A DNA stretch of 64,000 nucleotides. Source: Arachidicoccus rhizosphaerae (GTDB taxonomy: Bacteria > Bacteroidota > Bacteroidia > Chitinophagales > Chitinophagaceae). A program made the position numbers and the translations under genes. The stretch lies in contig NZ_FNQY01000002.1 of assembly GCF_900107765.1 (NCBI RefSeq), positions 62,001 to 126,000 on the forward strand. Reading direction: 5' to 3'. Below the pieces are notes generated by a model. That model had not been told where the DNA came from. It saw only the letters and a list, made by a program, of their open reading frames with translations, and did not search any database. Within the stretch, counting starts at the first letter, position 1. Each line of letters begins with the position of its first letter. This document shows, one piece after another, positions 1-64,000 of this stretch.

Positions 1-107
1 GCACGGCGTAATTTAGCCGCACTAACCATCTTCATGGCTTTAGTAATTTGCTGTGTGGATTGCACAGACTGGATCCTAATACGTACTTCTTTTAATTGGC
101 CTGACAT
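1..107 (-). CDS. atpG: ATP synthase F1 gamma subunit, N-terminal part (cut by window edge)
   Basis: Only the first 35 codons are in the window. They read MSGQLKEVRIRIQSVQSTQQ and then ITKAMKMVSAAKLRRA, the highly conserved N-terminal helix of the F1 gamma subunit. This helix forms part of the coiled-coil rotor shaft that couples proton flow through Fo to ATP synthesis. The ATG is at 105-107 on the minus strand. In most bacteria atpG follows atpA; that gene would lie further upstream, but the bases at 108-613 hold no atpA, so here atpG starts its own transcript or follows secA divergently. Family identity is clear despite the short fragment. Confidence 0.9.
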   Translation of the reverse strand, partial: MSGQLKEVRIRIQSVQSTQQITKAMKMVSAAKLRR

Positions 108-613
108 GGACTTTGAATTTGGCTGCAAAAGTAACCAAATACAATCAATAAGACAAAATTTGAACCCATTTTCAGGGGGAGGGGCCGGCAATTTTTTCCA
201 CAAAGCCCATATTAATGTGTAATTTCTCTGATTATCTGTCTGTTTGAGCGGTATTTTGGTTCGTTTATTTGCCCTAAGACTACCTCTTTTTAGCTGATTA
301 CAAACAAACGACTGCTATTTTAGCAGCTAATACCGCTCAATAACCGTTAAAATGGCTGCCGCTTTTATGGGGTTGACTCCTTGGTCCGGCATTTATCCGG
401 ACCGTGGACAGGGTGGGGCTTTCCCCTGAAATCCCCTTTACAGCCCGGGTTTTATTCCCGAATTATTCCCTACATTTGCATCCCTGAAAACTGTCAATTT
501 GGCCTGAAGGGGCAATCTGCATTGTTTTTGACTACCTTTTGGTAAGAAATGTATATTTTGGCACTTTCGGGCCTATAAAAAATCGAGATCTAAACATTTA
601 TAAAAAAAAATTA
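108..613. other. Divergent intergenic region between atpG and secA
   Basis: About 500 bases with no credible gene. A short open frame at 34-222 on the plus strand is antisense to atpG and looks like no protein. The region must hold the promoters for atpG (leftward) and secA (rightward); a good -7 box for secA is at 471-478. Confidence 0.6.
471..478 (+). promoter_or_regulatory. Candidate -7 promoter element for secA
   Basis: TACATTTG matches the Bacteroidota primary sigma consensus TAnnTTTG. No clear TTTG -33 element is seen at 19-21 bases upstream. It would place the transcript start near 485 and give secA a leader of about 130 bases, long enough for regulation, though no recognisable element was seen in it. 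Confidence 0.5.
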
Positions 614-3600
614 ATGAAAGGCATATTAAGCAAGCTGCTCGGTGGCAATAAATCTGAAAAGGATGTAAAGAAGATTCAGCCCCTGGTAGCAGATATCAAT
701 AAGCAATACGAGCAACTTAGCGCCTTGTCCAATGATGAGTTACGTGCGAAGACCACAGAATTTAAAGCCAGGATCAAGGATTACCTGAATGATATTGATC
801 AGACCATTCAATCCAAAAAGGAAGCCGCCGAGGCTTTACCTTCCGCTGATATGGTAGGCAGGGATAACCTGTACCGGGAAATCGACGAACACAAGAAAGA
901 TCGCGACAAGAAAATTGAAGAAATCTTAAATAATATATTACCCGAGGCTTTTGCAGTGGTAAAAGAAACGGCCAGACGCTTTAAAGAAAGCGAGGAGGTC
1001 GTTTCCAAGGCTACGGATCTGGACAGACAGCTGGCCGTTAAAAAAAGCTATATGCGTATTGACGGTGAAAATGTCACCTATAATACCAGCTGGGAAGCAG
1101 CCGGCGTGCCGGTGAGCTGGAATATGCTGCACTATGATGTACAGTTAATCGGTGGTATCGTGCTGCACCAGGGGAAAATCGCAGAAATGGCCACCGGTGA
1201 AGGTAAAACCCTGGTTTCTACCTTGCCGGCCTATTTAAATGCGCTGGCCGGAGAGGGGGTTCATATTGTAACGGTCAATGACTACCTGTCTCGTCGTGAC
1301 AGTGAGTGGAACGGCCCCATTTACGAATGGCTGGGTCTGACAGTAGACTGTATCGACAAACATCAGCCCAATACACCTGCCAGAAGAAATGCCTATCTGT
1401 GTGATATTACCTATGGTACCAACAATGAATTTGGTTTTGATTATTTAAGGGATAACATGGTGCACAATCCTGATGAAATGGTACAACGCAAGCACCATTA
1501 CGCCATGATCGATGAGGTGGACAGCGTCCTGATTGACGATGCCCGTACACCCTTGATTATCTCTGGACCTGTAGGCAAGGACAATTCTACCCAGCTGTTT
1601 TTTGAATATAAAGACCGGGTTTCTCAACTGGTCGCCCGTCAAAGACAGATCTGTAATAATTTTTTAATCGAAGCCAAAAAGAAAATTGCGGAAGGCAACG
1701 ATGATGTAAAAGAAGGCGGTGGAGGTCTGGCGCTGTTCAGGGCCCACAGAGGTTTACCCAAAACCAGCAGCCTGATTAAATATCTGAGTGAACCCGGTAT
1801 CCGTCAGAAATTACAAAAAGTAGAGAACTATCATCTGGCAGACCAGCAAAGAGAAATGCCTAAGGCAGATGCGGAACTCTTATTTTATATCGATGAGAAG
1901 AACAACACCGTTGAACTGACCGATAAAGGCATTAAAGCCATGACCGGTCTGAATGAAGATCCTACCTTTTTCGTATTACCTGATATCGCCACCGAACTGG
2001 CGCATGTGGAAAAGGATGAAAATCTTGCTGCAGAGGATAAAATGATTCGTAAAGAACAGCTCTATAATGAATATAGTGCCAAGACAGAACGGATCCACAC
2101 GGTTCAGCAGTTACTGAAAGCCTATACATTATTTGAAAAAGACGATGAGTACGTCGTCATGGACGGTCAGGTGAAGATCGTGGACGAGCAGACAGGGCGT
2201 ATAATGGAGGGCCGTCGTTATTCTGACGGGCTGCACCAGGCGCTGGAAGCCAAGGAAAACGTAAAGATTGAAGCCTCTACCCAGACTTATGCCACGGTTA
2301 CCTTGCAGAACTATTTCAGGATGTACCATAAACTCAGTGGTATGACCGGTACCGCGGAGACGGAAGCAGCTGAGCTTTGGGAAATCTATAAACTGGACGT
2401 GGTCTCTATCCCCACCAATGTGCCGGTTATCAGACAAGACCAGCATGATTTGGTGTACAAGACGAAACGTGAAAAATATGGGGCTGTGATCAATAAGATC
2501 GTAGAATACCGTGAGGCCGGTCGTCCGGTGCTGGTAGGTACGACCTCTGTTGAAATCAGTGAATTATTAAGCCGTATGTTACGGCAAAAACAAATCCCAC
2601 ACAATGTACTGAACGCCAAGCAGCACGGAAAGGAAGCGCAGGTCGTAGCCGAAGCCGGTCTGCAGGGCGCTGTAACCATCGCCACCAATATGGCCGGTCG
2701 TGGTACGGATATTAAACTTGGTGAAGGCGTTAAAGATGCGGGTGGTCTGGCTATCATTGGTACGGAAAGACATGACAGCCGACGCGTGGACCTGCAGTTA
2801 CGCGGCCGTGCCGGTCGTCAGGGTGACCCCGGTTCTTCCCTGTTCTATGTTTCTTTGGAAGATGACCTGATGCGTATGTTTGGTAGCGAACGTATTGCTA
2901 AAGTAATGGACTTTGCCGGTTATAAAGAAGGGGAAGCCATTGAAAGCGGTATGATTACCAAATCCATTGAAAGAGCGCAGAAGAAAGTAGAGGAAAATAA
3001 CTTTGGTATCCGTAAGCACCTGCTGGAATATGATGATGTCATGAATAAACAGCGTACGGTGATTTATACCAAACGTAATCACGCGCTGTTCGGGGAAAGA
3101 CTGGCCCTGGATATTGACAGTGCCTTTTACTATGTGGCAGAAATGCTGGTCGTCAATCATAAAGAGACCAATGATTATGAAGGTTTCCGTTTAAGCGCCA
3201 TTGTTCACTTTGCGCTGGATACAAGGATTACGGAGGCCGCCTTTGGTAAAAGCAATATCAGTGAGCTGACCGAAGACCTGTATCAGGAAGCTTTTGAAAA
3301 TTACCAGAAACACCGCGAAGAGATCGCTAAAACAGCGCATCCTGTCTTTGAAAACATCCGTAAAATTCAGGGAGACCGTATTGAAAATGTGGTGGTTCCT
3401 TTTGCCGACGGCAGAAAAGCCTTACAGGTTCTGGCGCCGATGCAGAAAACCCTGGATTCAAATGGAGAAGAGCTGGTCAACGCGCTGGAGAAAACCCTGA
3501 TGCTGGGTTTTATTGATGACGCCTGGAAAGAGCATCTGCGTTCCATGGATGATCTGAAACAAAGTGTGAGAACAGTACAATACGAACAGAAAGATCCGTT

Positions 3601-3955
3601 GGTTATTTATAAGCAGGAAGCCTTTGGCCTGTTCTCTAAAATGAACAGCCAGGTGAATGTGGAAATCGTTACTTTCCTGTCTCATTCCAATATCCCGGTG
3701 GAAGTGCAGCAGGGTAATAGCAATCAAATTCATGAAGGTCATGAACAGAAAACAGATTTAAGCAAACTGAATGCGAATAAAGAGGCCGTAGATGCGGCTG
3801 GCAGTGATTACGCAGCGAATGAAAATGACTATTTCGATCCCAGCAGTCCGGAAAAGCAGCAGCCGGTAGTGGCCGCTCCTAAAATCGGACGCAATGATCC
3901 ATGTCCATGCGGCAGCGGTAAAAAATACAAGAACTGTCATGGTAAGGATGCTTAA
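614..3955 (+). CDS. secA: Preprotein translocase ATPase SecA
   Basis: SecA is the peripheral motor ATPase that drives unfolded preproteins through SecYEG. The ATG at 614 (MKGILSKLLGG) is chosen over a TTG at 539 because the extra 25 residues do not look like SecA. The product is 1113 residues, longer than the roughly 900 of E. coli SecA, with an insertion in the first half typical of Bacteroidota SecA. Visible motifs are Walker A (MATGEGKT), the DEAD-type box (DEVDSVLIDDARTPLIISG), GTTSVE in the second RecA-like domain, ATNMAGRGTDIKLG and the arginine-finger region QLRGRAGRQGDPG. The C-terminus is a SEC-C zinc motif (GRNDPCPCGSGKKYKNCHG), which binds SecB or ribosomes in other species. A strong terminator follows, so it is probably a single-gene unit. 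Confidence 0.97.
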   Translation: MKGILSKLLGGNKSEKDVKKIQPLVADINKQYEQLSALSNDELRAKTTEFKARIKDYLNDIDQTIQSKKEAAEALPSADMVGRDNLYREIDEHKKDRDKKIEEILNNILPEAFAVVKETARRFKESEEVVSKATDLDRQLAVKKSYMRIDGENVTYNTSWEAAGVPVSWNMLHYDVQLIGGIVLHQGKIAEMATGEGKTLVSTLPAYLNALAGEGVHIVTVNDYLSRRDSEWNGPIYEWLGLTVDCIDKHQPNTPARRNAYLCDITYGTNNEFGFDYLRDNMVHNPDEMVQRKHHYAMIDEVDSVLIDDARTPLIISGPVGKDNSTQLFFEYKDRVSQLVARQRQICNNFLIEAKKKIAEGNDDVKEGGGGLALFRAHRGLPKTSSLIKYLSEPGIRQKLQKVENYHLADQQREMPKADAELLFYIDEKNNTVELTDKGIKAMTGLNEDPTFFVLPDIATELAHVEKDENLAAEDKMIRKEQLYNEYSAKTERIHTVQQLLKAYTLFEKDDEYVVMDGQVKIVDEQTGRIMEGRRYSDGLHQALEAKENVKIEASTQTYATVTLQNYFRMYHKLSGMTGTAETEAAELWEIYKLDVVSIPTNVPVIRQDQHDLVYKTKREKYGAVINKIVEYREAGRPVLVGTTSVEISELLSRMLRQKQIPHNVLNAKQHGKEAQVVAEAGLQGAVTIATNMAGRGTDIKLGEGVKDAGGLAIIGTERHDSRRVDLQLRGRAGRQGDPGSSLFYVSLEDDLMRMFGSERIAKVMDFAGYKEGEAIESGMITKSIERAQKKVEENNFGIRKHLLEYDDVMNKQRTVIYTKRNHALFGERLALDIDSAFYYVAEMLVVNHKETNDYEGFRLSAIVHFALDTRITEAAFGKSNISELTEDLYQEAFENYQKHREEIAKTAHPVFENIRKIQGDRIENVVVPFADGRKALQVLAPMQKTLDSNGEELVNALEKTLMLGFIDDAWKEHLRSMDDLKQSVRTVQYEQKDPLVIYKQEAFGLFSKMNSQVNVEIVTFLSHSNIPVEVQQGNSNQIHEGHEQKTDLSKLNANKEAVDAAGSDYAANENDYFDPSSPEKQQPVVAAPKIGRNDPCPCGSGKKYKNCHGKDA

Positions 3956-4002
3956 GGAGTTATTGTAAGCACATAAAGCCTGAAGCGCTTTTGAGCAGTT
4001 AT

Positions 4003-4060
4003 AAAAAAGTGTTGTGTATTGTTTTTAATCGTTTAAGAACAATACACAACACTTTTTTTT
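4003..4060 (+). terminator. Rho-independent terminator of secA
   Basis: AAAAAGTGTTGTGTATTGTT pairs with AACAATACACAACACTTTTT around a short loop, followed by an eight-T run. It is a classic intrinsic terminator about 50 bases after the secA stop. Confidence 0.9.
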
Positions 4061-4114
4061 GGGGCAGTGCGTAGGAGGTATTCATAAATTAAGCAATTCT
4101 TTTTGTAAATAATA

Positions 4115-4146
4115 TTTGATATAATGTAAAGTTTATTTTACTTTTG
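4115..4146 (+). promoter_or_regulatory. Full Bacteroidota-type promoter for the membrane protein/XRE pair
   Basis: TTTG at 4115-4118, a 20-base spacer and TACTTTTG at 4139-4146 match the Bacteroidota consensus TTTG-N19-21-TAnnTTTG. The ATG at 4164 lies 18 bases after the -7 box, leaving a very short leader. It is the best full promoter in the window. Confidence 0.7.
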
Positions 4147-4163
4147 TGGAAAATAAAGGATAC

Positions 4164-4589
4164 ATGAAAACACAATTATTGCCTTACCGATATAAAAAGC
4201 TGGGCTGGATTTTACTGGTTCCTTCCCTGGTACTGGGTCTGCTGAAATGGTATATCATCAATGACAAGCAGACGCTTACTTTTGTGGTGAATTTGTATTA
4301 TAAAAATGTATTTTTTGATATCATTTCCACTGTGCTGATAGCCGGTATACTGGCAGGGGCTTTACTTGTTGTATTTTCCAAGGAAAAAACAGAGGATGAA
4401 TTTATTGATCAATTAAGACTTTCTTCCGCCCTGTGGGCCATACTGATCAATTACCTGATCTTGTTTTTATGCAATTTGATTTTTTATGGTTGGAGTTTTT
4501 TAAATATTATTGCAATCAATATGTTTACGACCTTGTTGTTTTATATCATCCGGTTCCATTATTTGCTGATTCGCAGCAAGCACGCTTAA
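4164..4589 (+). CDS. Small integral membrane protein paired with an XRE regulator
   Basis: A 141-residue protein from the ATG at 4164; an in-frame GTG at 4146 lies inside the -7 box and is rejected. Hydrophobic segments suggest four transmembrane helices: GWILLVPSLVLGLL, then a segment with IISTVLIAGILAGALLVVF, then ALWAILINYLILFLCNLIFY, then IIAINMFTTLLFYII. No enzymatic motif is visible. The stop is 2 bases before the ATG of a 67-residue HTH protein, so the two are co-translated. Membrane-protein/XRE pairs of this size recur in bacteria; the function is unknown to me. The membrane partner may sense a signal or be the regulated product, but this is inference. Confidence 0.8.
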   Translation: MKTQLLPYRYKKLGWILLVPSLVLGLLKWYIINDKQTLTFVVNLYYKNVFFDIISTVLIAGILAGALLVVFSKEKTEDEFIDQLRLSSALWAILINYLILFLCNLIFYGWSFLNIIAINMFTTLLFYIIRFHYLLIRSKHA

Positions 4590-4591
4590 AG

Positions 4592-4795
4592 ATGACCAAT
4601 ACCTTAAAAGTACAGCGGGCCATTAAGGACATTACCCAGGAGCAGCTGGCCCAGATCATTGGTGTCAGCCGCCAGACCATTAATGCCATCGAAAAGAAAA
4701 AATACGTACCGTCTACCGTGCTGGCGCTTAAAATCGCCCGGTATTTTGAAAAGCCGGTGGAGCACATTTTTAAACTGGACGCGGAGGATGAATAA
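4592..4795 (+). CDS. Small XRE/Cro-type HTH transcriptional regulator
   Basis: A 67-residue protein starting at the ATG at 4592 (MTNTLKVQRA). Nearly the whole length is an HTH_3 domain with the typical core ITQEQLAQIIGVSRQTINAI, then a third helix and the KYVPSTVLALKIARYF region. Such mini-repressors usually bind DNA as dimers and often autoregulate. It is the second gene of a two-gene operon with the membrane protein just upstream (2-base gap), so its targets probably include its own promoter at 4115-4146. Confidence 0.88.
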   Translation: MTNTLKVQRAIKDITQEQLAQIIGVSRQTINAIEKKKYVPSTVLALKIARYFEKPVEHIFKLDAEDE

Positions 4796-4910
4796 AAAGG
4801 GAGGTCCTGCTCTTTTAATATGTCCAACATATTTTTCCTTTTTCTCTGCCAAAGTCCCGGATTTTTTGTCTATTTTGTTGCCGCAATTGTAAAGCACCAT
4901 ACTTTAAAGC

Positions 4911-6455
4911 ATGACACAGATGACAAAAAAAGGGTTCTCAAAAACATGCCTGCTGCTGGCCACCATACTGCTGGCGCTTACAGGGATAACGCCCGGTTTG
5001 CAGGCCCAGGTGGCCAGGCGTCCCAATATTATTTTTATTATGGCAGACGACCTGGGCTATGGCTCACTGGGCTGCTACGGACAAACGAAGATTAAAACGC
5101 CCAATATTGACCGGCTGGCCGCCTCCGGCCTGAAATTCACCCAGTATTATGCAGACCCGATTTGCAGTCCTTCCAGATGCGGTCTGCTCACGGGAAAAGA
5201 TATGGCCCATGCTTATATCCGGGATAACTATGAAATAGGCGGCTTTGATTTTACCGACGCCGGAGAAAGAGGACAGATGCCTTTGCCGGATAATACGGTG
5301 ACCTTTCCGGGACTCTTAAGGCAGGGAGGTTATACAACGGCCCTGATTGGTAAATGGGGGCTGGGAGGACCTAATACTTCCGGTGTGCCGACCAGGCAGG
5401 GATTTAATTACTTCTTCGGTTATCTGGGACAGCGTCAGGCGCATAATTATTATCCGACGCATTTATGGCGAAATGACCAGAAAGTAATGCTGGGCAATAC
5501 TTATTTTTCACCGCATCAGTCCTTTGCTAAGGGAGCTGATCCCAATGATATAAAAAACTACGCCAGGTACAGCGGCCGGGTTTATTCCTGCGATACCATG
5601 GCAGCCGATGTCCTTCGCTTTATCAGGGAACATACCTCCCGTCCTTTCTTTTTGGAGTTTTCCCCGACCATTCCTCATGTGGCTTTACAGGTGACTCAGA
5701 AAGCATTAGAAAGATATGAAGGACAGTTTGATGATCAGCCGATGCCGAATACGGGCTACCTGCCTTCTTTTCGTCCAAGGCAGACTTATGCCGCCATGAT
5801 CTCCTTGCTGGATGATTACGTCGGGCAGATAGTAGCCACTTTAAAAGAACAGGGGTTACTGGATAATACCCTGATTATTTTTACCAGTGACAATGGCGCT
5901 CCGGACGGGGAAGGCGGCACACCGGCACGTTATTTTGAAGCCAATGGACCGTGGCGCGGGTATAAAGGCGATGTTTTTGAAGGAGGTATCCGGGTACCGC
6001 TGATTGCCTGCTGGCCGGGTGTTATTCAGGCGGGCAGCCAAACGGATCATCCAACAACGATTTGGGATATGTTTGCGACCTTTTGCGATTTATCCGGAAC
6101 CAAGATTCCAGAAAACAGCTTTGCCGGCAGGGTGGAAACACAAGGGATTTCCATTGCGCCTTTACTCACGGGAAAGGGACAGCAAAGCACTCATGCGTAT
6201 CTGTACTGGGAGCTGGCCAGCCGTCACAACGGGGAACAGGCGGTCAGGCTGGGGGACTGGAAGGGGATTCGCCTAAATGCCAAAGAGGATCCCAGTGGCC
6301 CTGTTTTACTCTATAACCTGAAAACAGATCCGGCAGAGAAAATTGATCAGGCGGCCGCTCATCCGGATATTGTGCAAAAAATAGAGCAGCTGATGAAAAA
6401 AAGAACTTTATCCCACTTGAATGAATGGAACTTTGAATATAAAACGCCCGGTTAG
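4911..6455 (+). CDS. Secreted sulfatase (arylsulfatase A family)
   Basis: A 514-residue type I sulfatase that hydrolyses sulfate esters, probably from sulfated glycans or aryl sulfates in the periplasm or at the cell surface. Residues 1-33 form a signal peptide ending LQAQ. NIIFIMADDLGYGSLGCYG (39-57) supplies the two metal-binding aspartates, and C85 sits in the formylglycine motif CSPSRCGLLTG. IGKWGLG and SDNGAPDGE are further family motifs. The C-P-S-R cysteine must be matured by a formylglycine-generating enzyme, or an anaerobic equivalent, which is not in this window. No SusC/SusD partners or polysaccharide-use genes are adjacent, so the substrate is unknown. ATG 4911 is used; ATG 4920 is an alternative. 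Confidence 0.93.
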   Translation: MTQMTKKGFSKTCLLLATILLALTGITPGLQAQVARRPNIIFIMADDLGYGSLGCYGQTKIKTPNIDRLAASGLKFTQYYADPICSPSRCGLLTGKDMAHAYIRDNYEIGGFDFTDAGERGQMPLPDNTVTFPGLLRQGGYTTALIGKWGLGGPNTSGVPTRQGFNYFFGYLGQRQAHNYYPTHLWRNDQKVMLGNTYFSPHQSFAKGADPNDIKNYARYSGRVYSCDTMAADVLRFIREHTSRPFFLEFSPTIPHVALQVTQKALERYEGQFDDQPMPNTGYLPSFRPRQTYAAMISLLDDYVGQIVATLKEQGLLDNTLIIFTSDNGAPDGEGGTPARYFEANGPWRGYKGDVFEGGIRVPLIACWPGVIQAGSQTDHPTTIWDMFATFCDLSGTKIPENSFAGRVETQGISIAPLLTGKGQQSTHAYLYWELASRHNGEQAVRLGDWKGIRLNAKEDPSGPVLLYNLKTDPAEKIDQAAAHPDIVQKIEQLMKKRTLSHLNEWNFEYKTPG

Positions 6456-6515
6456 GCCGTACACTGCAGCATTGTATTTAAAGGACTTTACTGCTGCTTA
6501 TTTAAGAGGATACAA

Positions 6516-6575
6516 CTAAAGAACCAGGGCTACTTACATCTTCATGGCAGGAGGTAAGTAGCCCTGGTTCTTTAG
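6516..6575. terminator. Perfect 22-bp inverted repeat between convergent genes
   Basis: CTAAAGAACCAGGGCTACTT followed by AC at 6516-6537 is repeated inverted at 6554-6575 around a 16-base loop. It lies between the sulfatase (plus) and the DinB gene (minus) and probably ends both. Neither side carries a proper T-run, unusual for an intrinsic terminator. Confidence 0.6.
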
Positions 6576-6600
6576 GTTATGGCCTGGTTTTAAACTCCGG

Positions 6601-7179
6601 CTATAAAGTACTTTGGTCAGCGCTCGGGCCATAACTGGGAGGAAGCGGGATATTATTTAGTCTTAAATACACCCCTAACTGAGCCCTATGGTGGACAATC
6701 TGACAAAAACACATGCGCAGGGTGGCCAGTTTGGTATCTTCTGCAAGCGTTATATCGCCGTTGCTTAAAGTCCAGGTATCAATAAGTATGTCTTCGGTAG
6801 CCGACTGAATGGCCTCGTGCCCTTGCTGATAGGATTTGTCATATAAGGCCAGTACATCCTGGGTGGTGACTGCGTGAGTGGGCTCATAGGGGCTCGCTGC
6901 AAAGTCCAGTCCGCTGGTGTGAAGGACCATCGCCGCCCAGGCGGGCAGCTCTGCCAGGTGATTGGCCAGTTGCTTTACCGTCATGCTTTTGGGATGGGGT
7001 TGCCAATCATAAATAGTATCCGGGATACGGGAGAGCATTTCCCGGGTCGTCCGGTTTTCTTTTTCCATTTCTTTTAAAAGGACCGGGATATGGTCCAGGC
7101 TCGAAGGGCGGGTGGTGTTTTGCGCTGTTGATGCGGATTCGTTGGTAGCAAGGTTTGTCGCAATGTTTGTGCTGCTCAT
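6601..7179 (-). CDS. DinB-like four-helix metalloprotein
   Basis: A 192-residue protein with the DinB/YfiT-like fold: a four-helix bundle that usually carries three metal-binding histidines. Visible features are the helix with LANHLAELPAWAAMVLH and the C-terminal helix QIVHHRAQLGVYLRLNNIPLPPSYGPS, a very typical DinB_2 ending. Some relatives are thiol transferases or damage-induced, but most have no known substrate. The first 25 residues are low complexity (Asn, Thr, Ala, Ser) and the true start could be internal. A perfect palindrome lies 27 bases upstream (7206-7236). A WYL regulator is the next gene upstream on the same strand, but a terminator separates them. Confidence 0.8.
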   Translation of the reverse strand: MSSTNIATNLATNESASTAQNTTRPSSLDHIPVLLKEMEKENRTTREMLSRIPDTIYDWQPHPKSMTVKQLANHLAELPAWAAMVLHTSGLDFAASPYEPTHAVTTQDVLALYDKSYQQGHEAIQSATEDILIDTWTLSNGDITLAEDTKLATLRMCFCQIVHHRAQLGVYLRLNNIPLPPSYGPSADQSTL

Positions 7180-7205
7180 TTTTTTTAGGTTTAAAAGTGT
7201 TTAAA

Positions 7206-7236
7206 TATCAGAAAGCCGGTCACCGGCTTTCTGATA
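7206..7236. promoter_or_regulatory. 14-bp perfect palindrome upstream of the DinB gene
   Basis: TATCAGAAAGCCGG and its exact complement CCGGCTTTCTGATA flank a 3-base centre. It sits in the leader or promoter region of the minus-strand DinB gene and has no T-run, so an operator or leader hairpin fits better than a terminator. The nearby WYL regulator is a possible but unproven ligand. Confidence 0.45.
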
Positions 7237-7294
7237 ACAAAATAAAACAGGCCAACTGACAACCCTATGGCAGTCTGATATCCTAAAAAAAATA

Positions 7295-7328
7295 AAAAAG
7301 GGCAGATTATAAAAAATCTGCCCTTTTT
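7295..7328 (-). terminator. Rho-independent terminator of the WYL regulator gene
   Basis: AAAAAGGGCAGATT and AATCTGCCCTTTTT form a 14-bp stem with a short A-rich loop. On the minus strand the stem is followed by a T-rich run. It lies about 40 bases after the stop of the WYL gene and separates it from the DinB gene. Confidence 0.85.
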
Positions 7329-7368
7329 ACAGCATGAGGCTGGATGCTTAGTTACATAAATGACCGGT

Positions 7369-8058
7369 TTAGTAATTTACCGGCAGGTTTTCCATAAAAT
7401 GACTGATGGGCAGATGGTCGGTTTTTTCAAAGCCGGTGCCGGGCTCCAGTACCTGCAGGATGCGGTTAAGTTTAAAATCCCGGTAGTCCTGCCTTAAGTG
7501 ACACCAGGCAAAAATATGCCAGCTGAAGGCATAGAAAATAAGGCCGACAGGTTCAATTAAGCGCAGGCTTTGCTGCTCTGACTTGTCTTTATATTGAATC
7601 TGCAGTTGCTGTTTATGGGCAATGGCGTTTTGCACTTTGGGGATAAAATTTTCCTGGAGCAGCCAGTTGGCACTGAACTGGAGCTGCGTATTTTCATCCA
7701 AGATGTCCAGCAGGTCCTGCTGGCTGCTTTTCATGACCGAGCGGATCTTGGTCATGGCACGACTGTACTGGTCTGCTGTTGCCTTGTCTGCCAGTGCGCG
7801 TACCATTTTTTCCATCAGTAGCAAGGCGCTGGACTCTTCCATGCTGAATGCCACCGGAGAGAGGAAAAAACCGGCAACAATAAAATAACCCCTGGGCGCT
7901 TCATAACTGATGGGTATGCCGGAGGCGCCCAGGGCCTTGATGTCCCGGTAAACGGTTCTCAGACTGATATCAAAACGCTCACTGATGGATTCTGCGGTCA
8001 CGTATTTTTTGGACTGCAGTAAAACCAGTATAGCAAAAAGGCGATCTAATCTGTTCAC
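7369..8058 (-). CDS. YafY-type HTH-WYL transcriptional regulator
   Basis: A 229-residue regulator. The N-terminal winged HTH (residues 1-60, RLDRLFAILVLLQSKKYVTA, then a recognition helix within ISLRTVYRDIKALGASGI) is followed by a WYL domain with WHIFAWCHLRQDYRDFKLNRI. WYL domains bind small ligands or nucleic acid and can switch the HTH. It is in the YafY/DeoR-like group often found next to DinB-type or glyoxalase-like genes. It is monocistronic, with a terminator just downstream. The nearest candidate targets are its own promoter and the palindrome before the DinB gene. Confidence 0.9.
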   Translation of the reverse strand: MNRLDRLFAILVLLQSKKYVTAESISERFDISLRTVYRDIKALGASGIPISYEAPRGYFIVAGFFLSPVAFSMEESSALLLMEKMVRALADKATADQYSRAMTKIRSVMKSSQQDLLDILDENTQLQFSANWLLQENFIPKVQNAIAHKQQLQIQYKDKSEQQSLRLIEPVGLIFYAFSWHIFAWCHLRQDYRDFKLNRILQVLEPGTGFEKTDHLPISHFMENLPVNY

Positions 8059-8092
8059 GCAATCAGAGTTTTCCGGTTAATAAAAATCAGGT

Positions 8093-9397
8093 TTAGTTTT
8101 TACGGAAGGCCCATTTAAATAGCTCCTTCCAGGTGGGCTTTTTACCATACATTAAAATGCCGGTTCGGTAAATCTTGCCGGCAAACCAGGTGGTAATGAT
8201 AAAAGAGCCGAATAGCAGCACGATACTCAGGGCCAGTTCCCACCAGGAGACCGCATCCGGTACGCCTTGTGTAACACGGGCCATCATTACGATAGGAGAG
8301 GTAAGCGGGAATAAACTCCCGAATACCGCAAGTCCGCTGGTCGGATCATTGACCGCCTGCATCATAATGACAAAACCGATAATAATCGGTAAGGTGACCG
8401 GCAGTGTGAGCCCCTGAGCATCCTGCTGTCCGTCACTGACAGAACAGCCGATAGCCGCAAATAAGGAAGCATAAATAAAGTAACCGCCCAGAAAATAAAC
8501 AAAGAACATGGTAATGATGAGTGGATAATTAATGGAGCTGAGTGCCTGCATGACGCCTGCCATATCCGCTGCAGAACCGCCGGCGCCCATGGCTCCCGTG
8601 GCCACCATATGGGAAGCCTCGGGAAATAAAATAGGAATTAAGATGAGCCTGAGTCCGACACCCAGCACAATCCAGATGACAAACTGTAACAGGCCGACAG
8701 CGCCGATTCCCAGAATTTTCCCCATCATCAGCTGGAAAGGCTTGATACTGCTGACGACGATTTCTGCGATCCTGGAGACTTTCTCCTCCATGACACCGCG
8801 CATAACGGAAGTGCCGTACAGTAATAACACCATATAAATCAAAATACCGCAGAACACGCCAACGCCGTAGCTGACACCGGCGCGCATCCCCGAATCATTT
8901 TTATCGTTGATATTGACAAAATCAACCTTGTTTTCTGCTTTAGCTTTTTTCAGCAGATCCTGAGAGACAGGCAGGGCGTCCATTTTCAGCTTTTCCAGTC
9001 TGGCCTGGATCGCATCGGTGATGGTGCCGCGGGTCATAATGCCGATCTTGGTGCCGGTAACCAGATTGATCTTGTCATCCAGGCTGGCTCCTTTGGGCAC
9101 CACGATATAGCCGTCTATTTCCTTGCTTTTCGCTTTTTGTTCAAGCTCAGAGCTGGCTACGCCGTTGGTAAATACATAAGTGACATCCTTGGAACTGGCC
9201 GCGATGGTATCTTTAAATAACCCCGCATCGTCCACTACCATAATTTTGGTTTTGGAACTGCTGTTCACGCTAAAGTAGAAAATAGCGGCATAAATGCCGA
9301 AAATCAACACCGGCAGGCCAATGGTGACTAACAGGAACGTCTTTTTCTGCACCCGGCTTAAAAATTCTCTTTTTAATACTAAAAATATCTTATTCAT
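8093..9397 (-). CDS. ABC-2 type transporter permease (NatB/YhaP-like)
   Basis: A 434-residue membrane subunit of an ABC-2 exporter. It starts at the ATG at 9397 (MNKIFLVLKREF); an in-frame GTG at 9403 is less likely. An N-terminal membrane helix (LVTIGLPVLIFGIYAAIFYF) is followed by a periplasmic domain of about 150 residues, then five or six hydrophobic segments from about residue 175 onward, the layout of NatB-type permeases. The segment SRIAEIVVSSIKPFQLMMGK is typical of the coupling region. It lies 14 bases after its ATPase gene, so the two form one exporter. Substrate is not predictable; the NatAB prototype exports sodium, while other relatives act on drugs or lipids. Confidence 0.9.
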   Translation of the reverse strand: MNKIFLVLKREFLSRVQKKTFLLVTIGLPVLIFGIYAAIFYFSVNSSSKTKIMVVDDAGLFKDTIAASSKDVTYVFTNGVASSELEQKAKSKEIDGYIVVPKGASLDDKINLVTGTKIGIMTRGTITDAIQARLEKLKMDALPVSQDLLKKAKAENKVDFVNINDKNDSGMRAGVSYGVGVFCGILIYMVLLLYGTSVMRGVMEEKVSRIAEIVVSSIKPFQLMMGKILGIGAVGLLQFVIWIVLGVGLRLILIPILFPEASHMVATGAMGAGGSAADMAGVMQALSSINYPLIITMFFVYFLGGYFIYASLFAAIGCSVSDGQQDAQGLTLPVTLPIIIGFVIMMQAVNDPTSGLAVFGSLFPLTSPIVMMARVTQGVPDAVSWWELALSIVLLFGSFIITTWFAGKIYRTGILMYGKKPTWKELFKWAFRKN

Positions 9398-9411
9398 GAT
9401 CACTAGAAGGT

Positions 9412-10344
9412 TTAGATGTTGTGGAAACTGCGGGTTACGGCATTGGTTCCGTGCACCAGGCGGATGAAAATTTCATTGAGTGAGGGCAGGATCTCTCCAA
9501 AATGCTGCACTTCAATGTTCTGATCCAGGAAGTATCTGAGGATATCATTACCGGTGCGGCCTTCGTTTATGCGGACAATCATTTTATTGCCGGCCTGGTT
9601 GACTGTTTCAAAAACCGAGGAAGTGGCACCGGCTGCTATTTCCCGGTCCAGTTTGATTTCATAAAGATGCTCCTTATACTGCTGACGGATATCCTCTACC
9701 TTTCCATCAAGTACTTTCTTACCCAGATTGATCAGGGCAATCTGATCGCAGATCTCTTCTACCTGTTCCATACGGTGGGTAGAGAAAATAATCGTGCTGC
9801 CTTTTTGGGCCAGCTCAAATATCTGGTCTTTGATCAGGTTGGCATTGACCGGATCCAGCCCGCTGAAGGGCTCGTCCAGGATAATCAGCTTAGGTTCATG
9901 TAAAACAGTAATGACAAACTGCAGTTTCTGGCTCATGCCCTTGCTGAGGTCTTCTACTTTTTTATCCCACCAGGATTGCATTTCCAGTCGTTCAAACCAG
10001 TATTTTATTTTAGCCATGGCCTCGGGCTGCGAAAGTCCTTTGAGCCGGGCCAGAAACATGGCCTGATCGCCGATTTTCATTTTCTTATACAGCCCTCTTT
10101 CTTCGGGCATATAACCGATGCGCTGAATGTCATTTTCCGGATCAAATTTTTTCCCGTCAAAAGTAATAGTGCCTTCATCCGGATAGAAGATACCCGTAAT
10201 CATGCGCAGTAACGTCGTTTTGCCTGCCCCGTTTGGCCCTAAAAGGCCGAAAATCTGTCCCGGTTCTATGGAAAAACTGACATCATCGACTGCCTTTTGT
10301 GTCGCATAGTATTTTTTGAGGTGCGAAAGTTCAAGTATTGCCAT
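9412..10344 (-). CDS. ABC transporter ATP-binding protein (NatA-like)
   Basis: A 310-residue ATPase subunit. Walker A is GPNGAGKT at 36-43, the signature is LSKGMSQKLQ (a variant of LSGGQ seen in this subfamily), and Walker B is LIILDEPFSGLDP, followed by the switch histidine in FSTHRMEQVEEICD. The last 80 or so residues form a DUF4162-type C-terminal extension common to NatA/YhaQ ATPases. It is the first gene of a two-gene operon with the permease downstream, which together should form a two-fold symmetric exporter in the inner membrane. Confidence 0.95.
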   Translation of the reverse strand: MAILELSHLKKYYATQKAVDDVSFSIEPGQIFGLLGPNGAGKTTLLRMITGIFYPDEGTITFDGKKFDPENDIQRIGYMPEERGLYKKMKIGDQAMFLARLKGLSQPEAMAKIKYWFERLEMQSWWDKKVEDLSKGMSQKLQFVITVLHEPKLIILDEPFSGLDPVNANLIKDQIFELAQKGSTIIFSTHRMEQVEEICDQIALINLGKKVLDGKVEDIRQQYKEHLYEIKLDREIAAGATSSVFETVNQAGNKMIVRINEGRTGNDILRYFLDQNIEVQHFGEILPSLNEIFIRLVHGTNAVTRSFHNI

Positions 10345-10548
10345 TGTTTTTTAATTAGTTGAGGGGTTATAGGTAACGAAAATACCACAGTTTTTTGGCA
10401 AATTGTTAATAAATTGCTACACACCGTCATTTTTTTGTGATAAAGGTTGATTTTAAGGGATAAATGGTCAGTTTATGGACAGCAGCCGGGTTGTACGGTG
10501 GATATCAAAAAGAGACTTCCTTTACCGGTGGATGTTAAAAACACAAAA

Positions 10549-10576
10549 GGGCCGGATTTTAATCAAAAATCCGGCC
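10549..10576 (-). terminator. Rho-independent terminator of the HtrA protease gene
   Basis: GGGCCGGATTTT pairs with AAAATCCGGCCC around a 4 to 5 base loop. On the minus strand the stem is followed by CTTTTGTGTTTTT. It is about 35 bases after the protease stop. Confidence 0.88.
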
Positions 10577-10608
10577 CCATTTTTCCAATTATTAGTATGT
10601 CGTGTTCT

Positions 10609-12153
10609 CTAATTTCCACTATTGTCGCTATCCTCATTATCCAGTCTTAAAGGATAACCGTAAATGGCATCGCCATCCGGATAAATACCTCTTAACTGAA
10701 TCAGTCCGGTGCTTTCCTTTAAGATCTTGCGGGCATCTTCTGCTTTATGAACGGTTTGTCCATCGATGCTGATGATGATAAAGCCGTTTTGAATCTTGGC
10801 TTTCTTAAAGGCCCCGTCTTTCAGATTGGTGACCTGCACACCGCCGTTAATGCCATATTTGCTGGCCTGTTCCGGAGTCAGGGTGACCAGGTCTGCGCCT
10901 AATTTGGAAGAGGAAGCTTCCTCGGCAGTCATTTGTTTATAAGTACCCAGGCTGTTTTTAAGGGTCAGTGTGCCCTGTAGTTGCTTGCCGTCACGCATAT
11001 ACGTAACATTTAATTTATCGCCTGGTTTTTTCTCGCCCATGATGGCGGACATCTGACCTGAATTATTAACAGGTCTGTCGTTGATGGCCGTGATGACATC
11101 GCCTTTTTTCAGGCCGGCTGCCTGAGCTGCCCCGTCTTCACTGACATCGCCTACATAAAGACCGGTGTTGTAATTGTCAATCTTGAGTTCTTTTTTCTGT
11201 TCATCGCTAAGGGTGGTAATATCTAAGAAAGTGATACCGATATAACCTCTTTGTACCGCACCATATTTGATAATGTCGTTGACGACTTTTTTGGCGATGT
11301 TGACAGGAATGGCAAAGGAATAACCGGTAAAGCTACCTGTCGGAGAGGCGATGGCACTATTAATGCCGATTAACTGACCATCCGTATTGATTAAGGCACC
11401 ACCACTGTTACCGGGGTTGACGGCTGCATCTGTCTGGATATAGGACTCTATGGTCGTAGCACTGCCGTTGCTTTTGGATCTTCCAAGACCGATATCTCTG
11501 GCCTTGGCGCTGACAATACCGGCCGTAACCGTTACATCCAGCGTAAAGGGATAACCGATGGCAATCACCCATTGGCCTAATTTTAAATCATCACTGTTGC
11601 CATATACTAAATAAGGCAGATGACTGGCTTCAATTTTTACCACCGCCAGATCACTGCTGGGGTCTGTCCCGATGACGCGGGCTTTATAGGTTTTTTTATC
11701 ACTGGTGGTCACGGTAATTTTATCCGCATTGGCTACCACGTGATTGTTGGTAACGATATATCCGTCGTCACTGATGATCACACCACTGCCGCTGGCTCTT
11801 TCGCCAGGGATGGTCTGTACTCTGGGCCCACCGAAGAAATCACCGAAAGGACTGTCATCCCCGAACAGATCCCCGAAAGGGCTGCTGGGCAGGTTATTGG
11901 TGACTTTTCTGGATTTGGTTTCTACTTTAATATGTACAACGGCAGGGGTAGCGGAAGCGCTGGCTGCCGTAAAGTCAATGGCGCTGGATGGCGCGCTTGA
12001 TTTATCAAAAAAACTTGCATAGTTAGCAGGAAGCTTACCGGGCTCCTGGGTGCCGGCTGTTTGCATGCGCTGGTATTTGCTAAACCCCCATACACTTCCT
12101 ATAGCAGTGGCTGCGCTGATAAAGACGACAAACAGTACATTTTTCCATTTCAT
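10609..12153 (-). CDS. htrA: Periplasmic Do/HtrA-family serine protease
   Basis: A 514-residue trypsin-like protease and chaperone that degrades misfolded envelope proteins. An N-terminal signal anchor (VLFVVFISAATAIGSVWGF) directs it to the periplasm. The catalytic triad is visible: H138 (VTNNHVV), D168 (SSDLAVVK) and S250 (NPGNSGGAL). A Gly/Phe/Asp-rich stretch (PFGDLFGDD, PFGDFFGGP, about 92-110) matches the flexible LA loop that keeps DegP-type proteases inactive as hexamers. Two PDZ domains follow, at about 300-390 and 420-500. Such genes are usually stress-induced; no specific operator was recognised. A single gene with its own terminator. Confidence 0.95.
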   Translation of the reverse strand: MKWKNVLFVVFISAATAIGSVWGFSKYQRMQTAGTQEPGKLPANYASFFDKSSAPSSAIDFTAASASATPAVVHIKVETKSRKVTNNLPSSPFGDLFGDDSPFGDFFGGPRVQTIPGERASGSGVIISDDGYIVTNNHVVANADKITVTTSDKKTYKARVIGTDPSSDLAVVKIEASHLPYLVYGNSDDLKLGQWVIAIGYPFTLDVTVTAGIVSAKARDIGLGRSKSNGSATTIESYIQTDAAVNPGNSGGALINTDGQLIGINSAIASPTGSFTGYSFAIPVNIAKKVVNDIIKYGAVQRGYIGITFLDITTLSDEQKKELKIDNYNTGLYVGDVSEDGAAQAAGLKKGDVITAINDRPVNNSGQMSAIMGEKKPGDKLNVTYMRDGKQLQGTLTLKNSLGTYKQMTAEEASSSKLGADLVTLTPEQASKYGINGGVQVTNLKDGAFKKAKIQNGFIIISIDGQTVHKAEDARKILKESTGLIQLRGIYPDGDAIYGYPLRLDNEDSDNSGN

Positions 12154-12822
12154 CTGTTTATTATATTTTAATAGTTAATAAATCCCTTGACGCAGCATAA
12201 GTGAACCATTAACAGTTGACTTAACTGCAGCATCGAAGGGGCGGTTGCTTTTTCAATATTTAGTTTTGAACCTTTCATGGCAACTATCTGATCGTTGCTT
12301 GTAATGTTCATTGGACGATAAATTTACAGTCCAGTTCAATACTTGGCTAAGTGGGTTTTATTTATTAACAAAATATTTAATTGGTTCTCAATACTGTTAA
12401 AGAAAAATTCCTCGCTGAAACTTTCTGAAACCAATGATCATCCCAAAATCGGACAGGATTTGGTGTTAAAATAAATTAACCCTAAAAGCCACTTTATTAG
12501 CAAAGTTTTTATCCGCGCATATAAACATCCTACTGGTAATGTATATCTTGACACTTATCAGTAACCACGGTAGTTTCAGTCTATGAGATACTTTCAAATC
12601 TGAGCTAAAACTGAATAAATTTTGAAGATGTTTTCCCGGCCCATATTTATAAGCAGCTGTCAGCTGCTTTTTTACCAGAGGGTTGGGCAACTGTACAAAT
12701 CTGGAAAATAAAAATTTTATCCATAAGTTTACACTATTATAAAAGATACCAAACCATTGTCTATCACCCTCAGGGATTTATGACGATGTGTTATCCGAAC
12801 CGACAAAAGACAATTCAAGCAG
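12154..12822. other. Long divergent intergenic region between htrA and the LOG gene
   Basis: About 670 AT-rich bases. A 74-codon open frame on the minus strand (12466-12690) has no recognisable protein features and is rejected. The stretch should hold divergent promoters. I see no RNA gene or strong hairpin in it. Confidence 0.4.
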
Positions 12823-13557
12823 ATGAAAGGAAAAGTTATACGTAGGAAAAAGATTATTTATTTAGATAGTCCCAAAAAAGGAATCTGGGAGATTGGATTC
12901 GCCCTGAAAGTAGCCTGGCAGTTAATGTATAATATGCGTAAACTGCATAATATAGGTCCCGGCATCACGGTCTTCGGTTCAGCCAGGCTGGAAGAAGGGA
13001 CTCCTTACTATGAAGCGGCGGTAGAATTTGGCAGAAGGATAGCGGCTATGAAGTTTACCACGATCACCGGTGGCGGCCCCGGTATTATGGAAGCCGCTAA
13101 TAAAGGGGCCTTTGAAGCAGGCGGTATGTCTGTTGGGATGAATATTGTGTTACCGCATGAACAGCATGAGAATCCTTATCTGACCACTTCTGTTGTGTTT
13201 GAGCATTTTTTTACCAGAAAAGTATTGTTAGTCAAGCACTCTTATGCCTTTGTGGTCATGCCTGGCGGTTTTGGCACCATGGACGAATTTTATGAAATCC
13301 TGACCCTGGTACAGACAAAATCAGTAGACCGGTATCCCATTGTATTATTCGGGTCGGACTTCTATCAGCCTATCGTGGAACTGATGAAAGGATTTGCAGG
13401 GGCGGGGACCATTGCACCCATCGATATGGATCTGGTATTTATTACCGATAGCATTGATGACGGGATGGATTATATCCGCAAATTTATTAATAGTCATTAC
13501 AATATCCTGCCACAAAGGCCCCGGTGGCGGTGGCTGGAAAGAAAAGAACCCAAATAA
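12823..13557 (+). CDS. LOG family protein (TIGR00730; nucleoside monophosphate phosphoribohydrolase-like)
   Basis: A 244-residue Rossmann-fold protein of the LOG family. Members hydrolyse the N-glycosidic bond of nucleoside 5-prime-monophosphates, including cytokinin ribotides and AMP. Family motifs are present: FGSARLEEGTPYY (51-63), TGGGPGIMEAANKGAFEAG (82-100) and PGGFGTMDEFYEI (147-159), the last holding the catalytic glutamate of the PGGxGTxxE signature. The N-terminal 45 residues are a basic extension common in Bacteroidota homologues. The physiological substrate is uncertain. It stands alone, and converges on asd across a shared terminator. Confidence 0.92.
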   Translation: MKGKVIRRKKIIYLDSPKKGIWEIGFALKVAWQLMYNMRKLHNIGPGITVFGSARLEEGTPYYEAAVEFGRRIAAMKFTTITGGGPGIMEAANKGAFEAGGMSVGMNIVLPHEQHENPYLTTSVVFEHFFTRKVLLVKHSYAFVVMPGGFGTMDEFYEILTLVQTKSVDRYPIVLFGSDFYQPIVELMKGFAGAGTIAPIDMDLVFITDSIDDGMDYIRKFINSHYNILPQRPRWRWLERKEPK

Positions 13558-13591
13558 AACGGATGCACGGATACATAGATGCATGAGTACA

Positions 13592-13645
13592 AAAGCGTCC
13601 TGTCCTTTTAAAGGCCGCGCAGCTTTTAAAAGGACAGGACGCTTT
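13592..13645. terminator. Bidirectional terminator between the LOG gene and asd
   Basis: Twenty-one perfectly paired bases (AAAGCGTCCTGTCCTTTTAA plus A, and their complement at 13625-13645) around a 12-base loop. It lies between convergent genes and is followed by a T-rich run on the plus side. Confidence 0.85.
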
Positions 13646-13669
13646 AAGTTTTTTATCTAACGAAGCGTC

Positions 13670-14659
13670 TTAGATTAACTTTTCTGCCATTAAGTATTCC
13701 GCGATCTGAACGGCATTGGTGGCCGCACCCTTGCGCAGGTTATCGCTGACTACCCACAGGTTCAATGTTTTAGGCTGGGTTTCATCTCTGCGTAAACGGC
13801 CTACAAATACCTCATCTTTTTCATGAGCATTCAGGGGCATGGGATACTGGCCTTCAGCCACATTATCCTGCAAAATAACGCCCGGAGCTTCACTTAGAAT
13901 CCTGCGAACCTCATCCAGTTCGAATTCATTTTCAAACTCCACATTGATGCTCTCGCTATGACCGCCGATTACCGGAATACGAATGGCCGTAGCGGTCAGA
14001 CGAATGGAGTCGTCTCCCAGGATTTTCACGGTTTCATTGGTCATTTTCATTTCTTCCTTGGTGTAACCATTGTCTGTAAAGACGTCAATCTGTGGAATTA
14101 CATTCAGATCTATAGGATGAGCATAGGCTTTTTCGCCGTCTTTGCCACTTCTTTCGTTAAAGAGCTGATCTACGGCTTTTTTACCGGTCCCGGTGACACT
14201 CTGGTAAGTGCTTACAATCACTCTTTTCATCTTATAGGCCTTGTGCAGCGGGTTGAGCGCTACCACCATCTGAATGGTAGAACAGTTGGGGTTGGCGATG
14301 ATTTTATCTTCGCTGGTCAAAACGGAAGCGTTGATTTCCGGAACGACCAGTTTTTTGGTGGGATCCATTCTCCAGGCAGAGGAGTTGTCAATGACCGTAA
14401 TGCCGGCTGCCGCAAATTTGGGTGCCCACTCTAAAGAAGTGCCGCCGCCCGCTGAAAAAATAGCCACTTCGGGCTTTTCGTCAATAGCCTGCTGCATGGA
14501 AATGACCTTATAGGTCTTGCCTTTAAAGCTGACTTCTTTACCCACACTTCTTTCAGAGGCTACAGGTAATAATTCTGTTACCGGAAAATTTCTTTCTTCC
14601 AGCACCTGCATCATTTTTGTTCCTACCAGACCGGTAGCACCGACTACGGCTACTTTCAT
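13670..14659 (-). CDS. asd: Aspartate-semialdehyde dehydrogenase
   Basis: Asd reduces 4-aspartyl phosphate to aspartate semialdehyde with NADPH, the branch point for lysine/diaminopimelate, threonine and methionine. The 329-residue protein opens with the Rossmann motif VAVVGATGLVGTKMM. C126 in NPNCSTIQ is the catalytic nucleophile, and RIPVIGGHSESINVEFE carries the conserved histidine and substrate-binding arginine. Length and order fit the family. The preceding pathway step, aspartate kinase, is encoded in the same window at 36927-38249 but is not linked in an operon. Confidence 0.97.
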   Translation of the reverse strand: MKVAVVGATGLVGTKMMQVLEERNFPVTELLPVASERSVGKEVSFKGKTYKVISMQQAIDEKPEVAIFSAGGGTSLEWAPKFAAAGITVIDNSSAWRMDPTKKLVVPEINASVLTSEDKIIANPNCSTIQMVVALNPLHKAYKMKRVIVSTYQSVTGTGKKAVDQLFNERSGKDGEKAYAHPIDLNVIPQIDVFTDNGYTKEEMKMTNETVKILGDDSIRLTATAIRIPVIGGHSESINVEFENEFELDEVRRILSEAPGVILQDNVAEGQYPMPLNAHEKDEVFVGRLRRDETQPKTLNLWVVSDNLRKGAATNAVQIAEYLMAEKLI

Positions 14660-14741
14660 TGTTTATTTTTTTTGTTATATAATGAGCGATTCTAAAATCG
14701 ACAGGTAAAGAAACAGGGAATTATTCGATAGGGCACTTATG

Positions 14742-14776
14742 AAAAAAGCCTTCCTGATTCAGGAAGGCTTTTTTTA
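14742..14776 (-). terminator. Rho-independent terminator of mnmA
   Basis: AAAAAAGCCTTCCTG and CAGGAAGGCTTTTTT form a 15-bp stem around a 3 to 4 base loop with T-runs on both strands. It lies downstream of mnmA on the minus strand, before asd begins. Confidence 0.9.
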
Positions 14777-14901
14777 TATTGTGACACATACCAAGTTCAC
14801 CCTTCCTGTTTAGATGGTTTAATCTTCTTAGTATGTTTCTTTATGCTGTTCATTTGTGAGGCCAAAATTAAATGGATATCATCAAATTTTCAAATAAATT
14901 T

Positions 14902-16008
14902 TTAAGAAAATATAAATTCCTCCTGCCTTTTAATAATACCGCCGCCGATAACGGTGTCTCCTTCATAGAAGACGGCGCTCTGACCGGGGGCGATGCCTGC
15001 TGCCGGAGCCAGTAATTCTACCCGAACCTGATCGCCATCCATATATAAGTGCCCCATGGTGCCTTTATCCTTATACCTGATTTTTACCAGCACTTCCATG
15101 CCGTCTTGGACTGCCTGGTATTTTTGCCAGTTCAGTTTGCCTACGGTAAGTTCTGATTTGTCCAGATCGGACAGATCACCGAGTACAACGGTATTGGTGG
15201 CCGGGTCAATATGGGTGACATATACCGGATGTCCCATGGCTATCAGGCCTTTACGCTGGCCGATGGTATAAAACGGATAGCCACTATGCTGTCCTAGCTT
15301 TTTACCGGTCTTATCCACAAACCAACCGCCCTGTACGCGCTGCTCCAGCCCGTCCACCCGGCGCTTTAAAAAGCCGCGGTAGTCATTGTCCGGTACGAAG
15401 CAGATTTCATAGCTCTCGCTTTTTTTGGCCAGTTCCGGATAACCGTAATCGGCCGCCAGCTGACGAATCTCTGTTTTATGATAACCACCCAAGGGAAGCA
15501 GGGTTCTACTGAGTAAATCCTGCTCGAGTCCCCAAAGGACATAACTCTGATCCTTGGTCTCATCCAGGCCTTTGCTTAAATAATAGCGGCCATCCTCGCC
15601 TTTATGGATATTGGCATAATGTCCCGTCGCAATATAATCACAGCCTAGTGCGTTGGCTCTTTTGAGTAAGGCCCGCCACTTAATGTGGGTGTTACACATC
15701 ACACAGGGATTAGGGGTACGACCGGCAATATATTCCTCCACAAAATTGTCGATGACAAAATCCCCGAACTCATCTCTGATATCTAATATAAAATGCGGAA
15801 ATCCGTGTTGTACTGCTGCCTGACGGGCATCATTAAAGCTGTCCACATTGCAGCACCCTGTTTCCTTGGAACCGGAGCCGCTGCTGGCATAATCCCAGGT
15901 TTTCATGGTGATCCCGATCACTTCATAACCTTGTTTGTGGAGCATGAGGGCTACGACAGTACTGTCAATACCACCACTCATTGCCACCAAAACCTTTCCC
16001 TTACTCAC
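14902..16008 (-). CDS. mnmA: tRNA-specific 2-thiouridylase MnmA
   Basis: MnmA adds sulfur to the 2-position of wobble uridine 34 in tRNA-Lys, -Glu and -Gln, using ATP to adenylate the base and a persulfide relayed from a cysteine desulfurase. The 368-residue protein has the PP-loop SGGIDS (11-16), C102 in TPNPCVMCN and C203 in YEICFVPD, the catalytic cysteine pair. It starts with GTG at 16006-16008 (MSKGKVLVAM). A cysteine desulfurase candidate donor is encoded at 27698-28846. A -7 box (TACCTTTG) lies 15 bases upstream, so the leader is very short. Confidence 0.97.
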   Translation of the reverse strand: MSKGKVLVAMSGGIDSTVVALMLHKQGYEVIGITMKTWDYASSGSGSKETGCCNVDSFNDARQAAVQHGFPHFILDIRDEFGDFVIDNFVEEYIAGRTPNPCVMCNTHIKWRALLKRANALGCDYIATGHYANIHKGEDGRYYLSKGLDETKDQSYVLWGLEQDLLSRTLLPLGGYHKTEIRQLAADYGYPELAKKSESYEICFVPDNDYRGFLKRRVDGLEQRVQGGWFVDKTGKKLGQHSGYPFYTIGQRKGLIAMGHPVYVTHIDPATNTVVLGDLSDLDKSELTVGKLNWQKYQAVQDGMEVLVKIRYKDKGTMGHLYMDGDQVRVELLAPAAGIAPGQSAVFYEGDTVIGGGIIKRQEEFIFS

Positions 16009-16023
16009 TGTTTAAAATTTTTG

Positions 16024-16031
16024 CAAAGGTA
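16024..16031 (-). promoter_or_regulatory. Candidate -7 promoter element for mnmA
   Basis: CAAAGGTA on the plus strand reads TACCTTTG on the minus strand, a full match to TAnnTTTG. Transcription would begin about 10 bases before the GTG start. Confidence 0.55.
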
Positions 16032-16136
16032 AGATTATTGCCACAATTGTTGTTTGAATACCCGTCACAGCCTTGTCATAAAACTGATTTATGATATTTT
16101 TTGGATATGGGGATTTTATTATTCCGCGAGAAAAGA

Positions 16137-16144
16137 TATCTTTG
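16137..16144 (+). promoter_or_regulatory. Candidate -7 element before an outer membrane protein gene
   Basis: TATCTTTG matches the Bacteroidota -7 consensus. It would give the gene starting at 16307 a leader of about 155 bases. No -33 TTTG at the usual spacing. Confidence 0.45.
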
Positions 16145-16306
16145 CATCATGGTAAAATGCTGACAAATAAGGAATTGTGATTTCATTATTTTTTACATTT
16201 TTCGCGTTTTGAGTGCTTTTGGCACGAATTTTTAGCTTAGAACAGATACATTGGATTATACAAGGGACGTGGGTATTTACATTCCAAACAAACTAAATTG
16301 TAAAAC

Positions 16307-16945
16307 ATGAAAAAATTACTTTTTTTAACAGTAGCGGGACTTTTTGGTGCCCTGACTGTGACTAATGCTCAAATCCAGAAAGGCAATCTGATGCTGGGCA
16401 CTGACCTGGGAAGCGGGGTTGCTAATGCTGGCAACGGAAGCCTGTTTGGTCTTAATTTCGGATTAAACAGCGGTGCAGGATATAATGTCGGAATCAGCCC
16501 TAAAGTAGGCTATTTTGTCAAGGATAATTTAATGGTCGGTGGTGTTGTTAATCTTGGTTTCGACAAAGATGGTAAAGGCGATGGCGCCATTAAAACCACT
16601 ACTTACGGTATCCAGGCATTAGGTCGTTATTATTTATCTCCAGGTGAGAAAGGCGTGGACAACCTGTTACAGCATGGCCGTTTCTTTGCGGAAGCCAATG
16701 CCGGTTTTGCAGGTAGCAATACCAAACCAGGTGTAACCACCAATGGTTTCGCCTTTGGCTTTGGTCCCGGCTATTCTTATTTTTTAACGCCTAATGTTGC
16801 CTTGGAAGGTCTGGTGAAATATAATGCAATTGTAGGCGGCGGTAATACGAATTACCTGCATTCTCTGGGGGTAAACTTTGGTGTACAGGTCTTTTTGCCT
16901 AGCGCCAAAGTGCGTTCCATGGTCAAAGACCCTTCTCAGCTCTAA
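16307..16945 (+). CDS. Predicted outer membrane beta-barrel protein
   Basis: A 212-residue secreted protein. The signal peptide is MKKLLFLTVAGLFGALTVTN then AQ. The mature part is rich in glycine and aromatic residues with alternating strands (SGAGYNVGISPKVGYFV, FGFGPGYSYFLTPNVALEGL, HSLGVNFGVQVFL), the pattern of an 8-stranded OmpW/OmpX-like barrel. It has no known enzymatic motif. It is probably a single-gene unit with its own terminator. Precise function unknown. Confidence 0.8.
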   Translation: MKKLLFLTVAGLFGALTVTNAQIQKGNLMLGTDLGSGVANAGNGSLFGLNFGLNSGAGYNVGISPKVGYFVKDNLMVGGVVNLGFDKDGKGDGAIKTTTYGIQALGRYYLSPGEKGVDNLLQHGRFFAEANAGFAGSNTKPGVTTNGFAFGFGPGYSYFLTPNVALEGLVKYNAIVGGGNTNYLHSLGVNFGVQVFLPSAKVRSMVKDPSQL

Positions 16946-17022
16946 CAACAGACAAAACAAACCCTATACCTTGTACTGCTTAAGTTAAGGTATCTGGGAT
17001 AAGCTGACTATAAACCAAAATC

Positions 17023-17071
17023 AATCAGGATACAGACCATCATTTTGATCGTCTGTTCCTGATTTTTTTTT
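17023..17071 (+). terminator. Rho-independent terminator after the 16307 gene
   Basis: AATCAGGATACAGAC and GTCTGTTCCTGATT form an imperfect stem ending in nine T residues, 80 bases after the stop. Confidence 0.8.
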
Positions 17072-17196
17072 GCTCAGAAGTGCATTCTGGCATAAAACTG
17101 GCGTTTTCTCAATTTTTACGGCGATTTGTACATTTTGTAGCAAAAAAATGTATATTGCTGCAAACATATTTGCCTCCAAATTTTAATTGACATTTT

Positions 17197-17664
17197 ATGA
17201 TTAAATTGCAAGTGATTGGAAATCTGGGTCGGGACTGTACCGTAAATAATGTAAACGGACGTACGGTGATTAATTTCAGCGTCGCCCATACTGAAAGGTA
17301 CCGCGACAGCACGACCGGTGAAATGAAACCTAAAACCATTTGGGTGGAATGTGCTTACTGGACGGAGAAGACGGCCATTGCTCCTTATCTTAAAAAAGGA
17401 ACGCAGGTATATGCGGAAGGAACGCCCGATACCCGTTCTTATACCACCCAAAGCGGAGAGAATAAAATATCACTTACCCTAAGAATTCATAATGTTCAAC
17501 TACTGGGTTCCAGACCCAGTGATAATTATGGTCAGGAAGGGTCAATGGGACCTTCAGAGGGCTCAGGAGCCTCAGGATATAATCAGCCAGATAGCGGCGG
17601 GTCTTCCGGTGCCCAGAGCGGCAGCGGTATAGATTCAGCGGATGGCGATGATCTGCCTTTTTAA
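17197..17664 (+). CDS. ssb: Single-stranded DNA-binding protein
   Basis: A 155-residue SSB. The OB-fold occupies about residues 1-108 (LQVIGNLGRDCTVNNVNGRT, then VINFSVAHTERY, KTIWVECAYWTEKTA and RIHNVQLLG). A Gly/Ser/Pro-rich linker follows and the acidic tip is DGDDLPF, the conserved C-terminal tail that recruits replication and repair proteins. It acts as a tetramer that coats ssDNA. It stands alone. The prophage in this window has its own RecT but no SSB, and may use the host one. Confidence 0.97.
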   Translation: MIKLQVIGNLGRDCTVNNVNGRTVINFSVAHTERYRDSTTGEMKPKTIWVECAYWTEKTAIAPYLKKGTQVYAEGTPDTRSYTTQSGENKISLTLRIHNVQLLGSRPSDNYGQEGSMGPSEGSGASGYNQPDSGGSSGAQSGSGIDSADGDDLPF

Positions 17665-17711
17665 GTGACGGACAATATACGAAGTAAAAAACCTTAATGC
17701 CGACCTTGGCA

Positions 17712-17770
17712 AACGAACCTGTCCCGTTTTGTCGGTCCCTCAGGACCGGTTAAAGCCGGGCAGGTTCGTT
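17712..17770. terminator. Hairpin between ssb and the transpeptidase-like gene
   Basis: AACGAACCTG and CAGGTTCGTT (17712-17723 with 17761-17770) close a nested hairpin whose inner stem is GGTCC/GGACC. It lies between convergent genes and probably terminates ssb. The T-run is weak. Confidence 0.6.
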
Positions 17771-17819
17771 GTTGTATCCGGGAGGAAACAACGCTTAGAT
17801 GGCTGCCCCTGCTGCCAGT

Positions 17820-19337
17820 CTATTTTTTCTGCTCAAACTGCTCCACCAGGGCATTGATTTCTGCCTCCGTCACATTCTTTTTCTGATTATCCAGATTGAT
17901 TACTTCCAGCAGCCCCAGTCCGCCAGGCGTTGCATGAAAGGTATTGACCAGCTCTAACTGATCACTGTGGTCAATGCCGCCTGTGGTGCTGTCCCAGCTC
18001 TCCAGTGTAGACAGGCAGCCGTCTGTGGGTGAATTGGGGTAAAAAGACCAGCCTTCAAAGAAGCTGCCATCCAGCGTGGAACCGTGAATGACAATATAGC
18101 GTCTGCCTATGGCTCCCGCCCAGAAGCTTTCCTGCATGGGGGCATAGGATTGCCAGGAAGGCGGTAATAACAATTTATAATTGTCTAGTTTGGTGCCGGT
18201 ACTGTCATAAGGCAGGTTTCTGAAAAACACCGAATCTGCCTGGAAGGGTAAAATGGACTGCAGGGTCGGGGTGGGGCCGATGAGTTTATCGATGGACACC
18301 CGGGAGCCTGCAATTCTGTATACACCTTGCGGGGTGTTGCCATTCGTAATAAAGGAAGGCAGACCGCTGCCGGATCTGGCCAGTTGCCTGAATATTTTAA
18401 GGCGGCCATTTTTGTCTCTGGCAAAATGCCCGTCTTCATACTGGACGATGCATAGCCCGCTATAATTTCGGTCCCACCGCTGAAAGCTATAGACCGTTTT
18501 TTGGTGCCAGAGCTGCTGATATCTGAATAATTCAAGCACGGAGGGCGTAGGAGTGTGCTGGTCCGCCTGGTGATGCAGCAGATAACCGCGCAGCTGAATA
18601 AACAGGGGACTTTGGTTACTCTGTGCAAATTGTTTGTTGATCTGACCCAGTAAACGGTTGCGGTTACTAAGCGTGCTGTCGGCTCTGTAAGCGTACAGTG
18701 CGGCGATGGCAAATAATTTGGGGTCTCTTTCATAAGGCAGTACCTGTGATACCTGGTCTTTGAAGCCGGTCGGATAGATGCCATAGACGGCTGTCAGCAG
18801 CGCCTGCCGGGTAGAAGCGTCCAGCCGGTAATACTGTTCAAACATTTTCTCAAAGCCTCTCTGACTGTATTGATTTTTGATTAAAAACTGGGTAGCGGAT
18901 AAACAGGCATTCTCAAATTTATAATCGGTATATTGATTCAGGGGACCGGAAAAAGTTTCTCTGATCGTTTTATCCATCAGGTAATTTTTAAAACTGTTTC
19001 TTCTGGCTGTCAGCACAAAATCGCTGTGGATGCCGGCCTTTTCATAATGGATAATACGGGGTACATACACCTGAGGGCTGTCTGTGGCCATTATAGGGCT
19101 GCTTACAGGAACCGTGGTCTGGGGGCGATTAATTCGGTTTGCGGGCGCCTGATTTACGGTGTCTGTGACGGGTGGCCGGGTGGTACTGTCACTCACCTGC
19201 GCCCTGGTAGCTAAAGGCAGCAGCAGGCAGGCGCTGACGATATAGATACAAATCCGGACAGAACAGCGCTGTAAGGCATGGCCGCTGGAATAAATGGTTT
19301 GTTTAAAAGGAAAAGAAGCTGTTATCTGTGAATCCAT
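17820..19337 (-). CDS. Secreted L,D-transpeptidase-like protein (putative)
   Basis: A 505-residue exported protein. A hydrophobic segment (ICIYIVSACLLLPLATRAQ, about residues 29-47) acts as signal sequence, and a Pro/Thr/Val-rich linker follows. The middle 300 residues match nothing I know. Near residues 410-445 there is RRYIVIHGSTLDGSF followed by FYPNSPTDGCLSTLES. The arrangement of His-Gly and, about 20 residues later, a Ser/Thr-x-Gly-Cys motif resembles the YkuD L,D-transpeptidase active site (HG...SHGC), with Thr-Asp before Gly-Cys in place of Ser-His. YkuD enzymes cross-link peptidoglycan or attach proteins to it. The assignment is an inference; the altered motif means activity should not be assumed. 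Confidence 0.55.
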   Translation of the reverse strand: MDSQITASFPFKQTIYSSGHALQRCSVRICIYIVSACLLLPLATRAQVSDSTTRPPVTDTVNQAPANRINRPQTTVPVSSPIMATDSPQVYVPRIIHYEKAGIHSDFVLTARRNSFKNYLMDKTIRETFSGPLNQYTDYKFENACLSATQFLIKNQYSQRGFEKMFEQYYRLDASTRQALLTAVYGIYPTGFKDQVSQVLPYERDPKLFAIAALYAYRADSTLSNRNRLLGQINKQFAQSNQSPLFIQLRGYLLHHQADQHTPTPSVLELFRYQQLWHQKTVYSFQRWDRNYSGLCIVQYEDGHFARDKNGRLKIFRQLARSGSGLPSFITNGNTPQGVYRIAGSRVSIDKLIGPTPTLQSILPFQADSVFFRNLPYDSTGTKLDNYKLLLPPSWQSYAPMQESFWAGAIGRRYIVIHGSTLDGSFFEGWSFYPNSPTDGCLSTLESWDSTTGGIDHSDQLELVNTFHATPGGLGLLEVINLDNQKKNVTEAEINALVEQFEQKK

Positions 19338-19554
19338 TACACGGTATAAATTAAGTGATGTTTTATTATTTGTCTAAGCGGTAAACTTGCTTTTAGACGG
19401 CTACATTTTTATCAAAATTTGTCGCTATTGGCACTCATCATCCAAAAATGCAGCCACAAAAGTACTATATTCAGCCGCCGGATGTGAAAGCAGGTTAAAA
19501 TAAGGTGTAAAGCGTCGTAAAAAATACTGCACTTAGAAAGCGGTCTGCTTATCC

Positions 19555-19562
19555 TATCTTTG
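19555..19562 (+). promoter_or_regulatory. Candidate -7 element for the Ldh-family dehydrogenase
   Basis: TATCTTTG, 18 bases before the ATG at 19581. It also argues against an in-frame TTG start at 19560, which would overlap the box. Confidence 0.5.
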
Positions 19563-19580
19563 CTACTCAATTTATTATAT

Positions 19581-20666
19581 ATGCAAAGTTCTTATAGTTA
19601 TCAGCAGCTGTCCATATTTACAAAGGCTGTATTTTTAAAAATAGGCTGTAATGATTCAGATGCTGATATTGCCACAAGGGTCCTGCTTAGCGCAGATATG
19701 CGGGGAGTGGACAGTCATGGTATTGCCAGGTTAAGCGGATATGTCCGCCTATGGGAGGCAGGCCGTGTCAACACGACTCCCGATATACGGATTGTGCATC
19801 AGACACCCTCCACAGCCGTGGTAGATGGAGACAGGGGATTGGGGCTGGTCGTTGCCCATGAGGCGATGAAAATTGCCATGGAGAAAGCAGAAAAGGTAGG
19901 TACGGGATGGGTGAGTGTAAAAAACAGTAATCATTTCGGGATTGCAGGCATTCATGCCATGATGGCCCTTGAAAAGGATATGATCGGCATGGCCATGACC
20001 AATGCCAGTGCCCTGGTGGCGCCCACTTTTTCTCAGGAAAGGATGCTGGGAACCAACCCGATAGCCGTAGCGATTCCGGCGGGTAAAGAGGCGCCTTTTG
20101 TTGCGGATCTGGCCACGACGACCGTGGCCAATGGTAAGCTGGAGGTCGCCTCCCGTAAAAAAACGTCCATTCCTGCCGGGTGGGCACAGGATAAGGAGGG
20201 ACTGGCCAGCGAAGATCCTGACTGCGTCAAACAAGGCGGCGCATTATTGCCGCTGGGGGGAGACAGGACGCATGGCAGCCATAAAGGGTATGCTTTGAGC
20301 AGTGTGGTAGATATATTTTCCGCTGTACTTAGCGGGGCATCCTATGGCCCCTGGGCACCGCCCTTTCCGGCGTATATCCCCATGCCTGAAAATATGCCGG
20401 GCGAGGGGCTCGGGCATTTTCTGGGCGCCATGCGGGTGGATGCCTTTCGCAGCAAGGAAAGCTTCTTTGAAAATATGGATAACTGGATTAACCGGTTTAA
20501 AAATGCCAAACCGGCTAAAGGCCAGCAAAGAGTCCTGATACCAGGGATGCCGGAAGCTGAAAAAGAGGCAGCGTACCGTATAACCGGCGTGCCATTGATT
20601 GGGCCGGTGGTCGATGATCTGAACAACCTGGCTGGGAAGCTGGGGCTGCCCGCTTTGGATCAATAG
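19581..20666 (+). CDS. Malate/L-lactate dehydrogenase family oxidoreductase (YbiC/MDH2 type)
   Basis: A 361-residue NAD(P)-dependent 2-hydroxyacid dehydrogenase of the Ldh_2 family, unrelated to classical lactate dehydrogenase. Motifs are RGVDSHGIARLSGYV (catalytic His region), KNSNHFGIAGIHAM and LGTNPIAVAIPAG. Family members oxidise malate, lactate, ureidoglycolate, delta-1-piperideine-2-carboxylate or sulfolactate, and the substrate cannot be told from sequence alone. ATG 19581 is chosen because the alternative TTG overlaps the promoter. It is a single gene; no pathway context is visible in its neighbours. Confidence 0.9.
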   Translation: MQSSYSYQQLSIFTKAVFLKIGCNDSDADIATRVLLSADMRGVDSHGIARLSGYVRLWEAGRVNTTPDIRIVHQTPSTAVVDGDRGLGLVVAHEAMKIAMEKAEKVGTGWVSVKNSNHFGIAGIHAMMALEKDMIGMAMTNASALVAPTFSQERMLGTNPIAVAIPAGKEAPFVADLATTTVANGKLEVASRKKTSIPAGWAQDKEGLASEDPDCVKQGGALLPLGGDRTHGSHKGYALSSVVDIFSAVLSGASYGPWAPPFPAYIPMPENMPGEGLGHFLGAMRVDAFRSKESFFENMDNWINRFKNAKPAKGQQRVLIPGMPEAEKEAAYRITGVPLIGPVVDDLNNLAGKLGLPALDQ

Positions 20667-20803
20667 CCGCTTTGCTCCGCTACCTGTCGGGACCTATAAT
20701 CTGGCCATGATCAGAGGGCAGCCTGCGTAGGGGTGTGGGCTGTGGCATAATGTTTGTTTTGAATATGTACAAGCAATAAAACTGAAAATCAAACTGTTCT
20801 ATT

Positions 20804-22204
20804 ATGAAAATAAAAAAATATGTTCTTCTTGGCATGGGCGCCTTAGTGGCGGTTGCCAGCCAGGCTCAAAATTCCGATTATAGTATTCCAAGAGTGACGC
20901 CTTTTTCCGGCGTGAGTGATTACAGAACCTGGTCACTGGGTGCCTTTGGCGGCGTATCCCTGCCGGTTACCCCTTTTGGGAATGATTTTAAAAGACTGGG
21001 TATGGATCAGCTGAGTGCCATTTACGGCCTCAGCCTTAAAAAACAGATTTACCACGGGTTTGGCCTGCAACTGGATGTAATGCGGGGCCAGGTAAAGGGG
21101 CATAATAAGTCCGACCAGTACGCCTGGATTCTCCAGGATATGGGTGACGTGGTAAGAACTGCAGATAATTTTAAAACAGATATAGATCTGGCCACTTCCT
21201 TAAGCGGTGTTTTTACACTGGGAACGATTAACTGGCTCAATAAACAGGCTACGGTATTGCCTTATATCAGCGCGGGTGGAGGCTACATGCGCTTTCACAC
21301 AAAAGTGGGAGCAGGCGATGATGCCTATACCTATGTGTCAAATAAGGGTGTTACGACCCAGACAAAACCCGATGCCAGCACGGCTTTTTATATTCCCGTG
21401 GGTGTAGGTGCTAAATTTAATGTGGCGACCGGTATTAATCTGGACGTTAGCTACCACGCTAATTTTGTAAACAGCAAGTACTTTGACGGCGTGGGAGCCA
21501 GCGGTCACAATGACCGTTTTTCCGGCGTGCGCATAGGAATCGAATTTGCGCTCGGCAACCGAAATAAACCGCAGCTTGCGGTCGTGAATGCGCCGGCGCA
21601 GCTAGCCATGGATTTATATGAACGCAATCAGGATCTTAAACGACAGCTGGATCAGGCAAATGAAGATAATAAACAGGCCGTTGAAGGGCTGCGTGGTCAG
21701 CTGGAAAACGCTAAAAAAGACAGTGATGGCGATGGTGTGGCTGATATTTTTGACAAATGCCCCAATACTGAAAACGGGGTAAGGGTGGATGGGGCCGGCT
21801 GTCCGCTGCCGCAACCCAAACAGATCATTAAACAGGAAAAAGTAGTGGTTACCCAGCAGGATCGTAAAATTGTGGATGAAGCCATTAAGGATCTGGAATT
21901 TGATTTAGGAAAAGCGACCATCCGTCCCAGCTCTTTCCCTAGTCTGGACAGAGTGTCTGAACTGCTCATCAATAAGAATTTTAGTCTGAAACTCGCCGGT
22001 CATACGGACAATACCGGCAGTAATGCCCTGAATATGCGTCTTTCCAAAGAAAGAGCGGAAGCCGTAAAAGCTTATCTGGTATCTAAAGGAGCGAACGCCT
22101 CCCGTATCGAGGCAGTAGGATATGGCAGCAGCCAGCCCATCGCCACCAATGATACTGCTGAAGGCAGACAGCAGAACAGAAGAGTAGAATTTACCCTTTA
22201 CTAG
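20804..22204 (+). CDS. OmpA-family outer membrane protein with thrombospondin type 3 repeat
   Basis: A 466-residue envelope protein. A signal peptide (residues 1-22, ending SQAQ) is followed by a beta-barrel-like region to about residue 255. A helical stretch (QLAMDLYERNQDLKRQLDQA) and an acidic calcium-binding TSP3-type segment (KDSDGDGVADIFDKCPNTE) come next. Last is the OmpA C-terminal domain, with IRPSSFPSLDRVSELL, GHTDNTGSNALNMRLSKERA and GYGSSQPIATNDTAEGRQQN. That domain binds peptidoglycan through meso-diaminopimelate and tethers the outer membrane to the cell wall. Typical of Bacteroidota. Monocistronic. Confidence 0.94.
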   Translation: MKIKKYVLLGMGALVAVASQAQNSDYSIPRVTPFSGVSDYRTWSLGAFGGVSLPVTPFGNDFKRLGMDQLSAIYGLSLKKQIYHGFGLQLDVMRGQVKGHNKSDQYAWILQDMGDVVRTADNFKTDIDLATSLSGVFTLGTINWLNKQATVLPYISAGGGYMRFHTKVGAGDDAYTYVSNKGVTTQTKPDASTAFYIPVGVGAKFNVATGINLDVSYHANFVNSKYFDGVGASGHNDRFSGVRIGIEFALGNRNKPQLAVVNAPAQLAMDLYERNQDLKRQLDQANEDNKQAVEGLRGQLENAKKDSDGDGVADIFDKCPNTENGVRVDGAGCPLPQPKQIIKQEKVVVTQQDRKIVDEAIKDLEFDLGKATIRPSSFPSLDRVSELLINKNFSLKLAGHTDNTGSNALNMRLSKERAEAVKAYLVSKGANASRIEAVGYGSSQPIATNDTAEGRQQNRRVEFTLY

Positions 22205-22304
22205 ACGTATAAGGTGTATTAGGGGATAAAAAAACAGGCATGGCGCCTTCCGGCTTTTTACCCGGCTAAGACAAATCAATTAAGACTGAGTGGCCGGAAA
22301 CTTC

Positions 22305-22366
22305 CCCAAAAAGGGCAGCAGCATTCCAGTAGTAAACGCTGGCAGTGACTGCTGCCCTTTTTTGGG
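22305..22366. terminator. Bidirectional terminator between ompA-like gene and glycosylase gene
   Basis: CCCAAAAAGGGCAGCAG and CTGCTGCCCTTTTTTGGG form a stem of about 17 bp around a 28-base loop, with A and T runs on both sides. The genes on either side converge. Confidence 0.8.
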
Positions 22367-22444
22367 TAGCCGTCTACTTTAGGGCTAAACAGGCGTGTGC
22401 TGGACGGTGGCCTTCGGATCCTGGACGTAGATTTACATTAAGAT

Positions 22445-22951
22445 TTAGGTCCTGGTGAGCATCGTTTTATAAACTGCTGCCTTTTGTTCTAAAGACAACC
22501 GTGCATATCTGGGAGAGGGAGAAGGCAATAACTCCGTGTTGGTAAAGGTAGGGAAACAACGTTTGAACTGTTTTTCTACAAAACGACTGGTAAAACAAAT
22601 GCGTACCTGGGGGTGCTCTTGAAGGATTTTTGCAATAGCCTGATCATTATAGCGGATGATTTGTAAATCCTGATCCGCATTGCTGTCTTTTAACCGGTTG
22701 ATTTGTAGTAGGATATCGGCAATCCCGATTCCTTGACGGGTGAGCAGCTCCCTTTTTGCTTTTGTATCCGGCAAGGGCTGGTTAAAGGCGATCTCCAGGA
22801 TTTTCCAGAGCTGATTGCGTTTGGCACTATAAAACCACTGATTGTCCGGGTCCTTATGTAAGGTGTCAGCTCTGCCCGGAAAACTGCCCATCAATAAAAT
22901 CTTTAAGGGATGCGGTACAAAAGGGGCATGTGGATGAGTCTCTATCTGCAT
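22445..22951 (-). CDS. Uracil-DNA glycosylase superfamily protein, DNA-deoxyinosine glycosylase type
   Basis: A 168-residue base-excision repair glycosylase. The N-terminal ILLMGSFPGRADTLHKD and FYSAKRNQLWKILE are the GxxP-type water-activating loop and the F/W base-binding region of the UDG superfamily. LPSPSPRYARLS near the C-terminus is the DNA-intercalating motif region (SPSxR/A). Proteins of this size and pattern are grouped as DNA-deoxyinosine glycosylases (TIGR04274), which remove hypoxanthine left by adenine deamination. The exact lesion range is inferred. It stands alone. Confidence 0.85.
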   Translation of the reverse strand: MQIETHPHAPFVPHPLKILLMGSFPGRADTLHKDPDNQWFYSAKRNQLWKILEIAFNQPLPDTKAKRELLTRQGIGIADILLQINRLKDSNADQDLQIIRYNDQAIAKILQEHPQVRICFTSRFVEKQFKRCFPTFTNTELLPSPSPRYARLSLEQKAAVYKTMLTRT

Positions 22952-23074
22952 CCCTTAAAGGTAGTTATTAAACAGGTTTTCGGAAGCGGTAATTTTTATT
23001 CATGTATGCTCCCTGTGGCAATTTTTTTTTTCAACAAGCGGCAAAAGCAGCTGTAATCTTTTTATATTTATTCT

Positions 23075-23683
23075 ATGGAAAAACATCAACCTCATCTATT
23101 TATGTGCCTGATCGGCTGTAAGCCCGAGGGCAGGCATATTGAACAGCATGATATTTTTTTTGGCATCGCAGCGGACGCTGAGGGGCTTACCCGTCAGATG
23201 GAAGCTTTCTGGCCTGAGGGGGGTAAACTGCATCTGGACGCCTGGCGCCGGGTGACCCGGGTCGGCGATGTAGCCGTGACAGTTGAGCCAAGAACGCTGT
23301 CGCCGGACAAGGGAGGCAAGGCGAATGAACCGCAGGCCGCTGACCTACGCCAATTATATTTTATCAACATGGGAGGCTATCAGCCGGCGGTATTTGAAGA
23401 GTATCATTATAAGTTGCTGACGGTGCAAAAAGATAAGCCGGGGGCTATCCGGGCGGCTAAGCAGTCTGAGTTTTATAAACAGGCAGCAGGCTCTCATATT
23501 GACGATCAGTACGGCGTGGATATCGATGATCTTTACAACGTGGAGGACATTCTGGCCCCGGAGCTAAAGGAAAAATTTTATTTAAGTTTTCAGGATTTGC
23601 CAAAGGAGCAGCAGGAGGGTGACCTTCAGGATGACTGGCATATCGGATATACCAAGTTAAGTCAGCTGCAGAAAATTATTTGA
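23075..23683 (+). CDS. DUF1543 domain protein
   Basis: A 202-residue cytoplasmic protein. It matches the DUF1543 pattern: LFMCLIGCKPEGRHIEQHDI then FFGIA near the start, and LRQLYFINMGGYQPAVFEEY in the middle, which read as two copies of a small alpha/beta unit that begins each time with a core strand ending LIGC or NMGGY. Members are found in many Bacteroidota and Proteobacteria; no biochemical role is established. A single gene, no operon partner visible. Confidence 0.85.
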   Translation: MEKHQPHLFMCLIGCKPEGRHIEQHDIFFGIAADAEGLTRQMEAFWPEGGKLHLDAWRRVTRVGDVAVTVEPRTLSPDKGGKANEPQAADLRQLYFINMGGYQPAVFEEYHYKLLTVQKDKPGAIRAAKQSEFYKQAAGSHIDDQYGVDIDDLYNVEDILAPELKEKFYLSFQDLPKEQQEGDLQDDWHIGYTKLSQLQKII

Positions 23684-23789
23684 TTTTCAGGGTTTAATAA
23701 GAAAAACCTTTTGGTTGTAAACCGTAAGGAGGATGGAGGATTGTGCTAAATATTTTATTCACACCTGGGCAATTTACCAAAAAGCATGT

Positions 23790-23797
23790 TATATTTG
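23790..23797 (+). promoter_or_regulatory. Candidate -7 element for parC
   Basis: TATATTTG matches the Bacteroidota -7 consensus and predicts a leader of about 120 bases before parC. No -33 TTTG was seen at the usual distance. Confidence 0.45.
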
Positions 23798-23924
23798 CGG
23801 GCGGTTGATATTAAAAAATAATGCATCCATATAGCGCAAAAGCGAATAATTCCGTTAAATTGCCCTTACCGGGAGCAGGGCGCTTCATGGATATAAAATG
23901 AATTACAACAGGATTTAACCATAC

Positions 23925-26459
23925 ATGGCAAAAGAAGTAAAGAAAGAAGTAAAAAGAGAATTAGACCTGAGCATTAATACCGGTGTTCAGGGGCAATATA
24001 AAAACTGGTTTTTAGATTACGCCTCCTATGTAATTTTGGAGCGTGCCGTTCCTGCAATTGAAGACGGGTTAAAGCCCGTTCAGCGCAGGATCCTGCATGC
24101 CATGAAAGAAATGGATGATGGCAGATACAATAAGGTAGCCAATATTATCGGGCAATCCATGCAATATCATCCCCATGGGGACATGAGTATCGGAGATGCG
24201 CTGGTCAATATGGGACAAAAAGACCTGCTGATCGATTGTCAGGGTAACTGGGGAGATGTCAGGACCGGAGATCCCGCAGCGGCCTCCCGTTATATCGAGG
24301 CCAGGTTGTCCAAACTGGCCCTGGAAATTGCTTTTAATCCCAAAACCACGCATTGGCAGCTTAGTTACGATGGTCGTAAAAACGAACCCATCACGCTGCC
24401 CATGAAATTTCCGCTGGTGCTGGCCCAAGGGGCCGATGGTATTGCCGTAGGTCTTTCCACCAAAATATTACCGCATAACTTTATTGAACTCTGTGATGCA
24501 TCCATCAAATATCTGAAGGGTAGAAAATTTGAGTTGTATCCTGATTTTCTGACCGGTGGCATGGTGGATGTCTCTCATTATAATAAAGGGAAAAGAGGAG
24601 GTAAGGTAAAAGTCAGAGCCATTATTGAGGAGCAGGACAAAAAAACGCTGGTGATTAAAAGTGTACCTTATGGCGTAACCACTTCTTCCCTGGTAGATAG
24701 CATTGTAAAAGCCAATGATAATGGTAAGATTAAAATTAAAAAAGTTACGGACGGTACCGCCCAGGAGGTAGCCATATACGTAGAGCTGGCTGCCGGTATT
24801 TCTCCTGATATTACCATTGATGCCTTGTATGCTTTTACGGATTGTGAAATCAGTATTTCTCCCAATGCCTGTGTCATTGTTGAAAATAAACCGCGTTTTA
24901 TTACGGTCAATGAACTGCTGGAGACCTCTACGGAAAACACCAAAGGACTCCTGAAAAGAGAACTGGAAATCAAACTGGCAGAACTGGAGGAGAAATGGCA
25001 TTATACTTCCCTTGAAAAAATCTTCTTTGAAGAGAAAATATATAAGGAACTGGAACAAAAGCATAAGAGCTGGGAGGTCGTTATCGATGCCATTGACAAG
25101 GCTTTTGATCCTTTTAAGAAGAAACTCAAAAGGCCTATTGAAAGAGAGGATCTGCTCAAACTGACAGAGAAACCGGTTCGTCGTATCTATAGACTGGACA
25201 TCAATGACTTGATCGAACAGATCAAAACCATTGATGAAGAAATCAATCAGGTACAGTTTAACCTGGATCACCTGACAGATTTTTCCATCGCCTATTTTGA
25301 GAACCTGATTAAAAAATTCGGAAAAGGCCGGGAAAGAAAAACAGAGATCAAGGTGTTTGATTCCATTGAAGCCAAGCATGTGGTGATCGCTAATACCAAA
25401 CTTTATATCAATGCCGCCGAAGGCTTTATCGGAACCAGTCTGAAGAAAAATGATTTTCTATGTGAATGTTCTGATCTGGATGATATTATCTGCTTTACCA
25501 AGGCCGGTGTGATGAAAGTCGTCCGGGTGGCGGATAAAGTTTTTATCGGTAAGGATATATTACATGCAGCCGTTTTCCAGAAAGGAGATGAAAGGACCAC
25601 TTATAATATGATTTATGTGGATGGTCAGTCGGGTGTCAGTTATGCGAAGCGCTTTAATGTTACAGGCATCACCCGTGACAAGGATTACGATCTGACCAAA
25701 GGCTCCGACAAAAGCAAGGTGCACTATTTTACGGCCAACCCGAACGGAGAAGCAGAGGTCGTCCGTATCCTGTTAAGTCCTAACTGTTCAGCCAAGAAAA
25801 AAGAGCTGGATTTTGATTTCAGCACCCTTGAAATCAAAGGCCGGGGCAGTAACGGTAATCAGATCGTGAAATACCCGGTCAGATCCATTAAGCTGAAAGA
25901 GAAAGGTAAATCGACCTTGGAAGGCAGGAAGCTTTGGTTTGATGATAAATTCGGGCGCTTAAATACCGAAGAGAAAGGGCAGCTGCTGGGCACCTTTGAT
26001 GATGAAAATATACTGGTTATTTATAATGATGGTAATTATGAGATTGTAGATACCGAACTCAACCAGCGCTTTGATGTGGAAAAAGTCCTGATGATTGAAA
26101 AATTTGATCCCGAGAAAATCATTACGGCTGTTTATCTGGATAATGATAAAAAGCAGTTTAATGTGAAACGGTTTAAAATTGAGACCTCGACGCTTAAATC
26201 AAGATTCAGCTTTATCAAAGACGGGGAGGGGAATTATGTGGAAGCCGTGACCATGGATGAGGAGCCGGTATTACAAGTGCAGATAGGACGTGGTTCTGCC
26301 GTGAGGGCGACCAAGTTTAGGATTGCCAATCTGGTGGAAGTCATGGGCTGGAAAGCCGTAGGCGCGAAACTCATGGATTTTAGTAAATCAGTGGCCATGG
26401 AATGGATCAGCCCCAAAAAATCAACGCAGGGCGGTGATGATCAGCCCAGCCTTTTCTGA
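23925..26459 (+). CDS. parC: DNA topoisomerase IV subunit A
   Basis: The DNA-cleaving subunit of a type IIA topoisomerase, which decatenates daughter chromosomes. The 844-residue protein has the winged-helix core with DGLKPVQRRILHAM, and Y123 (in ASRYIEARLS) is the catalytic tyrosine that forms the 5-prime-phosphotyrosyl bond. GYRA-box-like motifs are absent and the C-terminal domain is divergent. Together with the INTGVQGQYKNWFLDYASYV start this points to ParC rather than GyrA. The quinolone-determining region includes IIGQSMQYHPHGD, with Ser and Met where GyrA has Ser/Asp-type residues. ParE is not in the window. The long antisense frame at 24468-25379 is a codon-bias shadow. Confidence 0.94.
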   Translation: MAKEVKKEVKRELDLSINTGVQGQYKNWFLDYASYVILERAVPAIEDGLKPVQRRILHAMKEMDDGRYNKVANIIGQSMQYHPHGDMSIGDALVNMGQKDLLIDCQGNWGDVRTGDPAAASRYIEARLSKLALEIAFNPKTTHWQLSYDGRKNEPITLPMKFPLVLAQGADGIAVGLSTKILPHNFIELCDASIKYLKGRKFELYPDFLTGGMVDVSHYNKGKRGGKVKVRAIIEEQDKKTLVIKSVPYGVTTSSLVDSIVKANDNGKIKIKKVTDGTAQEVAIYVELAAGISPDITIDALYAFTDCEISISPNACVIVENKPRFITVNELLETSTENTKGLLKRELEIKLAELEEKWHYTSLEKIFFEEKIYKELEQKHKSWEVVIDAIDKAFDPFKKKLKRPIEREDLLKLTEKPVRRIYRLDINDLIEQIKTIDEEINQVQFNLDHLTDFSIAYFENLIKKFGKGRERKTEIKVFDSIEAKHVVIANTKLYINAAEGFIGTSLKKNDFLCECSDLDDIICFTKAGVMKVVRVADKVFIGKDILHAAVFQKGDERTTYNMIYVDGQSGVSYAKRFNVTGITRDKDYDLTKGSDKSKVHYFTANPNGEAEVVRILLSPNCSAKKKELDFDFSTLEIKGRGSNGNQIVKYPVRSIKLKEKGKSTLEGRKLWFDDKFGRLNTEEKGQLLGTFDDENILVIYNDGNYEIVDTELNQRFDVEKVLMIEKFDPEKIITAVYLDNDKKQFNVKRFKIETSTLKSRFSFIKDGEGNYVEAVTMDEEPVLQVQIGRGSAVRATKFRIANLVEVMGWKAVGAKLMDFSKSVAMEWISPKKSTQGGDDQPSLF

Positions 26460-26494
26460 TAAAAGATAACGCCACCGATCCATTGCTGGCGTCA

Positions 26495-26539
26495 GCATAA
26501 AAAAGTCCGTTTCTGTAACAGAAACGGACTTTTTTATGC
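26495..26539. terminator. Bidirectional terminator between parC and the TerC gene
   Basis: A 22-base perfect inverted repeat (GCATAAAAAAGTCCGTTTCT plus GT and its complement) with T-runs on both strands. It ends two convergent genes. Confidence 0.92.
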
Positions 26540-26566
26540 TGGACAGTTCTTGAAGCTGCGCCGCAC

Positions 26567-27562
26567 CTAAGCATCTGTTTTGGGCGGCAGATCGTTTTGG
26601 GTGGGGGTTGCTTTGACCGGAATCAGCAAGGAGGCGGCAATGCTGACACCCACACAAAGGACGATTACGCCCAGGGAAATACCGATGGGTATATGGATAT
26701 GGAAAAATTCAATCAGCATTTTAACACCGATAAAGATTAGGATAAAGGCGATTCCCTGTTGGAGGAAGCGGAACTTGTTGGCGGCGCCTCTAAGCAGGAA
26801 AAACAGGCTTCTAAGCCCCAGGATGGCAAAAATGTTACTGGAATAAATCACCAGTACATCGCTGCTGGAGAATTTGGCATTGGCACCGTCTTTCACCAGC
26901 GATACCACGGTCGGTATGCTGTCCAGGGCAAAGGCAATATCAGTCACCGCCAGCACGATAACGACCAGTGTTAAGGAGGTGAATAGCTTCTTGCCGTTTT
27001 TTTTGAGGGTATATTTTCCATTCGGATCCTCGTCGGTGAAAGGCAGCGTTCTTTTTACCCATTGGAAGAATTTGGAATCCATCATATTAAATTCATGAGA
27101 TTCCTTCTGGATAAAGAGCTTTATGCCGGTATACAGTAAAAACGCCCCGAAAATGTACATGATCCAGTGAAAGCGGTCAATAAGGCCGATGCCTACGGCT
27201 ATAAATATAATTCTAAATACGATGGCCAAAAGAATACCAACCAGTAAGGCCCGACCCATATCGGTTTCTTTTATTTTGAAAGCGGCAAATATGAGGATAA
27301 AGACAAAAATATTGTCAATACTCAGGCTCCATTCCATCAGGTAAGCTGAAATGTATTTAGTAGCTGCATTGGAGCCGTTTTCATACCAGATAAAACCCCA
27401 GAATATCAGCGAAAGACCGATCCAGAAAATGGTTTGCAGGGTCGCCTGTTTAATGGTCACCTCCTTGCCTTTTTTGCTCATGAGCCCCAGATCCAGCAGC
27501 AAGGCCAGGATCAGGACAACAGCGAAACAGCCGTAAATGATTTCCGTATGGGTAATGGTCAT
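26567..27562 (-). CDS. TerC/Alx family integral membrane protein
   Basis: A 331-residue membrane protein from the ATG at 27562 (MTITHTEIIYG); a longer form from 27616 is possible. Eight or nine hydrophobic helices are visible, for example FAVVLILALLLDLGLM, SIDNIFVFILIFAAFKI, ALLVGILLAIVFRIIFIAVG and IMYIFGAFLLYTGIKLFIQ. The helix motif SIDNIFVF and DIAFALDSIPTV carry the conserved aspartates thought to bind metal. TerC proteins have been linked to tellurite resistance and, more recently, to manganese export and metalation of exported proteins. No ter operon is nearby, so a metal-homeostasis role is more likely than tellurite resistance. Confidence 0.9.
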   Translation of the reverse strand: MTITHTEIIYGCFAVVLILALLLDLGLMSKKGKEVTIKQATLQTIFWIGLSLIFWGFIWYENGSNAATKYISAYLMEWSLSIDNIFVFILIFAAFKIKETDMGRALLVGILLAIVFRIIFIAVGIGLIDRFHWIMYIFGAFLLYTGIKLFIQKESHEFNMMDSKFFQWVKRTLPFTDEDPNGKYTLKKNGKKLFTSLTLVVIVLAVTDIAFALDSIPTVVSLVKDGANAKFSSSDVLVIYSSNIFAILGLRSLFFLLRGAANKFRFLQQGIAFILIFIGVKMLIEFFHIHIPIGISLGVIVLCVGVSIAASLLIPVKATPTQNDLPPKTDA

Positions 27563-27697
27563 GGCAAATACGGTACTGATATGCGTTGACAAAGAGGATA
27601 GGGGTAAAGGGTTCATGTGGTAAAAATAGCTGTTTTATAAAAAAGTGGTAGAAAAAAATTGTCCTGCAAAAATTACCGATCGGAGGGATTTTACAAG

Positions 27698-28846
27698 TCA
27701 GGATGTGCGCCTCAGGTCCTCAGCGGCCGAGGTAATGATGCTGATTGCCTGTCGGATCTGCTGTGCCGTGGTAAATCTTCCCAGACTAAAGCGGATACTG
27801 CTTTGTGCCTGGGCCTCGGTCAGCCCCATGGCCAGCAGCACATGACTCGGTTCCTTGCTTTCGGTGCTGCAGGCAGAACCGCTGGAAACCGCCAGCTGCT
27901 CATTTAATCTGCCCAGTAATTGTTTGCCGGTGATCTGCTCAAATCTCAGATTGGCCACATGGCTCATTCTCTTGGTATGGCCGGGGATATTACTAAAGAC
28001 GCCTGGAAGCCTCAGAAGTTCCGCTTCCAGCTGGTCCCTGAGCGCTTGAATGCCGGCCTCAACCTGCCGCTGTTCCGGCAGGGAAAACAGCCGCAGCGCT
28101 TCGGCCATCCCTACAATGCCAGGGACATTTAAAGTGCCGCTGCGCATACCCTTTTCATGACCGCCGCCCTGCATTTGTTCGGCGAGCCGGACACGGGGTG
28201 CTTTTCTGCGGACATACAAACCGCCGACGCCTTTAGGCGCGTAGATCTTATGCCCTGAAAAGGCCATCAGGTCTATTTGATCTTTTTGAACGTCGATGGG
28301 CAGCTTGCCCAGGGCTTGGGTGGCATCCGTGAAGAAAATAACGTCTCTTTGGTGACACAGCTGGCCAATGGCTCTTATTGGCTGAATAACGCCCGATTCA
28401 TTATTGGCGGTCATGACGGCCACCATAATGGTATCGCTTCTGATGGCTTGTCCAAGCGCTTCCAGATCGATAAGGCCACTGCTTTGAACAGGCAGATAGG
28501 TGATTTCTGCTCCTCTCGTCTTTAGATAACGGCAACTGTCCAGCACGGCGGCGTGCTCGGTGGCAACGGTGATAATGTGCCGGCCTTTGCCGGCGTAGGA
28601 TTCAAAGCATCCTTTGAGGGCCAGGTTACAGCTCTCGGTCGCGCCCGAGGTAAAAATGATTTCGGAGGAGTCTGCACCGATATGGCGGGCAATGCTCCCG
28701 CGGGCAGCCTCCACCGCCTCATGGGCTTTACGTCCATAAGGATGCGCACTGGCGGCATTACCAAAATCAACAGAAAAAAAGGGTAAAATCCTAGATATTA
28801 CCCTTTCATCCACTGGTGTGGTTGCATTATAATCCAGATAGATCAT
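27698..28846 (-). CDS. Cysteine desulfurase (NifS/IscS family)
   Basis: A 382-residue PLP enzyme that takes sulfur from cysteine as an enzyme-bound persulfide for Fe-S clusters and tRNA thiolation. LDYNATTPVDERV is the typical start. H97 (TEHAAV) stacks on PLP, and K200 in SGHKIYAPKGVG is the Schiff-base lysine. C326 in SSGSACSTESKEPSHVL is the persulfide cysteine, on the long class I loop. It is a plausible donor for MnmA in the same window. No iscU or other Fe-S genes are adjacent, so whether it is the main IscS or a paralogue is open. Confidence 0.94.
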   Translation of the reverse strand: MIYLDYNATTPVDERVISRILPFFSVDFGNAASAHPYGRKAHEAVEAARGSIARHIGADSSEIIFTSGATESCNLALKGCFESYAGKGRHIITVATEHAAVLDSCRYLKTRGAEITYLPVQSSGLIDLEALGQAIRSDTIMVAVMTANNESGVIQPIRAIGQLCHQRDVIFFTDATQALGKLPIDVQKDQIDLMAFSGHKIYAPKGVGGLYVRRKAPRVRLAEQMQGGGHEKGMRSGTLNVPGIVGMAEALRLFSLPEQRQVEAGIQALRDQLEAELLRLPGVFSNIPGHTKRMSHVANLRFEQITGKQLLGRLNEQLAVSSGSACSTESKEPSHVLLAMGLTEAQAQSSIRFSLGRFTTAQQIRQAISIITSAAEDLRRTS

Positions 28847-28883
28847 CTATATTAAAGATTAGACTATGTTGGACAAATCAGTT

Positions 28884-29396
28884 TTATCCTTTTTTGACCT
28901 TGAATTCAATATTCCAATGGCTCCATTTGAGATTCACAACACCTGATTTTTGAAGTGAAATGGTAAATTCCTCTACCGAATCAGGATTTTTTTTCATCGG
29001 AACATCGACCCGCAGAAAATCATTGGACTGGTCGTAATTGGTACCCCATTGGTTCCAGAGTTTATTGAATATTAAAGTGGTGGTGGTTTCCCCTGGGATG
29101 GTATACAGGCTGTATTTACCGGCGGGCAGGCTTTTGCCTTCAATGGTAACATCCTGATTGATTTCAAAAACGGTTGCCTCGTTGGCACCGGTACGCCATA
29201 CCTTACCATAAGGTACAATGGAGGTGATCTCACGTCCTTTTAAAAAGGGTCTTCCATAGACGATCTTAATGTCTACGCCAGATTTAGTGGTAATGGCTAC
29301 ACTGTCTTTCGGGCTGACTCTCTTTTTGGGTCCCTGAGCACTGGCTACCAGGCCGATACCAATGGCAAACAGGCATAACAACATTAATTTTTTCAT
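28884..29396 (-). CDS. DUF2911 secreted protein
   Basis: A 170-residue exported protein. Signal peptide MKKLMLLCLFAIGIGLVASA then Q. The mature part matches DUF2911: VDIKIVYGRPFLKGREI, PYGKVWRTGANEATVFE and LPAGKYSLYTIPGETTTTLI are the family hallmarks. The fold is probably a beta-sandwich. The family is common in Bacteroidota with no known function. It lies upstream of the cysteine desulfurase on the same strand with a 37-base gap, so they may be cotranscribed, though I see no functional link. Confidence 0.88.
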   Translation of the reverse strand: MKKLMLLCLFAIGIGLVASAQGPKKRVSPKDSVAITTKSGVDIKIVYGRPFLKGREITSIVPYGKVWRTGANEATVFEINQDVTIEGKSLPAGKYSLYTIPGETTTTLIFNKLWNQWGTNYDQSNDFLRVDVPMKKNPDSVEEFTISLQKSGVVNLKWSHWNIEFKVKKG

Positions 29397-29579
29397 TTGT
29401 AATATTTTTTTGTTTTAAAATGGCATCCTGAAAGCAGCTCCATTCTCCGGTTAGAAAGAATATTCGCCCACTTCAGGCAGTGAAGTTACTCAGTGAAATT
29501 ACGGCAAAGATCTTAATGAAAGCTATAATGCAGCCTACTTTAAAAATATTTTAATGCAAGCAGGCCAGAGGCCGGCTCC

Positions 29580-30020
29580 TTATTTGAGATAACGCTTGAT
29601 TTCCCGGTCCGTGTCCCGTTTTTTCAGCGTTTCCCGCTTGTCATGGAGTTTTTTACCCTTGGCAACACCTATTTCCACCTTCACCAGGTTCTTTTCATTA
29701 ATGAAAATCTGTAAAGGTATGATTGTCAATCCTTTTTCTTTAATACTGGCTTGCAGCCTTTTTAGTTCTCTTTTGGTCAGCAGCAGCTTTCTGTCGTGAA
29801 CCGGTAAATGATTATTGGAAGTTCCTAAATCATATTGCCCGATAAACAGTCCTCTGAGCCATAGTTCTCCTTTGTCAAACAGGCAGAAGCTGTCATTGAA
29901 ACTTACCTTACCGCTTCGAATACTCTTGACCTCGGTGCCTAACAAAACAATGCCTGCAACATATTTATTTTCAATGTTGTAATGGAAATAGGCCTGTCTG
30001 TTTGCATGTGATGCCCCCAT
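29580..30020 (-). CDS. smpB: SsrA-binding protein SmpB
   Basis: SmpB delivers tmRNA to stalled ribosomes for trans-translation. The start is set at the ATG at 30018-30020 (MGASHANRQAYFHYNIENKY). An upstream in-frame start would add 32 residues with no homology. The 146-residue protein carries YVAGIVLLGTEVKSIRSGKV, then SFNDSFCLF and the C-terminal KGKKLHDKRETLKKRDTDRE, the tail that occupies the mRNA channel. The tmRNA gene itself is not in this window. Confidence 0.96.
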   Translation of the reverse strand: MGASHANRQAYFHYNIENKYVAGIVLLGTEVKSIRSGKVSFNDSFCLFDKGELWLRGLFIGQYDLGTSNNHLPVHDRKLLLTKRELKRLQASIKEKGLTIIPLQIFINEKNLVKVEIGVAKGKKLHDKRETLKKRDTDREIKRYLK

Positions 30021-30201
30021 GGCTTTGAAAGTGGTTGTTGTCGAAAATAATATAAATATCGGAACTGTGACGTTGCTTAGAACCTTTGCCGGAGCAACTG
30101 GCCTGAGTCGGGTCACAGTTCTTAAGATATCTGGCTTAAAAATGTCTGGTAAAACCTGATAATTTGTACTTGTTAGTGCTGCATTCAGTGGGCGGCTGAG
30201 C

Positions 30202-31122
30202 CTATACTTTAAAATGACGCAACATAATGCTTAGTTTGTCCTTTAAGGAGATTCTGTCCGCAATAAAATCTAAAAAACCATGATCCAGCAAGAATTCACT
30301 TCGCTGAAAGCCTTTGGGCAGATCTTTACGGATGGTTTCCTTAATAATGCGCGGACCGGCAAAGCCGATCAGGGCACCCGGTTCAGCAATATTGATATCA
30401 CCAAGCATGGCAAAGCTGGCCGAGACGCCACCAAAGGTCGGGTCTGTCAGTAAGGAGACATAAGGCAACTGGGCATCACTTAACTGGGAAAGCTTAGCAC
30501 TGGTCTTTGCCATCTGCATGAGAGAAAAAGCGCTTTCCATCATTCTGGCACCCCCGGATTTACTGATGACCATAAACGGTATTTTCTGATTGATGGCATA
30601 GTCTACGGCCCGGCTGAATTTTTCACCCATGACACTGCCTAAAGAGCCGCCGATAAATGCAAAATCCATACAGGCAATAATAATGGGCGCTCCGTTCAGT
30701 TGACCGGAGGCTACCCGCATACTGTCTTTCAAATCGGTTTTGCTATAAATATCATCCAGGCGTTTCTGATAAGATTTTAAATCTGTGAATCCTAAAAAGT
30801 CCACACTTTTTATACCCGCAAAATGTTCTTTAAATTCTTTATTGTCAAATAATATCTTGAAATAATCCTCACTGCCGATTCTGTGATGATAGCCGCATTT
30901 AGGACAAACAAACAGATTCTCTTCCAGTTCTGAGGAGGTACAGATATAGTTACATTCCGGACATTTGCTCCAAAGTCCCTCCGGCACTTCCTTTTTCTCT
31001 GAAGTTGTCGTTTGGATATTTTTGCGTAATCTTTGAAACCACCGTTGTTTAGACTCTCCTTCCGATTTTTTATCGTCTTCCGGTATATAACTATTTTCTG
31101 ATTTCAGTTCTTCTTCGCTCAT
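30202..31122 (-). CDS. accD: Acetyl-CoA carboxylase carboxyltransferase subunit beta
   Basis: AccD with AccA transfers the carboxyl group from carboxybiotin to acetyl-CoA, giving malonyl-CoA for fatty-acid synthesis. The 306-residue protein has the N-terminal zinc ribbon C54, C57, C73, C76 (KCPECNYICTSS, CPKCGYHHR) and crotonase-like motifs (SGGARMMESAFSLMQMAK, TDPTFGGVSASFAMLGDI). The first 45 residues are a charged extension (DDKKSEGESKQRW) common in Bacteroidota. A -7 box (TAATTTTG) lies at 31151-31158. accA is not seen here. Confidence 0.96.
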   Translation of the reverse strand: MSEEELKSENSYIPEDDKKSEGESKQRWFQRLRKNIQTTTSEKKEVPEGLWSKCPECNYICTSSELEENLFVCPKCGYHHRIGSEDYFKILFDNKEFKEHFAGIKSVDFLGFTDLKSYQKRLDDIYSKTDLKDSMRVASGQLNGAPIIIACMDFAFIGGSLGSVMGEKFSRAVDYAINQKIPFMVISKSGGARMMESAFSLMQMAKTSAKLSQLSDAQLPYVSLLTDPTFGGVSASFAMLGDINIAEPGALIGFAGPRIIKETIRKDLPKGFQRSEFLLDHGFLDFIADRISLKDKLSIMLRHFKV

Positions 31123-31150
31123 ATTTACTTTTAGATATGTTTCAGACTGA

Positions 31151-31158
31151 CAAAATTA
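31151..31158 (-). promoter_or_regulatory. Candidate -7 element for accD
   Basis: CAAAATTA on the plus strand reads TAATTTTG on the minus strand, matching TAnnTTTG, about 28 bases before the accD ATG. Confidence 0.45.
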
Positions 31159-31255
31159 AGGAGTTTCCCCCTTTATTGGGCAAATTAAGGCTATTTGTTT
31201 TAATGGATAGCTACGAACAATTGTTATTTTTGGCCGGCCTGCTAAATGTGTAGAT

Positions 31256-31870
31256 TTATTTACCCAGTTTTTTAAAATCAACGGCCTGCAGCGAACCGAA
31301 CACGGTGGCAGCCTCTGACAGAACCGCTTTTGGAATGGCAATAACCATTTTACAAAATAGCTGTGATTCCTGCGTCTTTATAACCGCATTAAAGGTTTTA
31401 ATCCACCGCATGACTTCTCCCAGACGGGTATAATCAAAATCCAGCTGGCAATCCACCAGTATTTGTTTCTTTATGATAGGTACCATTTGCAGCGAAAGGG
31501 CAGCCGCGGTTTTATAGGCATTGATGAGTCCAGGGACTCCCAGTAAGGTGCCGCCAAAATAACGTACCACGATAATGGCTACATCCGTTAGCCCTTTGCT
31601 GGTGATCTGGCCTAAAATAGGTTTACCGGCGCTGCCGGCGGGCTCGCCGTCATCGCTGCTTCTGAAAACCAGATTGTCCGGTCCCAGTTTATAGGCAAAG
31701 CAAAAGTGAACGGCCTTGCCGTGCTCTTTTTTCAGCGCTGCCTGTCTGTTTTTAAAGTCTTCCGGGCTTTTTACGGGAAAGGCATATGCCAGAAACTTAC
31801 TGCCTCTGTCTTTAAATTCTGCAGTCGCCTCCTGGTCAATAGTGTAGAATGTCGTATCGGATGTCGTCAT
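31256..31870 (-). CDS. yigZ: YigZ/IMPACT family protein
   Basis: A 204-residue protein of the UPF0029/IMPACT family. The N-terminal domain carries EFKDRGSKFLAYAFPVKSPED and later FRSSDDGEPAGSAGKPILGQ and IIVVRYFGGTLLGVPGLINA, all diagnostic. The C-terminal ferredoxin-like DUF1949 domain follows (DYTRLGEVMRW). The family is linked to translation control in eukaryotes; the bacterial role is unclear. Its ATG overlaps the ribD stop by 4 bases (ATGA), so the two are translationally coupled. Confidence 0.93.
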   Translation of the reverse strand: MTTSDTTFYTIDQEATAEFKDRGSKFLAYAFPVKSPEDFKNRQAALKKEHGKAVHFCFAYKLGPDNLVFRSSDDGEPAGSAGKPILGQITSKGLTDVAIIVVRYFGGTLLGVPGLINAYKTAAALSLQMVPIIKKQILVDCQLDFDYTRLGEVMRWIKTFNAVIKTQESQLFCKMVIAIPKAVLSEAATVFGSLQAVDFKKLGK

Positions 31871-33000
31871 GAAGCTTCTAATGGATAAACGTTGTCCTTT
31901 GTTGTTTTTACGGGCACAAAATAGCTTATTTTATCCGCTCCCAGATAAATATCCCGGCGCAGTTCATAGTCAGTGAAGGTGGGTGCCGGGAGCCCCTGCC
32001 CGGTCGCCAGTCGGGTATTTGTAATTATCCGGCACTCATCCCACAGCCGGCTGTCCAAAAATGTTTGCAGCACACGCTGGCCGCCTTCAATAAACAGGCT
32101 TTGTATTTGTGCTTTATAACAATAAGACGTGATTTGATGAGCCAGATTTTTCTCAGGCTCCAGCTGCACATATTCAATAGGAGCGGAGCGGACCTCTGAC
32201 CGGGCTAGGTTACCCGATTTGACAAAATTAAAAACGATAACCCGTTCAGTTCCTTTAAACAGGTTTGCCTGCTGGGGAACCTGAAGATGAGGATCCAGCA
32301 CCATTTTAATGGGACTGGGGCCAGCATAGAGCCGGTTGTTTAAAAACGGATCATCTTTTAAGGCGGTATTTTTGCCGATTAAAATAGCGGCCGCTTCACT
32401 GCGCCATTTATGGACCCACCTGTTAGCCGTAGCACCGGAGATCAGCAAACGCGCTGAGGCGCCTGGCTGCAGGTTGGGCGCAATAAAATTGTCGGCCGTA
32501 GTGGCCCATTTAAGGATGATATACGGCCTTTTATTCGCATGAAAATTAAAAAAGGCCCGGTTGAGGTGGATACAGTCCGGATTCCAGGGGCCGTCCACCA
32601 GTACCTCAATGCCGGCATTTTTCAGTTTTTCTATGCCTTTACCAGCTACCTGGGCGAAGATATCTACGCATCCCACCACGACTTTGGGAATCCGGTGTCG
32701 GATGATCAGATCCGCACAGGGTGGTGTCTTGCCATGATGTGCACAGGGCTCCAGTGAAACATAAAGGGTTGATTGACTGATGAAGGGCTGATCCTCTTTT
32801 TTTACGCCTTCCAGACAATTCACCTCGGCGTGGGCCTGACCATAACATTGATGCCAGCCTTCGGACAGGATTCTGCCATTATGGACTAAAACGGCACCTA
32901 CCATAGGATTGGGTGCTACATACCCGCGGCCCTTTTTAGCCAGCGAAATACAACGCTGCATATAAAGCAAATGATCAGAGGTGTCCGCTAACTTTGTCAT
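31867..33000 (-). CDS. ribD: Bifunctional riboflavin biosynthesis deaminase/reductase RibD
   Basis: RibD performs the second and third steps of riboflavin synthesis: deamination of the pyrimidine ring and NADPH reduction of the ribosyl group. From the ATG at 33000 it is 377 residues. The N-terminal zinc deaminase has H57-A-E59 (HAEVNCLE) with C86 and C95 in PCAHHGKTPPC; the reductase domain has ILKWATTADNFIA and LFIEGGQRVLQTFLDSRLWD. A -7 box (TACCTTTG, 33006-33013) lies only 5 bases upstream, so the mRNA may be leaderless. A longer start at 33069 is rejected because it would read through that box. No FMN riboswitch is visible. Confidence 0.95.
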   Translation of the reverse strand: MTKLADTSDHLLYMQRCISLAKKGRGYVAPNPMVGAVLVHNGRILSEGWHQCYGQAHAEVNCLEGVKKEDQPFISQSTLYVSLEPCAHHGKTPPCADLIIRHRIPKVVVGCVDIFAQVAGKGIEKLKNAGIEVLVDGPWNPDCIHLNRAFFNFHANKRPYIILKWATTADNFIAPNLQPGASARLLISGATANRWVHKWRSEAAAILIGKNTALKDDPFLNNRLYAGPSPIKMVLDPHLQVPQQANLFKGTERVIVFNFVKSGNLARSEVRSAPIEYVQLEPEKNLAHQITSYCYKAQIQSLFIEGGQRVLQTFLDSRLWDECRIITNTRLATGQGLPAPTFTDYELRRDIYLGADKISYFVPVKTTKDNVYPLEAS

Positions 33001-33005
33001 AATTG

Positions 33006-33013
33006 CAAAGGTA
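33006..33013 (-). promoter_or_regulatory. -7 element abutting the ribD start
   Basis: CAAAGGTA reads TACCTTTG on the minus strand. With the usual 5 to 8 bases from this box to the transcript start, transcription would begin at or next to the ribD ATG. Confidence 0.5.
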
Positions 33014-33043
33014 TTAATTGTTGGCTGATATTGCCAATAAACC

Positions 33044-33078
33044 AATGGCCCGCTGTCTTTTTGGGGCAACGGGCCATT
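33044..33078 (-). terminator. Weak hairpin between the DUF3078 gene and ribD
   Basis: AATGGCCCG and CGGGCCATT form a 9-bp stem around an 18-base loop, downstream of the DUF3078 gene on the minus strand. No T-run follows, so termination is uncertain. Confidence 0.4.
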
Positions 33079-33119
33079 AGTGTATAAAAAATGCAGGTCT
33101 GCCTGATTGGGAGGCCGCT

Positions 33120-34055
33120 TTATAATTTATAAAGCAGACCCACTCCTAAGATCGACTGTGTCTGTAATTTAGGTCCTTTCCCTACTACAGGTCTGTACAG
33201 GTCATCGTAGGCCAGGTTGAAATTCCAGGTGACGGCGATGGCCTTCGTCAGCTTGGCGGCAAAGGTATTGGTCATGAAAATATAAATATTTTGCGGGTCC
33301 TGCAGGTAATTGCTGTACAGTTCCAGATTACCCGTATAGGAGATGGTTTTGGTAATGTCCGCTGTATAACCCGCGTTCAGTAAAAAACCCAACTGGAATT
33401 TCATGGTTTTGCCAGTATCCACACCAAAGGCTCCCTGATCGGATAAGAAGTGGTCTGCTACGATCAGTGCTCTGGCTGCAACCGGTGATAAAAACAGATT
33501 GAAATTTTTAAAAGGTTTATAGGTAATACCCGGAGCCAGGGTCAGATAGGCCGGTGCAAATAAATTAGAACTTAAGGTCTTGGTCTCATTACCGTTTTCA
33601 TCCTCCCCATAGGTATAGCCTTTAAATCCCTGCGTTCTCAGCCGAAATAAAGCGGAAACATCCAGTTTTGGATTTAAAGAATGACCATAGAGGGATACGA
33701 AGTCAATCAGGTCAGCACTTTTACGGCCATCCAATCCCGATGTTTTCAAATAACCATATTGTACATTTAAATTATTGGACCAACTGTTTTTGCCTTTCAG
33801 GTAGTCGGCGTACAGATTGACAAATGCGTTTGCGGAAAGCGCATCCGTACCACCGCCGGACCAGTTACCCAGGGAAGTCTGAGCGACATTGACGGACAGA
33901 GAACCGCCTTTATTCCAGTTTTTAGTAGAATCAAAGGTTCTGCCTGTTTTATCGATTTTGTTAGCCAGATCTGATTTAATATCCGTTCTGCCGTTATCCT
34001 GTGCCTGTGCCGCTGCAGCAGCCAGTAAAAAAGCGCCGATAAATAATTTTTTCAT
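33120..34055 (-). CDS. DUF3078 outer membrane protein
   Basis: A 311-residue exported protein from the ATG at 34053-34055 (MKKLFIGAFLLAAAAAQAQ signal peptide). The mature part matches DUF3078: NWNKGGSLSVNVAQTSLGNW then SGGGTDALSANAFVNL, and the end is TQSILGVGLLYKL, a C-terminal strand typical of outer membrane barrels. The many aromatic, alternating strands suggest a beta-barrel. The role is unknown. ATG 34085 is an alternative start but adds a hydrophilic leader before the signal peptide. Confidence 0.88.
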   Translation of the reverse strand: MKKLFIGAFLLAAAAAQAQDNGRTDIKSDLANKIDKTGRTFDSTKNWNKGGSLSVNVAQTSLGNWSGGGTDALSANAFVNLYADYLKGKNSWSNNLNVQYGYLKTSGLDGRKSADLIDFVSLYGHSLNPKLDVSALFRLRTQGFKGYTYGEDENGNETKTLSSNLFAPAYLTLAPGITYKPFKNFNLFLSPVAARALIVADHFLSDQGAFGVDTGKTMKFQLGFLLNAGYTADITKTISYTGNLELYSNYLQDPQNIYIFMTNTFAAKLTKAIAVTWNFNLAYDDLYRPVVGKGPKLQTQSILGVGLLYKL

Positions 34056-34131
34056 GAGTATGGATTTTGTTTTTCTAAGATTCAATGTTTATAATAACCA
34101 ATAGCTAAAGCGTGCTGATTGCCGGGTTTCG

Positions 34132-34869
34132 CTATTGTAATACGGTCCTGAGTATCTGGTAGCTTCTTGCTTCCCGATAGTTTTCAAGATGCAAAGAAAA
34201 GAACTGTTGGTAATATTTCAAAAGAGATCGGCGGTTTATATTGCTGATTTGTACATCTTTAGCATGCGCCAGGTCTTTTATTTGCATTAACTGACTGTTG
34301 ATTGCGGCAGCTTCTCCTTCCAGGTAGAAGCCGTGCTGGGGGGCACGGGCGACATATAATCCTTCCTGTAAGTCCAGCACGGGCGTACTGGCCTGATATC
34401 GGCCATGGAACCTGAATCCCAGCAGGGAGGCTAATTGCAGGCTGAATATCAAGGGGATATTTAAAATGTCCGCTGCCTCGTGCTGATCAATATATTCTAG
34501 GGTTTGCTCAATGGTATCAAATAAGGAGGTGCCTGATTCCTCTTCCTTAATGGTTTGGACGATCATCTCGATTAAATAGGTGGCGACCGCATTTTTCAAG
34601 ACATCATAATAGAGGCTTTTATAGATATAAGCCCATTGGTATTCTTTGATGAACTGCAGGTGTTTAAGCGGATTCAGGTAGGCCTCCAGCTCCAAAATAG
34701 CGGCCGGCTGAAAGAAACTGATTTTGCCACCGGCTGATTTGCCGGCTGTTCTGACACCTTTTACCATATAACTCTGTAAACCAAAAAGTGCTGTGAACAT
34801 GGTCACAATCAGACTGGATTCTCCATATTTAACGGTTCTCAGAACGACGGCCTTTGTTTTATGAGTCAT
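34132..34869 (-). CDS. recO: DNA repair protein RecO
   Basis: RecO loads RecA on SSB-coated single strands in the RecFOR pathway. The 245-residue protein begins with the OB-fold (TKAVVLRTVKYGESSLIVTM, then FTALFGLQSYMVKGVR) and continues into the helical C-terminal region (YLIEMIVQTIKEEESGTSLF). No four-cysteine zinc site is evident, in keeping with RecO from some Bacteroidota. TATTTTTG on the minus strand at 34877-34884 lies 7 bases before the ATG, suggesting a nearly leaderless mRNA. Confidence 0.92.
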   Translation of the reverse strand: MTHKTKAVVLRTVKYGESSLIVTMFTALFGLQSYMVKGVRTAGKSAGGKISFFQPAAILELEAYLNPLKHLQFIKEYQWAYIYKSLYYDVLKNAVATYLIEMIVQTIKEEESGTSLFDTIEQTLEYIDQHEAADILNIPLIFSLQLASLLGFRFHGRYQASTPVLDLQEGLYVARAPQHGFYLEGEAAAINSQLMQIKDLAHAKDVQISNINRRSLLKYYQQFFSLHLENYREARSYQILRTVLQ

Positions 34870-34876
34870 TGTTCTG

Positions 34877-34884
34877 CAAAAATA
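34877..34884 (-). promoter_or_regulatory. -7 element close to the recO start
   Basis: CAAAAATA reads TATTTTTG on the minus strand and matches TAnnTTTG, only 7 bases before the recO ATG. Confidence 0.45.
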
Positions 34885-34940
34885 GGCAATTTATTGATAT
34901 GTCATATAAATTGAATATATAAGTAGGTATTTTCCTTTGG

Positions 34941-36437
34941 TTATTTATTGACCTGATAATCAGAAGACTTGTTTTTAACCGGGATGGAGGATAATATAAA
35001 TTGACGGATATCCTCATTGCCTTTAATCATACTTTCTTTATCCATATAAATCATATGACCACAGGGGTATCCCTTCCAGGTGGTTCTGGCTTTAAGGCTG
35101 GGGGTAGTGGTGATTTGCCAGATGGTATATTGGGTATTGAAAAAATTACAGATGGAACCGTCATAATAGCCATTTTGTACGAATAGGTGCAAGGAAGGGT
35201 TTTCCTCCATGGCTTCGCGCAGTTGGTCGCCTGTCTGATTGCGATCAGAATCCCAGGGATAGACATGATCGGATAAAATCCAGTAAGGTACGTCTGTTTT
35301 AAAATTAAGATCATTACGCATATAATCATTGGCTGCGGGTGCGAATGACCTTGCCCAGGCCGGAATCTCTGCATTAAAGTCCGGACGATCGCCGGCATTT
35401 TTCTCATCAATGCCCAGATATCTGGAATCCAGTCTGCCAATGGTATAACCTTTATCCCGGAGCAGCTCTTTCCAGAAAAGACTTGTTCGGACATCCAGAT
35501 TATTCTGGTCCCATACTTTTTTGGAGATACCCGTGTACCGTTCCAGCTGGGTCTCTATTGTCTGTTTTTCCTCATTTGAAATAGAACTGCCTTTGGCAAT
35601 GGCAGGTAAGAGTTTATTTAGGGTGAAATCTTCCACTTCCGGTAGCATATCCGTTAAGGTCTTTTGCTGCAGATCGGCAGGTAGTTTTTTGAAATACCAG
35701 GCGGTGGCAGCATAGTAAGGGATATTCAGCGCTTCACTTACTGCGCCCTGGCGGTCAATACCCAGTTCAGTGGGGGAGACTAGTACGACGCCGTTTAAAA
35801 ATACGCCTCTGGAAGGTTCCTGCAGCGCTTTTGAAAGACCGGATACCCGGGTCGTCCCATAACTTTCCCCGATCAGAAATTTAGGGGAAAGCCAACGGCT
35901 GTTGCGGGTTAAGAAAGTGGTAATCCAGTCGGCCAGGTAATCAATATCCTGATTGACACCAAAAAACTCACTGCCTTTGGCATCTTTATCTAAAATTCTG
36001 GAATAGCCTGTATTGACGGGGTCTACATACACAATATCAGTAGCGTCTAAGATGCTGTAAGGGTTCTGGCTCAGGCCATAAGGCTGAATGGCCCGGCCTT
36101 CCTCATCCAGATTGACCCGTACCGGTCCGGTATAGCCCAGCTCCATCCATAAAGAGGCAGAGCCCGGTCCTCCGTTAAAGGATATGCTTAAAGGCCGGTT
36201 GCTTTTATCTTTAATACCTTCTCTTTCGTAATAAGTATAACTTAAGGTAGCCACTATTTTACCGTCTTTATTCCAGACAGGCTGCGTCCCTTTATATACA
36301 CTGTAAGTAAAACTCTGGCCATTGATGGTGGCCTGATGGTGCGTCAGAACAGCGGTGTCTTTTGGAATATTAGACTGTGCCCGGACGCTTGTTATCAGTA
36401 ACAGGGCACCTGCCAGAAGCGTAGTAAGTTTATACAT
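34941..36437 (-). CDS. S10 family serine carboxypeptidase-like peptidase
   Basis: A 498-residue secreted alpha/beta-hydrolase. Signal peptide residues 1-20 (MYKLTTLLAGALLLITSVRA). SISFNGGPGSASLWMELG is the S10 oxyanion region and S192 in IGESYGTTRVSG is the nucleophile. PCGHMIYMDKES near the C-terminus holds the catalytic histidine, and the aspartate is probably the one in VQNGYYDGSIC. S10 enzymes remove C-terminal amino acids at acid pH; bacterial members are periplasmic and little studied. The next gene on the strand, recO, is 71 bases downstream with no clear functional link. Confidence 0.9.
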   Translation of the reverse strand: MYKLTTLLAGALLLITSVRAQSNIPKDTAVLTHHQATINGQSFTYSVYKGTQPVWNKDGKIVATLSYTYYEREGIKDKSNRPLSISFNGGPGSASLWMELGYTGPVRVNLDEEGRAIQPYGLSQNPYSILDATDIVYVDPVNTGYSRILDKDAKGSEFFGVNQDIDYLADWITTFLTRNSRWLSPKFLIGESYGTTRVSGLSKALQEPSRGVFLNGVVLVSPTELGIDRQGAVSEALNIPYYAATAWYFKKLPADLQQKTLTDMLPEVEDFTLNKLLPAIAKGSSISNEEKQTIETQLERYTGISKKVWDQNNLDVRTSLFWKELLRDKGYTIGRLDSRYLGIDEKNAGDRPDFNAEIPAWARSFAPAANDYMRNDLNFKTDVPYWILSDHVYPWDSDRNQTGDQLREAMEENPSLHLFVQNGYYDGSICNFFNTQYTIWQITTTPSLKARTTWKGYPCGHMIYMDKESMIKGNEDIRQFILSSIPVKNKSSDYQVNK

Positions 36438-36926
36438 ATTGAAAGGATTGAAAATAATCTTATGATATTGTTTGTACTGTTTTTGGAAAAAGTCGGTTAT
36501 TACGGTTCAATGACTATGTAAATAGGCCGCCATACAAAGCCTCAGGCCCCTGAACTTAGCCATTGAAGACGGAAGGTATACAATTTTAGCTATACGCCGG
36601 GTATGATTTTTTTGATGAGCAGAGGACTTGCCAATGGATTACTTAGGAACACAAAAGAAGGACGGGCATGAGGCAGGGGGCAGCCGCTGGTTTTGCCGGT
36701 GGTTATTCTGAATGGTGGCAGCAAGGAATTTCAGGGGCCAGATACCGGTTCAGGCCCTGGATACAAACGATTGGCCGTTATTTAAAAAGGTTATATTTTA
36801 TCGGGTTAGAATCAAAATGGAAGTTATCTTTACGTGCCTGAAAAAGGTACTTAAATTGATAACCCGGAAATAGGGATGTGGTTAGCCCTTTTCCATTTGA
36901 CCATTAAAAGAAAAATAAAATTTCAG
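36438..36926. other. Divergent intergenic region between the S10 peptidase and aspartate kinase
   Basis: About 490 bases with no supported gene. It must hold two divergent promoters; TATCTTTA at 36825-36832 is a near match to the -7 consensus for the aspartate kinase. No riboswitch-like fold was recognised by eye. Confidence 0.4.
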
Positions 36927-38249
36927 ATGAAAGTAATGAAATTCGGTGGAACGAGTGTAGGACAACCTGACAGAATGCACCAGGTGGCCGCTACCGTTAC
37001 CGAACAGAAAGAACCCAAAATTGTAGTGCTGAGTGCCTTAAGCGGTACGACCAACGCACTGGTGAGTATTAGTGACGCCCTTTCTGCAGGTGATAAGCCA
37101 GCTGCCAAAAAGATTATCGATGGCCTGGATAAACATTACCAAACTTTCATAAAGGGGCTTTTAAAAGATGCTGACTATCAGCAAAAGGCTAAAGCAGCCA
37201 TTGCGGAGCATTTTGAATTTCTGAATATCATTCTGAAAATATCCTTTAGCGATGCCTTAAATAAAGATATTCTGGCGCAAGGTGAACTGATGAGCACCAA
37301 ACTGTTCGCCATTTATCTGGAAGAACAAGGAGTGCCGCATCTTTGGTTGCCGGCACTTGAGTTTATGCGCATTGACGCCAATGAGGAACCTGATCTGAAG
37401 GCGATTAAAACCGACTTATCCAAGATCCTTAAAAAGCATTCAAAAGTCGATCTGTTTGTGACGCAGGGATATATCTGTAAGAACATCAGGGGCGAAGTCG
37501 ATAATTTGAAACGGGGCGGTAGCGATTATACGGCTTCCTTGATCGCTTCTGCCATCAAGGCCAGTGTCTGTGAAATATGGACGGATATCGATGGTATGCA
37601 TAATAATGATCCGCGCATCGTCAAAAAGACACGTCCTATTGAAGTTTTAAGTTTTGAAGAGGCAGCGGAGCTGGCTTATTTTGGCGCCAAAATCCTGCAC
37701 CCGACCTGTATCTGGCCGGCGCAGCAGGCGCATGTTCCGGTCAAGTTACTGAACACCATGGCGCCTAAGGCAAAAGGGACGACCATTCAGGATAATGAAG
37801 ACGGTATCGGTGCCAAGGCTGTTGCGGCCAAAGATGGCATCATCGCCATTAAGATTAAAAGCAGCCGTATGCTGCTCGCCTACGGGTTCTTAAGAAAAGT
37901 ATTTGAAGTGTTTGAGAAATACCGTACGCCCATTGATATGATCACGACCTCTGAGGTAGCTGTATCGCTGACCATTGACAGCGATCAGCATCTGAAAGCC
38001 ATCGTGAAGGAACTGGAACCTTTTGGAACGGTGTCCATCGATAAAGACCAGGCGATTGTCTCCATTGTCGGCAATGCGATTGTCGAGGAAAAGGCCGTTT
38101 TGCTCAATATATTTGAGACCATTAATCATATCCCCGTCAGAATGATCAGTTATGGCGGAAGCAGGCATAATATTTCCTTTTTAGTGCCGGCCTCCAGTAA
38201 AAATGAAATGCTGCAGGTTATCAATAAGGGGGTATTCGGGCTGGATTAA
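36927..38249 (+). CDS. lysC: Monofunctional aspartate kinase
   Basis: Phosphorylates aspartate, the first step to lysine, threonine, methionine and diaminopimelate. The start at 36927 (MKVMKFGGTSVG) is favoured over an ATG at 36876, whose 17 extra residues do not fit the family. The 440-residue protein has the nucleotide-binding KFGGTSVG (5-12), the kinase motif FVTQGYICKN with GGSDYTASLIASA, and SFEEAAELAYFGAKILHPTC. Two C-terminal ACT domains, including TSEVAVSLTIDSDQHLKAIV, are the sites for feedback inhibition, probably by lysine. Followed by a strong terminator. Confidence 0.95.
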   Translation: MKVMKFGGTSVGQPDRMHQVAATVTEQKEPKIVVLSALSGTTNALVSISDALSAGDKPAAKKIIDGLDKHYQTFIKGLLKDADYQQKAKAAIAEHFEFLNIILKISFSDALNKDILAQGELMSTKLFAIYLEEQGVPHLWLPALEFMRIDANEEPDLKAIKTDLSKILKKHSKVDLFVTQGYICKNIRGEVDNLKRGGSDYTASLIASAIKASVCEIWTDIDGMHNNDPRIVKKTRPIEVLSFEEAAELAYFGAKILHPTCIWPAQQAHVPVKLLNTMAPKAKGTTIQDNEDGIGAKAVAAKDGIIAIKIKSSRMLLAYGFLRKVFEVFEKYRTPIDMITTSEVAVSLTIDSDQHLKAIVKELEPFGTVSIDKDQAIVSIVGNAIVEEKAVLLNIFETINHIPVRMISYGGSRHNISFLVPASSKNEMLQVINKGVFGLD

Positions 38250-38279
38250 TTCTGTATAAATATTGAATTTAATTATAGT

Positions 38280-38320
38280 AAAAAAGCGCCATCTATTATT
38301 AAATGTTGGCGCTTTTTTTA
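38280..38320 (+). terminator. Rho-independent terminator of the aspartate kinase gene
   Basis: AAAAAAGCGCCA and TGGCGCTTTTTTT form a 12-bp stem around a 14-base AT-rich loop, 31 bases after the stop. Confidence 0.88.
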
Positions 38321-38402
38321 TGGGAATATCCTAACTTCGCGCCCGATATGGTGGTCGGACCATATTGGTCCGGTTTAATTTATTCGAAAACTTAATGCAT
38401 AG

Positions 38403-39266
38403 ATGATGCGTTCTATCTTTTTTAAAGTCATTTTAGGTGGTGTGATCGCACTGGGAATCCAAACAACCACCCAGGCGCAGTATCAAAAGGAACAAAAGCA
38501 CAAACATAATTTTCATCTCTCAGACGAGGGGAATTCAGTAGGGAAAAAAGGGGAATTATACCTGTCCTGGGGGTATAATAAAGAATGGTATTTGCCCAGC
38601 AATATCCATATTCATCAACCCGGCCTGGGCAATGATTATGTATTGTCCAATACCCTGGCCTCTGATCACCCTGGCTGGAATGAAGGCCTTTTCAACCGGG
38701 CATTTACCATCCCGCAGTACAATTACCGTTTGGGCTACTTTTTCAAAGATAACTGGGCGATTGAAGCCAATTTTGACCATACTAAATTTGTGGTTGCTGA
38801 AAATCAGTTATTGCATGCCAAAGGGATGATGAACGGGCAGCCGGTGGACACTTTTATTAATAATCGTTCCGGTTTCATGAAATACCAGCTGAACAATGGG
38901 GCGAACTTTCTGTTGATCAATTTAGTGCATAGAAAACATCTGACCAGTTTTGGTAAAAAATGGTTTGATGCGGCCTTATTGGTAAAGGGTGGGGCAGGTA
39001 TCGTTATCCCACATGTACAAAATGAAATTGATGGTCATGCTAATAAAAAGGGATTTCAGTTCGGTGGATTTGATCTGGGCTTTGAAGCAGGCGTCAGAGC
39101 GACCTTCTTTAAGTATGCCTATCTGGAATTTACCGATAAAGTACTGGCAGCCCAGTATTATAATCTGAGACTTTATGAAGGAAGGGCCAAACAGTTTATT
39201 GCGACTGATGAAATGATTCTTTCCATTGGTGCCAGTATTCCGCTGAAAAAAGAGCACAGCAACTAA
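38403..39266 (+). CDS. Secreted outer membrane beta-barrel-like protein
   Basis: A 287-residue exported protein. Signal peptide to about residue 25 (VILGGVIALGIQTTTQAQ). The mature part has a histidine-rich start (EQKHKHNFHL) and alternating amphipathic strands (YNYRLGYFFKDNWAIEANFD, GFQFGGFDLGFEAGVRATFF, TDEMILSIGASIPL), consistent with an outer membrane barrel of eight to ten strands. Conserved proteins like this occur in Bacteroidota, but I cannot name the family. Single gene. Confidence 0.75.
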   Translation: MMRSIFFKVILGGVIALGIQTTTQAQYQKEQKHKHNFHLSDEGNSVGKKGELYLSWGYNKEWYLPSNIHIHQPGLGNDYVLSNTLASDHPGWNEGLFNRAFTIPQYNYRLGYFFKDNWAIEANFDHTKFVVAENQLLHAKGMMNGQPVDTFINNRSGFMKYQLNNGANFLLINLVHRKHLTSFGKKWFDAALLVKGGAGIVIPHVQNEIDGHANKKGFQFGGFDLGFEAGVRATFFKYAYLEFTDKVLAAQYYNLRLYEGRAKQFIATDEMILSIGASIPLKKEHSN

Positions 39267-39461
39267 GGGGTTTATAAAATTTGCCTGACCGCCTTCCACC
39301 TGCTTTCCTTGTCCAAATGCTTATAGCGGCGCGGACGTAAAGGAAGAACGCTGGTTCAAGGCGGTTTTGTATTTATCCGTTCCCTTAACACCTGAAAAGC
39401 TTATATTTGTTAGGACGGGTATAGTCGCACTCGACTCTTTTTAATCCTAAGTGCATTTAAT

Positions 39462-39890
39462 ATGGGAGGATCAGACAATTCAAATATTTCCTGGGTGAAC
39501 CGCCAGCAACCTGTTAGATGGGTGTATGATTTTGAACTGGCCGGGCGGGATCAGAAAAATGATCTACTGATGCTGACTTCCGGTGTTTTTCAGTTGCTGT
39601 TGCATAAAGGCAGTCTGCTGTTGACCGAAGAAGGTATTATCCTGCAAAATAAAGCAGGTCAGCCGGAGGCGCAAATCACTTTTGATCAGATGGCGACCAT
39701 TTTTATGGGTTATGATGAGCTATATCCCGCCAGACTCACCAAAAACTTTGGTTTTTTTTGGGCCCCTATTCGCATTACGCTTACGAACCATCAACAGATT
39801 TATCTGATTATTTACGGAAGTATGGGGCTAATCATCAGAAATAAGTGGTGGTTTGAAAAATTGAAACAGCTGCTGGATACAGCGCGGTAA
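39462..39890 (+). CDS. Hypothetical cytoplasmic protein, PH-like
   Basis: A 142-residue protein with no signal peptide. Two beta-rich blocks (LLLHKGSLLLTEEGIILQNK and PIRITLTNHQQIYLIIYGSM) separated by a short loop and followed by a C-terminal helix (KWWFEKLKQLLDTAR) suggest a PH-like or GRAM-like domain; this is only a shape-based guess. The protein lies between a membrane protein gene and the siderophore receptor and shows no obvious operon partner. Confidence 0.6.
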   Translation: MGGSDNSNISWVNRQQPVRWVYDFELAGRDQKNDLLMLTSGVFQLLLHKGSLLLTEEGIILQNKAGQPEAQITFDQMATIFMGYDELYPARLTKNFGFFWAPIRITLTNHQQIYLIIYGSMGLIIRNKWWFEKLKQLLDTAR

Positions 39891-39986
39891 CTGTAAGAAA
39901 TCCTTGCTTTAGCCTGAAGAGTTTCCCGAATTCGTAACAGATTTGCTTTCTTATGTAGGAATTTTGCAGCCAAAATTATTCAACGT

Positions 39987-42389
39987 ATGAAGCTAATCAA
40001 TTGCTCCAGGATTGTTACGGCCACCCTTTTTTTGTTTTTTTCAGCATCTGTCTTTGCCTTTGAGGAGACTCCGGTAGGTTCCCTGAAAGGCCATGTCATT
40101 ACAAAAGATGGTCAGCCGGCGGCTTATATTTCTGTGACTATAGAAGCCTTGCATAAAGGGACGATGACGGATGAAAATGGTAATTACAGTTTGCGCAGTG
40201 TGCAGGTGGGTGCCTGGACGGTTAAAGCCAGTGCCGTCGGTATTAAAGCACAAGCGATTACTGTAACCATTACGAAGGGTAAGACCAGTATTGTTGATTT
40301 TGCAATGGATGAGACCTCTGAACAGTTACAACAGGTAACCGTAAGTACGTTATCCAGGCAGCGCAGCACATCTTCAGCCCTGAGGATCAGTGAGCCGATT
40401 ATAGAAGCCCCCCAGAATATTCAGGTTATCTCCTCTGAATTACTCAATAATCAGATACTGACGAATATGGCAGATGGGGTGTATAAGAATGTGAGCGGAA
40501 TGACCAGAATAGAACATTTTGCGGATTTATATACCCGTATTAATACCAGAGGCTGGCGTGCCACCGCCTTAAGAAACGGTATGAATATTACAGGGGACTG
40601 GGGCCCGCTTAGTGAAGACATGGGTATTGTTGACCGTATCGAGTTTGTAAAAGGCCCGGCCGGATTTTTAATGTCGGTAGGGGATCCTGGAGGAACTTAT
40701 AATGTGGTGACTAAAAAACCGACCGGCAAAGATTTTAACGGGTCTGCCAATCTGGTATATGGCAGTTATGATTTCTACAGAGCCGGTCTTGACCTGGATG
40801 GAAAATTAAATAAGAGCGGGAGCTTACTTTACCGTTTGAACCTGGTCGGGCAAAACAAGAATTCCTTCCGCAAATATGAATACAATGACAGATATGTGGT
40901 GGCGCCTGTCATTACTTATAAAATTGATGACAAGACAAGTCTGACAGCAGAGTATCTTTATCAAAAAGCCAAAATGTCTGACCTGGGAGCTGATTATGCT
41001 TTCTCCTTAGATGGATTCGGTACCTTACCCAGAGATTTTACAACCTCTGATCCGGGCCTGGACCCAACCAGCATTAATGATCAGAGCCTAACGCTTAATT
41101 TTCAAAGACAATTAAATGTGGACTGGAAATTTACGGCGCAGACCGGATATTTCTATTTCAGACAAAAAGGAGCGAACCTATGGCCCGCTTCTATCAATGA
41201 AAATGGAGATTTACTGCGTCAGGTGGGCATCTGGGATGCCAAGAGTATCAATAAATACGGACAGGCTTATTTTAACGGGGATGTACAGACCGGACAGGTG
41301 CATCACCGCGTGTTAATCGGTCTGGACTTAACGGACAAGGAATATATGGCTGACTGGAATCAGTATCATGATCTGGATGACGGGGATCATTTATTTGATG
41401 TTCATTCGACCGACTATCAGCCGCCTGTGAATGGTTATGCCAGCTTTGATTATACAACACCTTTAGAACAAAGAAGTATCGGTAGTGTGTATAATGAGTC
41501 CTATACCGGTTTGTATGTACAGGATGAACTGGGCTTTTTCAATAACACCTTAAGGCTTACGCTGGCAGGACGCTATACACATGCAGCCATTAATAATTAC
41601 GGCGACTTTTTAACCAAAAACAGGTTTACACCCCGCATTGGCCTGGGATACTCGTTTACAGATGATTTTAGTGCCTATGCCTTATTTGATCAGTCATTCA
41701 TGCCGCAAAGCGGTCAGCTGCGCACCGGCGCAGGCGTCCCTCCGATTCTGGCAAGCGACGCGGAATTTGGTCTTAAGAAAAACTGGGCGAGTGATAAGTT
41801 TGTTACCTCGGTTTCTGTGTATAGAACCAGCAGGGACCACGTTACGGCCAGTGATCCTACCGATCCCACTGGCGTGTATATGGTGGCCATCGGCAAGACC
41901 TTATCTCAGGGTGTGGAGTTTGATGCGAAAGGAGAATTATTGCCAGGATTATCTGCTGTTGTCAATTATGCTTATACAGACTCTAAGGTGACTAAGACCA
42001 GTGAAGGTGCCGGACTTAGCGTAGGTGATAAAGTACCTGGATTTGCTAAACACAATATCAATACCTGGTTGACTTACAAAGTAAAAAATGGCGTATTGAA
42101 AGGTCTGGGCTTTTCCGGTGGGTTTAGTTATCAGGCAGACCGGACTTCCTGGACCTGGACCAGTGATGCGGATACGGAAAGCTTACCGGATTATTTTAGG
42201 CTGGATGGCGGCATCAACTATGACCTGGGTAATCTGGGCTTTACGTTGAACGTATATAATATCCTGGATAAATACCTTTATTCCGGTGATGTTGGATTTT
42301 GGGAAGTTGGCGGCGTTGATAAAAATGTCTATTCCTGGCAGTCAGAACCGCCCAGAAACTTTAAGTTTAGCATCAATTACCGGTTTTGA
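39987..42389 (+). CDS. TonB-dependent siderophore receptor
   Basis: An 800-residue outer membrane importer for a ferric siderophore. It has a signal peptide (1-24), a carboxypeptidase regulatory-like beta-sandwich at about 30-110 (GHVITKDGQPAAYISVTIEA, the N-terminal domain common in Bacteroidota), then the plug (VISSELLNNQILTNMADGVY, AGFLMSVGDPGGTYNVVTKK). The 22-stranded barrel ends in FKFSINYRF with the terminal aromatic required for Bam insertion. GGTYNVVTKKP and the barrel pattern fit the TIGR01783 siderophore group more than SusC. No Fur box was seen by eye. Energy would come from a TonB-ExbBD system encoded elsewhere. Confidence 0.94.
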   Translation: MKLINCSRIVTATLFLFFSASVFAFEETPVGSLKGHVITKDGQPAAYISVTIEALHKGTMTDENGNYSLRSVQVGAWTVKASAVGIKAQAITVTITKGKTSIVDFAMDETSEQLQQVTVSTLSRQRSTSSALRISEPIIEAPQNIQVISSELLNNQILTNMADGVYKNVSGMTRIEHFADLYTRINTRGWRATALRNGMNITGDWGPLSEDMGIVDRIEFVKGPAGFLMSVGDPGGTYNVVTKKPTGKDFNGSANLVYGSYDFYRAGLDLDGKLNKSGSLLYRLNLVGQNKNSFRKYEYNDRYVVAPVITYKIDDKTSLTAEYLYQKAKMSDLGADYAFSLDGFGTLPRDFTTSDPGLDPTSINDQSLTLNFQRQLNVDWKFTAQTGYFYFRQKGANLWPASINENGDLLRQVGIWDAKSINKYGQAYFNGDVQTGQVHHRVLIGLDLTDKEYMADWNQYHDLDDGDHLFDVHSTDYQPPVNGYASFDYTTPLEQRSIGSVYNESYTGLYVQDELGFFNNTLRLTLAGRYTHAAINNYGDFLTKNRFTPRIGLGYSFTDDFSAYALFDQSFMPQSGQLRTGAGVPPILASDAEFGLKKNWASDKFVTSVSVYRTSRDHVTASDPTDPTGVYMVAIGKTLSQGVEFDAKGELLPGLSAVVNYAYTDSKVTKTSEGAGLSVGDKVPGFAKHNINTWLTYKVKNGVLKGLGFSGGFSYQADRTSWTWTSDADTESLPDYFRLDGGINYDLGNLGFTLNVYNILDKYLYSGDVGFWEVGGVDKNVYSWQSEPPRNFKFSINYRF

Positions 42390-42413
42390 TATAACCTAGG
42401 TGCAAGTAGTTAT

Positions 42414-42465
42414 TAAAAAGGGATGAATAAATGGTCGACCGGCGATTTATTCATCCCTTTTTTTA
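42414..42465 (+). terminator. Rho-independent terminator of the receptor gene
   Basis: AAAAAGGGATGAATAAAT and ATTTATTCATCCCTTTTT form a stem of about 17 bp around a 13-base loop with a T-run. A or T runs on both sides may let it end the convergent 42532 gene too. Confidence 0.9.
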
Positions 42466-42531
42466 TCGTAGTTTGGTAAAAGCTGCTCCTTTCTAATCAG
42501 GGGAAATAATGCAGATGAACCCTGCATCAGC

Positions 42532-43674
42532 TTATTTTCCGATGCCGATGCTCAGCTGAATACTGGGAGTCACCCCTTTTAATAAGTTGTGGAAATAAAT
42601 AAATGGTTTAAGGGTGGCATTGCCGTATTTTACACCAAACATATTAAAACCAAAGCTGTTTTTCTCCAGAAAGTTGCCCTTTCTGTGTATCAGATAGCCA
42701 AGCGAAACAGGTAGATAAAAATCAAATGTAGGATTGATTGCTTTTTTATCCGTTACCGCAATGTAGGTGGCAAATAAAAAGTCATTCCGGTAGGTATTTG
42801 TTTTGCCATCTGCGTCTTTATCAAAGAAAAAATATGGAGTCCAGTATAACCCGAGGCCGTTATAGCTGTTGGCTTGATTGCGGTAGTGAAAATATATTGA
42901 AAGACCGGCAGAAGCAGAAGGCACAAAACTGTTTTTGATATTCTGGATGTCGGCAGATAATCCAAGAGTAATGGAGCTGGTTGCATTAGGCATTGTTTTA
43001 AGGTGACCAGAGAAATGTTGTGCATCGTCCAGACGGTAATGTCCATAGACATTATAGCGCCATCTGAGATGATTGGCTACTTTTTCAGGGATGGCGGCAT
43101 CGATGCTGTCAATGAACCTGTCTACCAGGTCGGCTGAAACTATTTTATTTAAATCACTGACTGAGTTTAGTTTGAAAATCAACACTGCGGCTTTGAAGTC
43201 TTTACTGGTAGAATCAACCTTTGCAATAGTGATGGTGTCCATGTCGGGTTTAACCAGCGAGGTCTGACCATCCATTCTGTAATAGGTCTGTTCTCCGGAA
43301 GCAGGCTTCTGGTGGACCAGGATTTTGATGTTGCCGTTAAAGTCCAGATACTGGATCTTTTTTATGGTCAGAGGATTGTTTAAAGAGTCTTTTAGTGCCT
43401 CGTATGCTTTTTCCACCTGTTCAAATAATGGCCGGGTAGGCCCCAGTATTTTCAGCCCGGATTTTGAGCCGGGGTAGCTGTCCATCCTGGGAATAAAGAG
43501 CTGATTGCCATGTCCCAGGTCCAGTGTATAACCTTCCTTCTCTATCGCCTTATGGGGGAGAGCTAAGGGCTGTCTGCCTGTTAAAAGGTCTGTGTGGGGA
43601 TCGAAGTATTGGGCCTGAAGTTGGGAGCAGGACATCAAAAGCAGGCAGGTGATAAATAATGGAACACTTTTCAT
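42532..43674 (-). CDS. Exported lipoprotein-like protein of an ECF sigma operon
   Basis: A 380-residue protein. The N-terminus MKSVPLFITCLLLMSCSQLQ has a hydrophobic core and a lipobox-like LMSC (Cys16), though processing at AQ (AQYFDPH) by signal peptidase I is also possible. The second half has repeated strand patterns (SITLGLSADIQNI, SAGLSIYFHYRNQA, PSIQLSIGIGK), so an outer membrane barrel is plausible. It lies 56 bases after the anti-sigma-like gene, on the same strand as the sigma factor, so the three are likely one operon. Confidence 0.65.
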   Translation of the reverse strand: MKSVPLFITCLLLMSCSQLQAQYFDPHTDLLTGRQPLALPHKAIEKEGYTLDLGHGNQLFIPRMDSYPGSKSGLKILGPTRPLFEQVEKAYEALKDSLNNPLTIKKIQYLDFNGNIKILVHQKPASGEQTYYRMDGQTSLVKPDMDTITIAKVDSTSKDFKAAVLIFKLNSVSDLNKIVSADLVDRFIDSIDAAIPEKVANHLRWRYNVYGHYRLDDAQHFSGHLKTMPNATSSITLGLSADIQNIKNSFVPSASAGLSIYFHYRNQANSYNGLGLYWTPYFFFDKDADGKTNTYRNDFLFATYIAVTDKKAINPTFDFYLPVSLGYLIHRKGNFLEKNSFGFNMFGVKYGNATLKPFIYFHNLLKGVTPSIQLSIGIGK

Positions 43675-43729
43675 TGTCTTTGAGTTTGGTGTTGAAATTT
43701 GATGGGTACTTAACTTTTATAAAAGCCGT

Positions 43730-44659
43730 TTAAAAGCGGATACTCACAGGGGAACTTCCAGAAGCGCCCTGATGACCGCTGATTACCTGGTACATATTGG
43801 ACTGACTTTTTTTAGCAGATCCCATAGGGTACGGCTTACCAGGAAGGGCCAGGTCCGGAGCATTCATATTGATTTCTGCAATACTGATCACAGGCAATGG
43901 TTTGGGTTGCGGCTCTTGTTTTTTATGGTGATCAGCTTCATTTAAGCTAGTAAATGCAATAGGGTTTTTCCTGTTGTTCATTTCAGGGGTTGTGTTTAGT
44001 TGTAAGGGCTGGTTGGCGGCGGGTGAGCTGCTGTTAGCATTAACCGGAATCTGCCCTGTGTTTTCTTTTCGCACTTTTGTTAAAGCGAGGAGCCCTTGAT
44101 CGTTTATCTGTTTTGATGCCGGGGCTTTATTTTCTTTCATTTTTGTTTTTTTGCTTTTGACCAGGGCCTTGAATGATGCTGCCTGTGTGGCCGCACTTGT
44201 TAGCCTTGCCCTATTGGAAGCAGATGCGGTTAAACTTTGTGGCAAATTGGCAGATCCTGCCATAGGCCTGGTTTTATGGACGGACGGTGTCTGAGCTGTA
44301 CCTTTAGGTTGCGACTGCATGGTTAGCCGGGGAGAATTTTGAAGATGCTGCCCGGAAAACTCAGTCGTTAACCTGCCGGCAAGAAAGCCTGCCGCTAACA
44401 GTACTACGGCTGCAGCTGCCATTTTCCAGACAGGCAATAAGGACTGTTTATTGCGTTTTGAAGAGACGATGTCCTTACTAGGGCTATCCTTGTCATTTTC
44501 GACTGTTACTATTTCTCCTGGAAGTCTTTTTGAGAGTTTATCCCAACCTCCTTTGCTGTTATAGTCAGGATCTGATAATTCTGCCATTTTACGGCGGATC
44601 TTTTGATCCTTTTCTGACCAATCATTCGCCTGGTGATTACTATTTTGTCTGAATGCCAT
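43730..44659 (-). CDS. Single-pass anti-sigma-factor-like membrane protein
   Basis: A 309-residue protein with a charged cytoplasmic part (about 1-75: EKDQKIRRKMAELSDPD), one transmembrane helix (WKMAAAAVVLLAAGFLAGRL, about 78-97) and a long periplasmic Ala/Ser/Thr/Gln-rich tail. The layout is that of an ECF anti-sigma factor. No zinc H-x3-C-x2-C motif is present, so it would be of the non-zinc class. Its gene starts 20 bases inside the sigma gene, which implies translational coupling. The function is inferred from position and topology. Confidence 0.7.
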   Translation of the reverse strand: MAFRQNSNHQANDWSEKDQKIRRKMAELSDPDYNSKGGWDKLSKRLPGEIVTVENDKDSPSKDIVSSKRNKQSLLPVWKMAAAAVVLLAAGFLAGRLTTEFSGQHLQNSPRLTMQSQPKGTAQTPSVHKTRPMAGSANLPQSLTASASNRARLTSAATQAASFKALVKSKKTKMKENKAPASKQINDQGLLALTKVRKENTGQIPVNANSSSPAANQPLQLNTTPEMNNRKNPIAFTSLNEADHHKKQEPQPKPLPVISIAEINMNAPDLALPGKPYPMGSAKKSQSNMYQVISGHQGASGSSPVSIRF

Positions 44660-45185
44660 GATTTTCCATTTTAGTGATCATTTGTTGCAAGAGGCGCCTG
44701 GCCTTGCTTAACTGGGATTTTGAAGTCCCTTCTTTTATCTGAAGCAGTTCAGCAATCTGCTGATGCGACAGCCCTTCAATAACAAAGAGATTGAACACGA
44801 CCCTGTATCCGGTGGGAAGTGCTGTTATCAGTCGCATGATTTCCTGGGCGGATAATTCATCTAGCGCGTCCTGAGATTCACTGATGAAGTTTTCCTGAAG
44901 ATCTGCATAAACCATGGTCTGATGCTTTCTTAAAAACATCAGAGACTGGTTGACCATAATGCGTCCCAGATAGGCTTGAATGCTGCCTTCTCCCCGATAT
45001 TCAAAAAGCTTTATTTTTTCAAAAAACTGCATAAAACCTGAAAGCATCACTTCTTCGGAGTCGTGATGATTGCCGATATATCGCCTGCAGACATTCATCA
45101 TGACAGGAGCAAACCTTTCAAACAGGGCTTTCTGAGCCCATGGCTGATTGTTTTTACATTCCTGAATAATGGTAGTTGCTTCCAA
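44640..45185 (-). CDS. ECF RNA polymerase sigma factor
   Basis: A 181-residue sigma-70 family factor of the extracytoplasmic function class. Region 2 includes DSEEVMLSGFMQFFEKIKLF and later YLGRIMVNQSLMFLRK, and region 4 includes LPTGYRVVFNLFVIEGLSHQ then QIAELLQIKEGTSKSQLSKA, the HTH that reads the -35 element. First gene of a probable three-gene operon with the membrane protein downstream as its likely inhibitor. The target promoter is likely its own operon. Confidence 0.92.
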   Translation of the reverse strand: MEATTIIQECKNNQPWAQKALFERFAPVMMNVCRRYIGNHHDSEEVMLSGFMQFFEKIKLFEYRGEGSIQAYLGRIMVNQSLMFLRKHQTMVYADLQENFISESQDALDELSAQEIMRLITALPTGYRVVFNLFVIEGLSHQQIAELLQIKEGTSKSQLSKARRLLQQMITKMENHGIQTK

Positions 45186-45250
45186 GCGTTGTGTGTTTAC
45201 AATAGATAAAATGCTGAAATCAAATAAAAGGTTGCCTGCGATTAAAAAAA

Positions 45251-46222
45251 TTATTGCTGCATGGCATATTTTTTTGGTTTAAGTCCGATATGCTGTTCGA
45301 AGAGTCTGGAAAAATGGCTTAAATTACTGAAGCCAAGAGCATATCCTACTTCAGAGACGGAAAGGCGCCTGGCGCGCAGCAGACGGGCTGCTTCCTGGAT
45401 TCTTAGCGTATTGTAATAAGCGTATATAGGCTTACCAAAAATTTGTCTGAACAATGATTTTAGTTTGGATACGCTCATGCCGGCGTTTATGGCCAGTTCC
45501 GAGAGATTCGGCGGCTGGTCAAGATGCAGGGTTAATTGATGCCTGATCTGATATATTATCTGGATGTCAGACTGATGAAGACGCTGCAGTTCAGCAGCCG
45601 TTCTGTTTTCAAGAACACTAAGCAGGCGGCATACTAATTCCTCAGCTTTGAGCTGCATAAAATAGCTACGAAACGGATCTGAGTGCTGATGATCTGTCAC
45701 TTCTTTAATCACGGGTAATAGTTCCGGAAAAATCATTTCCTCAAAGATTAATGGCTCTTCATTTTCCAGCAGACGCTGTATAATCCTTGAATGCCCGGAG
45801 GATTTCAGTCGGTCAGAAAGATACGCGGTGTCTATTTCAATGTTGATGGTTCCGGTATGGGTGTGAACAGGTAAGAAAACGTCTGTCGCTACTTTTCTGG
45901 TCGCAATAAGAAAAGAAGGAGGCGTAAAATGACTGGAAAGGTCAGGGGTGGAACCAGGGGGTGGAAATACCTGTTGCAACTTAAATAGTAGCATTTTACC
46001 CGAAATGTCAATGTCGGCGTTTTCAATAAGCATATCACGCTTCAGACTGTAATTGAGGATCAGCATCCTTAGGTGGGAGTCCCAGTTATATCCTGTACAA
46101 AATCCCTGGCCGTATGCTTCAGGTATATTTAACCTGTTATCAATGACCTGGGAATTCATTTGGGCGGCTAACCGGCGCAGTACTTCAGGGATATTTGGAC
46201 TTTTATTGTTTAAGTGGACCAT
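45251..46222 (-). CDS. AraC family transcriptional regulator
   Basis: A 323-residue regulator with an unassigned N-terminal ligand or dimerisation region and the AraC/XylS C-terminal double HTH: PNLSELAINAGMSVSKLKSL then FRQIFGKPIYAYYNTLRIQE, then ARRLSVSEVGYALGFSNLSH. It is divergent from the TetX-like monooxygenase gene across 173 bases, with a 10-bp inverted repeat around the likely promoter. That makes this gene its most likely regulator, but the inducer is unknown. Confidence 0.9.
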   Translation of the reverse strand: MVHLNNKSPNIPEVLRRLAAQMNSQVIDNRLNIPEAYGQGFCTGYNWDSHLRMLILNYSLKRDMLIENADIDISGKMLLFKLQQVFPPPGSTPDLSSHFTPPSFLIATRKVATDVFLPVHTHTGTINIEIDTAYLSDRLKSSGHSRIIQRLLENEEPLIFEEMIFPELLPVIKEVTDHQHSDPFRSYFMQLKAEELVCRLLSVLENRTAAELQRLHQSDIQIIYQIRHQLTLHLDQPPNLSELAINAGMSVSKLKSLFRQIFGKPIYAYYNTLRIQEAARLLRARRLSVSEVGYALGFSNLSHFSRLFEQHIGLKPKKYAMQQ

Positions 46223-46336
46223 TTTGAGTGTTTATTCCCGGCCGGATTTTTTATTCATTGATTCTGCTGATAGCTATCCACGGCCGGGCATTGGTGGATT
46301 GAAAATTGTCTTTTAGGACTATTAATTAACCAAATA

Positions 46337-46393
46337 TAGCTATTTTGTTCTTAAAAGTGGGAATACCTTTGTGCTATAATTTTAAAATAGCTA
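46337..46393. promoter_or_regulatory. Promoter of the TetX-like gene with flanking inverted repeat
   Basis: A -7 box TACCTTTG at 46364-46371 lies 24 bases before the ATG at 46396; a TTTG at 46344-46347 is 16 bases upstream, slightly closer than the consensus. The box is flanked by the exact inverted repeat TAGCTATTTT (46337-46346) and AAAATAGCTA (46384-46393). The repeat halves may be regulator sites or may form a hairpin in the leader. Confidence 0.5.
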
Positions 46394-46395
46394 CT

Positions 46396-47529
46396 ATGTT
46401 ATTACTAGAAAATAAACAAATCGCCATTGTGGGAGCGGGGCCTGTAGGACTTACCATGGCACGGTTATTACAAAACGGCGGCCTTCAGGTAAACGTATAC
46501 GAGCGGGACTTGGATGCGGACGCCAGGATCTGGGGAGGAACACTGGATCTGCACCTGGATTCGGGCCAGAAGGCTCTGGCGGCAGCTGGGCTGCTGGAAC
46601 ATTATTATCAACTTGCGCGACCGATGGGCGTTAAATTTGCAGGCTTCCAAGGTGATATCATTGCCACCAAAAGTATCAGTCCTGAGCATTATAAAGATAA
46701 TCCTGAAATCAACAGAAATATCTTGCGGACGATGCTTTTAGAGAGCCTGCAGCCCGGTACGGTAAGATGGAATCATAAGGTGATAGCTGCAGATGAATAC
46801 CAGGGACAGTGGAGGCTGGCCTTTAGTAACGGTCATACCACCGAGGCTGATTTAATTATCATTGCAGGTGGCGGAAGTAGTAAGATCCGGAGTCTGGTGA
46901 CGGATGAAGCTGTCCTTGAAACGGGCAGTTTTATCATACAAGGAGATATTTGCAGCCCTGCAACTAATTTACCTTCATTTTATCAGCTATGTGACGGGCA
47001 CCGCCTGATGGTCGCTAAAGATGGTCAGTTGCTGGTCGTAAATCCACTGAATAATAAAAGCCTGACCTATGGGTTCATTTTTCAACCACCTGCCAGTTGG
47101 CAAGCCGGCAAGGGTCTTGATTTTGCAAATACGAAGGCTGTCTCGGATTTTATCATCAACAGCCTTGAAGGTTGGTCTGAAATATTCCATAATCTTATTC
47201 GGAAAACTTTCAATTTTGTGGGCCTGCCCACCAGGGTATTGCCTTTAGAAAAACCCTGGAAAATAAATAGACCGTTACCGGTCACTCTAATTGGAGACAC
47301 TGCCCATCTGATGCCGCCTTTTGCAGGAATGGGTGTGAATACCGGTCTTATGGATGCCATGATTCTTTCTGAGAATTTATTAAACCCTGAGTATAGGTCA
47401 CTGGAGGCAGCCATCTCTGATTATGAAGAAAAAATGCTGCAATATGCCAGAGAGGCCATCCGGGAATCCAGAGAAAACGAATTAGAAATGCGAAACCCTG
47501 AATTTGATTTTAGGGATTTATTGTTTTAA
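46396..47529 (+). CDS. TetX-like FAD-dependent monooxygenase (tetracycline destructase family)
   Basis: A 378-residue class A flavoprotein monooxygenase from the ATG at 46396 (TetX is about 388). It has the FAD motif GAGPVGL (13-19), then RIWGGTLDLHLDSGQKALAA, DNPEINRNILRTML (R111) and the second FAD motif LIGDTAHLMPPFAGMGVNTG. The match to TetX extends over the entire length in my recollection, including Q182, R203 and M205 at positions equal to TetX Q192, R213 and M215. The position of TetX F224 is V214 here. TetX uses NADPH and O2 to hydroxylate tetracyclines at C11a. The level of similarity suggests shared function, but activity on tetracycline is inferred, and the natural substrate may differ. 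Confidence 0.88.
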   Translation: MLLLENKQIAIVGAGPVGLTMARLLQNGGLQVNVYERDLDADARIWGGTLDLHLDSGQKALAAAGLLEHYYQLARPMGVKFAGFQGDIIATKSISPEHYKDNPEINRNILRTMLLESLQPGTVRWNHKVIAADEYQGQWRLAFSNGHTTEADLIIIAGGGSSKIRSLVTDEAVLETGSFIIQGDICSPATNLPSFYQLCDGHRLMVAKDGQLLVVNPLNNKSLTYGFIFQPPASWQAGKGLDFANTKAVSDFIINSLEGWSEIFHNLIRKTFNFVGLPTRVLPLEKPWKINRPLPVTLIGDTAHLMPPFAGMGVNTGLMDAMILSENLLNPEYRSLEAAISDYEEKMLQYAREAIRESRENELEMRNPEFDFRDLLF

Positions 47530-47987
47530 TAGCGTTTTGCTGACCCCTATAATCGTGGATGAGTGCCAGTAATTTAATGGGATACAACAAGGCGAAAGAA
47601 ATGAGAAAACAATATTCATGAGCATAATTGAGATTATTAATTCAAATGAATGAATAAGGAGGTAAGGAATTGAAACTTCATTCGATATTGAAATTGCTTT
47701 TATCGCTTTTCTATTTTCGTCATGTGACTTAAGATGAGAAAAATTCTTAAAACCAATGGGGATAAAGCTTTTGTAGTGAATCTACTGATACAAAAGTCGA
47801 ACTCTTTTTACAAGAATTTGGAATCCGAGGATAGGACAAAAGTCATTTTTGAATTATTCATTGGATACCGATGCTACCACTATAGGTTTACCTGTAACAT
47901 TTTGATGCTTGGCGCAATTGCGACACCTAGGCTAAAAAAAACAATAGAAGTATCCTACTTGGGTAATTATACAAGCATAGAAGCATC
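47530..47987. other. Non-coding stretch at the start of the accessory region
   Basis: About 460 AT-rich bases. A 117-codon frame on the plus strand (47734-48087) overlaps the real gene at 47988 antisense and has no recognisable features, so it is not annotated. There is no visible tRNA, hairpin or repeat of note. Confidence 0.4.
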
Positions 47988-48437
47988 TCATCTAACGGTT
48001 GTCAACCATAATTGTTCGTCGAGGTTTATATTCAATTCAATTTGTTCACAGTTAATTCTTATTAATTGTCCATTTTCAAAAAAATAGAGAATGTCGTCTC
48101 CATCATTCGGTTTGGATTGTGGCGCAATACTGTTATTTATTTCTCTTGCTGTTGAAGGGAAAAATGTAATTTCTGCTAAACAAGTATCATCGTTATAATG
48201 ACTTCTTTCGTCTTGCTCAAAAACTTTAAAAAATGTCACAGTTTTATGTATTAAAATTAAGCTTGAAAAATCATTTTTGTTAATATGTTCTCTACTTGAC
48301 TTTTTCCAATATAATTTTATTTCTCTGTTAGGAACATTGTATTCAAAACCAATGAAGTCAAAATCATTATGTAGGTCAAGATGCAGTCCTGCGATTTCTA
48401 TGGCGTGATTGTCTTTTATGTCAAAATTAACTTTCAT
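47988..48437 (-). CDS. Hypothetical protein in the accessory region
   Basis: A 149-residue protein of unknown family with no signal peptide or membrane helix. The first 40 residues read as beta strands (AIEIAGLHLDLHNDFDFIGF, then REIKLYWKKSS), and the C-terminus is strand-rich too (YFFENGQLIRINCEQIELNI). Codon use is AT-rich compared with genes before 47,500. Size, composition and position next to the 48483 gene suggest the pair arrived together; small beta-rich proteins like this are often immunity proteins, which is speculation here. Confidence 0.6.
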   Translation of the reverse strand: MKVNFDIKDNHAIEIAGLHLDLHNDFDFIGFEYNVPNREIKLYWKKSSREHINKNDFSSLILIHKTVTFFKVFEQDERSHYNDDTCLAEITFFPSTAREINNSIAPQSKPNDGDDILYFFENGQLIRINCEQIELNINLDEQLWLTTVR

Positions 48438-48482
48438 TGGAATATATTCTTTAAGTGATGTGTAATTTACTTTTTCTCTCTG

Positions 48483-49202
48483 TCATTGTGTGCATATTAT
48501 TTTCTTTGCAATAGTCAAACAATTTTCAATTGAACCACTCATTGCCATATTTTCTGTTTCAAATTTATGAAGCCTATTTGCAATTTCCTGTTTGCCGGCT
48601 TTCGCTTTTATAAGGCTAAAAATTTCAGGAACGTAACTTCGATATTCGTCTCTTGGAGCAATATCGTTGATGCCAATTGGATCCCAGTCATACCAAAGTA
48701 TATCGTCAATTTTTTTGTATAGTAAAACGTCTTTGGTGTCCTCTAAATTGTCTTTTAATCGCTTGTTGCGACTAAATAAAAGAATGACAGATTCTACTTC
48801 TTCTTCAAGTCTGCTGTCATCAAAATATTCTGTCGCTTTAAGCGCTAAACTTGCTATGTAGTGTCCGCTATCATAGTCAAATGGGTCTACTTGTCCAGAA
48901 GCATTGTAAGTTACTTTAGCAACAAGCTCCGCAAGTCTTAAATAATTTTCAGGCTTGTAGTTTTTGTTGTCAAGTCCATATACTCTAATTCTAGTAAACT
49001 GTACGTGTGCTTCCTTCCAACGGTCTTTGTTTTCAATAATTTGATAAAGTTCAAGAATTGAGGCTGGAATGTCTTTTATGTAATGGTTAAAACAGGATAG
49101 AATAAGTCCGGCCCAACCTGGTTTAATGTCGTGGGGTAGGTTCTCAAAAATCTGTTGTCCGATTTTGATGTTCGTTTTTATGTTATGATTCTCTGTCGTC
49201 AT
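48483..49202 (-). CDS. Hypothetical protein with an immunity-like C-terminal segment
   Basis: A 239-residue cytoplasmic protein. The N-terminal 110 residues are helical (GWAGLILSCFNHYIKDIPAS, ILELYQIIENKDRWKEAHVQ). The C-terminal third contains ILWYDWDPIGINDIAP, then EYRSYVPEIFSLIKAK and a helix KQEIANRLHKFETENMAMSG. The pattern of W-D-P-I-G followed by E-Y-x-x-Y and a hydrophobic helix is shared by a family of small proteins found near toxin loci and annotated as unknown or immunity-like (DUF1871-type). No toxin gene is visible next to it. The gene is AT-rich and 46 bases upstream of the 47988 gene on the same strand. Confidence 0.65.
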   Translation of the reverse strand: MTTENHNIKTNIKIGQQIFENLPHDIKPGWAGLILSCFNHYIKDIPASILELYQIIENKDRWKEAHVQFTRIRVYGLDNKNYKPENYLRLAELVAKVTYNASGQVDPFDYDSGHYIASLALKATEYFDDSRLEEEVESVILLFSRNKRLKDNLEDTKDVLLYKKIDDILWYDWDPIGINDIAPRDEYRSYVPEIFSLIKAKAGKQEIANRLHKFETENMAMSGSIENCLTIAKKIICTQ

Positions 49203-50161
49203 AAAATGATCGTTAACTCATTTATTCATAATAAAGATACACAAATGCTCTATATTTAGATACCTGGGTTTTCTTTCTTGATATACATCATGAAACGGAC
49301 TTCTTGTATTTTGTAATGGTTAGTGTTTGCGTGCCTGCAAATTTCGCTAGTTTTACCAACCATGTGTCTTGACAGTTGAGTGACGAAGTACAAATCCGGT
49401 ATCATTTTCCAGTCGACCAAATTCCTCTATACGCTTCTTGAAATGCTTATCAAGAAAATAGAGAAATGGAAGAAAAGTAAGGTTTAATGTAGCAGCAATA
49501 ACTCTACAATGGACTTTGGAGGGTGTCTTTATTTCTCTGCAAATGGTAAGCAGTTTTGATGCACAGAACATATTTCAAGTGCCTCACAACCTAACTTGCT
49601 GTGTTCTGGTGAAACAATAGGCTGTTGTTTTACATTAAATCTCCAGAACTGCAATATAGAAAGCCAGTGTACAGACAAGAAAGTAGTAAGGCCGGCCAAC
49701 TGCCCACTTCTAACTGTCCTTATTAAACCTTTTTTCGAATGTCGGTATATTCTATGTTTCGTTTCACGGGGGCAAAAGGTCAGTCTTTCGCTGAAACAAG
49801 ATTTATAACCTCTCTTTCATTGAGGGTGGCATAACGATTCATTCCTTTGATGACTCTCTGATTTTTTTTCTTTAGTGTATCCTCAATAGAACCAATAAAC
49901 AATCCGCCATTCAAAATTGATTTTAGCTTTATCGCTTTGCCAGTTTCTTGGATGAACTGAAATATTAACGATTCGGCAATTGTTTTGAAGTTGTAACATA
50001 GCATTTCATTTTTTTTGTTATCGAATACTAGAAATGCCAGAGATTGAAAAGAGAAAAAGGCTTTAACTTGTTGAAATTAAAGCCTTTGTGAAGTGACCCG
50101 GATTGAATCAATATCTCCGTTATAATTTAACAATTTGAGTCGTAAGGCGAGGCGGGAAGGA
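49203..50161. other. Apparently decayed DNA up to the prophage edge
   Basis: About 960 AT-rich bases. Two short minus-strand frames (49353-49571 and 49780-50004) have no recognisable domain and lack convincing starts; they may be remnants of mobile or accessory genes. A terminator hairpin at 50056-50087 marks the right edge of this stretch. Confidence 0.4.
50056..50087 (-). terminator. Rho-independent terminator of the leftward prophage operon
   Basis: AAAGGCTTTAA and TTAAAGCCTTT form an 11-bp stem around a 10-base loop, with five T residues after the stem on the minus strand. It lies 75 bases after the stop of the 50162 gene and probably near the prophage boundary. Confidence 0.75.
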
Positions 50162-50431
50162 CTATTCTTTATAGTTATTTATGTCTTCTTCTATTTGTTT
50201 TTTCAGATCGTCGGGCATCGGATCTGACACTAATTTCCCGGGAAGTTCGCCGTTTGGACTAAATTCATATCTCACATTATACTTTTCTTTGACGCCCGGG
50301 TATTTGTCCAATATTTTATCATAAATCCCTATTGCTTTCTCTTTTGCCGAGTTCTTCATTTCGGATTTCGCTTTTTCTATAGCCTTTTCAAGGTCTCCTA
50401 AACCTGTAATTTTTGCTTTAAACATTCCCAT
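50162..50431 (-). CDS. Small helical prophage protein
   Basis: An 89-residue, highly charged protein (GLGDLEKAIEKAKSEMKNSA, KEKAIGIYDKILDKYPGVKE) predicted to be mostly helical with no membrane segment. No family recognised. It follows the 50462 gene by 30 bases on the same strand and so belongs to the leftward unit that may be expressed in the lysogen. Start at MGMFKAK, with a second ATG two codons in. Confidence 0.6.
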   Translation of the reverse strand: MGMFKAKITGLGDLEKAIEKAKSEMKNSAKEKAIGIYDKILDKYPGVKEKYNVRYEFSPNGELPGKLVSDPMPDDLKKQIEEDINNYKE

Positions 50432-50461
50432 AATTTAAGTTTTAAGTTGTTAGAAAACTAT

Positions 50462-51037
50462 TTACCAGGTGTCATCATTCTTTTTTAATTTAAAGGTTTC
50501 ATACAGGAATTTTTCAAGAGAGGTATTCTCTCTAATTGCCTTACCGGATGTTCTATAATCCATCTTCCTGTTTCGACATAATAAATCATCTAGTGTAAAG
50601 TCGCTTGATGTTGCGGCGGCCAATATACCAGGAGTGCCGGACATTGCGTCTTTAAAATCCTGCATGTCAAAATACAATCCAGTTATAGTCACCTTATACT
50701 TATCCTGCTTAGTATTAATTTTAAAATTAAACTTCATTGGGAATTTAAGGGCTGCATTCATATTCATACCCCCTAGTCCGTATTTCTTGTATGGAAAATA
50801 CATGTGAGTTATCAACCCGGTTATAATCCCGTCTGAATTCTTTACATCTTTCACAGACGACATCCCATTACAGATATCAAACAGGCGCTTTGATAAATCA
50901 TTTGCCGAGTTGCCGGGAGCGCTATAAACCGCCTCAAACAATGACACATTATCCCTAATTTCAAAATACTGATATGGGCTTTTTTGCGCATTAACAATTA
51001 ATGGAATAAGAAATAAAAAGAATAATATTTTTCTCAT
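50462..51037 (-). CDS. Secreted prophage protein (putative DUF4468-like)
   Basis: A 191-residue protein with a clear signal peptide (MRKILFFLFLIPLIVNAQ) and no membrane helix after it. The mature part has SLFEAVYSAPGNSANDLSKR and KFPMKFNFKINTKQDKYKVT then ITGLYFDM, a beta-alpha-beta pattern that resembles DUF4468 domains common in Bacteroidota envelope proteins. An exported protein encoded on the leftward side of a prophage repressor region is a candidate lysogenic conversion (moron) gene. Function unknown. Confidence 0.6.
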   Translation of the reverse strand: MRKILFFLFLIPLIVNAQKSPYQYFEIRDNVSLFEAVYSAPGNSANDLSKRLFDICNGMSSVKDVKNSDGIITGLITHMYFPYKKYGLGGMNMNAALKFPMKFNFKINTKQDKYKVTITGLYFDMQDFKDAMSGTPGILAAATSSDFTLDDLLCRNRKMDYRTSGKAIRENTSLEKFLYETFKLKKNDDTW

Positions 51038-51160
51038 TGTGCAAAAAGTTTTTTGTTTTTGTTTAATATTTATTTTAGGTTTGTTAGCTAAATAGATTAG
51101 CTATGAGTAAAAAGAATGTTAAACCAAAATCCATAAAGAAAGTAAATAAAAAGAAAAGAT

Positions 51161-51529
51161 CTATTTCTTCATATTGTCTATCTGCGCAATACGGCTCAAT
51201 AATGCTTCTTTTTCATCAGAATAAAAAGTCCCCTTCATAGAGGATTTTATTTCGGCTATTTCGTTTAAAATGAACCCAATAACAACGTCTTTGGTGTCCA
51301 TTGACTTTATTGCTTCTTTCCCCTCAAGCATTTCCCCCTCGCCCTTGATAAGCCAATCCATATTGAGTTCCGGAAATTCATTTTGTATTTTCGCTTGAGT
51401 TTTGGCGGTCATATTGTCGCCTAATTTATTGACATATCCCCTGGATAGGCCGCATTTTTTCTCGAATTTATCTTGACCATAAGGCAAAGATTCGATAAAC
51501 TCTAAAATCCTTGATTTTATATTTTCCAT
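51161..51529 (-). CDS. CI-like phage repressor with N-terminal HTH
   Basis: A 122-residue DNA-binding protein. The HTH covers about residues 5-50, with recognition helix around CGLSRGYVNKLGDN. FPELNMDWLIKGEGEMLEGK matches the linker typical of Bacteroidota CI-like repressors, followed by a short coiled-coil C-terminus (IGFILNEIAEIKSSMKG). There is no S24 peptidase domain, so induction would not be by RecA-driven self-cleavage. The ATG is only 4 bases from an 18-bp operator-like palindrome (51534-51551), which also overlaps the opposing promoter. It is probably the lysogeny repressor and autoregulates. Confidence 0.8.
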   Translation of the reverse strand: MENIKSRILEFIESLPYGQDKFEKKCGLSRGYVNKLGDNMTAKTQAKIQNEFPELNMDWLIKGEGEMLEGKEAIKSMDTKDVVIGFILNEIAEIKSSMKGTFYSDEKEALLSRIAQIDNMKK

Positions 51530-51533
51530 TTTT

Positions 51534-51551
51534 TACGGGATATATCCCTTA
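51534..51551. promoter_or_regulatory. Operator-like palindrome 1 of the prophage switch
   Basis: TACGGGATATATCCCTTA is near-palindromic and almost identical to 52524-52541. Its last two bases are the first two of a plus-strand -7 box, TATTTTTG at 51550-51557, 16 bases before the 51573 gene. It begins 5 bases before the repressor start codon. Binding there could block both transcripts. Confidence 0.65.
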
Positions 51552-51557
51552 TTTTTG
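51550..51557 (+). promoter_or_regulatory. -7 promoter box overlapping operator 1
   Basis: TATTTTTG matches TAnnTTTG. It reads rightward toward the 50-residue membrane protein gene at 51573. Confidence 0.55.
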
Positions 51558-51572
51558 TTGAAAATTTATTTT

Positions 51573-51725
51573 ATGTTCAGATTGATTAAATGGTTTTCCA
51601 AAAAATATGATACACTTAGTAAATCAGAAGCGTTTTGGATGGGGTGGTATACAGCCTCGGTATTTATTGTTATCCTAACAACCATCCTATATTTATTGCA
51701 CCACTTTCTGCCTCCAAAATATTAG
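51573..51725 (+). CDS. Small single-pass membrane protein (50 residues) at the lysogeny switch
   Basis: A 50-codon gene starting at ATG 51573. The protein begins with a basic amphipathic part (MFRLIKWFSKKYDTLSKSEA), then a transmembrane segment (YTASVFIVILTTILYLLHHF). The basic end is probably cytoplasmic. Support comes from its own -7 box and operator directly upstream, and from the clean hydrophobic pattern. It is divergent from the repressor gene and its end overlaps, by 4 bases, the end of the minus-strand frameshift extension of the 51838 gene. Family unknown. Confidence 0.6.
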   Translation: MFRLIKWFSKKYDTLSKSEAFWMGWYTASVFIVILTTILYLLHHFLPPKY

Positions 51726-51843
51726 ATCCATCCCATTTTTTTTGTTATGTACGCTACGATTAAAAGCGAGAGAATCCCTAATACCCATTTTGTAAGTTCG
51801 TGATCCCATAACTTCCCCCAAAAAGATTTAGGCTTATCTAATC
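51722..51843 (-). CDS. -1 frame extension with transmembrane tail of the 51838 gene
   Basis: In the -1 frame the 51838 gene continues past its stop for 40 codons, ending with a TAA at 51722-51724. The extension has DKPKSFWGKLWDHELTKW then VLGILSLLIVAYITKKMG: a Lys/Trp-rich linker and one membrane helix. It has no start codon of its own except a late ATG. A ribosome slipping -1 at the A_AAA_AAC heptamer (51844-51850) would join it to the upstream protein. A single-base deletion or a sequencing slip in the eight-A run is the alternative. Confidence 0.5.
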
Positions 51844-52455
51844 GTTTTTTTTAGAATTATCCTGGTTAATATCTCCTTTAACGTCGCCCTCTGTATATAT
51901 AGTAGGGCCTTCAAACTTGTTATGTCTGCTCATGTCTATATTTATTTGATTGGATGAAAAACTATTGTTGTTAAGCGCAATATGCCCCTTGTCGGATATC
52001 TCATAAATTTCGCTAACCTTATTAAGCGTAATGGGCTTAATAAGGTCGTTTCCTTTTAATAATTTTATTATTTTTCGCAACCTAAAATATGGGTATCTCA
52101 TATCTGCAACAGATACGGATATCCTATCGTTATTGTCTTGCATTTTACTCAATATCGACATCAACTCTTCCTGCTCAATTTTCTTACTATATTCTTGTTC
52201 AGAAAATCCGCCATTATCTAAAAACGATTGAACATCTTCCCTGTCCGGTTTCAGTGATATAATTTTTCCGCCAAAAGTTGAATCTAAAATATACCAATCT
52301 TTTTCCTTTTGGATTGCCACTGCTGCATCCCAAATTTCAGTTTTGGGAACATTGAGAACCTCCGACATCTTAACATCGGTATTGATACCGGCTATGCTGA
52401 GCTTTAGAACCCTATCCCTTAAGTCCTCAAGCTTGTTAATTTCAATGTTATTCAT
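51838..52455 (-). CDS. Prophage regulator-like protein with winged-helix features
   Basis: A 205-residue protein (0-frame product). The N-terminal half has helix-turn-helix-like segments (DVKMSEVLNVPKTEIWDAAV and, later, YFRLRKIIKLLKGNDLIKPI), which resemble winged-helix domains. The C-terminus EGPTIYTEGDVKGDINQDNS is a beta-type linker and then KKND. Translation may slip into the -1 frame at the end and add a membrane helix. It lies on the minus strand between the repressor region and the rightward promoter. The role is unknown; regulator or membrane-tethered effector are both possible. Confidence 0.6.
   Translation of the reverse strand: MNNIEINKLEDLRDRVLKLSIAGINTDVKMSEVLNVPKTEIWDAAVAIQKEKDWYILDSTFGGKIISLKPDREDVQSFLDNGGFSEQEYSKKIEQEELMSILSKMQDNNDRISVSVADMRYPYFRLRKIIKLLKGNDLIKPITLNKVSEIYEISDKGHIALNNNSFSSNQINIDMSRHNKFEGPTIYTEGDVKGDINQDNSKKND
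51844..51850 (-). other. Canonical -1 frameshift slippery heptamer A_AAA_AAC
   Basis: On the minus strand the 0-frame codons read TCT AAA AAA AAC GAT TAG, so the heptamer A_AAA_AAC lies two codons before the stop within a run of eight A. It fits the X_XXY_YYZ rule for tandem tRNA slippage. Confidence 0.5.
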
Positions 52456-52523
52456 CTTTAAATCAATTAGTTATAAATAGTTGCAACGTTGTTGTGAAAA
52501 TATACCGTATTTTTATTTTAATT

Positions 52524-52541
52524 TACGGTATATATCCCGTA
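52524..52541. promoter_or_regulatory. Operator-like palindrome 2 of the prophage switch
   Basis: TACGGTATATATCCCGTA differs from operator 1 (51534-51551) at only two positions and is close to a perfect palindrome. An inverted half-site, TATACCGTAT, lies upstream at 52501-52510. Its last two bases are the first two of the -7 box TATCTTTG at 52540-52547, the same geometry as operator 1. Confidence 0.65.
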
Positions 52542-52547
52542 TCTTTG
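52540..52547 (+). promoter_or_regulatory. -7 box of the main rightward prophage promoter
   Basis: TATCTTTG matches TAnnTTTG, 27 bases before the ATG at 52575. It would start the early transcript that carries the HTH, recombination and replication genes. Confidence 0.6.
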
Positions 52548-52574
52548 CTATGCAATACAAAAATACGAAGGATT

Positions 52575-52799
52575 ATGCTAGAAACAATAAATAAGCCAAA
52601 AACGAAGAAATCAAGAAAGAGCGTGCCTCTTACTGATACCCAGCTGGCGAAATTAAGAACATTCGTTATCAGGTACTCTACTCAAACAGAAGCGGCTTTA
52701 ATGCTAGGAGTGGACAGAAATGTATTGAACAGGGTTTTGGCCTACGGATCTGGACACGAGACATCTATTAAAACGATTCTTAAAAACCTACCATCATGA
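52575..52799 (+). CDS. Small HTH protein, first gene of the rightward early operon
   Basis: A 74-residue basic protein from the ATG at 52575; an upstream in-frame start at 52494 lies before the promoter and is rejected. The core YSTQTEAALMLGVDRNVLNR is a helix-turn-helix, and the N-terminus is lysine-rich (KPKTKKSRKSV). Its stop overlaps the next start (ATGA at 52796-52799), so the two are coupled. Position at the head of the early operon and size suggest a Cro-like or activator role. Confidence 0.72.
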   Translation: MLETINKPKTKKSRKSVPLTDTQLAKLRTFVIRYSTQTEAALMLGVDRNVLNRVLAYGSGHETSIKTILKNLPS

Positions 52800-53014
52800 C
52801 CAGTACAGCAATAGCCAGAGAGATCCGGGAGATGAAAGCGCTTTTAGAAGCAAAGGATATGATCTCCGAAAAGGAAGCCGCCGACTTATTGGGAATGAAA
52901 CTAAGCTCCTTAAGATCAAGAGTTTCCGAAAAGAAGTTTGAAGGGTTTTATATCGTCGGCGCCCATAAAAAGAAATTCTTCTATAAAAGCAAGCTATTAG
53001 GACTTAATCTATAA
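52796..53014 (+). CDS. Small HTH/excisionase-like DNA-binding protein
   Basis: A 72-residue protein with a helix-turn-helix typical of excisionase/MerR-like families (ISEKEAADLLGMKLSSLRSR) followed by a beta-hairpin wing (FEGFYIVGAHKKKFFYKSKL). Coupled to the gene before it by a 4-base overlap. It may be a directionality factor or a regulator. No integrase is in view to confirm that. Confidence 0.72.
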   Translation: MTSTAIAREIREMKALLEAKDMISEKEAADLLGMKLSSLRSRVSEKKFEGFYIVGAHKKKFFYKSKLLGLNL

Positions 53015-53062
53015 AAAATGGGGTACGTGCTACGAACACAATACCCCACAAAAACAAAGTTT

Positions 53063-53383
53063 ATGGAAACAAAGATAGCAAAAAAACGAGAAATAGTCAT
53101 TAATGACCGTGTTATTACATGGCAATCCGGGAAATGGACAATAGGAACCGATTACTTTACAATCGGAGACGAAAGTGTAAAGGTAGGCATCTCCGGTCAG
53201 GGTAACTGTATTCTGCGCCAAGGTTTAGAAAACGAAGCTGAGTATGAAGAGTTCGACAAAGAGATAGAATACTCCTTTGAGGATCTGGGGGTTTATTCTG
53301 AAATCTTCGAGGAAATGAGTAGAGAGGATGCCATCAGTGAAATTATTTCTTTAACCGTTGAAACCCTGAAAAATGCGTACTAA
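53063..53383 (+). CDS. Hypothetical early prophage protein
   Basis: A 106-residue acidic protein from ATG 53063 (METKIAKKREIVINDRVITW). An in-frame ATG at 53018 would add 15 residues with little support. Beta strands in the first half (VITWQSGKWTIGTDYFTIGD) lead to acidic helices in the second (YEEFDKEIEYSFEDLGVYSE). No family recognised. The last 11 bases overlap the next gene, indicating tight packing in one transcript. Confidence 0.62.
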   Translation: METKIAKKREIVINDRVITWQSGKWTIGTDYFTIGDESVKVGISGQGNCILRQGLENEAEYEEFDKEIEYSFEDLGVYSEIFEEMSREDAISEIISLTVETLKNAY

Positions 53384-53705
53384 AACAGTTTTCACCCCTG
53401 AGCAGATGATTGAGTTTTACATAGAGGAGGCTAAACCAGTGTTCTGGATTCAGGATATAAGAATAGAGAATGAAAAAGCCGTCTTGGAGGTTGAAATGGA
53501 GTACCTAGGGATTAAACAGGGCTTAGTATTTATAAAGCCAGTACAGGAAGTTTTCACATATCCGATTTACACGGAGGAGGATTACTCCGACATGGAGTTT
53601 GAAGCCTACCGGTGGCTTGATAAAAAAGCCGAGGACTTTAAAAATCAAATCAGTAAAAAACTTTCCGAAACATTTAAAATCGAAATAGCAAAATGGAACA
53701 AATAA
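53373..53705 (+). CDS. Hypothetical early prophage protein
   Basis: A 110-residue soluble protein with alternating strands and helices (FTPEQMIEFYIEEAKPVFWI, AVLEVEMEYLGIKQGLVFIK) and no known domain. Its end overlaps the next gene by 13 bases. Confidence 0.6.
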   Translation: MRTKTVFTPEQMIEFYIEEAKPVFWIQDIRIENEKAVLEVEMEYLGIKQGLVFIKPVQEVFTYPIYTEEDYSDMEFEAYRWLDKKAEDFKNQISKKLSETFKIEIAKWNK

Positions 53706-54046
53706 TATCCAATTACGGCATGTTTGCGCTCCTTTTAATCATTGTAGCGATCGTTTATATCGAAGCCAGACACAATCCTAAAATGATGCAGCGGACTGCT
53801 GAAATCACAGCAGCCGACCGTACAAGTGTGTTAATCGCCAATATCAAGTCTCAAAAGAGAATGATTGACCTTAAAAATATGCTTGTAGAGATTCGGGCAA
53901 CTTGTCTTTACAATAAGGCCACTACCAGACACGCAGAGGAATTGAATCGGAAAATCTGGGATGAATACCACGGACAAAGGTATTACCTCATTTGTACCGA
54001 ACACCCGGAGGTCCCGCAATCACTTTTGCCTTTTTTAACCAACTAA
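53693..54046 (+). CDS. Small membrane-anchored early prophage protein
   Basis: A 117-residue protein with an N-terminal membrane anchor (YGMFALLLIIVAIVYIEARH) and a soluble helical part. No family recognised. It lies 10 bases before recT in the early operon. Confidence 0.62.
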   Translation: MEQIISNYGMFALLLIIVAIVYIEARHNPKMMQRTAEITAADRTSVLIANIKSQKRMIDLKNMLVEIRATCLYNKATTRHAEELNRKIWDEYHGQRYYLICTEHPEVPQSLLPFLTN

Positions 54047-54056
54047 AAAATATAAA

Positions 54057-54953
54057 ATGTCAAACGAAAACAGACAATTAACGACAAAATCGCTCTTTGA
54101 AAGAGTGGACGTCAAGCAGAAATTCAAGGATTTATTAGGCAATCGTGCCAGTTCATTCATGACAAGCGTTTTACAGATTACGGCTCAAAATTCACTACTT
54201 GCAAAAGCCGATCCAATGAGCGTTTATCAGAGTGCAGCCGTTGCGGCTACTTTAGATCTTCCTTTGAATCAGAACTTAGGATTTGCTTATATTTTGGCCT
54301 ATAACACCAAGCAGCCAGACGGTTCATACAAGGTTGTTGCTCAGTTTCAAATGGGTTATAAGGGATTCATCCAGTTAGCACAGAGAAGCGGACAGTTTAA
54401 GACCATATCCGCTGCCCCAATATATGAAGGCCAGCTGGTGGAACAAAATCCCCTTACAGGTTTCTTATTTGATTTCACAGCGAAAACATCAGATAAAATA
54501 ATCGGTTATGCCGCTCACTTCGCCCTTTTAAACGGTTTTGAGAAAACCTTATACATGACTGTAGAGGAGCTGCAAAAGCATGGAATGAGATTCAGCCAGA
54601 CGCTCAAAAAGGGTTACGGCCTATGGAAAGATGATTTCGATTCAATGGCTCAAAAGACAGTTTTAAAATTACTCCTTTCCAAGTTTGCGCCGCTTTCTAT
54701 TGAGATGCAAAAGGCGGTTATCACAGACCAGTCAGTAGTAAATGACGCAGACACGGAGGATGTCACCTATGTTGATAATGACACTGTTACAATCGACAAG
54801 GAAGCAGAAAGAATCAGATTGTTAATCGAAGATGCCAAAACAATTGAGGACCTGGATAATGTTTTTGAGTTCGTTTCCGACGATCAAATGGATCTATTCC
54901 TGAGTAAGAAAGAGGAATTATCAAAGTTGTTAACTAACAAAAAATCAAAATAA
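54057..54953 (+). CDS. recT: RecT-type single-strand annealing recombinase
   Basis: A 298-residue phage recombinase that coats single-stranded DNA and anneals complementary strands. The family core is visible: SFMTSVLQITAQNSLLAKAD, SAAVAATLDLPLNQNLGFAY and FQMGYKGFIQLAQRSGQFKT. Its stop overlaps the start of the next gene (TAATG), which encodes a nuclease that would supply the 5-prime-resected substrate. Together they form a RecE/RecT-like or lambda Exo/Bet-like module. Confidence 0.95.
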   Translation: MSNENRQLTTKSLFERVDVKQKFKDLLGNRASSFMTSVLQITAQNSLLAKADPMSVYQSAAVAATLDLPLNQNLGFAYILAYNTKQPDGSYKVVAQFQMGYKGFIQLAQRSGQFKTISAAPIYEGQLVEQNPLTGFLFDFTAKTSDKIIGYAAHFALLNGFEKTLYMTVEELQKHGMRFSQTLKKGYGLWKDDFDSMAQKTVLKLLLSKFAPLSIEMQKAVITDQSVVNDADTEDVTYVDNDTVTIDKEAERIRLLIEDAKTIEDLDNVFEFVSDDQMDLFLSKKEELSKLLTNKKSK

Positions 54954-55726
54954 TGGACTTTTCAAATTTATTATTCCGTGCTTCCGGGGTGGGTTATTTA
55001 ATGACCAGTCCTAAATTAAAAGCCGACAAAGAAGCCGGTAACTTGTCAGAATCGGCAAAAACAAACTGTATTGACGTCTATGTAAGCGCAAAGTACGGAC
55101 GTAACACCGATATTCAGACCAAGTACATGACTAAAGGCAATCAGGTTGAGGAAGATTCAATTACCCTTTATTCCAGACTTCATAAAAAGTTCTACAAAAA
55201 GAACGAAGAACATCTGAAAAACGACTTCGTTATGGGTACACCAGACCTTTTTACCGGTGAATCCATCCATAACGCTCAAACTGTCATAGATATTAAGAGT
55301 TCCTGGGACTTATTTACGTTCCACCGAACCAACTCAAAGGATATCAATCCTATCTACTGGTGGCAATTACAAACTTACATGTGGCTCACAGGGGCAAAAA
55401 AAGCCTATTTGGCCTACTGCCTGGTAAATACACCTGTAGCCATGATTGAAGAAGAAAAAAGGCGCCTATTCTATAAAATGAACGTGGCTACTACGGAAGA
55501 TCCCCTATATCTGGATGCCTGTGAAGCTTTGGAGCTTTCTATGACTTACGACGATATCCCCATTCAGGAAAGGTTAATTGAATACGAGATTCCCAGAGAT
55601 CAGGATGCGATTAATTGTCTGGCCGGAAAGGTCATAAAGGCAAGGGCGTTTATACAGAAATATGAGGATCAAATGACGGCGTATATCAAACCTGATCTTA
55701 ATTCATTACTTAAGAAAGTATCATAA
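54953..55726 (+). CDS. YqaJ-like PD-(D/E)XK exonuclease
   Basis: A 257-residue nuclease partner of RecT. D98 in MGTPDLFTGE, D113-x-K115 in VIDIKSSWD, and Q138/Q140 in WWQLQTYMW match the lambda-exonuclease/YqaJ active site, with E67 in the helix before it as the likely fourth residue. It would resect double-strand ends to give ssDNA for RecT. Translationally coupled to recT by a 1-base overlap. Confidence 0.9.
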   Translation: MDFSNLLFRASGVGYLMTSPKLKADKEAGNLSESAKTNCIDVYVSAKYGRNTDIQTKYMTKGNQVEEDSITLYSRLHKKFYKKNEEHLKNDFVMGTPDLFTGESIHNAQTVIDIKSSWDLFTFHRTNSKDINPIYWWQLQTYMWLTGAKKAYLAYCLVNTPVAMIEEEKRRLFYKMNVATTEDPLYLDACEALELSMTYDDIPIQERLIEYEIPRDQDAINCLAGKVIKARAFIQKYEDQMTAYIKPDLNSLLKKVS

Positions 55727-55800
55727 TTTTTTCACATAAGCAGTTTTGGTAACGCCCTTCCAGTCTTGGCGGGGCAAACCAAACTACAAAATTTTACCAA

Positions 55801-57009
55801 ATGCAAACAATTGAAATCGTAGAAACCGGAAACGAACTGGTATTAGCCCAGGAAAAAGTAAACACCGGATTAGTGGCTTTTAACAACAAAAAATCAGAAT
55901 TGGAAGCCCTGGCACAGTCTGCAGCCGAAATTACTATTAACGGTGTAGGCGATAAAGAGGGCTACAAATTAGCCGATGCCAAGCGTAAGGAACTCAAAAA
56001 AGAGCGTGTCTCTATCTCTAGTCAGGGTAAGGAAATGAGAGATACTATTAATAAGGTATCAAAAGATATAATTGAAAAAGAAAAGGAACTAATCGCCATC
56101 ATCGAAAAGGAAGAAAAAAGACTTGTTGAGGAACAGGATAAAGTAGACGCTGAAAAAGAAAGAATCCGCCTTGAAGAAATCAGAAAAGAAGAAGAAAGGA
56201 TTCAAAAAAGAGTAGATGGTCTCCGCCAGTACGGTTATGAAATCGACCTGTCCGCTTTAAAGTCTCTTTCTGACGAGGATTACAATCAACTCCAGGAAAC
56301 CGCAAAAGCCAATTACGAGGCCGAGCAAGCCCGGTTGGAAGCTGAAAGATTGGAAGCTGAGAAAAAGGCCGAGGAAGAGAGGCTGGCAAGGGAAGCAGAG
56401 GCTAAAAAACTAGCTGATGAACGCAAAGAACTGGAAGAATTAAGAAAAAAGCAGGAAGAGGCTCAAAAGTTGATCGATGAACAAAACGCCAGAATTGAGG
56501 AAGAGGCCCTTAAGGTACAGCAGGAGAAAGAAAACGTCAGGACACGGCTAATTGCTTCATTGGGCATCCCATTCAATTATGTAGAAAACGCCTACATAGA
56601 GCAAGATATTAACGTTCGGGTTAGTGATATCAAAAGCCTGAACGATACCGAATGGGATGCCCTGGTAAATTCCGTAACCGAAAGAAAGATCATTATCGAC
56701 CAGGAAAGAAAGGCTATGGAGGCAGAAATAATGGAACAAGCTAAAAAGAAAGCCGCCGCCGATGCATTGCAGGCCGAAAAAGACCGCAAAGCCGCCGAGG
56801 AACAGGAACGGCTAAGAAAAGAGGAAGAAGCCAGAATTAAAGCTGAACAGGCCCCGGATCGAACCAAGATTAACGAATACATAAAGTCAATCAAAGATCT
56901 GGAAGTTCCTGTAATGAAATCGGCCAACGGGAAAAAGATCATGGCTTCAATTCAGGAACTGGTAGGCAAGTTAACCTCTTATTCAACTGAAAAGGCTAAT
57001 ACGCTTTGA
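55801..57009 (+). CDS. DUF1351-like coiled-coil phage protein
   Basis: A 402-residue protein dominated by a long coiled coil (about 70-250: KERVSISSQGKEMRDTINKV, then Glu/Lys/Ala-rich repeats) and a C-terminal segment (INEYIKSIKDLEVPVMKSAN). The DUF1351 group is common next to recT in Firmicutes and Bacteroidota phages and may help recombination, though its action is unknown. Its TGA overlaps a TTG start (TTGA) for the 53-residue protein that follows. The highly biased residue composition makes many false frames in this stretch. Confidence 0.75.
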   Translation: MQTIEIVETGNELVLAQEKVNTGLVAFNNKKSELEALAQSAAEITINGVGDKEGYKLADAKRKELKKERVSISSQGKEMRDTINKVSKDIIEKEKELIAIIEKEEKRLVEEQDKVDAEKERIRLEEIRKEEERIQKRVDGLRQYGYEIDLSALKSLSDEDYNQLQETAKANYEAEQARLEAERLEAEKKAEEERLAREAEAKKLADERKELEELRKKQEEAQKLIDEQNARIEEEALKVQQEKENVRTRLIASLGIPFNYVENAYIEQDINVRVSDIKSLNDTEWDALVNSVTERKIIIDQERKAMEAEIMEQAKKKAAADALQAEKDRKAAEEQERLRKEEEARIKAEQAPDRTKINEYIKSIKDLEVPVMKSANGKKIMASIQELVGKLTSYSTEKANTL

Positions 57010-57167
57010 CCCTGACAAAAGATATTATCGACCCATGGCGCCGGTTATTAGGCAAGAAAGGCGAACAGGTAAAGCTTATTTCTGACCATTCAGGGGTCTT
57101 AATTGTAGAAAACGATAAAGGGCAGCGGTTCGCAGTAAATTCAAAATACATCAAAAATGAAAATTAG
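57006..57167 (+). CDS. Small phage protein (53 residues, TTG start)
   Basis: From the TTG overlapping the upstream stop the frame reads MTLTKDIIDPWRRLLGKKGE, then QVKLISDHSGVLIVENDKGQ and RFAVNSKYIKNEN. It is a beta-rich mini-protein like a small SH3/KOW-type domain (KLISDHSGVLIVENDKGQRF). It overlaps the next gene start by 11 bases. The 0-frame fills nearly all of a 147-base gap between two genes, and the protein has a natural composition. Function unknown. Confidence 0.6.
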   Translation: MTLTKDIIDPWRRLLGKKGEQVKLISDHSGVLIVENDKGQRFAVNSKYIKNEN

Positions 57168-57342
57168 TTTAAAAATAATGATTGGTCTGGCTTGTATTAT
57201 AGCTGACATGTTCGCTACAAACTTCCTGACTTCATTAGTTACTTACCCGTCGGACATAACGGTCATTTTGGGGATTATAGGGCTTGCGGCTCTTATTTTA
57301 ATAAATATTTTTTTAATCAAACTTTTAACAAAAACAAAATGA
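57157..57342 (+). CDS. Small two-helix membrane protein
   Basis: A 61-residue membrane protein with two predicted helices (IMIGLACIIADMFATNFLTS and ITVILGIIGLAALILINIFL). Its stop overlaps the next start by 4 bases, so it is coupled to the SPFH lipoprotein. The order suggests that they work together in the inner membrane. Confidence 0.7.
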   Translation: MKISLKIMIGLACIIADMFATNFLTSLVTYPSDITVILGIIGLAALILINIFLIKLLTKTK

Positions 57343-58109
57343 GAAAGACAATTTTCACATTGATTGCGGCTATTGCGCTGCTTGCATCATGCACCCGAAT
57401 TGATGCCGGGTATGAAGGGATTTTAGTAAACCAGTATGGTACAGAGAAAGGGGTGTCAAATGTTCAGATCAAAACGGGTCGTGTGTGGTATAATCCATTC
57501 ACTCAGGACGTGGTAGAATTCCCTTTGTTCGTAAAAACGATTGATTATTCAGCGTTTACCGTGAACGCCAAAGACGGATCTGTTTTCACTATCGATCCTA
57601 CACTCAGCTATGCCGTTGTTCAGGGGAAAGCTCCTTTCATCTATGTAAAGTACAGAAAGGACTTAGACGAGATTACAACTACAACAATGTTCAACTACGT
57701 GAAAAACGCCTTTAGAATCCAGATGAACAAGTACACCACAGAGCAATTAATAAGCAATAGGCAGCAATTTGAGGACAGTGTAGAGGCAAACTTAGGAAAA
57801 ACGCTAGAATCAGATGGGTTCAGACTTGAATCCCTCACATCTGGGCTACAATATCCAAAATCTATTGTCGAGGCGGTGGATGCAAAAAACAGAGCGGTTC
57901 AGGAATCCATGCAGGCGCAAAACCAACTAGTCAGGGATTCCATCAATGCCAGAAGGGAGGTGATTGTGGCGGAAGGAGAAAGACAGGCAAACCTACTCAG
58001 GCAATCATCCCTTACAAACCTGCTCATACAACAACAGTTTATTGAGAAATGGGACGGGAGGACGCCTTTATATGGAAACAGCCCGGTAGTATTCAAGAAC
58101 GTTCAATAA
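57339..58109 (+). CDS. SPFH/band-7 domain lipoprotein encoded by the prophage
   Basis: A 256-residue protein with a signal peptide and lipobox (ALLASC, lipid-modified Cys18) and a prohibitin/stomatin-like SPFH domain (YEGILVNQYGTEKGVSNVQI, VFTIDPTLSYAVVQGKAPFI, SDGFRLESLTSGLQYPKSIV). The long C-terminal helix (VDAKNRAVQESMQAQNQLVR, VIVAEGERQANLL) is the oligomerisation coil. SPFH proteins form rings or scaffolds on membranes and in bacteria have been tied to FtsH regulation and phage-related roles. A copy in a phage early region, coupled to a small membrane protein, is notable. Whether it acts in DNA replication, lysis or exclusion is unknown. Confidence 0.82.
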   Translation: MRKTIFTLIAAIALLASCTRIDAGYEGILVNQYGTEKGVSNVQIKTGRVWYNPFTQDVVEFPLFVKTIDYSAFTVNAKDGSVFTIDPTLSYAVVQGKAPFIYVKYRKDLDEITTTTMFNYVKNAFRIQMNKYTTEQLISNRQQFEDSVEANLGKTLESDGFRLESLTSGLQYPKSIVEAVDAKNRAVQESMQAQNQLVRDSINARREVIVAEGERQANLLRQSSLTNLLIQQQFIEKWDGRTPLYGNSPVVFKNVQ

Positions 58110-58336
58110 GGTATTATAACTCCAGCAGCATGAAACATTGCCCGGGTCGCTTAATTGCGGCCATAGGGCGTACAAAGAATTGGTCAACCTAAAATTTGTC
58201 ACTCATGTAACACACAGATCACTAATCCCCTATTTAATGCAACAATGAACAAGGGGGCGGAAAATTATTAACAAGTTGTGGTGAATATGTTTTTCAAACC
58301 CTGCCCTTTATTCCCTAACAATTCAATCTTTCCAAA

Positions 58337-58615
58337 ATGAACCAATCATTACCACCGCCAAACTCGATTAAGTCCTTTCTGCTCAGTGAATTAATAAAAG
58401 GACACACTATTTCAGAAAAAACACAAAACTGGAATAGCTTCAGATCTAGACTATCCGAATTGAATCAGAAAATCACAATTTCCTTCAAATGGGTTGAATT
58501 TAAGAACTCATTCGGACACCCTGGAAGGTATAGAGTTCATTTCCTGGAAGAAACGGAAAAAGAAAAAGCAATTGAACTATATAAAAAGCTAGTAGAAACA
58601 CCTGTAAAATTATAA
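58337..58615 (+). CDS. Hypothetical prophage protein
   Basis: A 92-residue protein. The start is a low-complexity Pro-rich stretch (MNQSLPPPN) followed by helices (SFRSRLSELNQKI) and a beta-hairpin (HPGRYRVHFLEETEKEKAIE). No family recognised. Upstream is a 227-base gap without a gene, in which a new promoter could lie. The 58618 gene follows after 2 bases. Confidence 0.58.
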   Translation: MNQSLPPPNSIKSFLLSELIKGHTISEKTQNWNSFRSRLSELNQKITISFKWVEFKNSFGHPGRYRVHFLEETEKEKAIELYKKLVETPVKL

Positions 58616-58617
58616 AG

Positions 58618-59232
58618 ATGGCAATAGTAATACACGAAAAGCAACTTGAAGATCTAATTTTTGAAGACATTGAAGAAACATTAGGGTCTACAATTGAATT
58701 AAAGGGTTTGCATCTTAATCTTGGATATTATATTTCAGCATTTAGGCAATTAAGGTTTGGCGAATACGGAATATCGGATATCATAACTATTGGTTTTGAA
58801 GAAGGGTCGATAATTGTAAATGTTATTGAGCTAAAAATAGTCCCCTTCAGCTTTGATCATCTATCGCAATTAGCACGATATGTCAAGGCAGTAAAGGAGA
58901 TGATTAATAATTCTCCAATAAGGCGGACTGTAAAGATTTACGGAACATTAATAGTAGAGCAATTTCCTGTTAACGACAGCCTATATCTACCTTATATATT
59001 GTCTGACAACATAGCAATATATTCTACAGAATATGGACTAAGCGGAGTGAAGTTTAGTAAACTCCATAGTAATTGGGTTAGAGGTGAAGGCAAATTATCC
59101 ATAAATGACACACTAAAAGAAGAGGATAAGAAGGAATTAAAAAAGATGCTTCAATGGTTTTACGCTCAATCCATTTACCAGATACCAGAATTCTCCAAAA
59201 GCGAATCAAACAACAAAGAAGGCCCATTTTAG
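58618..59232 (+). CDS. NucS-like PD-(D/E)XK endonuclease (putative)
   Basis: A 204-residue protein with D54 (YGISDIITIG), E71-x-K73 (NVIELKIVPF) and the following QLARYVKAV helix (84-92), the pattern of NucS/DUF91-like restriction-type nucleases. In archaea and actinobacteria NucS cuts mismatched or branched DNA. Here it may process replication or recombination intermediates of the phage, but the N-terminal binding domain of NucS is absent, so the substrate is unknown. It lies 12 bases before the replication initiator. Confidence 0.68.
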   Translation: MAIVIHEKQLEDLIFEDIEETLGSTIELKGLHLNLGYYISAFRQLRFGEYGISDIITIGFEEGSIIVNVIELKIVPFSFDHLSQLARYVKAVKEMINNSPIRRTVKIYGTLIVEQFPVNDSLYLPYILSDNIAIYSTEYGLSGVKFSKLHSNWVRGEGKLSINDTLKEEDKKELKKMLQWFYAQSIYQIPEFSKSESNNKEGPF

Positions 59233-59244
59233 AATTTTACCAAT

Positions 59245-60087
59245 ATGCCTAATAGAGTTTTAAGAGACTGGACAGATTCAGAAAGGATAAATGAACTAAG
59301 CGTAAATGCCGAATGCTTATTTGTTCGATTAATGATGAAAGCAGATGATTACGGAAATTTTAATGCTAATTCAAAATTAGTCAAGTCCTTATGTTTTCCG
59401 CTGAAAGATTTTAGAGAAGCCGACATTACCCGATGGATCCAAGAGTTGGAGACTTCCGGTCTGATCGCCTTATATGAAGCCGATAACAAAAAGTACTTAC
59501 ATATTATAAATTTTGGTCAAAGATTAAGAACAATGAATCCAAAATTTCCGCAATATATTGACAATCAACAAACAGGTAATCCATGTCCGCAACCCGCTGT
59601 CATTTGTCCGCAACCTGCTGTCATTTGTCCGCCTGAAACGAAACGAAACGAAGTAGAAACGAATATAGATACTAAAGTATCTATGTCGACTGTAGTCGAC
59701 GAGAAAGCGCCCCTTCCATACGACTCTGTTGAAAAAACAAAAACCGGTATCTGGGAGTATCTAAAAACCGGACCAAAAGAAGCAGAGCCTTATGTCGACT
59801 TCTGGAATCTATTTGCCGCGGAAAAGGGAGTGCCTAAGGTCAGGGATATCACGAGGAAACGACGGCAAAAGTTAAAAGTCAGGCTTGGTGAGAAAAGCTT
59901 CAATTTCTGCAACATCCTGAAAATGGCCGGTAATTCAGAATTCCTGTTGAGTCATGGCTGGTTCGCTTTTGACTGGATCATCGAAAACGATTCAAACTAT
60001 TTAAAAATCCTTGAAGGCAATTACCAACCAAAAGAAAAAAACGATCAGAAAGAACCCGTTAAATCCCCTAAAATCGTAAAAATCTAA
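59245..60087 (+). CDS. Phage replication initiator (DnaD/O-protein-like)
   Basis: A 280-residue protein. The N-terminal domain (NRVLRDWTDSERINELSVNA, LFVRLMMKADDYGNFNANSK) is a winged helix typical of phage replication proteins that bind origin DNA and load the helicase. The middle is a low-complexity linker with a sevenfold-related repeat (CPQPAVI twice), encoded by DNA iterons, then a C-terminal domain (WNLFAAEKGVPKVRDITRKR). Its stop overlaps the DnaB gene (TAATG). The arrangement initiator-helicase parallels lambda O-P. The gene carries direct repeats and palindromes at 59584-59700 that look like an origin. Confidence 0.8.
   Translation: MPNRVLRDWTDSERINELSVNAECLFVRLMMKADDYGNFNANSKLVKSLCFPLKDFREADITRWIQELETSGLIALYEADNKKYLHIINFGQRLRTMNPKFPQYIDNQQTGNPCPQPAVICPQPAVICPPETKRNEVETNIDTKVSMSTVVDEKAPLPYDSVEKTKTGIWEYLKTGPKEAEPYVDFWNLFAAEKGVPKVRDITRKRRQKLKVRLGEKSFNFCNILKMAGNSEFLLSHGWFAFDWIIENDSNYLKILEGNYQPKEKNDQKEPVKSPKIVKI
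59584..59632. repeat. 21-bp tandem direct repeat (iteron-like) in the initiator gene
   Basis: Two near-identical copies of TGTCCGCAACCCGCTGTCAT plus T (59584-59604 and 59605-59625, one mismatch) are followed by a partial third copy TGTCCGC (59626-59632). They encode CPQPAVI in tandem. Confidence 0.85.
59635..59660. repeat. GAAAC pentanucleotide repeats
   Basis: Three adjacent GAAAC units (59635-59649) and a fourth at 59656-59660, between the iterons and the palindromes. Confidence 0.8.
59665..59700. repeat. Two back-to-back perfect palindromes in the initiator gene
   Basis: ATAGATACT-AA-AGTATCTAT (59665-59684) has 9-bp arms. GTCGACT-GT-AGTCGAC (59685-59700) has 7-bp arms. They abut without a gap, next to the iterons. 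Confidence 0.85.
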
Positions 60088-61493
60088 TGAAAGAACTGGA
60101 ACAATTCGTACCGCTGCACTCGCAGGAAGTTGAGGAATCCGTCATTGGCATAATGATACAATCCCCCAATTTGGCAGCTGAGGCCTTCGATACGCTCGTT
60201 TCTGATTATTTCTATACAGATAGCTGCAAAAGATTTTTTAAGGGCTTAAAATGGCTGTATGACAGCTTAAACACAATCGACGTTATTTCGCTTGTAACGG
60301 CTTTAAAAAAACAGGGAACTATCCAGGAAGGTGATGTTTTTAATCTTTCCCAGATTGTCGGCAAAACAACGCCGCTTCAAAGCATATTCGATACTCATTC
60401 AAAAATGCTGATTGAGTACTACATGAAACGTAAGGTTGGCGATCTGGGAATAGATTTTTTAACAAAAGCTAAAGACGAGACTGCGGACGCTTTCGATGTT
60501 TTAAATGGTGCTTCGGTGGATTTAATGAAAGTCCAGGAGCAGGTAAGTAAAGGCGATGAGATTACGATTTCTCAATTGGTAGACCAGGTTTTTGATCAGA
60601 TTGAACAGGCAAAATCAACCGGTAAAATCGGATTAGATACCAAATTTACCGCCCTGAACAAAAAAATAATGGGATGGGTTGCACCGGATTTGATCATTTT
60701 GGCAGCACGTCCAGGGATGGGGAAAACGGCGCTCATGTTATCAGCTGCTAAAAAACTGGCAATAGACCAAGGTATACCGGTAGCTATTTTCTCAATCGAA
60801 ATGAGTTCCGGCCAGTTAGTTACCCGGTTACTTTCTATCGAAACTCAAATCTCTCATGAAAAAATAAGACTGGGCGACCTGAACGAACAGGAAGAAGATC
60901 TTTTGAACGAATCAGGCATAAGAATCTCAAACGCGCCTTTGCATATCATTGACAACGCAATGACAATCAGCGAGATTAGGACAAAATCAGTCATTCTCAA
61001 AAGAAAATACGGTATCAAAATGATTTTCATTGACTACCTGCAAATCATGTCAGGTATGAATGAAAAGAATAAAAACCGTGAAGCCATCGTATCGGAGATA
61101 AGCAGAGGCTGTAAGAGACTGGCAAAAGAACTTGAAGTTCCTGTAATGGCCCTTAGTCAGCTATCCAGGGGTGTAGAATCCAGAGAAAATAAAATGCCGA
61201 TGCTGTCGGACTTAAGAGAATCCGGTGCTATTGAACAGGATGCAGATGAGGTTATTTTCCTGATGAGACCGGAATATTACGAAATAAACGAGGTAGAAAT
61301 GGAGGGCGAAGTTTTACCTGCCAATGGTCTTGTAGTAGCTAATGTAGCCAAAAACAGGCACGGGTCACCCGGAAAAGTGGTTTTAGGGTTTACACCTCAC
61401 TGTATGACATTCAAAGATCACGAAAAGAATATTCAGCCAATGGGTCAGTACGAAGGCTGGACACCAATACCACAAGAAGAAAACCCCTTTTAA
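60087..61493 (+). CDS. dnaB: Phage replicative helicase, DnaB family
   Basis: A 468-residue hexameric 5-prime to 3-prime DNA helicase. The N-terminal helical domain (HSQEVEESVIGIMIQSPNLA) is followed by the RecA-like domain with Walker A ARPGMGKT (207-214), Walker B IFIDYLQIM (D316) and the C-terminal motif LSQLSRGVESRENKMPMLSD, then LRESGAIEQDADEVIFLMRP. It would unwind DNA at the phage origin, loaded by the initiator encoded just before it. The start overlaps the initiator stop by 1 base. Confidence 0.96.
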   Translation: MKELEQFVPLHSQEVEESVIGIMIQSPNLAAEAFDTLVSDYFYTDSCKRFFKGLKWLYDSLNTIDVISLVTALKKQGTIQEGDVFNLSQIVGKTTPLQSIFDTHSKMLIEYYMKRKVGDLGIDFLTKAKDETADAFDVLNGASVDLMKVQEQVSKGDEITISQLVDQVFDQIEQAKSTGKIGLDTKFTALNKKIMGWVAPDLIILAARPGMGKTALMLSAAKKLAIDQGIPVAIFSIEMSSGQLVTRLLSIETQISHEKIRLGDLNEQEEDLLNESGIRISNAPLHIIDNAMTISEIRTKSVILKRKYGIKMIFIDYLQIMSGMNEKNKNREAIVSEISRGCKRLAKELEVPVMALSQLSRGVESRENKMPMLSDLRESGAIEQDADEVIFLMRPEYYEINEVEMEGEVLPANGLVVANVAKNRHGSPGKVVLGFTPHCMTFKDHEKNIQPMGQYEGWTPIPQEENPF

Positions 61494-61494
61494 A

Positions 61495-61911
61495 ATGGAA
61501 TTAGAAATACCAAAGAGATACAAAAATAAATCAGTAGCCCAACTCCTTCCGATCGCTCAAGACTGGTTCAATAAAATGATCAGGCTTCGGGACAAAAATA
61601 AGCCCTGTATTTCATGCGGAAGCTGGAATACGTCAGACGCAAGCCATTTTTATTCCAGAGGGAATTACCCCGGGATGCGATTCGTAGAGGACAATGTTCA
61701 TCTTTCATGTGCGAAATGCAATAGGTTTTTACATGGGAACTTATTGGAATATCGGCGCCTTTTGATACGAAAAATAGGTATTGAAAGGGTTGAAAAACTG
61801 GAATGGATGTCAATAAGCAACCGAAGTAAAAAATGGACACGATGGGAATTGATAGTAATTATTCTGGAGTGCCAATCGAAATGCAAGATTTATGAACTAT
61901 CTAATAATTAA
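61495..61911 (+). CDS. ninG: NinG/Rap-type recombination endonuclease
   Basis: A 138-residue phage protein with two CxxC pairs: C38/C41 (PCISCGSWN) and C72/C75 (LSCAKCNRFLHG), plus H51 in ASHFYSRGNYPGMRF, matching the NinG/Rap HNH-like family. Lambda Rap cuts Holliday and D-loop structures during recombination. It fits the RecT module upstream. It begins 1 base after the helicase stop. Confidence 0.88.
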   Translation: MELEIPKRYKNKSVAQLLPIAQDWFNKMIRLRDKNKPCISCGSWNTSDASHFYSRGNYPGMRFVEDNVHLSCAKCNRFLHGNLLEYRRLLIRKIGIERVEKLEWMSISNRSKKWTRWELIVIILECQSKCKIYELSNN

Positions 61912-61913
61912 TT

Positions 61914-62057
61914 GTGACCATTGAGCTACACATGAACAATGAACTGGTCAGAACTTTTAAGCACCCCAAAAGATCAGAATGCCAAAAAGTTCGCAATCAG
62001 TGGCTTAAAGAAATCAAAAACTTAACAGGAATATTTTACATAATTATCAAACCATGA
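61914..62057 (+). CDS. Small prophage protein (41-47 residues, uncertain start)
   Basis: A short frame from GTG 61914 or ATG 61932: MNNELVRTFKHPKRSECQKV then RNQWLKEIKNLTGIFYIIIK plus P. Its stop overlaps the next ATG (ATGA), typical of this operon. Basic helix and hydrophobic end. No family recognised; support is from packing only. Confidence 0.4.
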   Translation: MTIELHMNNELVRTFKHPKRSECQKVRNQWLKEIKNLTGIFYIIIKP

Positions 62058-62383
62058 ACACAACATTTTCATTCGCCAAAAGCATTGTTTACATCCGGAA
62101 TGCAAAACTATTTCTGGAAGTGGCTTTAAAAGACAGAATCAATCCTATTGTCAAAATCATGATCAGGGCCTGGATAAAAAAGTTGGACTGGATATTAAAT
62201 GACTTCACTTCTCGAATCAGCTATGAATCCAGTAAGGAATTAAAAGAATCGATGTTTAACGAAGATTCCAGTTTACAGGTTCAGGAAATCATGGATCAGG
62301 TATTTGACACCACACCTGAACAACGGGAAATTATCGAACAATTCATAATTGATTTAAAAGCAAATAAAGTACAAGTAGCATGA
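62054..62383 (+). CDS. Hypothetical helical prophage protein
   Basis: A 109-residue mostly helical protein (FSFAKSIVYIRNAKLFLEVA, PIVKIMIRAWIKKLDWILND, TPEQREIIEQFIIDLKAN). No family recognised. Coupled to the frame before it. The next gene (methyltransferase) starts 48 bases after its stop. Confidence 0.62.
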   Translation: MNTTFSFAKSIVYIRNAKLFLEVALKDRINPIVKIMIRAWIKKLDWILNDFTSRISYESSKELKESMFNEDSSLQVQEIMDQVFDTTPEQREIIEQFIIDLKANKVQVA

Positions 62384-62431
62384 ACTACACAGAATTGAAA
62401 CTATCCTTTTAACCCTTAACTACAATTAAAA

Positions 62432-63934
62432 ATGACACATGGATCACTCTTTTCAGGTATAGGTGGCGCCGAATTAGCAGCCGAGTGGGCAGGATGGGAA
62501 AATGTATTCCACTGTGAAATAAACCCATTCGGACGTAAAATATTAGACTATTACTGGCCAAAAGCAAAATCATATGCAGACATTAAACAAACAGACTTCA
62601 CTATTTGGAGAAACAGAATTGATGTACTCTCAGGCGGATTTCCTTGCCAGCCCTTCAGTACAGCCGGGAAGCGAAAAGGCACAGAAGATGACCGCCATCT
62701 CTGGCCGGAAATGCTTAGAGCAATTAGAGAAATTCAGCCGCGCTACGTCGTGGGTGAAAACGTTCGTGGGTTTACTAATTGGCAGTCAGGATTGGTTTTC
62801 GACGAGGTGCTATCTGACCTGGAAAATGAGGGCTACGAAGTCGCACCGTTTTTACTTCCAGCTTGCGGTGTCAATGCCCCCCACAGAAGAGATAGAATCT
62901 GGATTGTTGCTTACGCCCCGGGCATCGGAAAACGACCAGGGCAGCAAGGCGAACGGGATGAAAGACGGGCAGAGCAGTTGGAAGTCACAAGGGCGGGGTG
63001 CGACATTGACAACCGTAATGAAGCAGGGTCTGTTACCCACGCCAGTAGTGATGGACACAAACCAAGGGGATTTAAAAAAGATAGATGCAAGGCGCGAGAA
63101 AGCGAAAGCGAAAGGCACAAACGGGAATGGATTTGGGATGACGGTCGGGGAATTAGCCAATCGGGGGATGCTCCCGACTCCGACAGCCCAAGATTTCAAA
63201 CGGAGAGGCCCGAACAGCAAGCAACAAGGTTTGAGCAATACGGAGAACTGGACGGGCATGTTACCTACCCCGACAGCCCAAAATTGGAAAGGCGGCCGAA
63301 CAAAAGAGGGATTAGAAGCAGCGGGGCGGAACTCCACCAACAGCCTGCCGGATTTCTTCGCCCAGACTGGCAAGACTTCCCAGCTGTCAGCCCGATTCGT
63401 TGCAAGTATGATGGGATTTCCCAAATCATGGTTAGAAATATAAAATCAGAAGTATATGCCACAATTAGAAAAGATTACACCGACAAAGATTTGCAAGAAG
63501 TGTGGGAAGCCTTTCAATCGGAGGAGATTCAATGGAAGATTGGAAGATTATACAAGATTCATGAGCCGACTATATTGCTCCAAACAGTGCAGCTATGTCA
63601 GACCCCCGATAACGCACAAGGGAAGTTTTCACCATTTGGCGAGAAAGCATCGCAAAGACTCATGCGAAAATTGCGGAGCCTTGGATCATTTGGATGTTCA
63701 CCACGTGGACGGGAACTGGAAAAACAATTCAGTTTGGAATTTAATGACTCTCTGCCACACTTGTCACATGAAATTGCATTGGCGGCAATGGAGATCCAGG
63801 AAGAATCGGAAAGGTTCGCAACATGGCTCCGAAACGAATCAATAAAAGGTTTCGGCAACGCATGGGTGCCACAAGTTGCCTATGAGATATTCAAAGTTAT
63901 TAATCAAATGGAATCACAAATAAACGTAGCGTAA
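62432..63934 (+). CDS. Phage DNA cytosine-5 methyltransferase with embedded out-of-frame ORFs
   Basis: A 500-residue C5-methyltransferase that would methylate cytosine in phage DNA, probably to evade host restriction. N-terminal motifs are complete: motif I SLFSGIGGAELAAE (5-18), motif IV GGFPCQPFS with catalytic C72, motif VI ENV (109-111) and motif VIII RRDRIWIVAYA (152-162). Motif X is at the very end (GFGNAWVPQVAYEIFK, starting about 473). Between them, residues 165-335 are Arg/Gln/Ser-rich, and residues 340-470 lie over an HNH ORF in the +1 frame and look random. So the reading frame is intact, but the target recognition part is not conventional. The +1 frame encodes another long ORF over 62574-63443. 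Confidence 0.85.
   Translation: MTHGSLFSGIGGAELAAEWAGWENVFHCEINPFGRKILDYYWPKAKSYADIKQTDFTIWRNRIDVLSGGFPCQPFSTAGKRKGTEDDRHLWPEMLRAIREIQPRYVVGENVRGFTNWQSGLVFDEVLSDLENEGYEVAPFLLPACGVNAPHRRDRIWIVAYAPGIGKRPGQQGERDERRAEQLEVTRAGCDIDNRNEAGSVTHASSDGHKPRGFKKDRCKARESESERHKREWIWDDGRGISQSGDAPDSDSPRFQTERPEQQATRFEQYGELDGHVTYPDSPKLERRPNKRGIRSSGAELHQQPAGFLRPDWQDFPAVSPIRCKYDGISQIMVRNIKSEVYATIRKDYTDKDLQEVWEAFQSEEIQWKIGRLYKIHEPTILLQTVQLCQTPDNAQGKFSPFGEKASQRLMRKLRSLGSFGCSPRGRELEKQFSLEFNDSLPHLSHEIALAAMEIQEESERFATWLRNESIKGFGNAWVPQVAYEIFKVINQMESQINVA
62574..63443 (+). CDS. LPTP-repeat protein in the +1 frame of the methyltransferase gene
   Basis: A 289-residue ORF wholly inside the methyltransferase gene, one base out of frame. 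The start may be ATG 62574 or 62622. It carries MTAISGRKCLEQ, STRCYLTWKMRATK, FYFQLAVSMPPTEEIESG, four motifs LLTPRAS, LLPTPVV, MLPTPTAQ and MLPTPTAQ (about residues 112, 153, 199, 229), and ends SQLSARFVASMMGFPKSW. I recall phage database proteins with this same order (SGxxC...LTWK...TEEIE...LPTPTA...SxLxxxFVxxMMGFPxxW), usually called hypothetical. Its composition is more natural than the methyltransferase frame in the same stretch. Function unknown. Confidence 0.65.
   Translation: MQTLNKQTSLFGETELMYSQADFLASPSVQPGSEKAQKMTAISGRKCLEQLEKFSRATSWVKTFVGLLIGSQDWFSTRCYLTWKMRATKSHRFYFQLAVSMPPTEEIESGLLLTPRASENDQGSKANGMKDGQSSWKSQGRGATLTTVMKQGLLPTPVVMDTNQGDLKKIDARREKAKAKGTNGNGFGMTVGELANRGMLPTPTAQDFKRRGPNSKQQGLSNTENWTGMLPTPTAQNWKGGRTKEGLEAAGRNSTNSLPDFFAQTGKTSQLSARFVASMMGFPKSWLEI
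63456..63845 (+). CDS. HNH endonuclease ORF nested in the methyltransferase gene
   Basis: A 129-residue protein in the +1 frame of the methyltransferase. It has two zinc-finger-like pairs (C13/C16 in ICKKCGKPF, C41/C45 in YCSKQCS) and a second pair (C70/C73 in CENCGALDHL). Then comes the HNH core: DVHHVDGNWKNNSVWNLMTL and CHTCHMKLHW (H82, H83, N91, C100, C103, H104). HNH proteins nick or cut DNA; free-standing phage copies act in packaging or as homing enzymes. It ends 9 bases before the start of methyltransferase motif X (GNAWVPQ), so it lies exactly between the recognition region and motif X. Confidence 0.85.
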   Translation: MPQLEKITPTKICKKCGKPFNRRRFNGRLEDYTRFMSRLYCSKQCSYVRPPITHKGSFHHLARKHRKDSCENCGALDHLDVHHVDGNWKNNSVWNLMTLCHTCHMKLHWRQWRSRKNRKGSQHGSETNQ

Positions 63935-63935
63935 A

Positions 63936-64000
63936 ATGAAACTGAACATAACAACAACAGAAGGAATTAAGCAGGTAGATGCAATAAGGGTATTTGAACA
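63936..64000 (+). CDS. Start of an unidentified prophage gene (cut by window edge)
   Basis: Begins with ATG 1 base after the methyltransferase stop: MKLNITTTEGIKQVDAIRVF then E. It is in line with the tight packing of the early operon. Too short to identify. Confidence 0.5.
   Translation, partial: MKLNITTTEGIKQVDAIRVFE

Follow-up and report, generated by a model that had tools for sequence, protein, structure and literature searches.

Predicted operators of a CI-like repressor at two divergent promoter pairs in a prophage of Arachidicoccus rhizosphaerae

Genes of the prophage and its switch region

The window analysed here is a stretch of 64,000 nucleotides of the Arachidicoccus rhizosphaerae genome (C28:62001-126000, on a single contig), and it includes the left end of a prophage, marked by the attL core GTGACCCGGATTG (Table 1). 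The same core recurs where a tRNA-Arg(tct) gene adjoining a tyrosine integrase has its 3' end (window-equivalent positions 93869-93881), giving a prophage that spans positions 50093 to about 93881 (43.8 kb). An IMG/VR record of the same phage was identical in all 12,335 bases compared, and since it is a copy of the window phage it was not counted as an independent observation.

The product of the leftward repressor gene showed a weak match to transcriptional regulators in PHROG (phrog_8, E 2e-4) and no match in a Pfam search. In an AlphaFold model based on eight aligned relatives, the blocks making up the first 70 residues had mean pLDDT values of 83-93 and were followed by two low-confidence helices. 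The best PDB matches of this model were the DNA-binding domains of 434 repressor, 434 Cro and P22 c2, with Foldseek probabilities up to 0.99, yet E-values above 0.1. Together, the phrog_8 match and the model indicate a lambdoid helix-turn-helix DNA-binding fold. A C-terminal S24 peptidase domain, as expected of a lambda-like self-cleaving repressor, was not found by the Pfam search; this domain is present in the relatives of the repressor encoded by Bacteroides phage BS-TP2 and by a prophage in a genome from another family of the same class (G757). Since the window repressor lacks the self-cleavage domain, the prophage is probably induced by a route other than classical RecA-stimulated cleavage. 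Two further leftward genes lie downstream of the repressor gene at the left end of the prophage, encoding a 191-aa protein with a signal-peptide-like start (50462-51037; phrog_4002, E 8e-4) and an 89-aa protein (50162-50431), and both are possible lysogenic-conversion genes.

To the right of the repressor gene follow a tiny rightward ORF, a leftward gene of 205 codons and a rightward operon (Table 1), which we regard as the main early operon since it includes the gene of a RecT-family annealing protein. No relatives of the 205-aa protein were found outside its own phage, and its AlphaFold model had a pLDDT of 39. A PADLOC search with the small ORFs and leftward genes gave no match, and neither did Rfam. 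The reading frame of the 205-aa gene stops directly after an A8 run (A AAA AAC heptamer), leaving a product without a TM segment. The -1 frame opens exactly at this run, and its 40-residue tail includes a TM segment similar to the one at the C-terminus of the corresponding products in C29, the second prophage region of this genome, and in genome G257. Either programmed slippage or a frameshift mutation may be involved. Upstream of the leftward gene, a 24-bp block (consensus CAATTAGTTrTAAATAGTTGCAAC) is found at 52464-52487 and at L020:4607-4630 in the second prophage, and nowhere else in the genome. Other sampled genomes of the family held matches with three mismatches at best, and among 23 matches in viral contigs the relevant one was the phage itself, the others lying in unrelated contexts. 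Possibly, this block is the site of a second regulator.

Two additional features were observed in this part of the prophage. Within the 205-aa gene, a 12-pair inverted repeat with a T-rich tail lies at 52016-52046 of the plus strand, where a short transcript started at the O1 promoter could terminate ahead of O2; this terminator-like repeat was absent from the other phages compared. The early region also contains two similar lipoprotein-like genes (57339-58109 and window-equivalent 64291-65166), both with SCTRIDAGYEGILVNQYG, which are likely the result of a duplication.

Table 1. Features of the prophage left end and the switch region, in window coordinates
Feature	Position	Strand	Remark
attL core GTGACCCGGATTG	50093..50105	+	13 bp; prophage left end
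Repressor, 122 aa	51161..51529	-	CI-like N-terminal helix-turn-helix, short helical C-terminus, without S24 peptidase domain
O1 operator (predicted) TACGGGATATATCCCTTA	51534..51551	+	Between repressor gene and tiny membrane-protein gene
-7 box TATTTTTG	51550..51557	+	Rightward promoter toward tiny ORF; TA common with O1
Candidate leftward -7 box TAAATTTT	51561..51568	-	Repressor gene; 1 mismatch, weak consensus match
50-aa protein	51573..51725	+	ORF facing O1; one predicted TM segment
-1-frame continuation RLDKPKSFWGKLWDHELTKWVLGILSLLIVAYITKKMGWI	51728..51852	-	TM tail; A8 run 51845-51852 at 3' end of 205-aa gene
205-aa leftward gene	51838..52455	-	Weak winged-helix match
24-bp block CAATTAGTTATAAATAGTTGCAAC	52464..52487	-	Upstream of leftward gene; in second prophage with one base different
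O3 degenerate site, leftward sense TACGGTATATTTTCACAA	52492..52509	-	Includes half-site ATATACCGTA; centre 32 bp from O2
Candidate leftward -7 box TATATTTT	52497..52504	-	Overlaps O3; 1 mismatch, weak consensus match
O2 operator (predicted) TACGGTATATATCCCGTA	52524..52541	+	
-7 box TATCTTTG	52540..52547	+	Early-operon promoter; TA common with O2
First early-operon gene, 74 aa	52575..52799	+	Weak HTH match
Second early gene, 72 aa	52796..53014	+	Excisionase/HTH-like
RecT-family annealing protein	54057..54953	+	

Two palindromes at -7 boxes and a third site

An earlier note on this DNA had pointed to two near-identical 18-bp palindromes as likely repressor operators. Its observations hold to the base: the two 18-mers, here called O1 and O2, lie where it had placed them and differ at two positions, the last two bases of each are the first two of TATTTTTG and TATCTTTG, respectively, and O1 begins 5 bases before the ATG of the repressor gene (A at 51529, minus strand). 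Each palindrome is one change away from a perfect 18-bp palindrome, and its final two bases, TA, open a TAnnTTTG box, the -7 part of the Bacteroidota -33/-7 promoter consensus TTTG/TAnnTTTG (PMC10620806). No -33 element was evident at the window promoters, which were assigned by consensus alone.

The ideal site TACGGGATATATCCCGTA had two matches with up to three mismatches in the window, compared to 0.02 expected, and under the same threshold the whole 4.87-Mb genome contained O1 and O2 only, compared to five matches of a reversed control pattern. Moreover, among the 66 TAnnTTTG boxes in the window, a palindrome with at least 8 of 9 pairs precedes just the boxes at O1 and O2 (mean of shuffles, 0.01). 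The search for further copies that the earlier note had suggested yielded no more strong ones in the remaining prophage or genome. The palindromes are thus unique to the prophage, and they overlap the lytic and repressor promoters as placed by consensus.

The same note had recorded an inverted half-site, ATATACCGTA, at 52501-52510, which is indeed present and constitutes the better half of a degenerate third site, O3, with mismatches at 6 of 18 positions. A match of this quality at a spacing of +29 to +33 is expected at 0.13% of positions, and in the equivalent chance test for three of the loci described below (G757, L100 and BS-TP2) no position matched as well. The leftward gene between the operators also faces O3.

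Operators and repressors at other loci

Related repressors at other loci were compared for the sequence and geometry of their operators. The repressor of G757 is 48% identical to the window repressor over residues 3-75, and of its two predicted operators, TACGGAATATACTCCGTA lies 43 bases upstream of the repressor start and TACGGTATATATTCCGTA another 836 bp away, each sitting on a leftward TAnnTTTG box. A strict pattern of operator plus box occurred in 2 of 2.9 million viral contigs, namely the window phage and the G757 prophage, and in 2 of 395 sampled genomes of the class, each time beside a repressor of the window or G757 type. Locus L100 encodes a repressor whose DNA-binding domain is almost that of G757; it carries TACTGAATATATTCCGTA, nearly identical to the window operator, at the repressor, and at -792/-762 a further two sites with a spacing of 30 bp, O2 being offset by one base from its own box.

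The second prophage region of the window genome (C29; locus L020, G000:C29:1-7000) has similar early genes and a repressor that is 25% identical to the window repressor overall, the N-termini being unlike and the C-termini alike. Its predicted operators, TACAGCATTACTGCA and TACCGCAATACTGTA, differ in sequence from those of the window and overlap their boxes in a similar manner. Over residues 1-77, the G257 repressor shares 40% identity with the C29 repressor, and its predicted operators are ATACAGTAATACTGAAT and ATACAGTATTACTGAAT. Since the boxes of G257 are imperfect, our first scan, based on -7 boxes, missed this locus, and ATACAGTAATACTGAAT was found by a three-site scan needing no -7 box. 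A third type of predicted operator, with TACACA half-sites, was found in BS-TP2 and in the uncultivated viral genome (UViG) L096. In the scan based on -7 boxes, the operator pair stood clearly above all shuffles in the window, L020, L072, BS-TP2 and L096. The box-free scan selected other, weaker trios in L020 and L096 than the box-based scan, and its candidates in L024, L005, L102 and L104 were barely above shuffles and were treated as noise. The operator-type site was absent from L005, which has the repressor closest by identity in the DNA-binding part (53%), and the doubled layout was not seen in most of the approximately 50 other repressor loci scanned. Taken together, the comparison across G757, L100, C29, G257, BS-TP2 and L096 indicates that operator sequence tracks the DNA-binding domain of the repressor while the geometry stays, and this co-conservation supports the assignment of O1 and O2 to the repressor at 51161, as the earlier note had suspected.

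Each of the seven loci has two divergent pairs, one made up of the repressor and O1 and the other of O3 and O2, and the distance between the pairs is 616-990 bp in six loci and 831 bp in G257. The centres of O2 and O3 are 32 bp apart in the window, BS-TP2 and L096, 31 bp in G757 and G257, 30 bp in L100 and 29 bp in C29, where the third site is a half-site only. Since 29-32 bp corresponds to approximately three turns of B-DNA, two dimers would sit on the same face of the helix. The general order is repressor, O1 and a small, usually membrane-type ORF, followed by the leftward gene, O3-O2 and the early operon. The two rightward promoters and the departure from the lambda layout that had been remarked upon for the window are real features, and they recur in other loci.

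The small ORF rightward of O1 encodes 50 aa in the window, 35 in C29, 61 in G757, 32 in L100 and 54 in G257, where a second ORF of 49 aa follows; BS-TP2 and L096 do not fit this pattern. The products are strongly hydrophobic in the window, C29, G757 and L100 (L100 and G257 were judged by eye), and at random positions a hydrophobic ORF (30-70 aa, start no more than 90 bases away) was found in approximately 4% of cases (932 of 22,000). TM segments were likewise predicted for the product of the gene leftward from O3 in C29, G757 and BS-TP2, and recognized by eye in L100 and G257.

A model of the switch and its place among known systems

We consider that the CI-like repressor of the 43.8-kb prophage (51161-51529) acts through O1, O2 and O3 as its operators, a reading to which we assign a probability of nearly 0.9. 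The comparative sequence evidence strongly supports interpreting the palindromes as operators. The sites and boxes, their spacings, the uniqueness within the genome and the co-conservation across related repressors were observed directly; binding, cooperativity, looping between O1 and O2/O3, the transcription starts, autorepression and the mode of induction are inferred. According to the model, a dimer on O1 would have two effects: it would cover the -7 box of the promoter reading rightward into the tiny membrane-protein gene, and it would damp repressor synthesis from its place in the gap before the repressor's start codon. A dimer on O2 would cover the -7 box of the early operon. O3 is approximately three helical turns from O2, so that another dimer bound there would sit on the same side of the DNA, cooperate with the one on O2 and control the divergent leftward gene. 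In the lysogen both divergent promoter pairs would be held off, and loss of the repressor would open the early operon and the small ORF jointly.

It is improbable that the CI-like repressor acts at other sites and that the palindromes are bound instead by another regulator, namely a Cro-like early protein (the 74-aa HTH protein encoded at 52575) or the 205-aa protein. Both proteins have weak matches, to HTH and winged-helix domains, and in lambda Cro and CI use common operators, which makes a dual use plausible. However, in G757 and L100 the operator tracks the DNA-binding domain of the repressor while the leftward gene there encodes an unrelated protein with two TM segments, and for the 205-aa protein no relative was found elsewhere. 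It is very unlikely that the palindromes work at the RNA level, as hairpins or terminators, and not as protein sites; the sequence at 52524-52541 and both G757 operators did score as terminator-like in a terminator scan, but the palindromes lie upstream of the -7 boxes and share bases with them, so that they would be absent from the rightward transcripts, and moreover the half-site sequence varies with the repressor and O3 keeps its fixed three-turn distance. Finally, that the prophage borrowed host SOS boxes is hardly credible: the palindromes do sit at divergent regulator promoters, and LexA-like repressors linked to phage repressors occur in Bacteroidetes (PMC8565304), but the sequence differs from the published LexA-like SOS motifs of this group (CTAA-N5-TTAG and GGA-N5-TCC), and a host regulon needs copies outside the prophage, of which the host genome has none.

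As an operator system of a CI-like repressor, the locus resembles OR/OL of lambda (and those of P22 and 434) in the CI-type DNA-binding fold, the short palindromic operators overlapping promoters, the divergent orientation of repressor gene and lytic-side gene, adjacent operators that would suit cooperative binding, and a distant second cluster. In contrast to lambda, the window has a single operator at the repressor and a pair approximately 1 kb away at the second divergent promoters, a repressor without S24, Bacteroidota -7 boxes and a tiny membrane ORF in the place of cro; no cro-type HTH gene is directly divergent from the repressor, the HTH gene lying approximately 1 kb away at O2. The CI-MOR switches of TP901-1 and phi13 likewise combine few operators (OL, OR, OD) with a divergent small gene beside cI, and TP901-1 CI has been contrasted with the potentially self-cleaving phi13 CI (PMC8516035). 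A small ORF divergent from the repressor is present in the window too; its product is a predicted membrane protein with no shown relation to MOR. Furthermore, no composite CI-MOR operator is known for the window, and host phylum and promoters are different.

We also considered the TF-smORF antirepressor modules, in which homologue-less small proteins are encoded near regulator genes in polylysogens, in a study that took in self-cleaving repressors only (PMC10432266). Like the CI-MOR switch, such modules agree with some of what is observed, but they fail on gene orientation, since their TF gene is divergent from the smORF whereas the leftward gene of the window is convergent with the tiny ORF. 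In Bacteroides, the CI-like repressor RepC governs the Mu-like temperate Hankyphage, a transposable phage with a genome plan unlike that of the window phage, and the part of the paper considered here describes no phage operator sites (PMC12135933). Our literature search, covering open-licence papers, found no published operator map for a temperate phage of Bacteroidota.

Phage repressors with several operators are classical. The novelty is thus the recurring layout of two pairs and three sites and its contents. Tentatively, and with considerable doubt, one may suggest that temperate phages of Bacteroidota possess a distinct class of switch with three operators at two divergent pairs 0.6-1 kb apart, probably looped by the repressor, in which the decision or induction circuit includes the tiny membrane protein as well as a second regulator that is encoded leftward and often anchored in the membrane, and in which operator sequence and specificity are swapped while the layout is constant. 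Operator sequences are now proposed for seven repressor loci in three specificity groups, and the rule of spacing and layout can locate operators in other loci. With no S24 domain in the repressor and a small membrane ORF conserved in position, the question arises of how such prophages are induced. In addition, the two prophages of one genome, which have the same predicted switch with different operators, constitute a natural pair for tests of immunity groups.

Follow-up and report, generated by a model that had tools for sequence, protein, structure and literature searches.

Two overlapping genes in a 64,000-nucleotide stretch of the Arachidicoccus rhizosphaerae genome (the window; contig NZ_FNQY01000002.1, positions 62,001 to 126,000) encode a small membrane hairpin and an SPFH/Band 7 protein with a lipobox. 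They are the last two members of a four-gene overlapping chain, which has genes for a RecT annealing protein and an exonuclease upstream and for a replication initiator and the DnaB helicase downstream. In window coordinates the features are as follows:

54057-54953, + strand: RecT annealing protein (PHROG, E 2.3e-77)
54953-55726, + strand: exonuclease (PHROG, E 1.4e-41)
55801-57009, + strand: 402-aa coiled-coil-like ORF, first of the overlapping chain (ORF list)
57006-57167, + strand: 53-aa ORF overlapping its two neighbours by 4 and 11 bases (ORF list)
57157-57342, + strand: small membrane hairpin, 61 aa, two helices (ORF list, model, family homology)
57339-57342, + strand: ATGA, the 4 bases shared by the hairpin stop and the SPFH start (sequence)
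57339-58109, + strand: SPFH/Band 7 protein, 256 aa, prohibitin-like, PHROG 200 'lipoprotein' (Pfam, PHROG, profile, fold)
57339-57392, + strand: signal peptide with lipobox LASC, the Cys18 codon at 57390-57392 (sequence)
57396-57926, + strand: SPFH domain, residues 20-196 (Pfam match)
57858-58010, + strand: long helix, residues 174-224 (predicted structure)
58011-58076, + strand: C-terminal motif LTNLLIQQQFIEKWDGRTPLYG (alignments of relatives)
59245-60087, + strand: replication initiator (PHROG, E 1.9e-18)
60087-61493, + strand: DnaB helicase (PHROG, E 4.9e-98)

The arrangement given in the preliminary description of this DNA, a lipobox SPFH gene sharing four bases with a two-helix gene and lying between recombination and replication genes, was confirmed by the open reading frames, the Band_7 match and the PHROG matches, and the tail that it had called coiled-coil corresponds to the long helix of the SPFH model. 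The 402-aa ORF at the head of the chain gave no match to Pfam or PHROG at E<=0.1, and the 53-aa ORF matched KH weakly (Pfam, E 0.011, under the cut-off). The element carrying the pair is a prophage: three of its products (major head protein, head protease, endolysin) match PHROGs, there is an integrase match towards its right end (contig position 154715-155173, adjoined by an ORF that by eye is terminase-like), and an IMG/VR record of 43,306 bases contains the same SPFH gene at 100% identity together with a second copy. Its left end was not located, exact repeats of more than 15 bases being absent from the stretch examined for the left attachment site. The pair had also been placed in a phage early operon; the gene order agrees with this and the genes may be expressed early, but promoter and terminator patterns around them occurred at chance (30 against 23.5 and 9 against 9.8, respectively, the promoter scan covering the sigma-70 type only). 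No RNA family was matched in the 64-kb window. A defence function for the pair found no support, neither the hairpin nor the SPFH protein matching PADLOC at E<=0.01.

The SPFH protein begins with MRKTIFTLIAAIALLASC, a signal peptide followed by the lipobox cysteine (LASC, Cys18), which is the signature of a bacterial lipoprotein. It matches Band_7 (Pfam) over residues 20-196 with E 3.1e-22 and 79.9 bits against a curated cut-off of 23.6, placing it in the SPFH/Band 7 superfamily, and matches PHROG 200 'lipoprotein' over residues 5-249 with E 6.8e-53. All 38 aligned SPFH relatives match PHROG 200 as well, and by profile the window protein is a member of this known phage family, which is N4 gp20-like according to the annotation of Shigella phage Moo19. 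Relatives at E<=1e-3 were found in 651 of 50,697 named phage records, all of them below 60% identity and the closest (about 52%) in crAss-like phages. Cys18 and, in the C-terminal motif, W238, G240 and P243 are invariant or nearly so in alignments of relatives. An AlphaFold model of the single chain, built from 47 window and IMG/VR sequences, reached a mean pLDDT of 84.7 and a pTM of 0.65. Foldseek ranked human prohibitin first among solved structures (E 6.5e-15, TM 0.61), followed by chains of HflKC, stomatin, erlin and QmcA entries, and VIA-align superposed the model on human prohibitin with Z 17.9 and an rmsd of 5.8 Å over 208 aligned residues. Run against solved chains, a profile of the 38 relatives matched prohibitin (1.7e-21), erlin (1.1e-9), HflC (4.3e-9), QmcA (3.5e-7) and stomatin (2.9e-5), and no chain named HflK at E<=0.001; none of the NCBIfam families, those for HflC and HflK included, matched the protein at E<=0.1. 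Judged by profile and predicted fold, the closest of the solved SPFH proteins is prohibitin (SPFH4).

A lipid anchor had been regarded as less usual for an SPFH protein. Within this family the remark does not hold: among the 72 SPFH proteins whose domain start could be recognised (from a set of 75 non-redundant proteins), 66 carry a cysteine at most 14 residues ahead of the domain and 51 have a canonical lipobox, by the pattern of this analysis. The residue at position +2 is Asp in four relatives (L060, L061, L072, L113) and Thr in the window protein; Asp at +2 is an inner-membrane retention signal in E. coli. The SPFH protein is probably lipidated and may be retained at the inner membrane. 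Published work records the detection of a phage SPFH protein by mass spectrometry in two phage preparations, which fits expression of the protein and does not necessarily make it part of the virion (PMC10892097, PMC6034870). In the record of Cellulophaga phage phi4:1 (L056) the SPFH protein bears the note 'part of structural ...', a hint of virion detection.

The 61-aa partner was modelled as two helices, residues 3-28 and 33-59 (pLDDT 90.6). Across the 54 hairpins found directly upstream of SPFH genes (see below), lysine and arginine number 137 in N-terminal tails, 273 in C-terminal tails and 19 in loops, that is, 410 in tails against 19 in loops. Because these residues are concentrated in the tails, both ends of the hairpin are predicted to be cytoplasmic and its loop (TYPSD in the window) periplasmic. 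A search of named phages with the 61-aa sequence returned nothing, even at E 10, so that the family is visible only via profiles and position. Hairpin profiles from Bacteroidota phages and from Proteobacteria phages align with a probability of 96.7% and E 3.5e-10 (a comparison made without an unrelated-hairpin control), the alignment centring on an I-S-A-x-(D/N/S)-T-like motif ahead of the second helix. PHROG 1130 'membrane protein', the family of the N4 gp19-like partner, is matched by 12 of the 32 aligned hairpins (best E 4.3e-16) but not by the window hairpin at E<=0.1, which is linked to hairpins of the PHROG 1130 type through alignment and position; the annotators of Moo19 liken its pair to gp19 and gp20 of phage N4. 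Searched against Pfam, NfeD included, the window hairpin gave nothing at E<=0.1 or at 1, and for the 32 hairpin relatives NfeD is absent among the 25 listed of 71 weakly matched Pfam families. A holin family was matched by one of the 32 (E 0.045, among 25 listed of 34 families). The best result of a fold search of the hairpin in viral models was not significant (E 0.75).

Relatives of the SPFH gene were gathered from IMG/VR (in two of the scans the best 80 of 259 and the best 80 of 124 relatives), from named phages (26 regions) and from related genomes. The 284 loci scanned included 278 that yielded 284 SPFH ORFs, reduced to 75 full-length ones at 80% identity, the window's among them; three genes too near a contig end were left out and 72 were counted. 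To count as a partner, an ORF had to be no longer than 135 aa, contain two hydrophobic segments and end around the SPFH start, between 90 bases ahead of the longest start and 260 bases beyond it. Such an ORF lies directly upstream of 54/72 SPFH genes, compared with 17/262 control genes at the same loci when all ORFs are considered (Fisher p 1.5e-31, kinship ignored). A stricter count on called genes gave 36/72 against 5/298, its misses being partly wrong gene calls, and when the SPFH genes were clustered at 50% identity the hairpin was found in 11 of the 18 clusters. The spacing seen most often is an overlap of exactly four bases (17 of the 54 pairs), and two-segment ORFs upstream of SPFH are also annotated as genes in phage records. 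Furthermore, a profile of 32 hairpins was run on loci absent from its making, which, like those of the pairing count, span some kilobases around SPFH. At 43 such loci (1,709 ORFs) there were 22 matches at E<=1e-3, all of them SPFH-linked and none elsewhere, with 18 ending within about 50 bases of the SPFH start and the other four being those of L066, L070, L016 and L027, described below. Among the eight weaker matches (E 0.001 to 1), five adjoin SPFH and two lie about 420 bases upstream; a weak match in L067 is on the opposite strand.

Eighteen of the 72 SPFH genes have no called upstream hairpin. At two of these loci (L066, L070) the hairpin lies one gene further upstream, at L016 there is a hairpin-profile match 1.1 kb upstream, at L072 the hairpin is present and the SPFH start was miscalled, and at L027 hairpin and SPFH are fused in frame (5812-6807, one open frame of 331 aa that crosses a poly-A run, where a sequencing slip is possible). 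Three Gram-positive phages (L063, L067, L068) have a one-helix protein in the hairpin's place, L215 has a second SPFH gene directly after the first, and the rest have no hairpin or a weak one. For the other neighbours, 82 of 119 listed ORFs were compared with PHROGs and no family occurred in more than two, so that no constant partner was found besides the hairpin. These counts and the chromosomal loci described below bear out the earlier view that the two genes are coupled, and by sequence comparison they are a conserved module of phages and bacteria. The earlier association with phage replication regions also agrees with the annotated named-phage relatives, 18/24 of which lie no more than 3 kb from a gene of the replication, recombination, nucleotide or transcription class (read by eye, with no base rate; 2/26 regions were without annotation). 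The hairpin partner, its homology across phages and its presence in chromosomes were not found described in the open-access literature searched. The pair occurs in crAss-like gut phages, in N4-like and jumbo phages and on many Bacteroidota chromosomes. With a conserved partner, what was a stray annotation becomes a two-protein system amenable to testing, both in E. coli with an N4-like phage and in bacteria apart from infection.

Matches to the SPFH protein were found in 8 of 99 related genomes, the window's own included, at E<=1e-20, and in 137 of 395 genomes in a phylum-wide search at E<=1e-25. We inspected 15-19 kb around seven relatives from close genomes and four from the phylum-wide search, and in 10 of these 11 surroundings the translated ORFs, read by eye, contained no phage-like genes; the SPFH gene lies beside gyrase A in L299 and beside peptidyl-tRNA hydrolase in L336. 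In L338 an integrase-like ORF lies 2.4 kb from SPFH, and this copy may be mobile. The four closest genome relatives (55-84% identity) all have surroundings without phage genes by eye, and the hairpin is present in two of them (L296, L297) and absent in two (L298, L299); three distant relatives (L293-L295, 31-32%) carry it. At 29 loci of the phylum-wide search a two-segment ORF lies upstream in 6 of the 11 with higher scores (L306-L316) and in 1 of the 18 weaker ones (L317-L334), namely L330, and 11 of the 18 weaker SPFH proteins have two membrane segments in their own N-terminus.

In named genomes the best 80 of 84 relatives gave 79 loci, located via the SPFH protein alone and with related copies kept. 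The top locus is from Arachidicoccus ginsenosidivorans (83% identity), and the others include Pontibacter (21), Chitinophaga, Adhaeribacter, Rufibacter, Flavobacterium and Sphingobacterium. A hairpin-profile match is present at the SPFH start in 63/79 loci and absent in 16/79, with no hairpin match elsewhere among 2,118 ORFs; most of the loci were inspected to 1.5 kb only, and some may be prophages. Judged by sequence, the nearest named SPFH relatives are bacterial-genome genes and the module is at least as bacterial as viral, a point missing from the earlier account of a phage gene pair. In a maximum-likelihood tree of 62 proteins, which holds only this family's phage and genome relatives, the phage label changes 11 times, at least eight of the changes being required by branches with good support; 11 of the 23 genome rows were checked for prophages, and with only these rows there are six changes, five of them forced. 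The two SPFH copies of the window prophage cluster with the chromosomal SPFH gene of a congeneric species (100/100). The host has three other Band_7 genes (contigs 23, 24 and 25; L007, L009 and L008), which by eye share neither the lipobox nor the C-terminal motif with the prophage copies, and its genome contains no other gene of the lipobox-SPFH type besides the prophage copies.

A second hairpin-SPFH pair, again with a four-base overlap, lies in the same prophage about 7 kb downstream of the first, just past the window end (contig 126214-127166; L006:8215-9167). The two SPFH copies are 87% identical, with saturated synonymous sites (about 127/154 differ in the mature part) and a dN of 0.09 in the mature part, indicating that the mature SPFH domain is under strong constraint. 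One reading would be that both copies must fit one ring. The saturated synonymous sites do not support a recent duplication of the pair. The two hairpin partners have diverged; the second helix is common to both, and the partner of the second copy has a hydrophilic N-terminus instead of the first helix.

Several known systems bear on the function of the pair. Among SPFH proteins, the groups connected with FtsH-type proteases are the prohibitins and HflKC (PMC2636767, PMC12624060, PMC13220708). In E. coli, HflKC encloses FtsH at the periplasmic face, and mitochondrial prohibitin sits on the matching side (PMC12624060, PMC13220708); FtsH binds HflKC via HflK (PMC13220708). In a 2009 survey, bacterial prohibitins (SPFH4) were predicted to contact FtsH and to have a periplasmic topology, and no NfeD partner was found for SPFH4 (PMC2636767). 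The hairpin could be the missing partner for this branch of bacterial prohibitins. The prohibitins (PHB1/PHB2; bacterial SPFH4) give the best profile and fold match and are expected on the same side of the membrane as the window protein, but they are anchored by a membrane helix, whereas the window protein has a lipobox, indicative of a lipid anchor, and a hairpin partner. HflK and HflC, which act with FtsH, have the SPFH fold and the periplasmic side in common with the window protein, which differs in giving no NCBIfam match and in its lipobox anchor. The QmcA-YbbJ system likewise combines an SPFH protein with a membrane partner, and QmcA matches the window model with Z 13.7, but its partner is an NfeD protein, unlike the 61-aa hairpin.

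Phage SPFH genes themselves appear in published tables and discussions (PMC1524935, PMC8540360, PMC4936722, PMC7150955, PMC13239085), and the comparison with HflKC and FtsH has already been raised for them (PMC8540360, PMC4936722). In Kayvirus, too, a phage SPFH gene (mbpS) was noticed to follow directly on a small membrane gene (mbpV; PMC7150955), MbpV having one helix and a charged tail where the window partner is a two-helix hairpin. The library entry of PHROG 200 consists of a name, with no function or partner, whereas the window family has the hairpin. The chromosomal SPFH lipoproteins of Bacteroidota (Arachidicoccus, Chitinophaga, Pontibacter, Flavobacterium and others) are as much as 83% identical to the window protein and share its hairpin at most named-genome loci, but lie outside any identified phage in 10 of the 11 surroundings inspected.

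We tentatively favour a mechanism in which a periplasmic prohibitin-like dome and the hairpin act in membrane-protein quality control, most likely via FtsH; taken as a whole it is a real possibility, though held at somewhat under even confidence. The SPFH domain behind a lipobox and the predicted cytoplasmic ends of the hairpin are consistent with a complex on the periplasmic side of the inner membrane. After export and lipidation at Cys18, the SPFH protein would stay at the inner membrane, and many copies of it may assemble there into a periplasmic dome like those of prohibitin and HflKC. The hairpin would form one membrane complex with it as an integral partner at the base of the dome, a position occupied in other SPFH systems by NfeD proteins such as YbbJ. 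Bacterial copies of the pair would serve quality control at the inner membrane, and phages may have taken up the pair repeatedly; during infection the dome might enclose or divert quality control, FtsH being the most likely target, which would keep membrane proteins of the phage or of the host intact. An FtsH gene is present in the host (785.7 bits), but FtsH is widespread, so that its presence says little, and no host protein scores over the cut-off for HflC (best 19.5 bits against 134.4). Against the mechanism, a shared fold shows no function, FtsH is held via HflK in E. coli and no HflK-named chain was matched, and a share of the SPFH genes has no hairpin in each of the counts above. The SPFH gene is also dispensable, some phages of one genus being without it (PMC8540360), and its spread over chromosomes leaves room for a general function in membrane stress, with phages as mere carriers. 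A wider version, which we consider doubtful, is that the hairpin is an overlooked partner of the prohibitin-type SPFH lineage and that the two proteins constitute a transferable dome-plus-hairpin machine, exchanged many times among crAss-like, N4-like, jumbo and temperate phages and bacteria, that would give the virus control of FtsH and membrane-protein turnover in hosts lacking HflKC. If the pair does act on FtsH, these would be viruses with their own prohibitin-type regulator.

In a rival explanation, the pair is a captured host stress gene that aids the lysogen or the host membrane and has no phage-specific role. The 79 named-genome loci (from the best 80 of 84 relatives, headed by the 83% match and with the hairpin at 63) and the four relatives of 55-84% identity in surroundings without phage genes by eye point this way, as do the 11 label changes in the tree (at least eight forced), the position of the window copies beside a chromosomal copy, and the integrase of the phage. 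However, published work describes SPFH genes in obligately lytic phages (PMC8540360) and calls crAss001-type phages incapable of lysogeny (PMC8375218), and relatives of the window gene sit in crAss-like phages; a benefit to the lysogen cannot apply in such lytic carriers, and we regard this explanation as unlikely. The preliminary description had itself suggested a membrane platform for phage DNA replication, in keeping with the position of the pair between recombination and replication genes. This idea is weakened by the predicted topology, since a lipobox before the SPFH domain would make the domain periplasmic and the hairpin, with its charged ends inside, would expose little besides short tails to the cytoplasm. 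In addition, in 6/24 annotated relatives no gene of this kind lies within 3 kb, and the pair is present in bacterial genomes, so that a replication platform now seems very improbable.

Two further explanations draw on neighbouring genes. The dome and hairpin at the inner membrane might block DNA entry by a second phage, and small two-helix membrane proteins with a role in superinfection exclusion are known from T4. In Moo19 the gene before the pair matches PHROG 1510 'superinfection exclusion' (E 5.3e-49), and the SPFH gene of phage SH19 is listed side by side with a superinfection exclusion gene (PMC3220722). Such a neighbour may carry the function by itself, however, the pair is widespread in bacterial genomes, and the hairpins have no clear match to an exclusion family (for 32 proteins, one match to SieB at E 0.021 among 25 listed of 71 families), making exclusion an improbable role. 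The pair might instead organise the membrane for holin, endolysin or Sec-dependent lytic enzymes. In Kayvirus, mbpS and mbpV lie between lysK and tgl, MbpV has been likened to holins and MbpS may help Tgl export (PMC7150955); a peptidoglycan hydrolase gene lies near SPFH in three crAss-like relatives and an endolysin gene in phage SEP9, and the second pair of the window prophage is 5 kb from the endolysin. On the other hand, the Kayvirus small protein has one helix and not two, the hairpins gave the single weak holin match noted above, and DNA-metabolism or transcription genes are neighbours in the window and in the 18/24 annotated relatives. Help with lysis or export thus appears rather improbable too, and the quality-control mechanism remains the reading that we prefer.

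Some minor observations concern gene structure. On the phage contig L215 (2908-4641), two different SPFH genes stand in tandem after one hairpin. In the crAss-like relative L082 (3001-4681) the SPFH gene is interrupted by an insert that carries an ORF for an HNH-type endonuclease and matches a group I intron (RF00028, 44.9 bits for a gathering score of 50, E 7.3e-10), and L083, L084 and L086 resemble it in their split SPFH gene. In the window, a 204-aa ORF between the pair and the replication initiator (58618-59232) has a weak nuclease-like Pfam match (YhcG_C, E 0.061, below the cut-off) and a match to the PADLOC candidate family PDC-S02 (E 2.4e-4). Beyond the helicase gene, a cytosine DNA methyltransferase ORF (62432-63934; PHROG 363, E 1.2e-71) contains two ORFs in another frame, one matching PHROG 1008 'DNA methyltransferase' (62574-63443, 8.1e-32) and one matching an HNH endonuclease (63456-63845, 6.4e-10), and forms an unusually long overlapping coding stretch.
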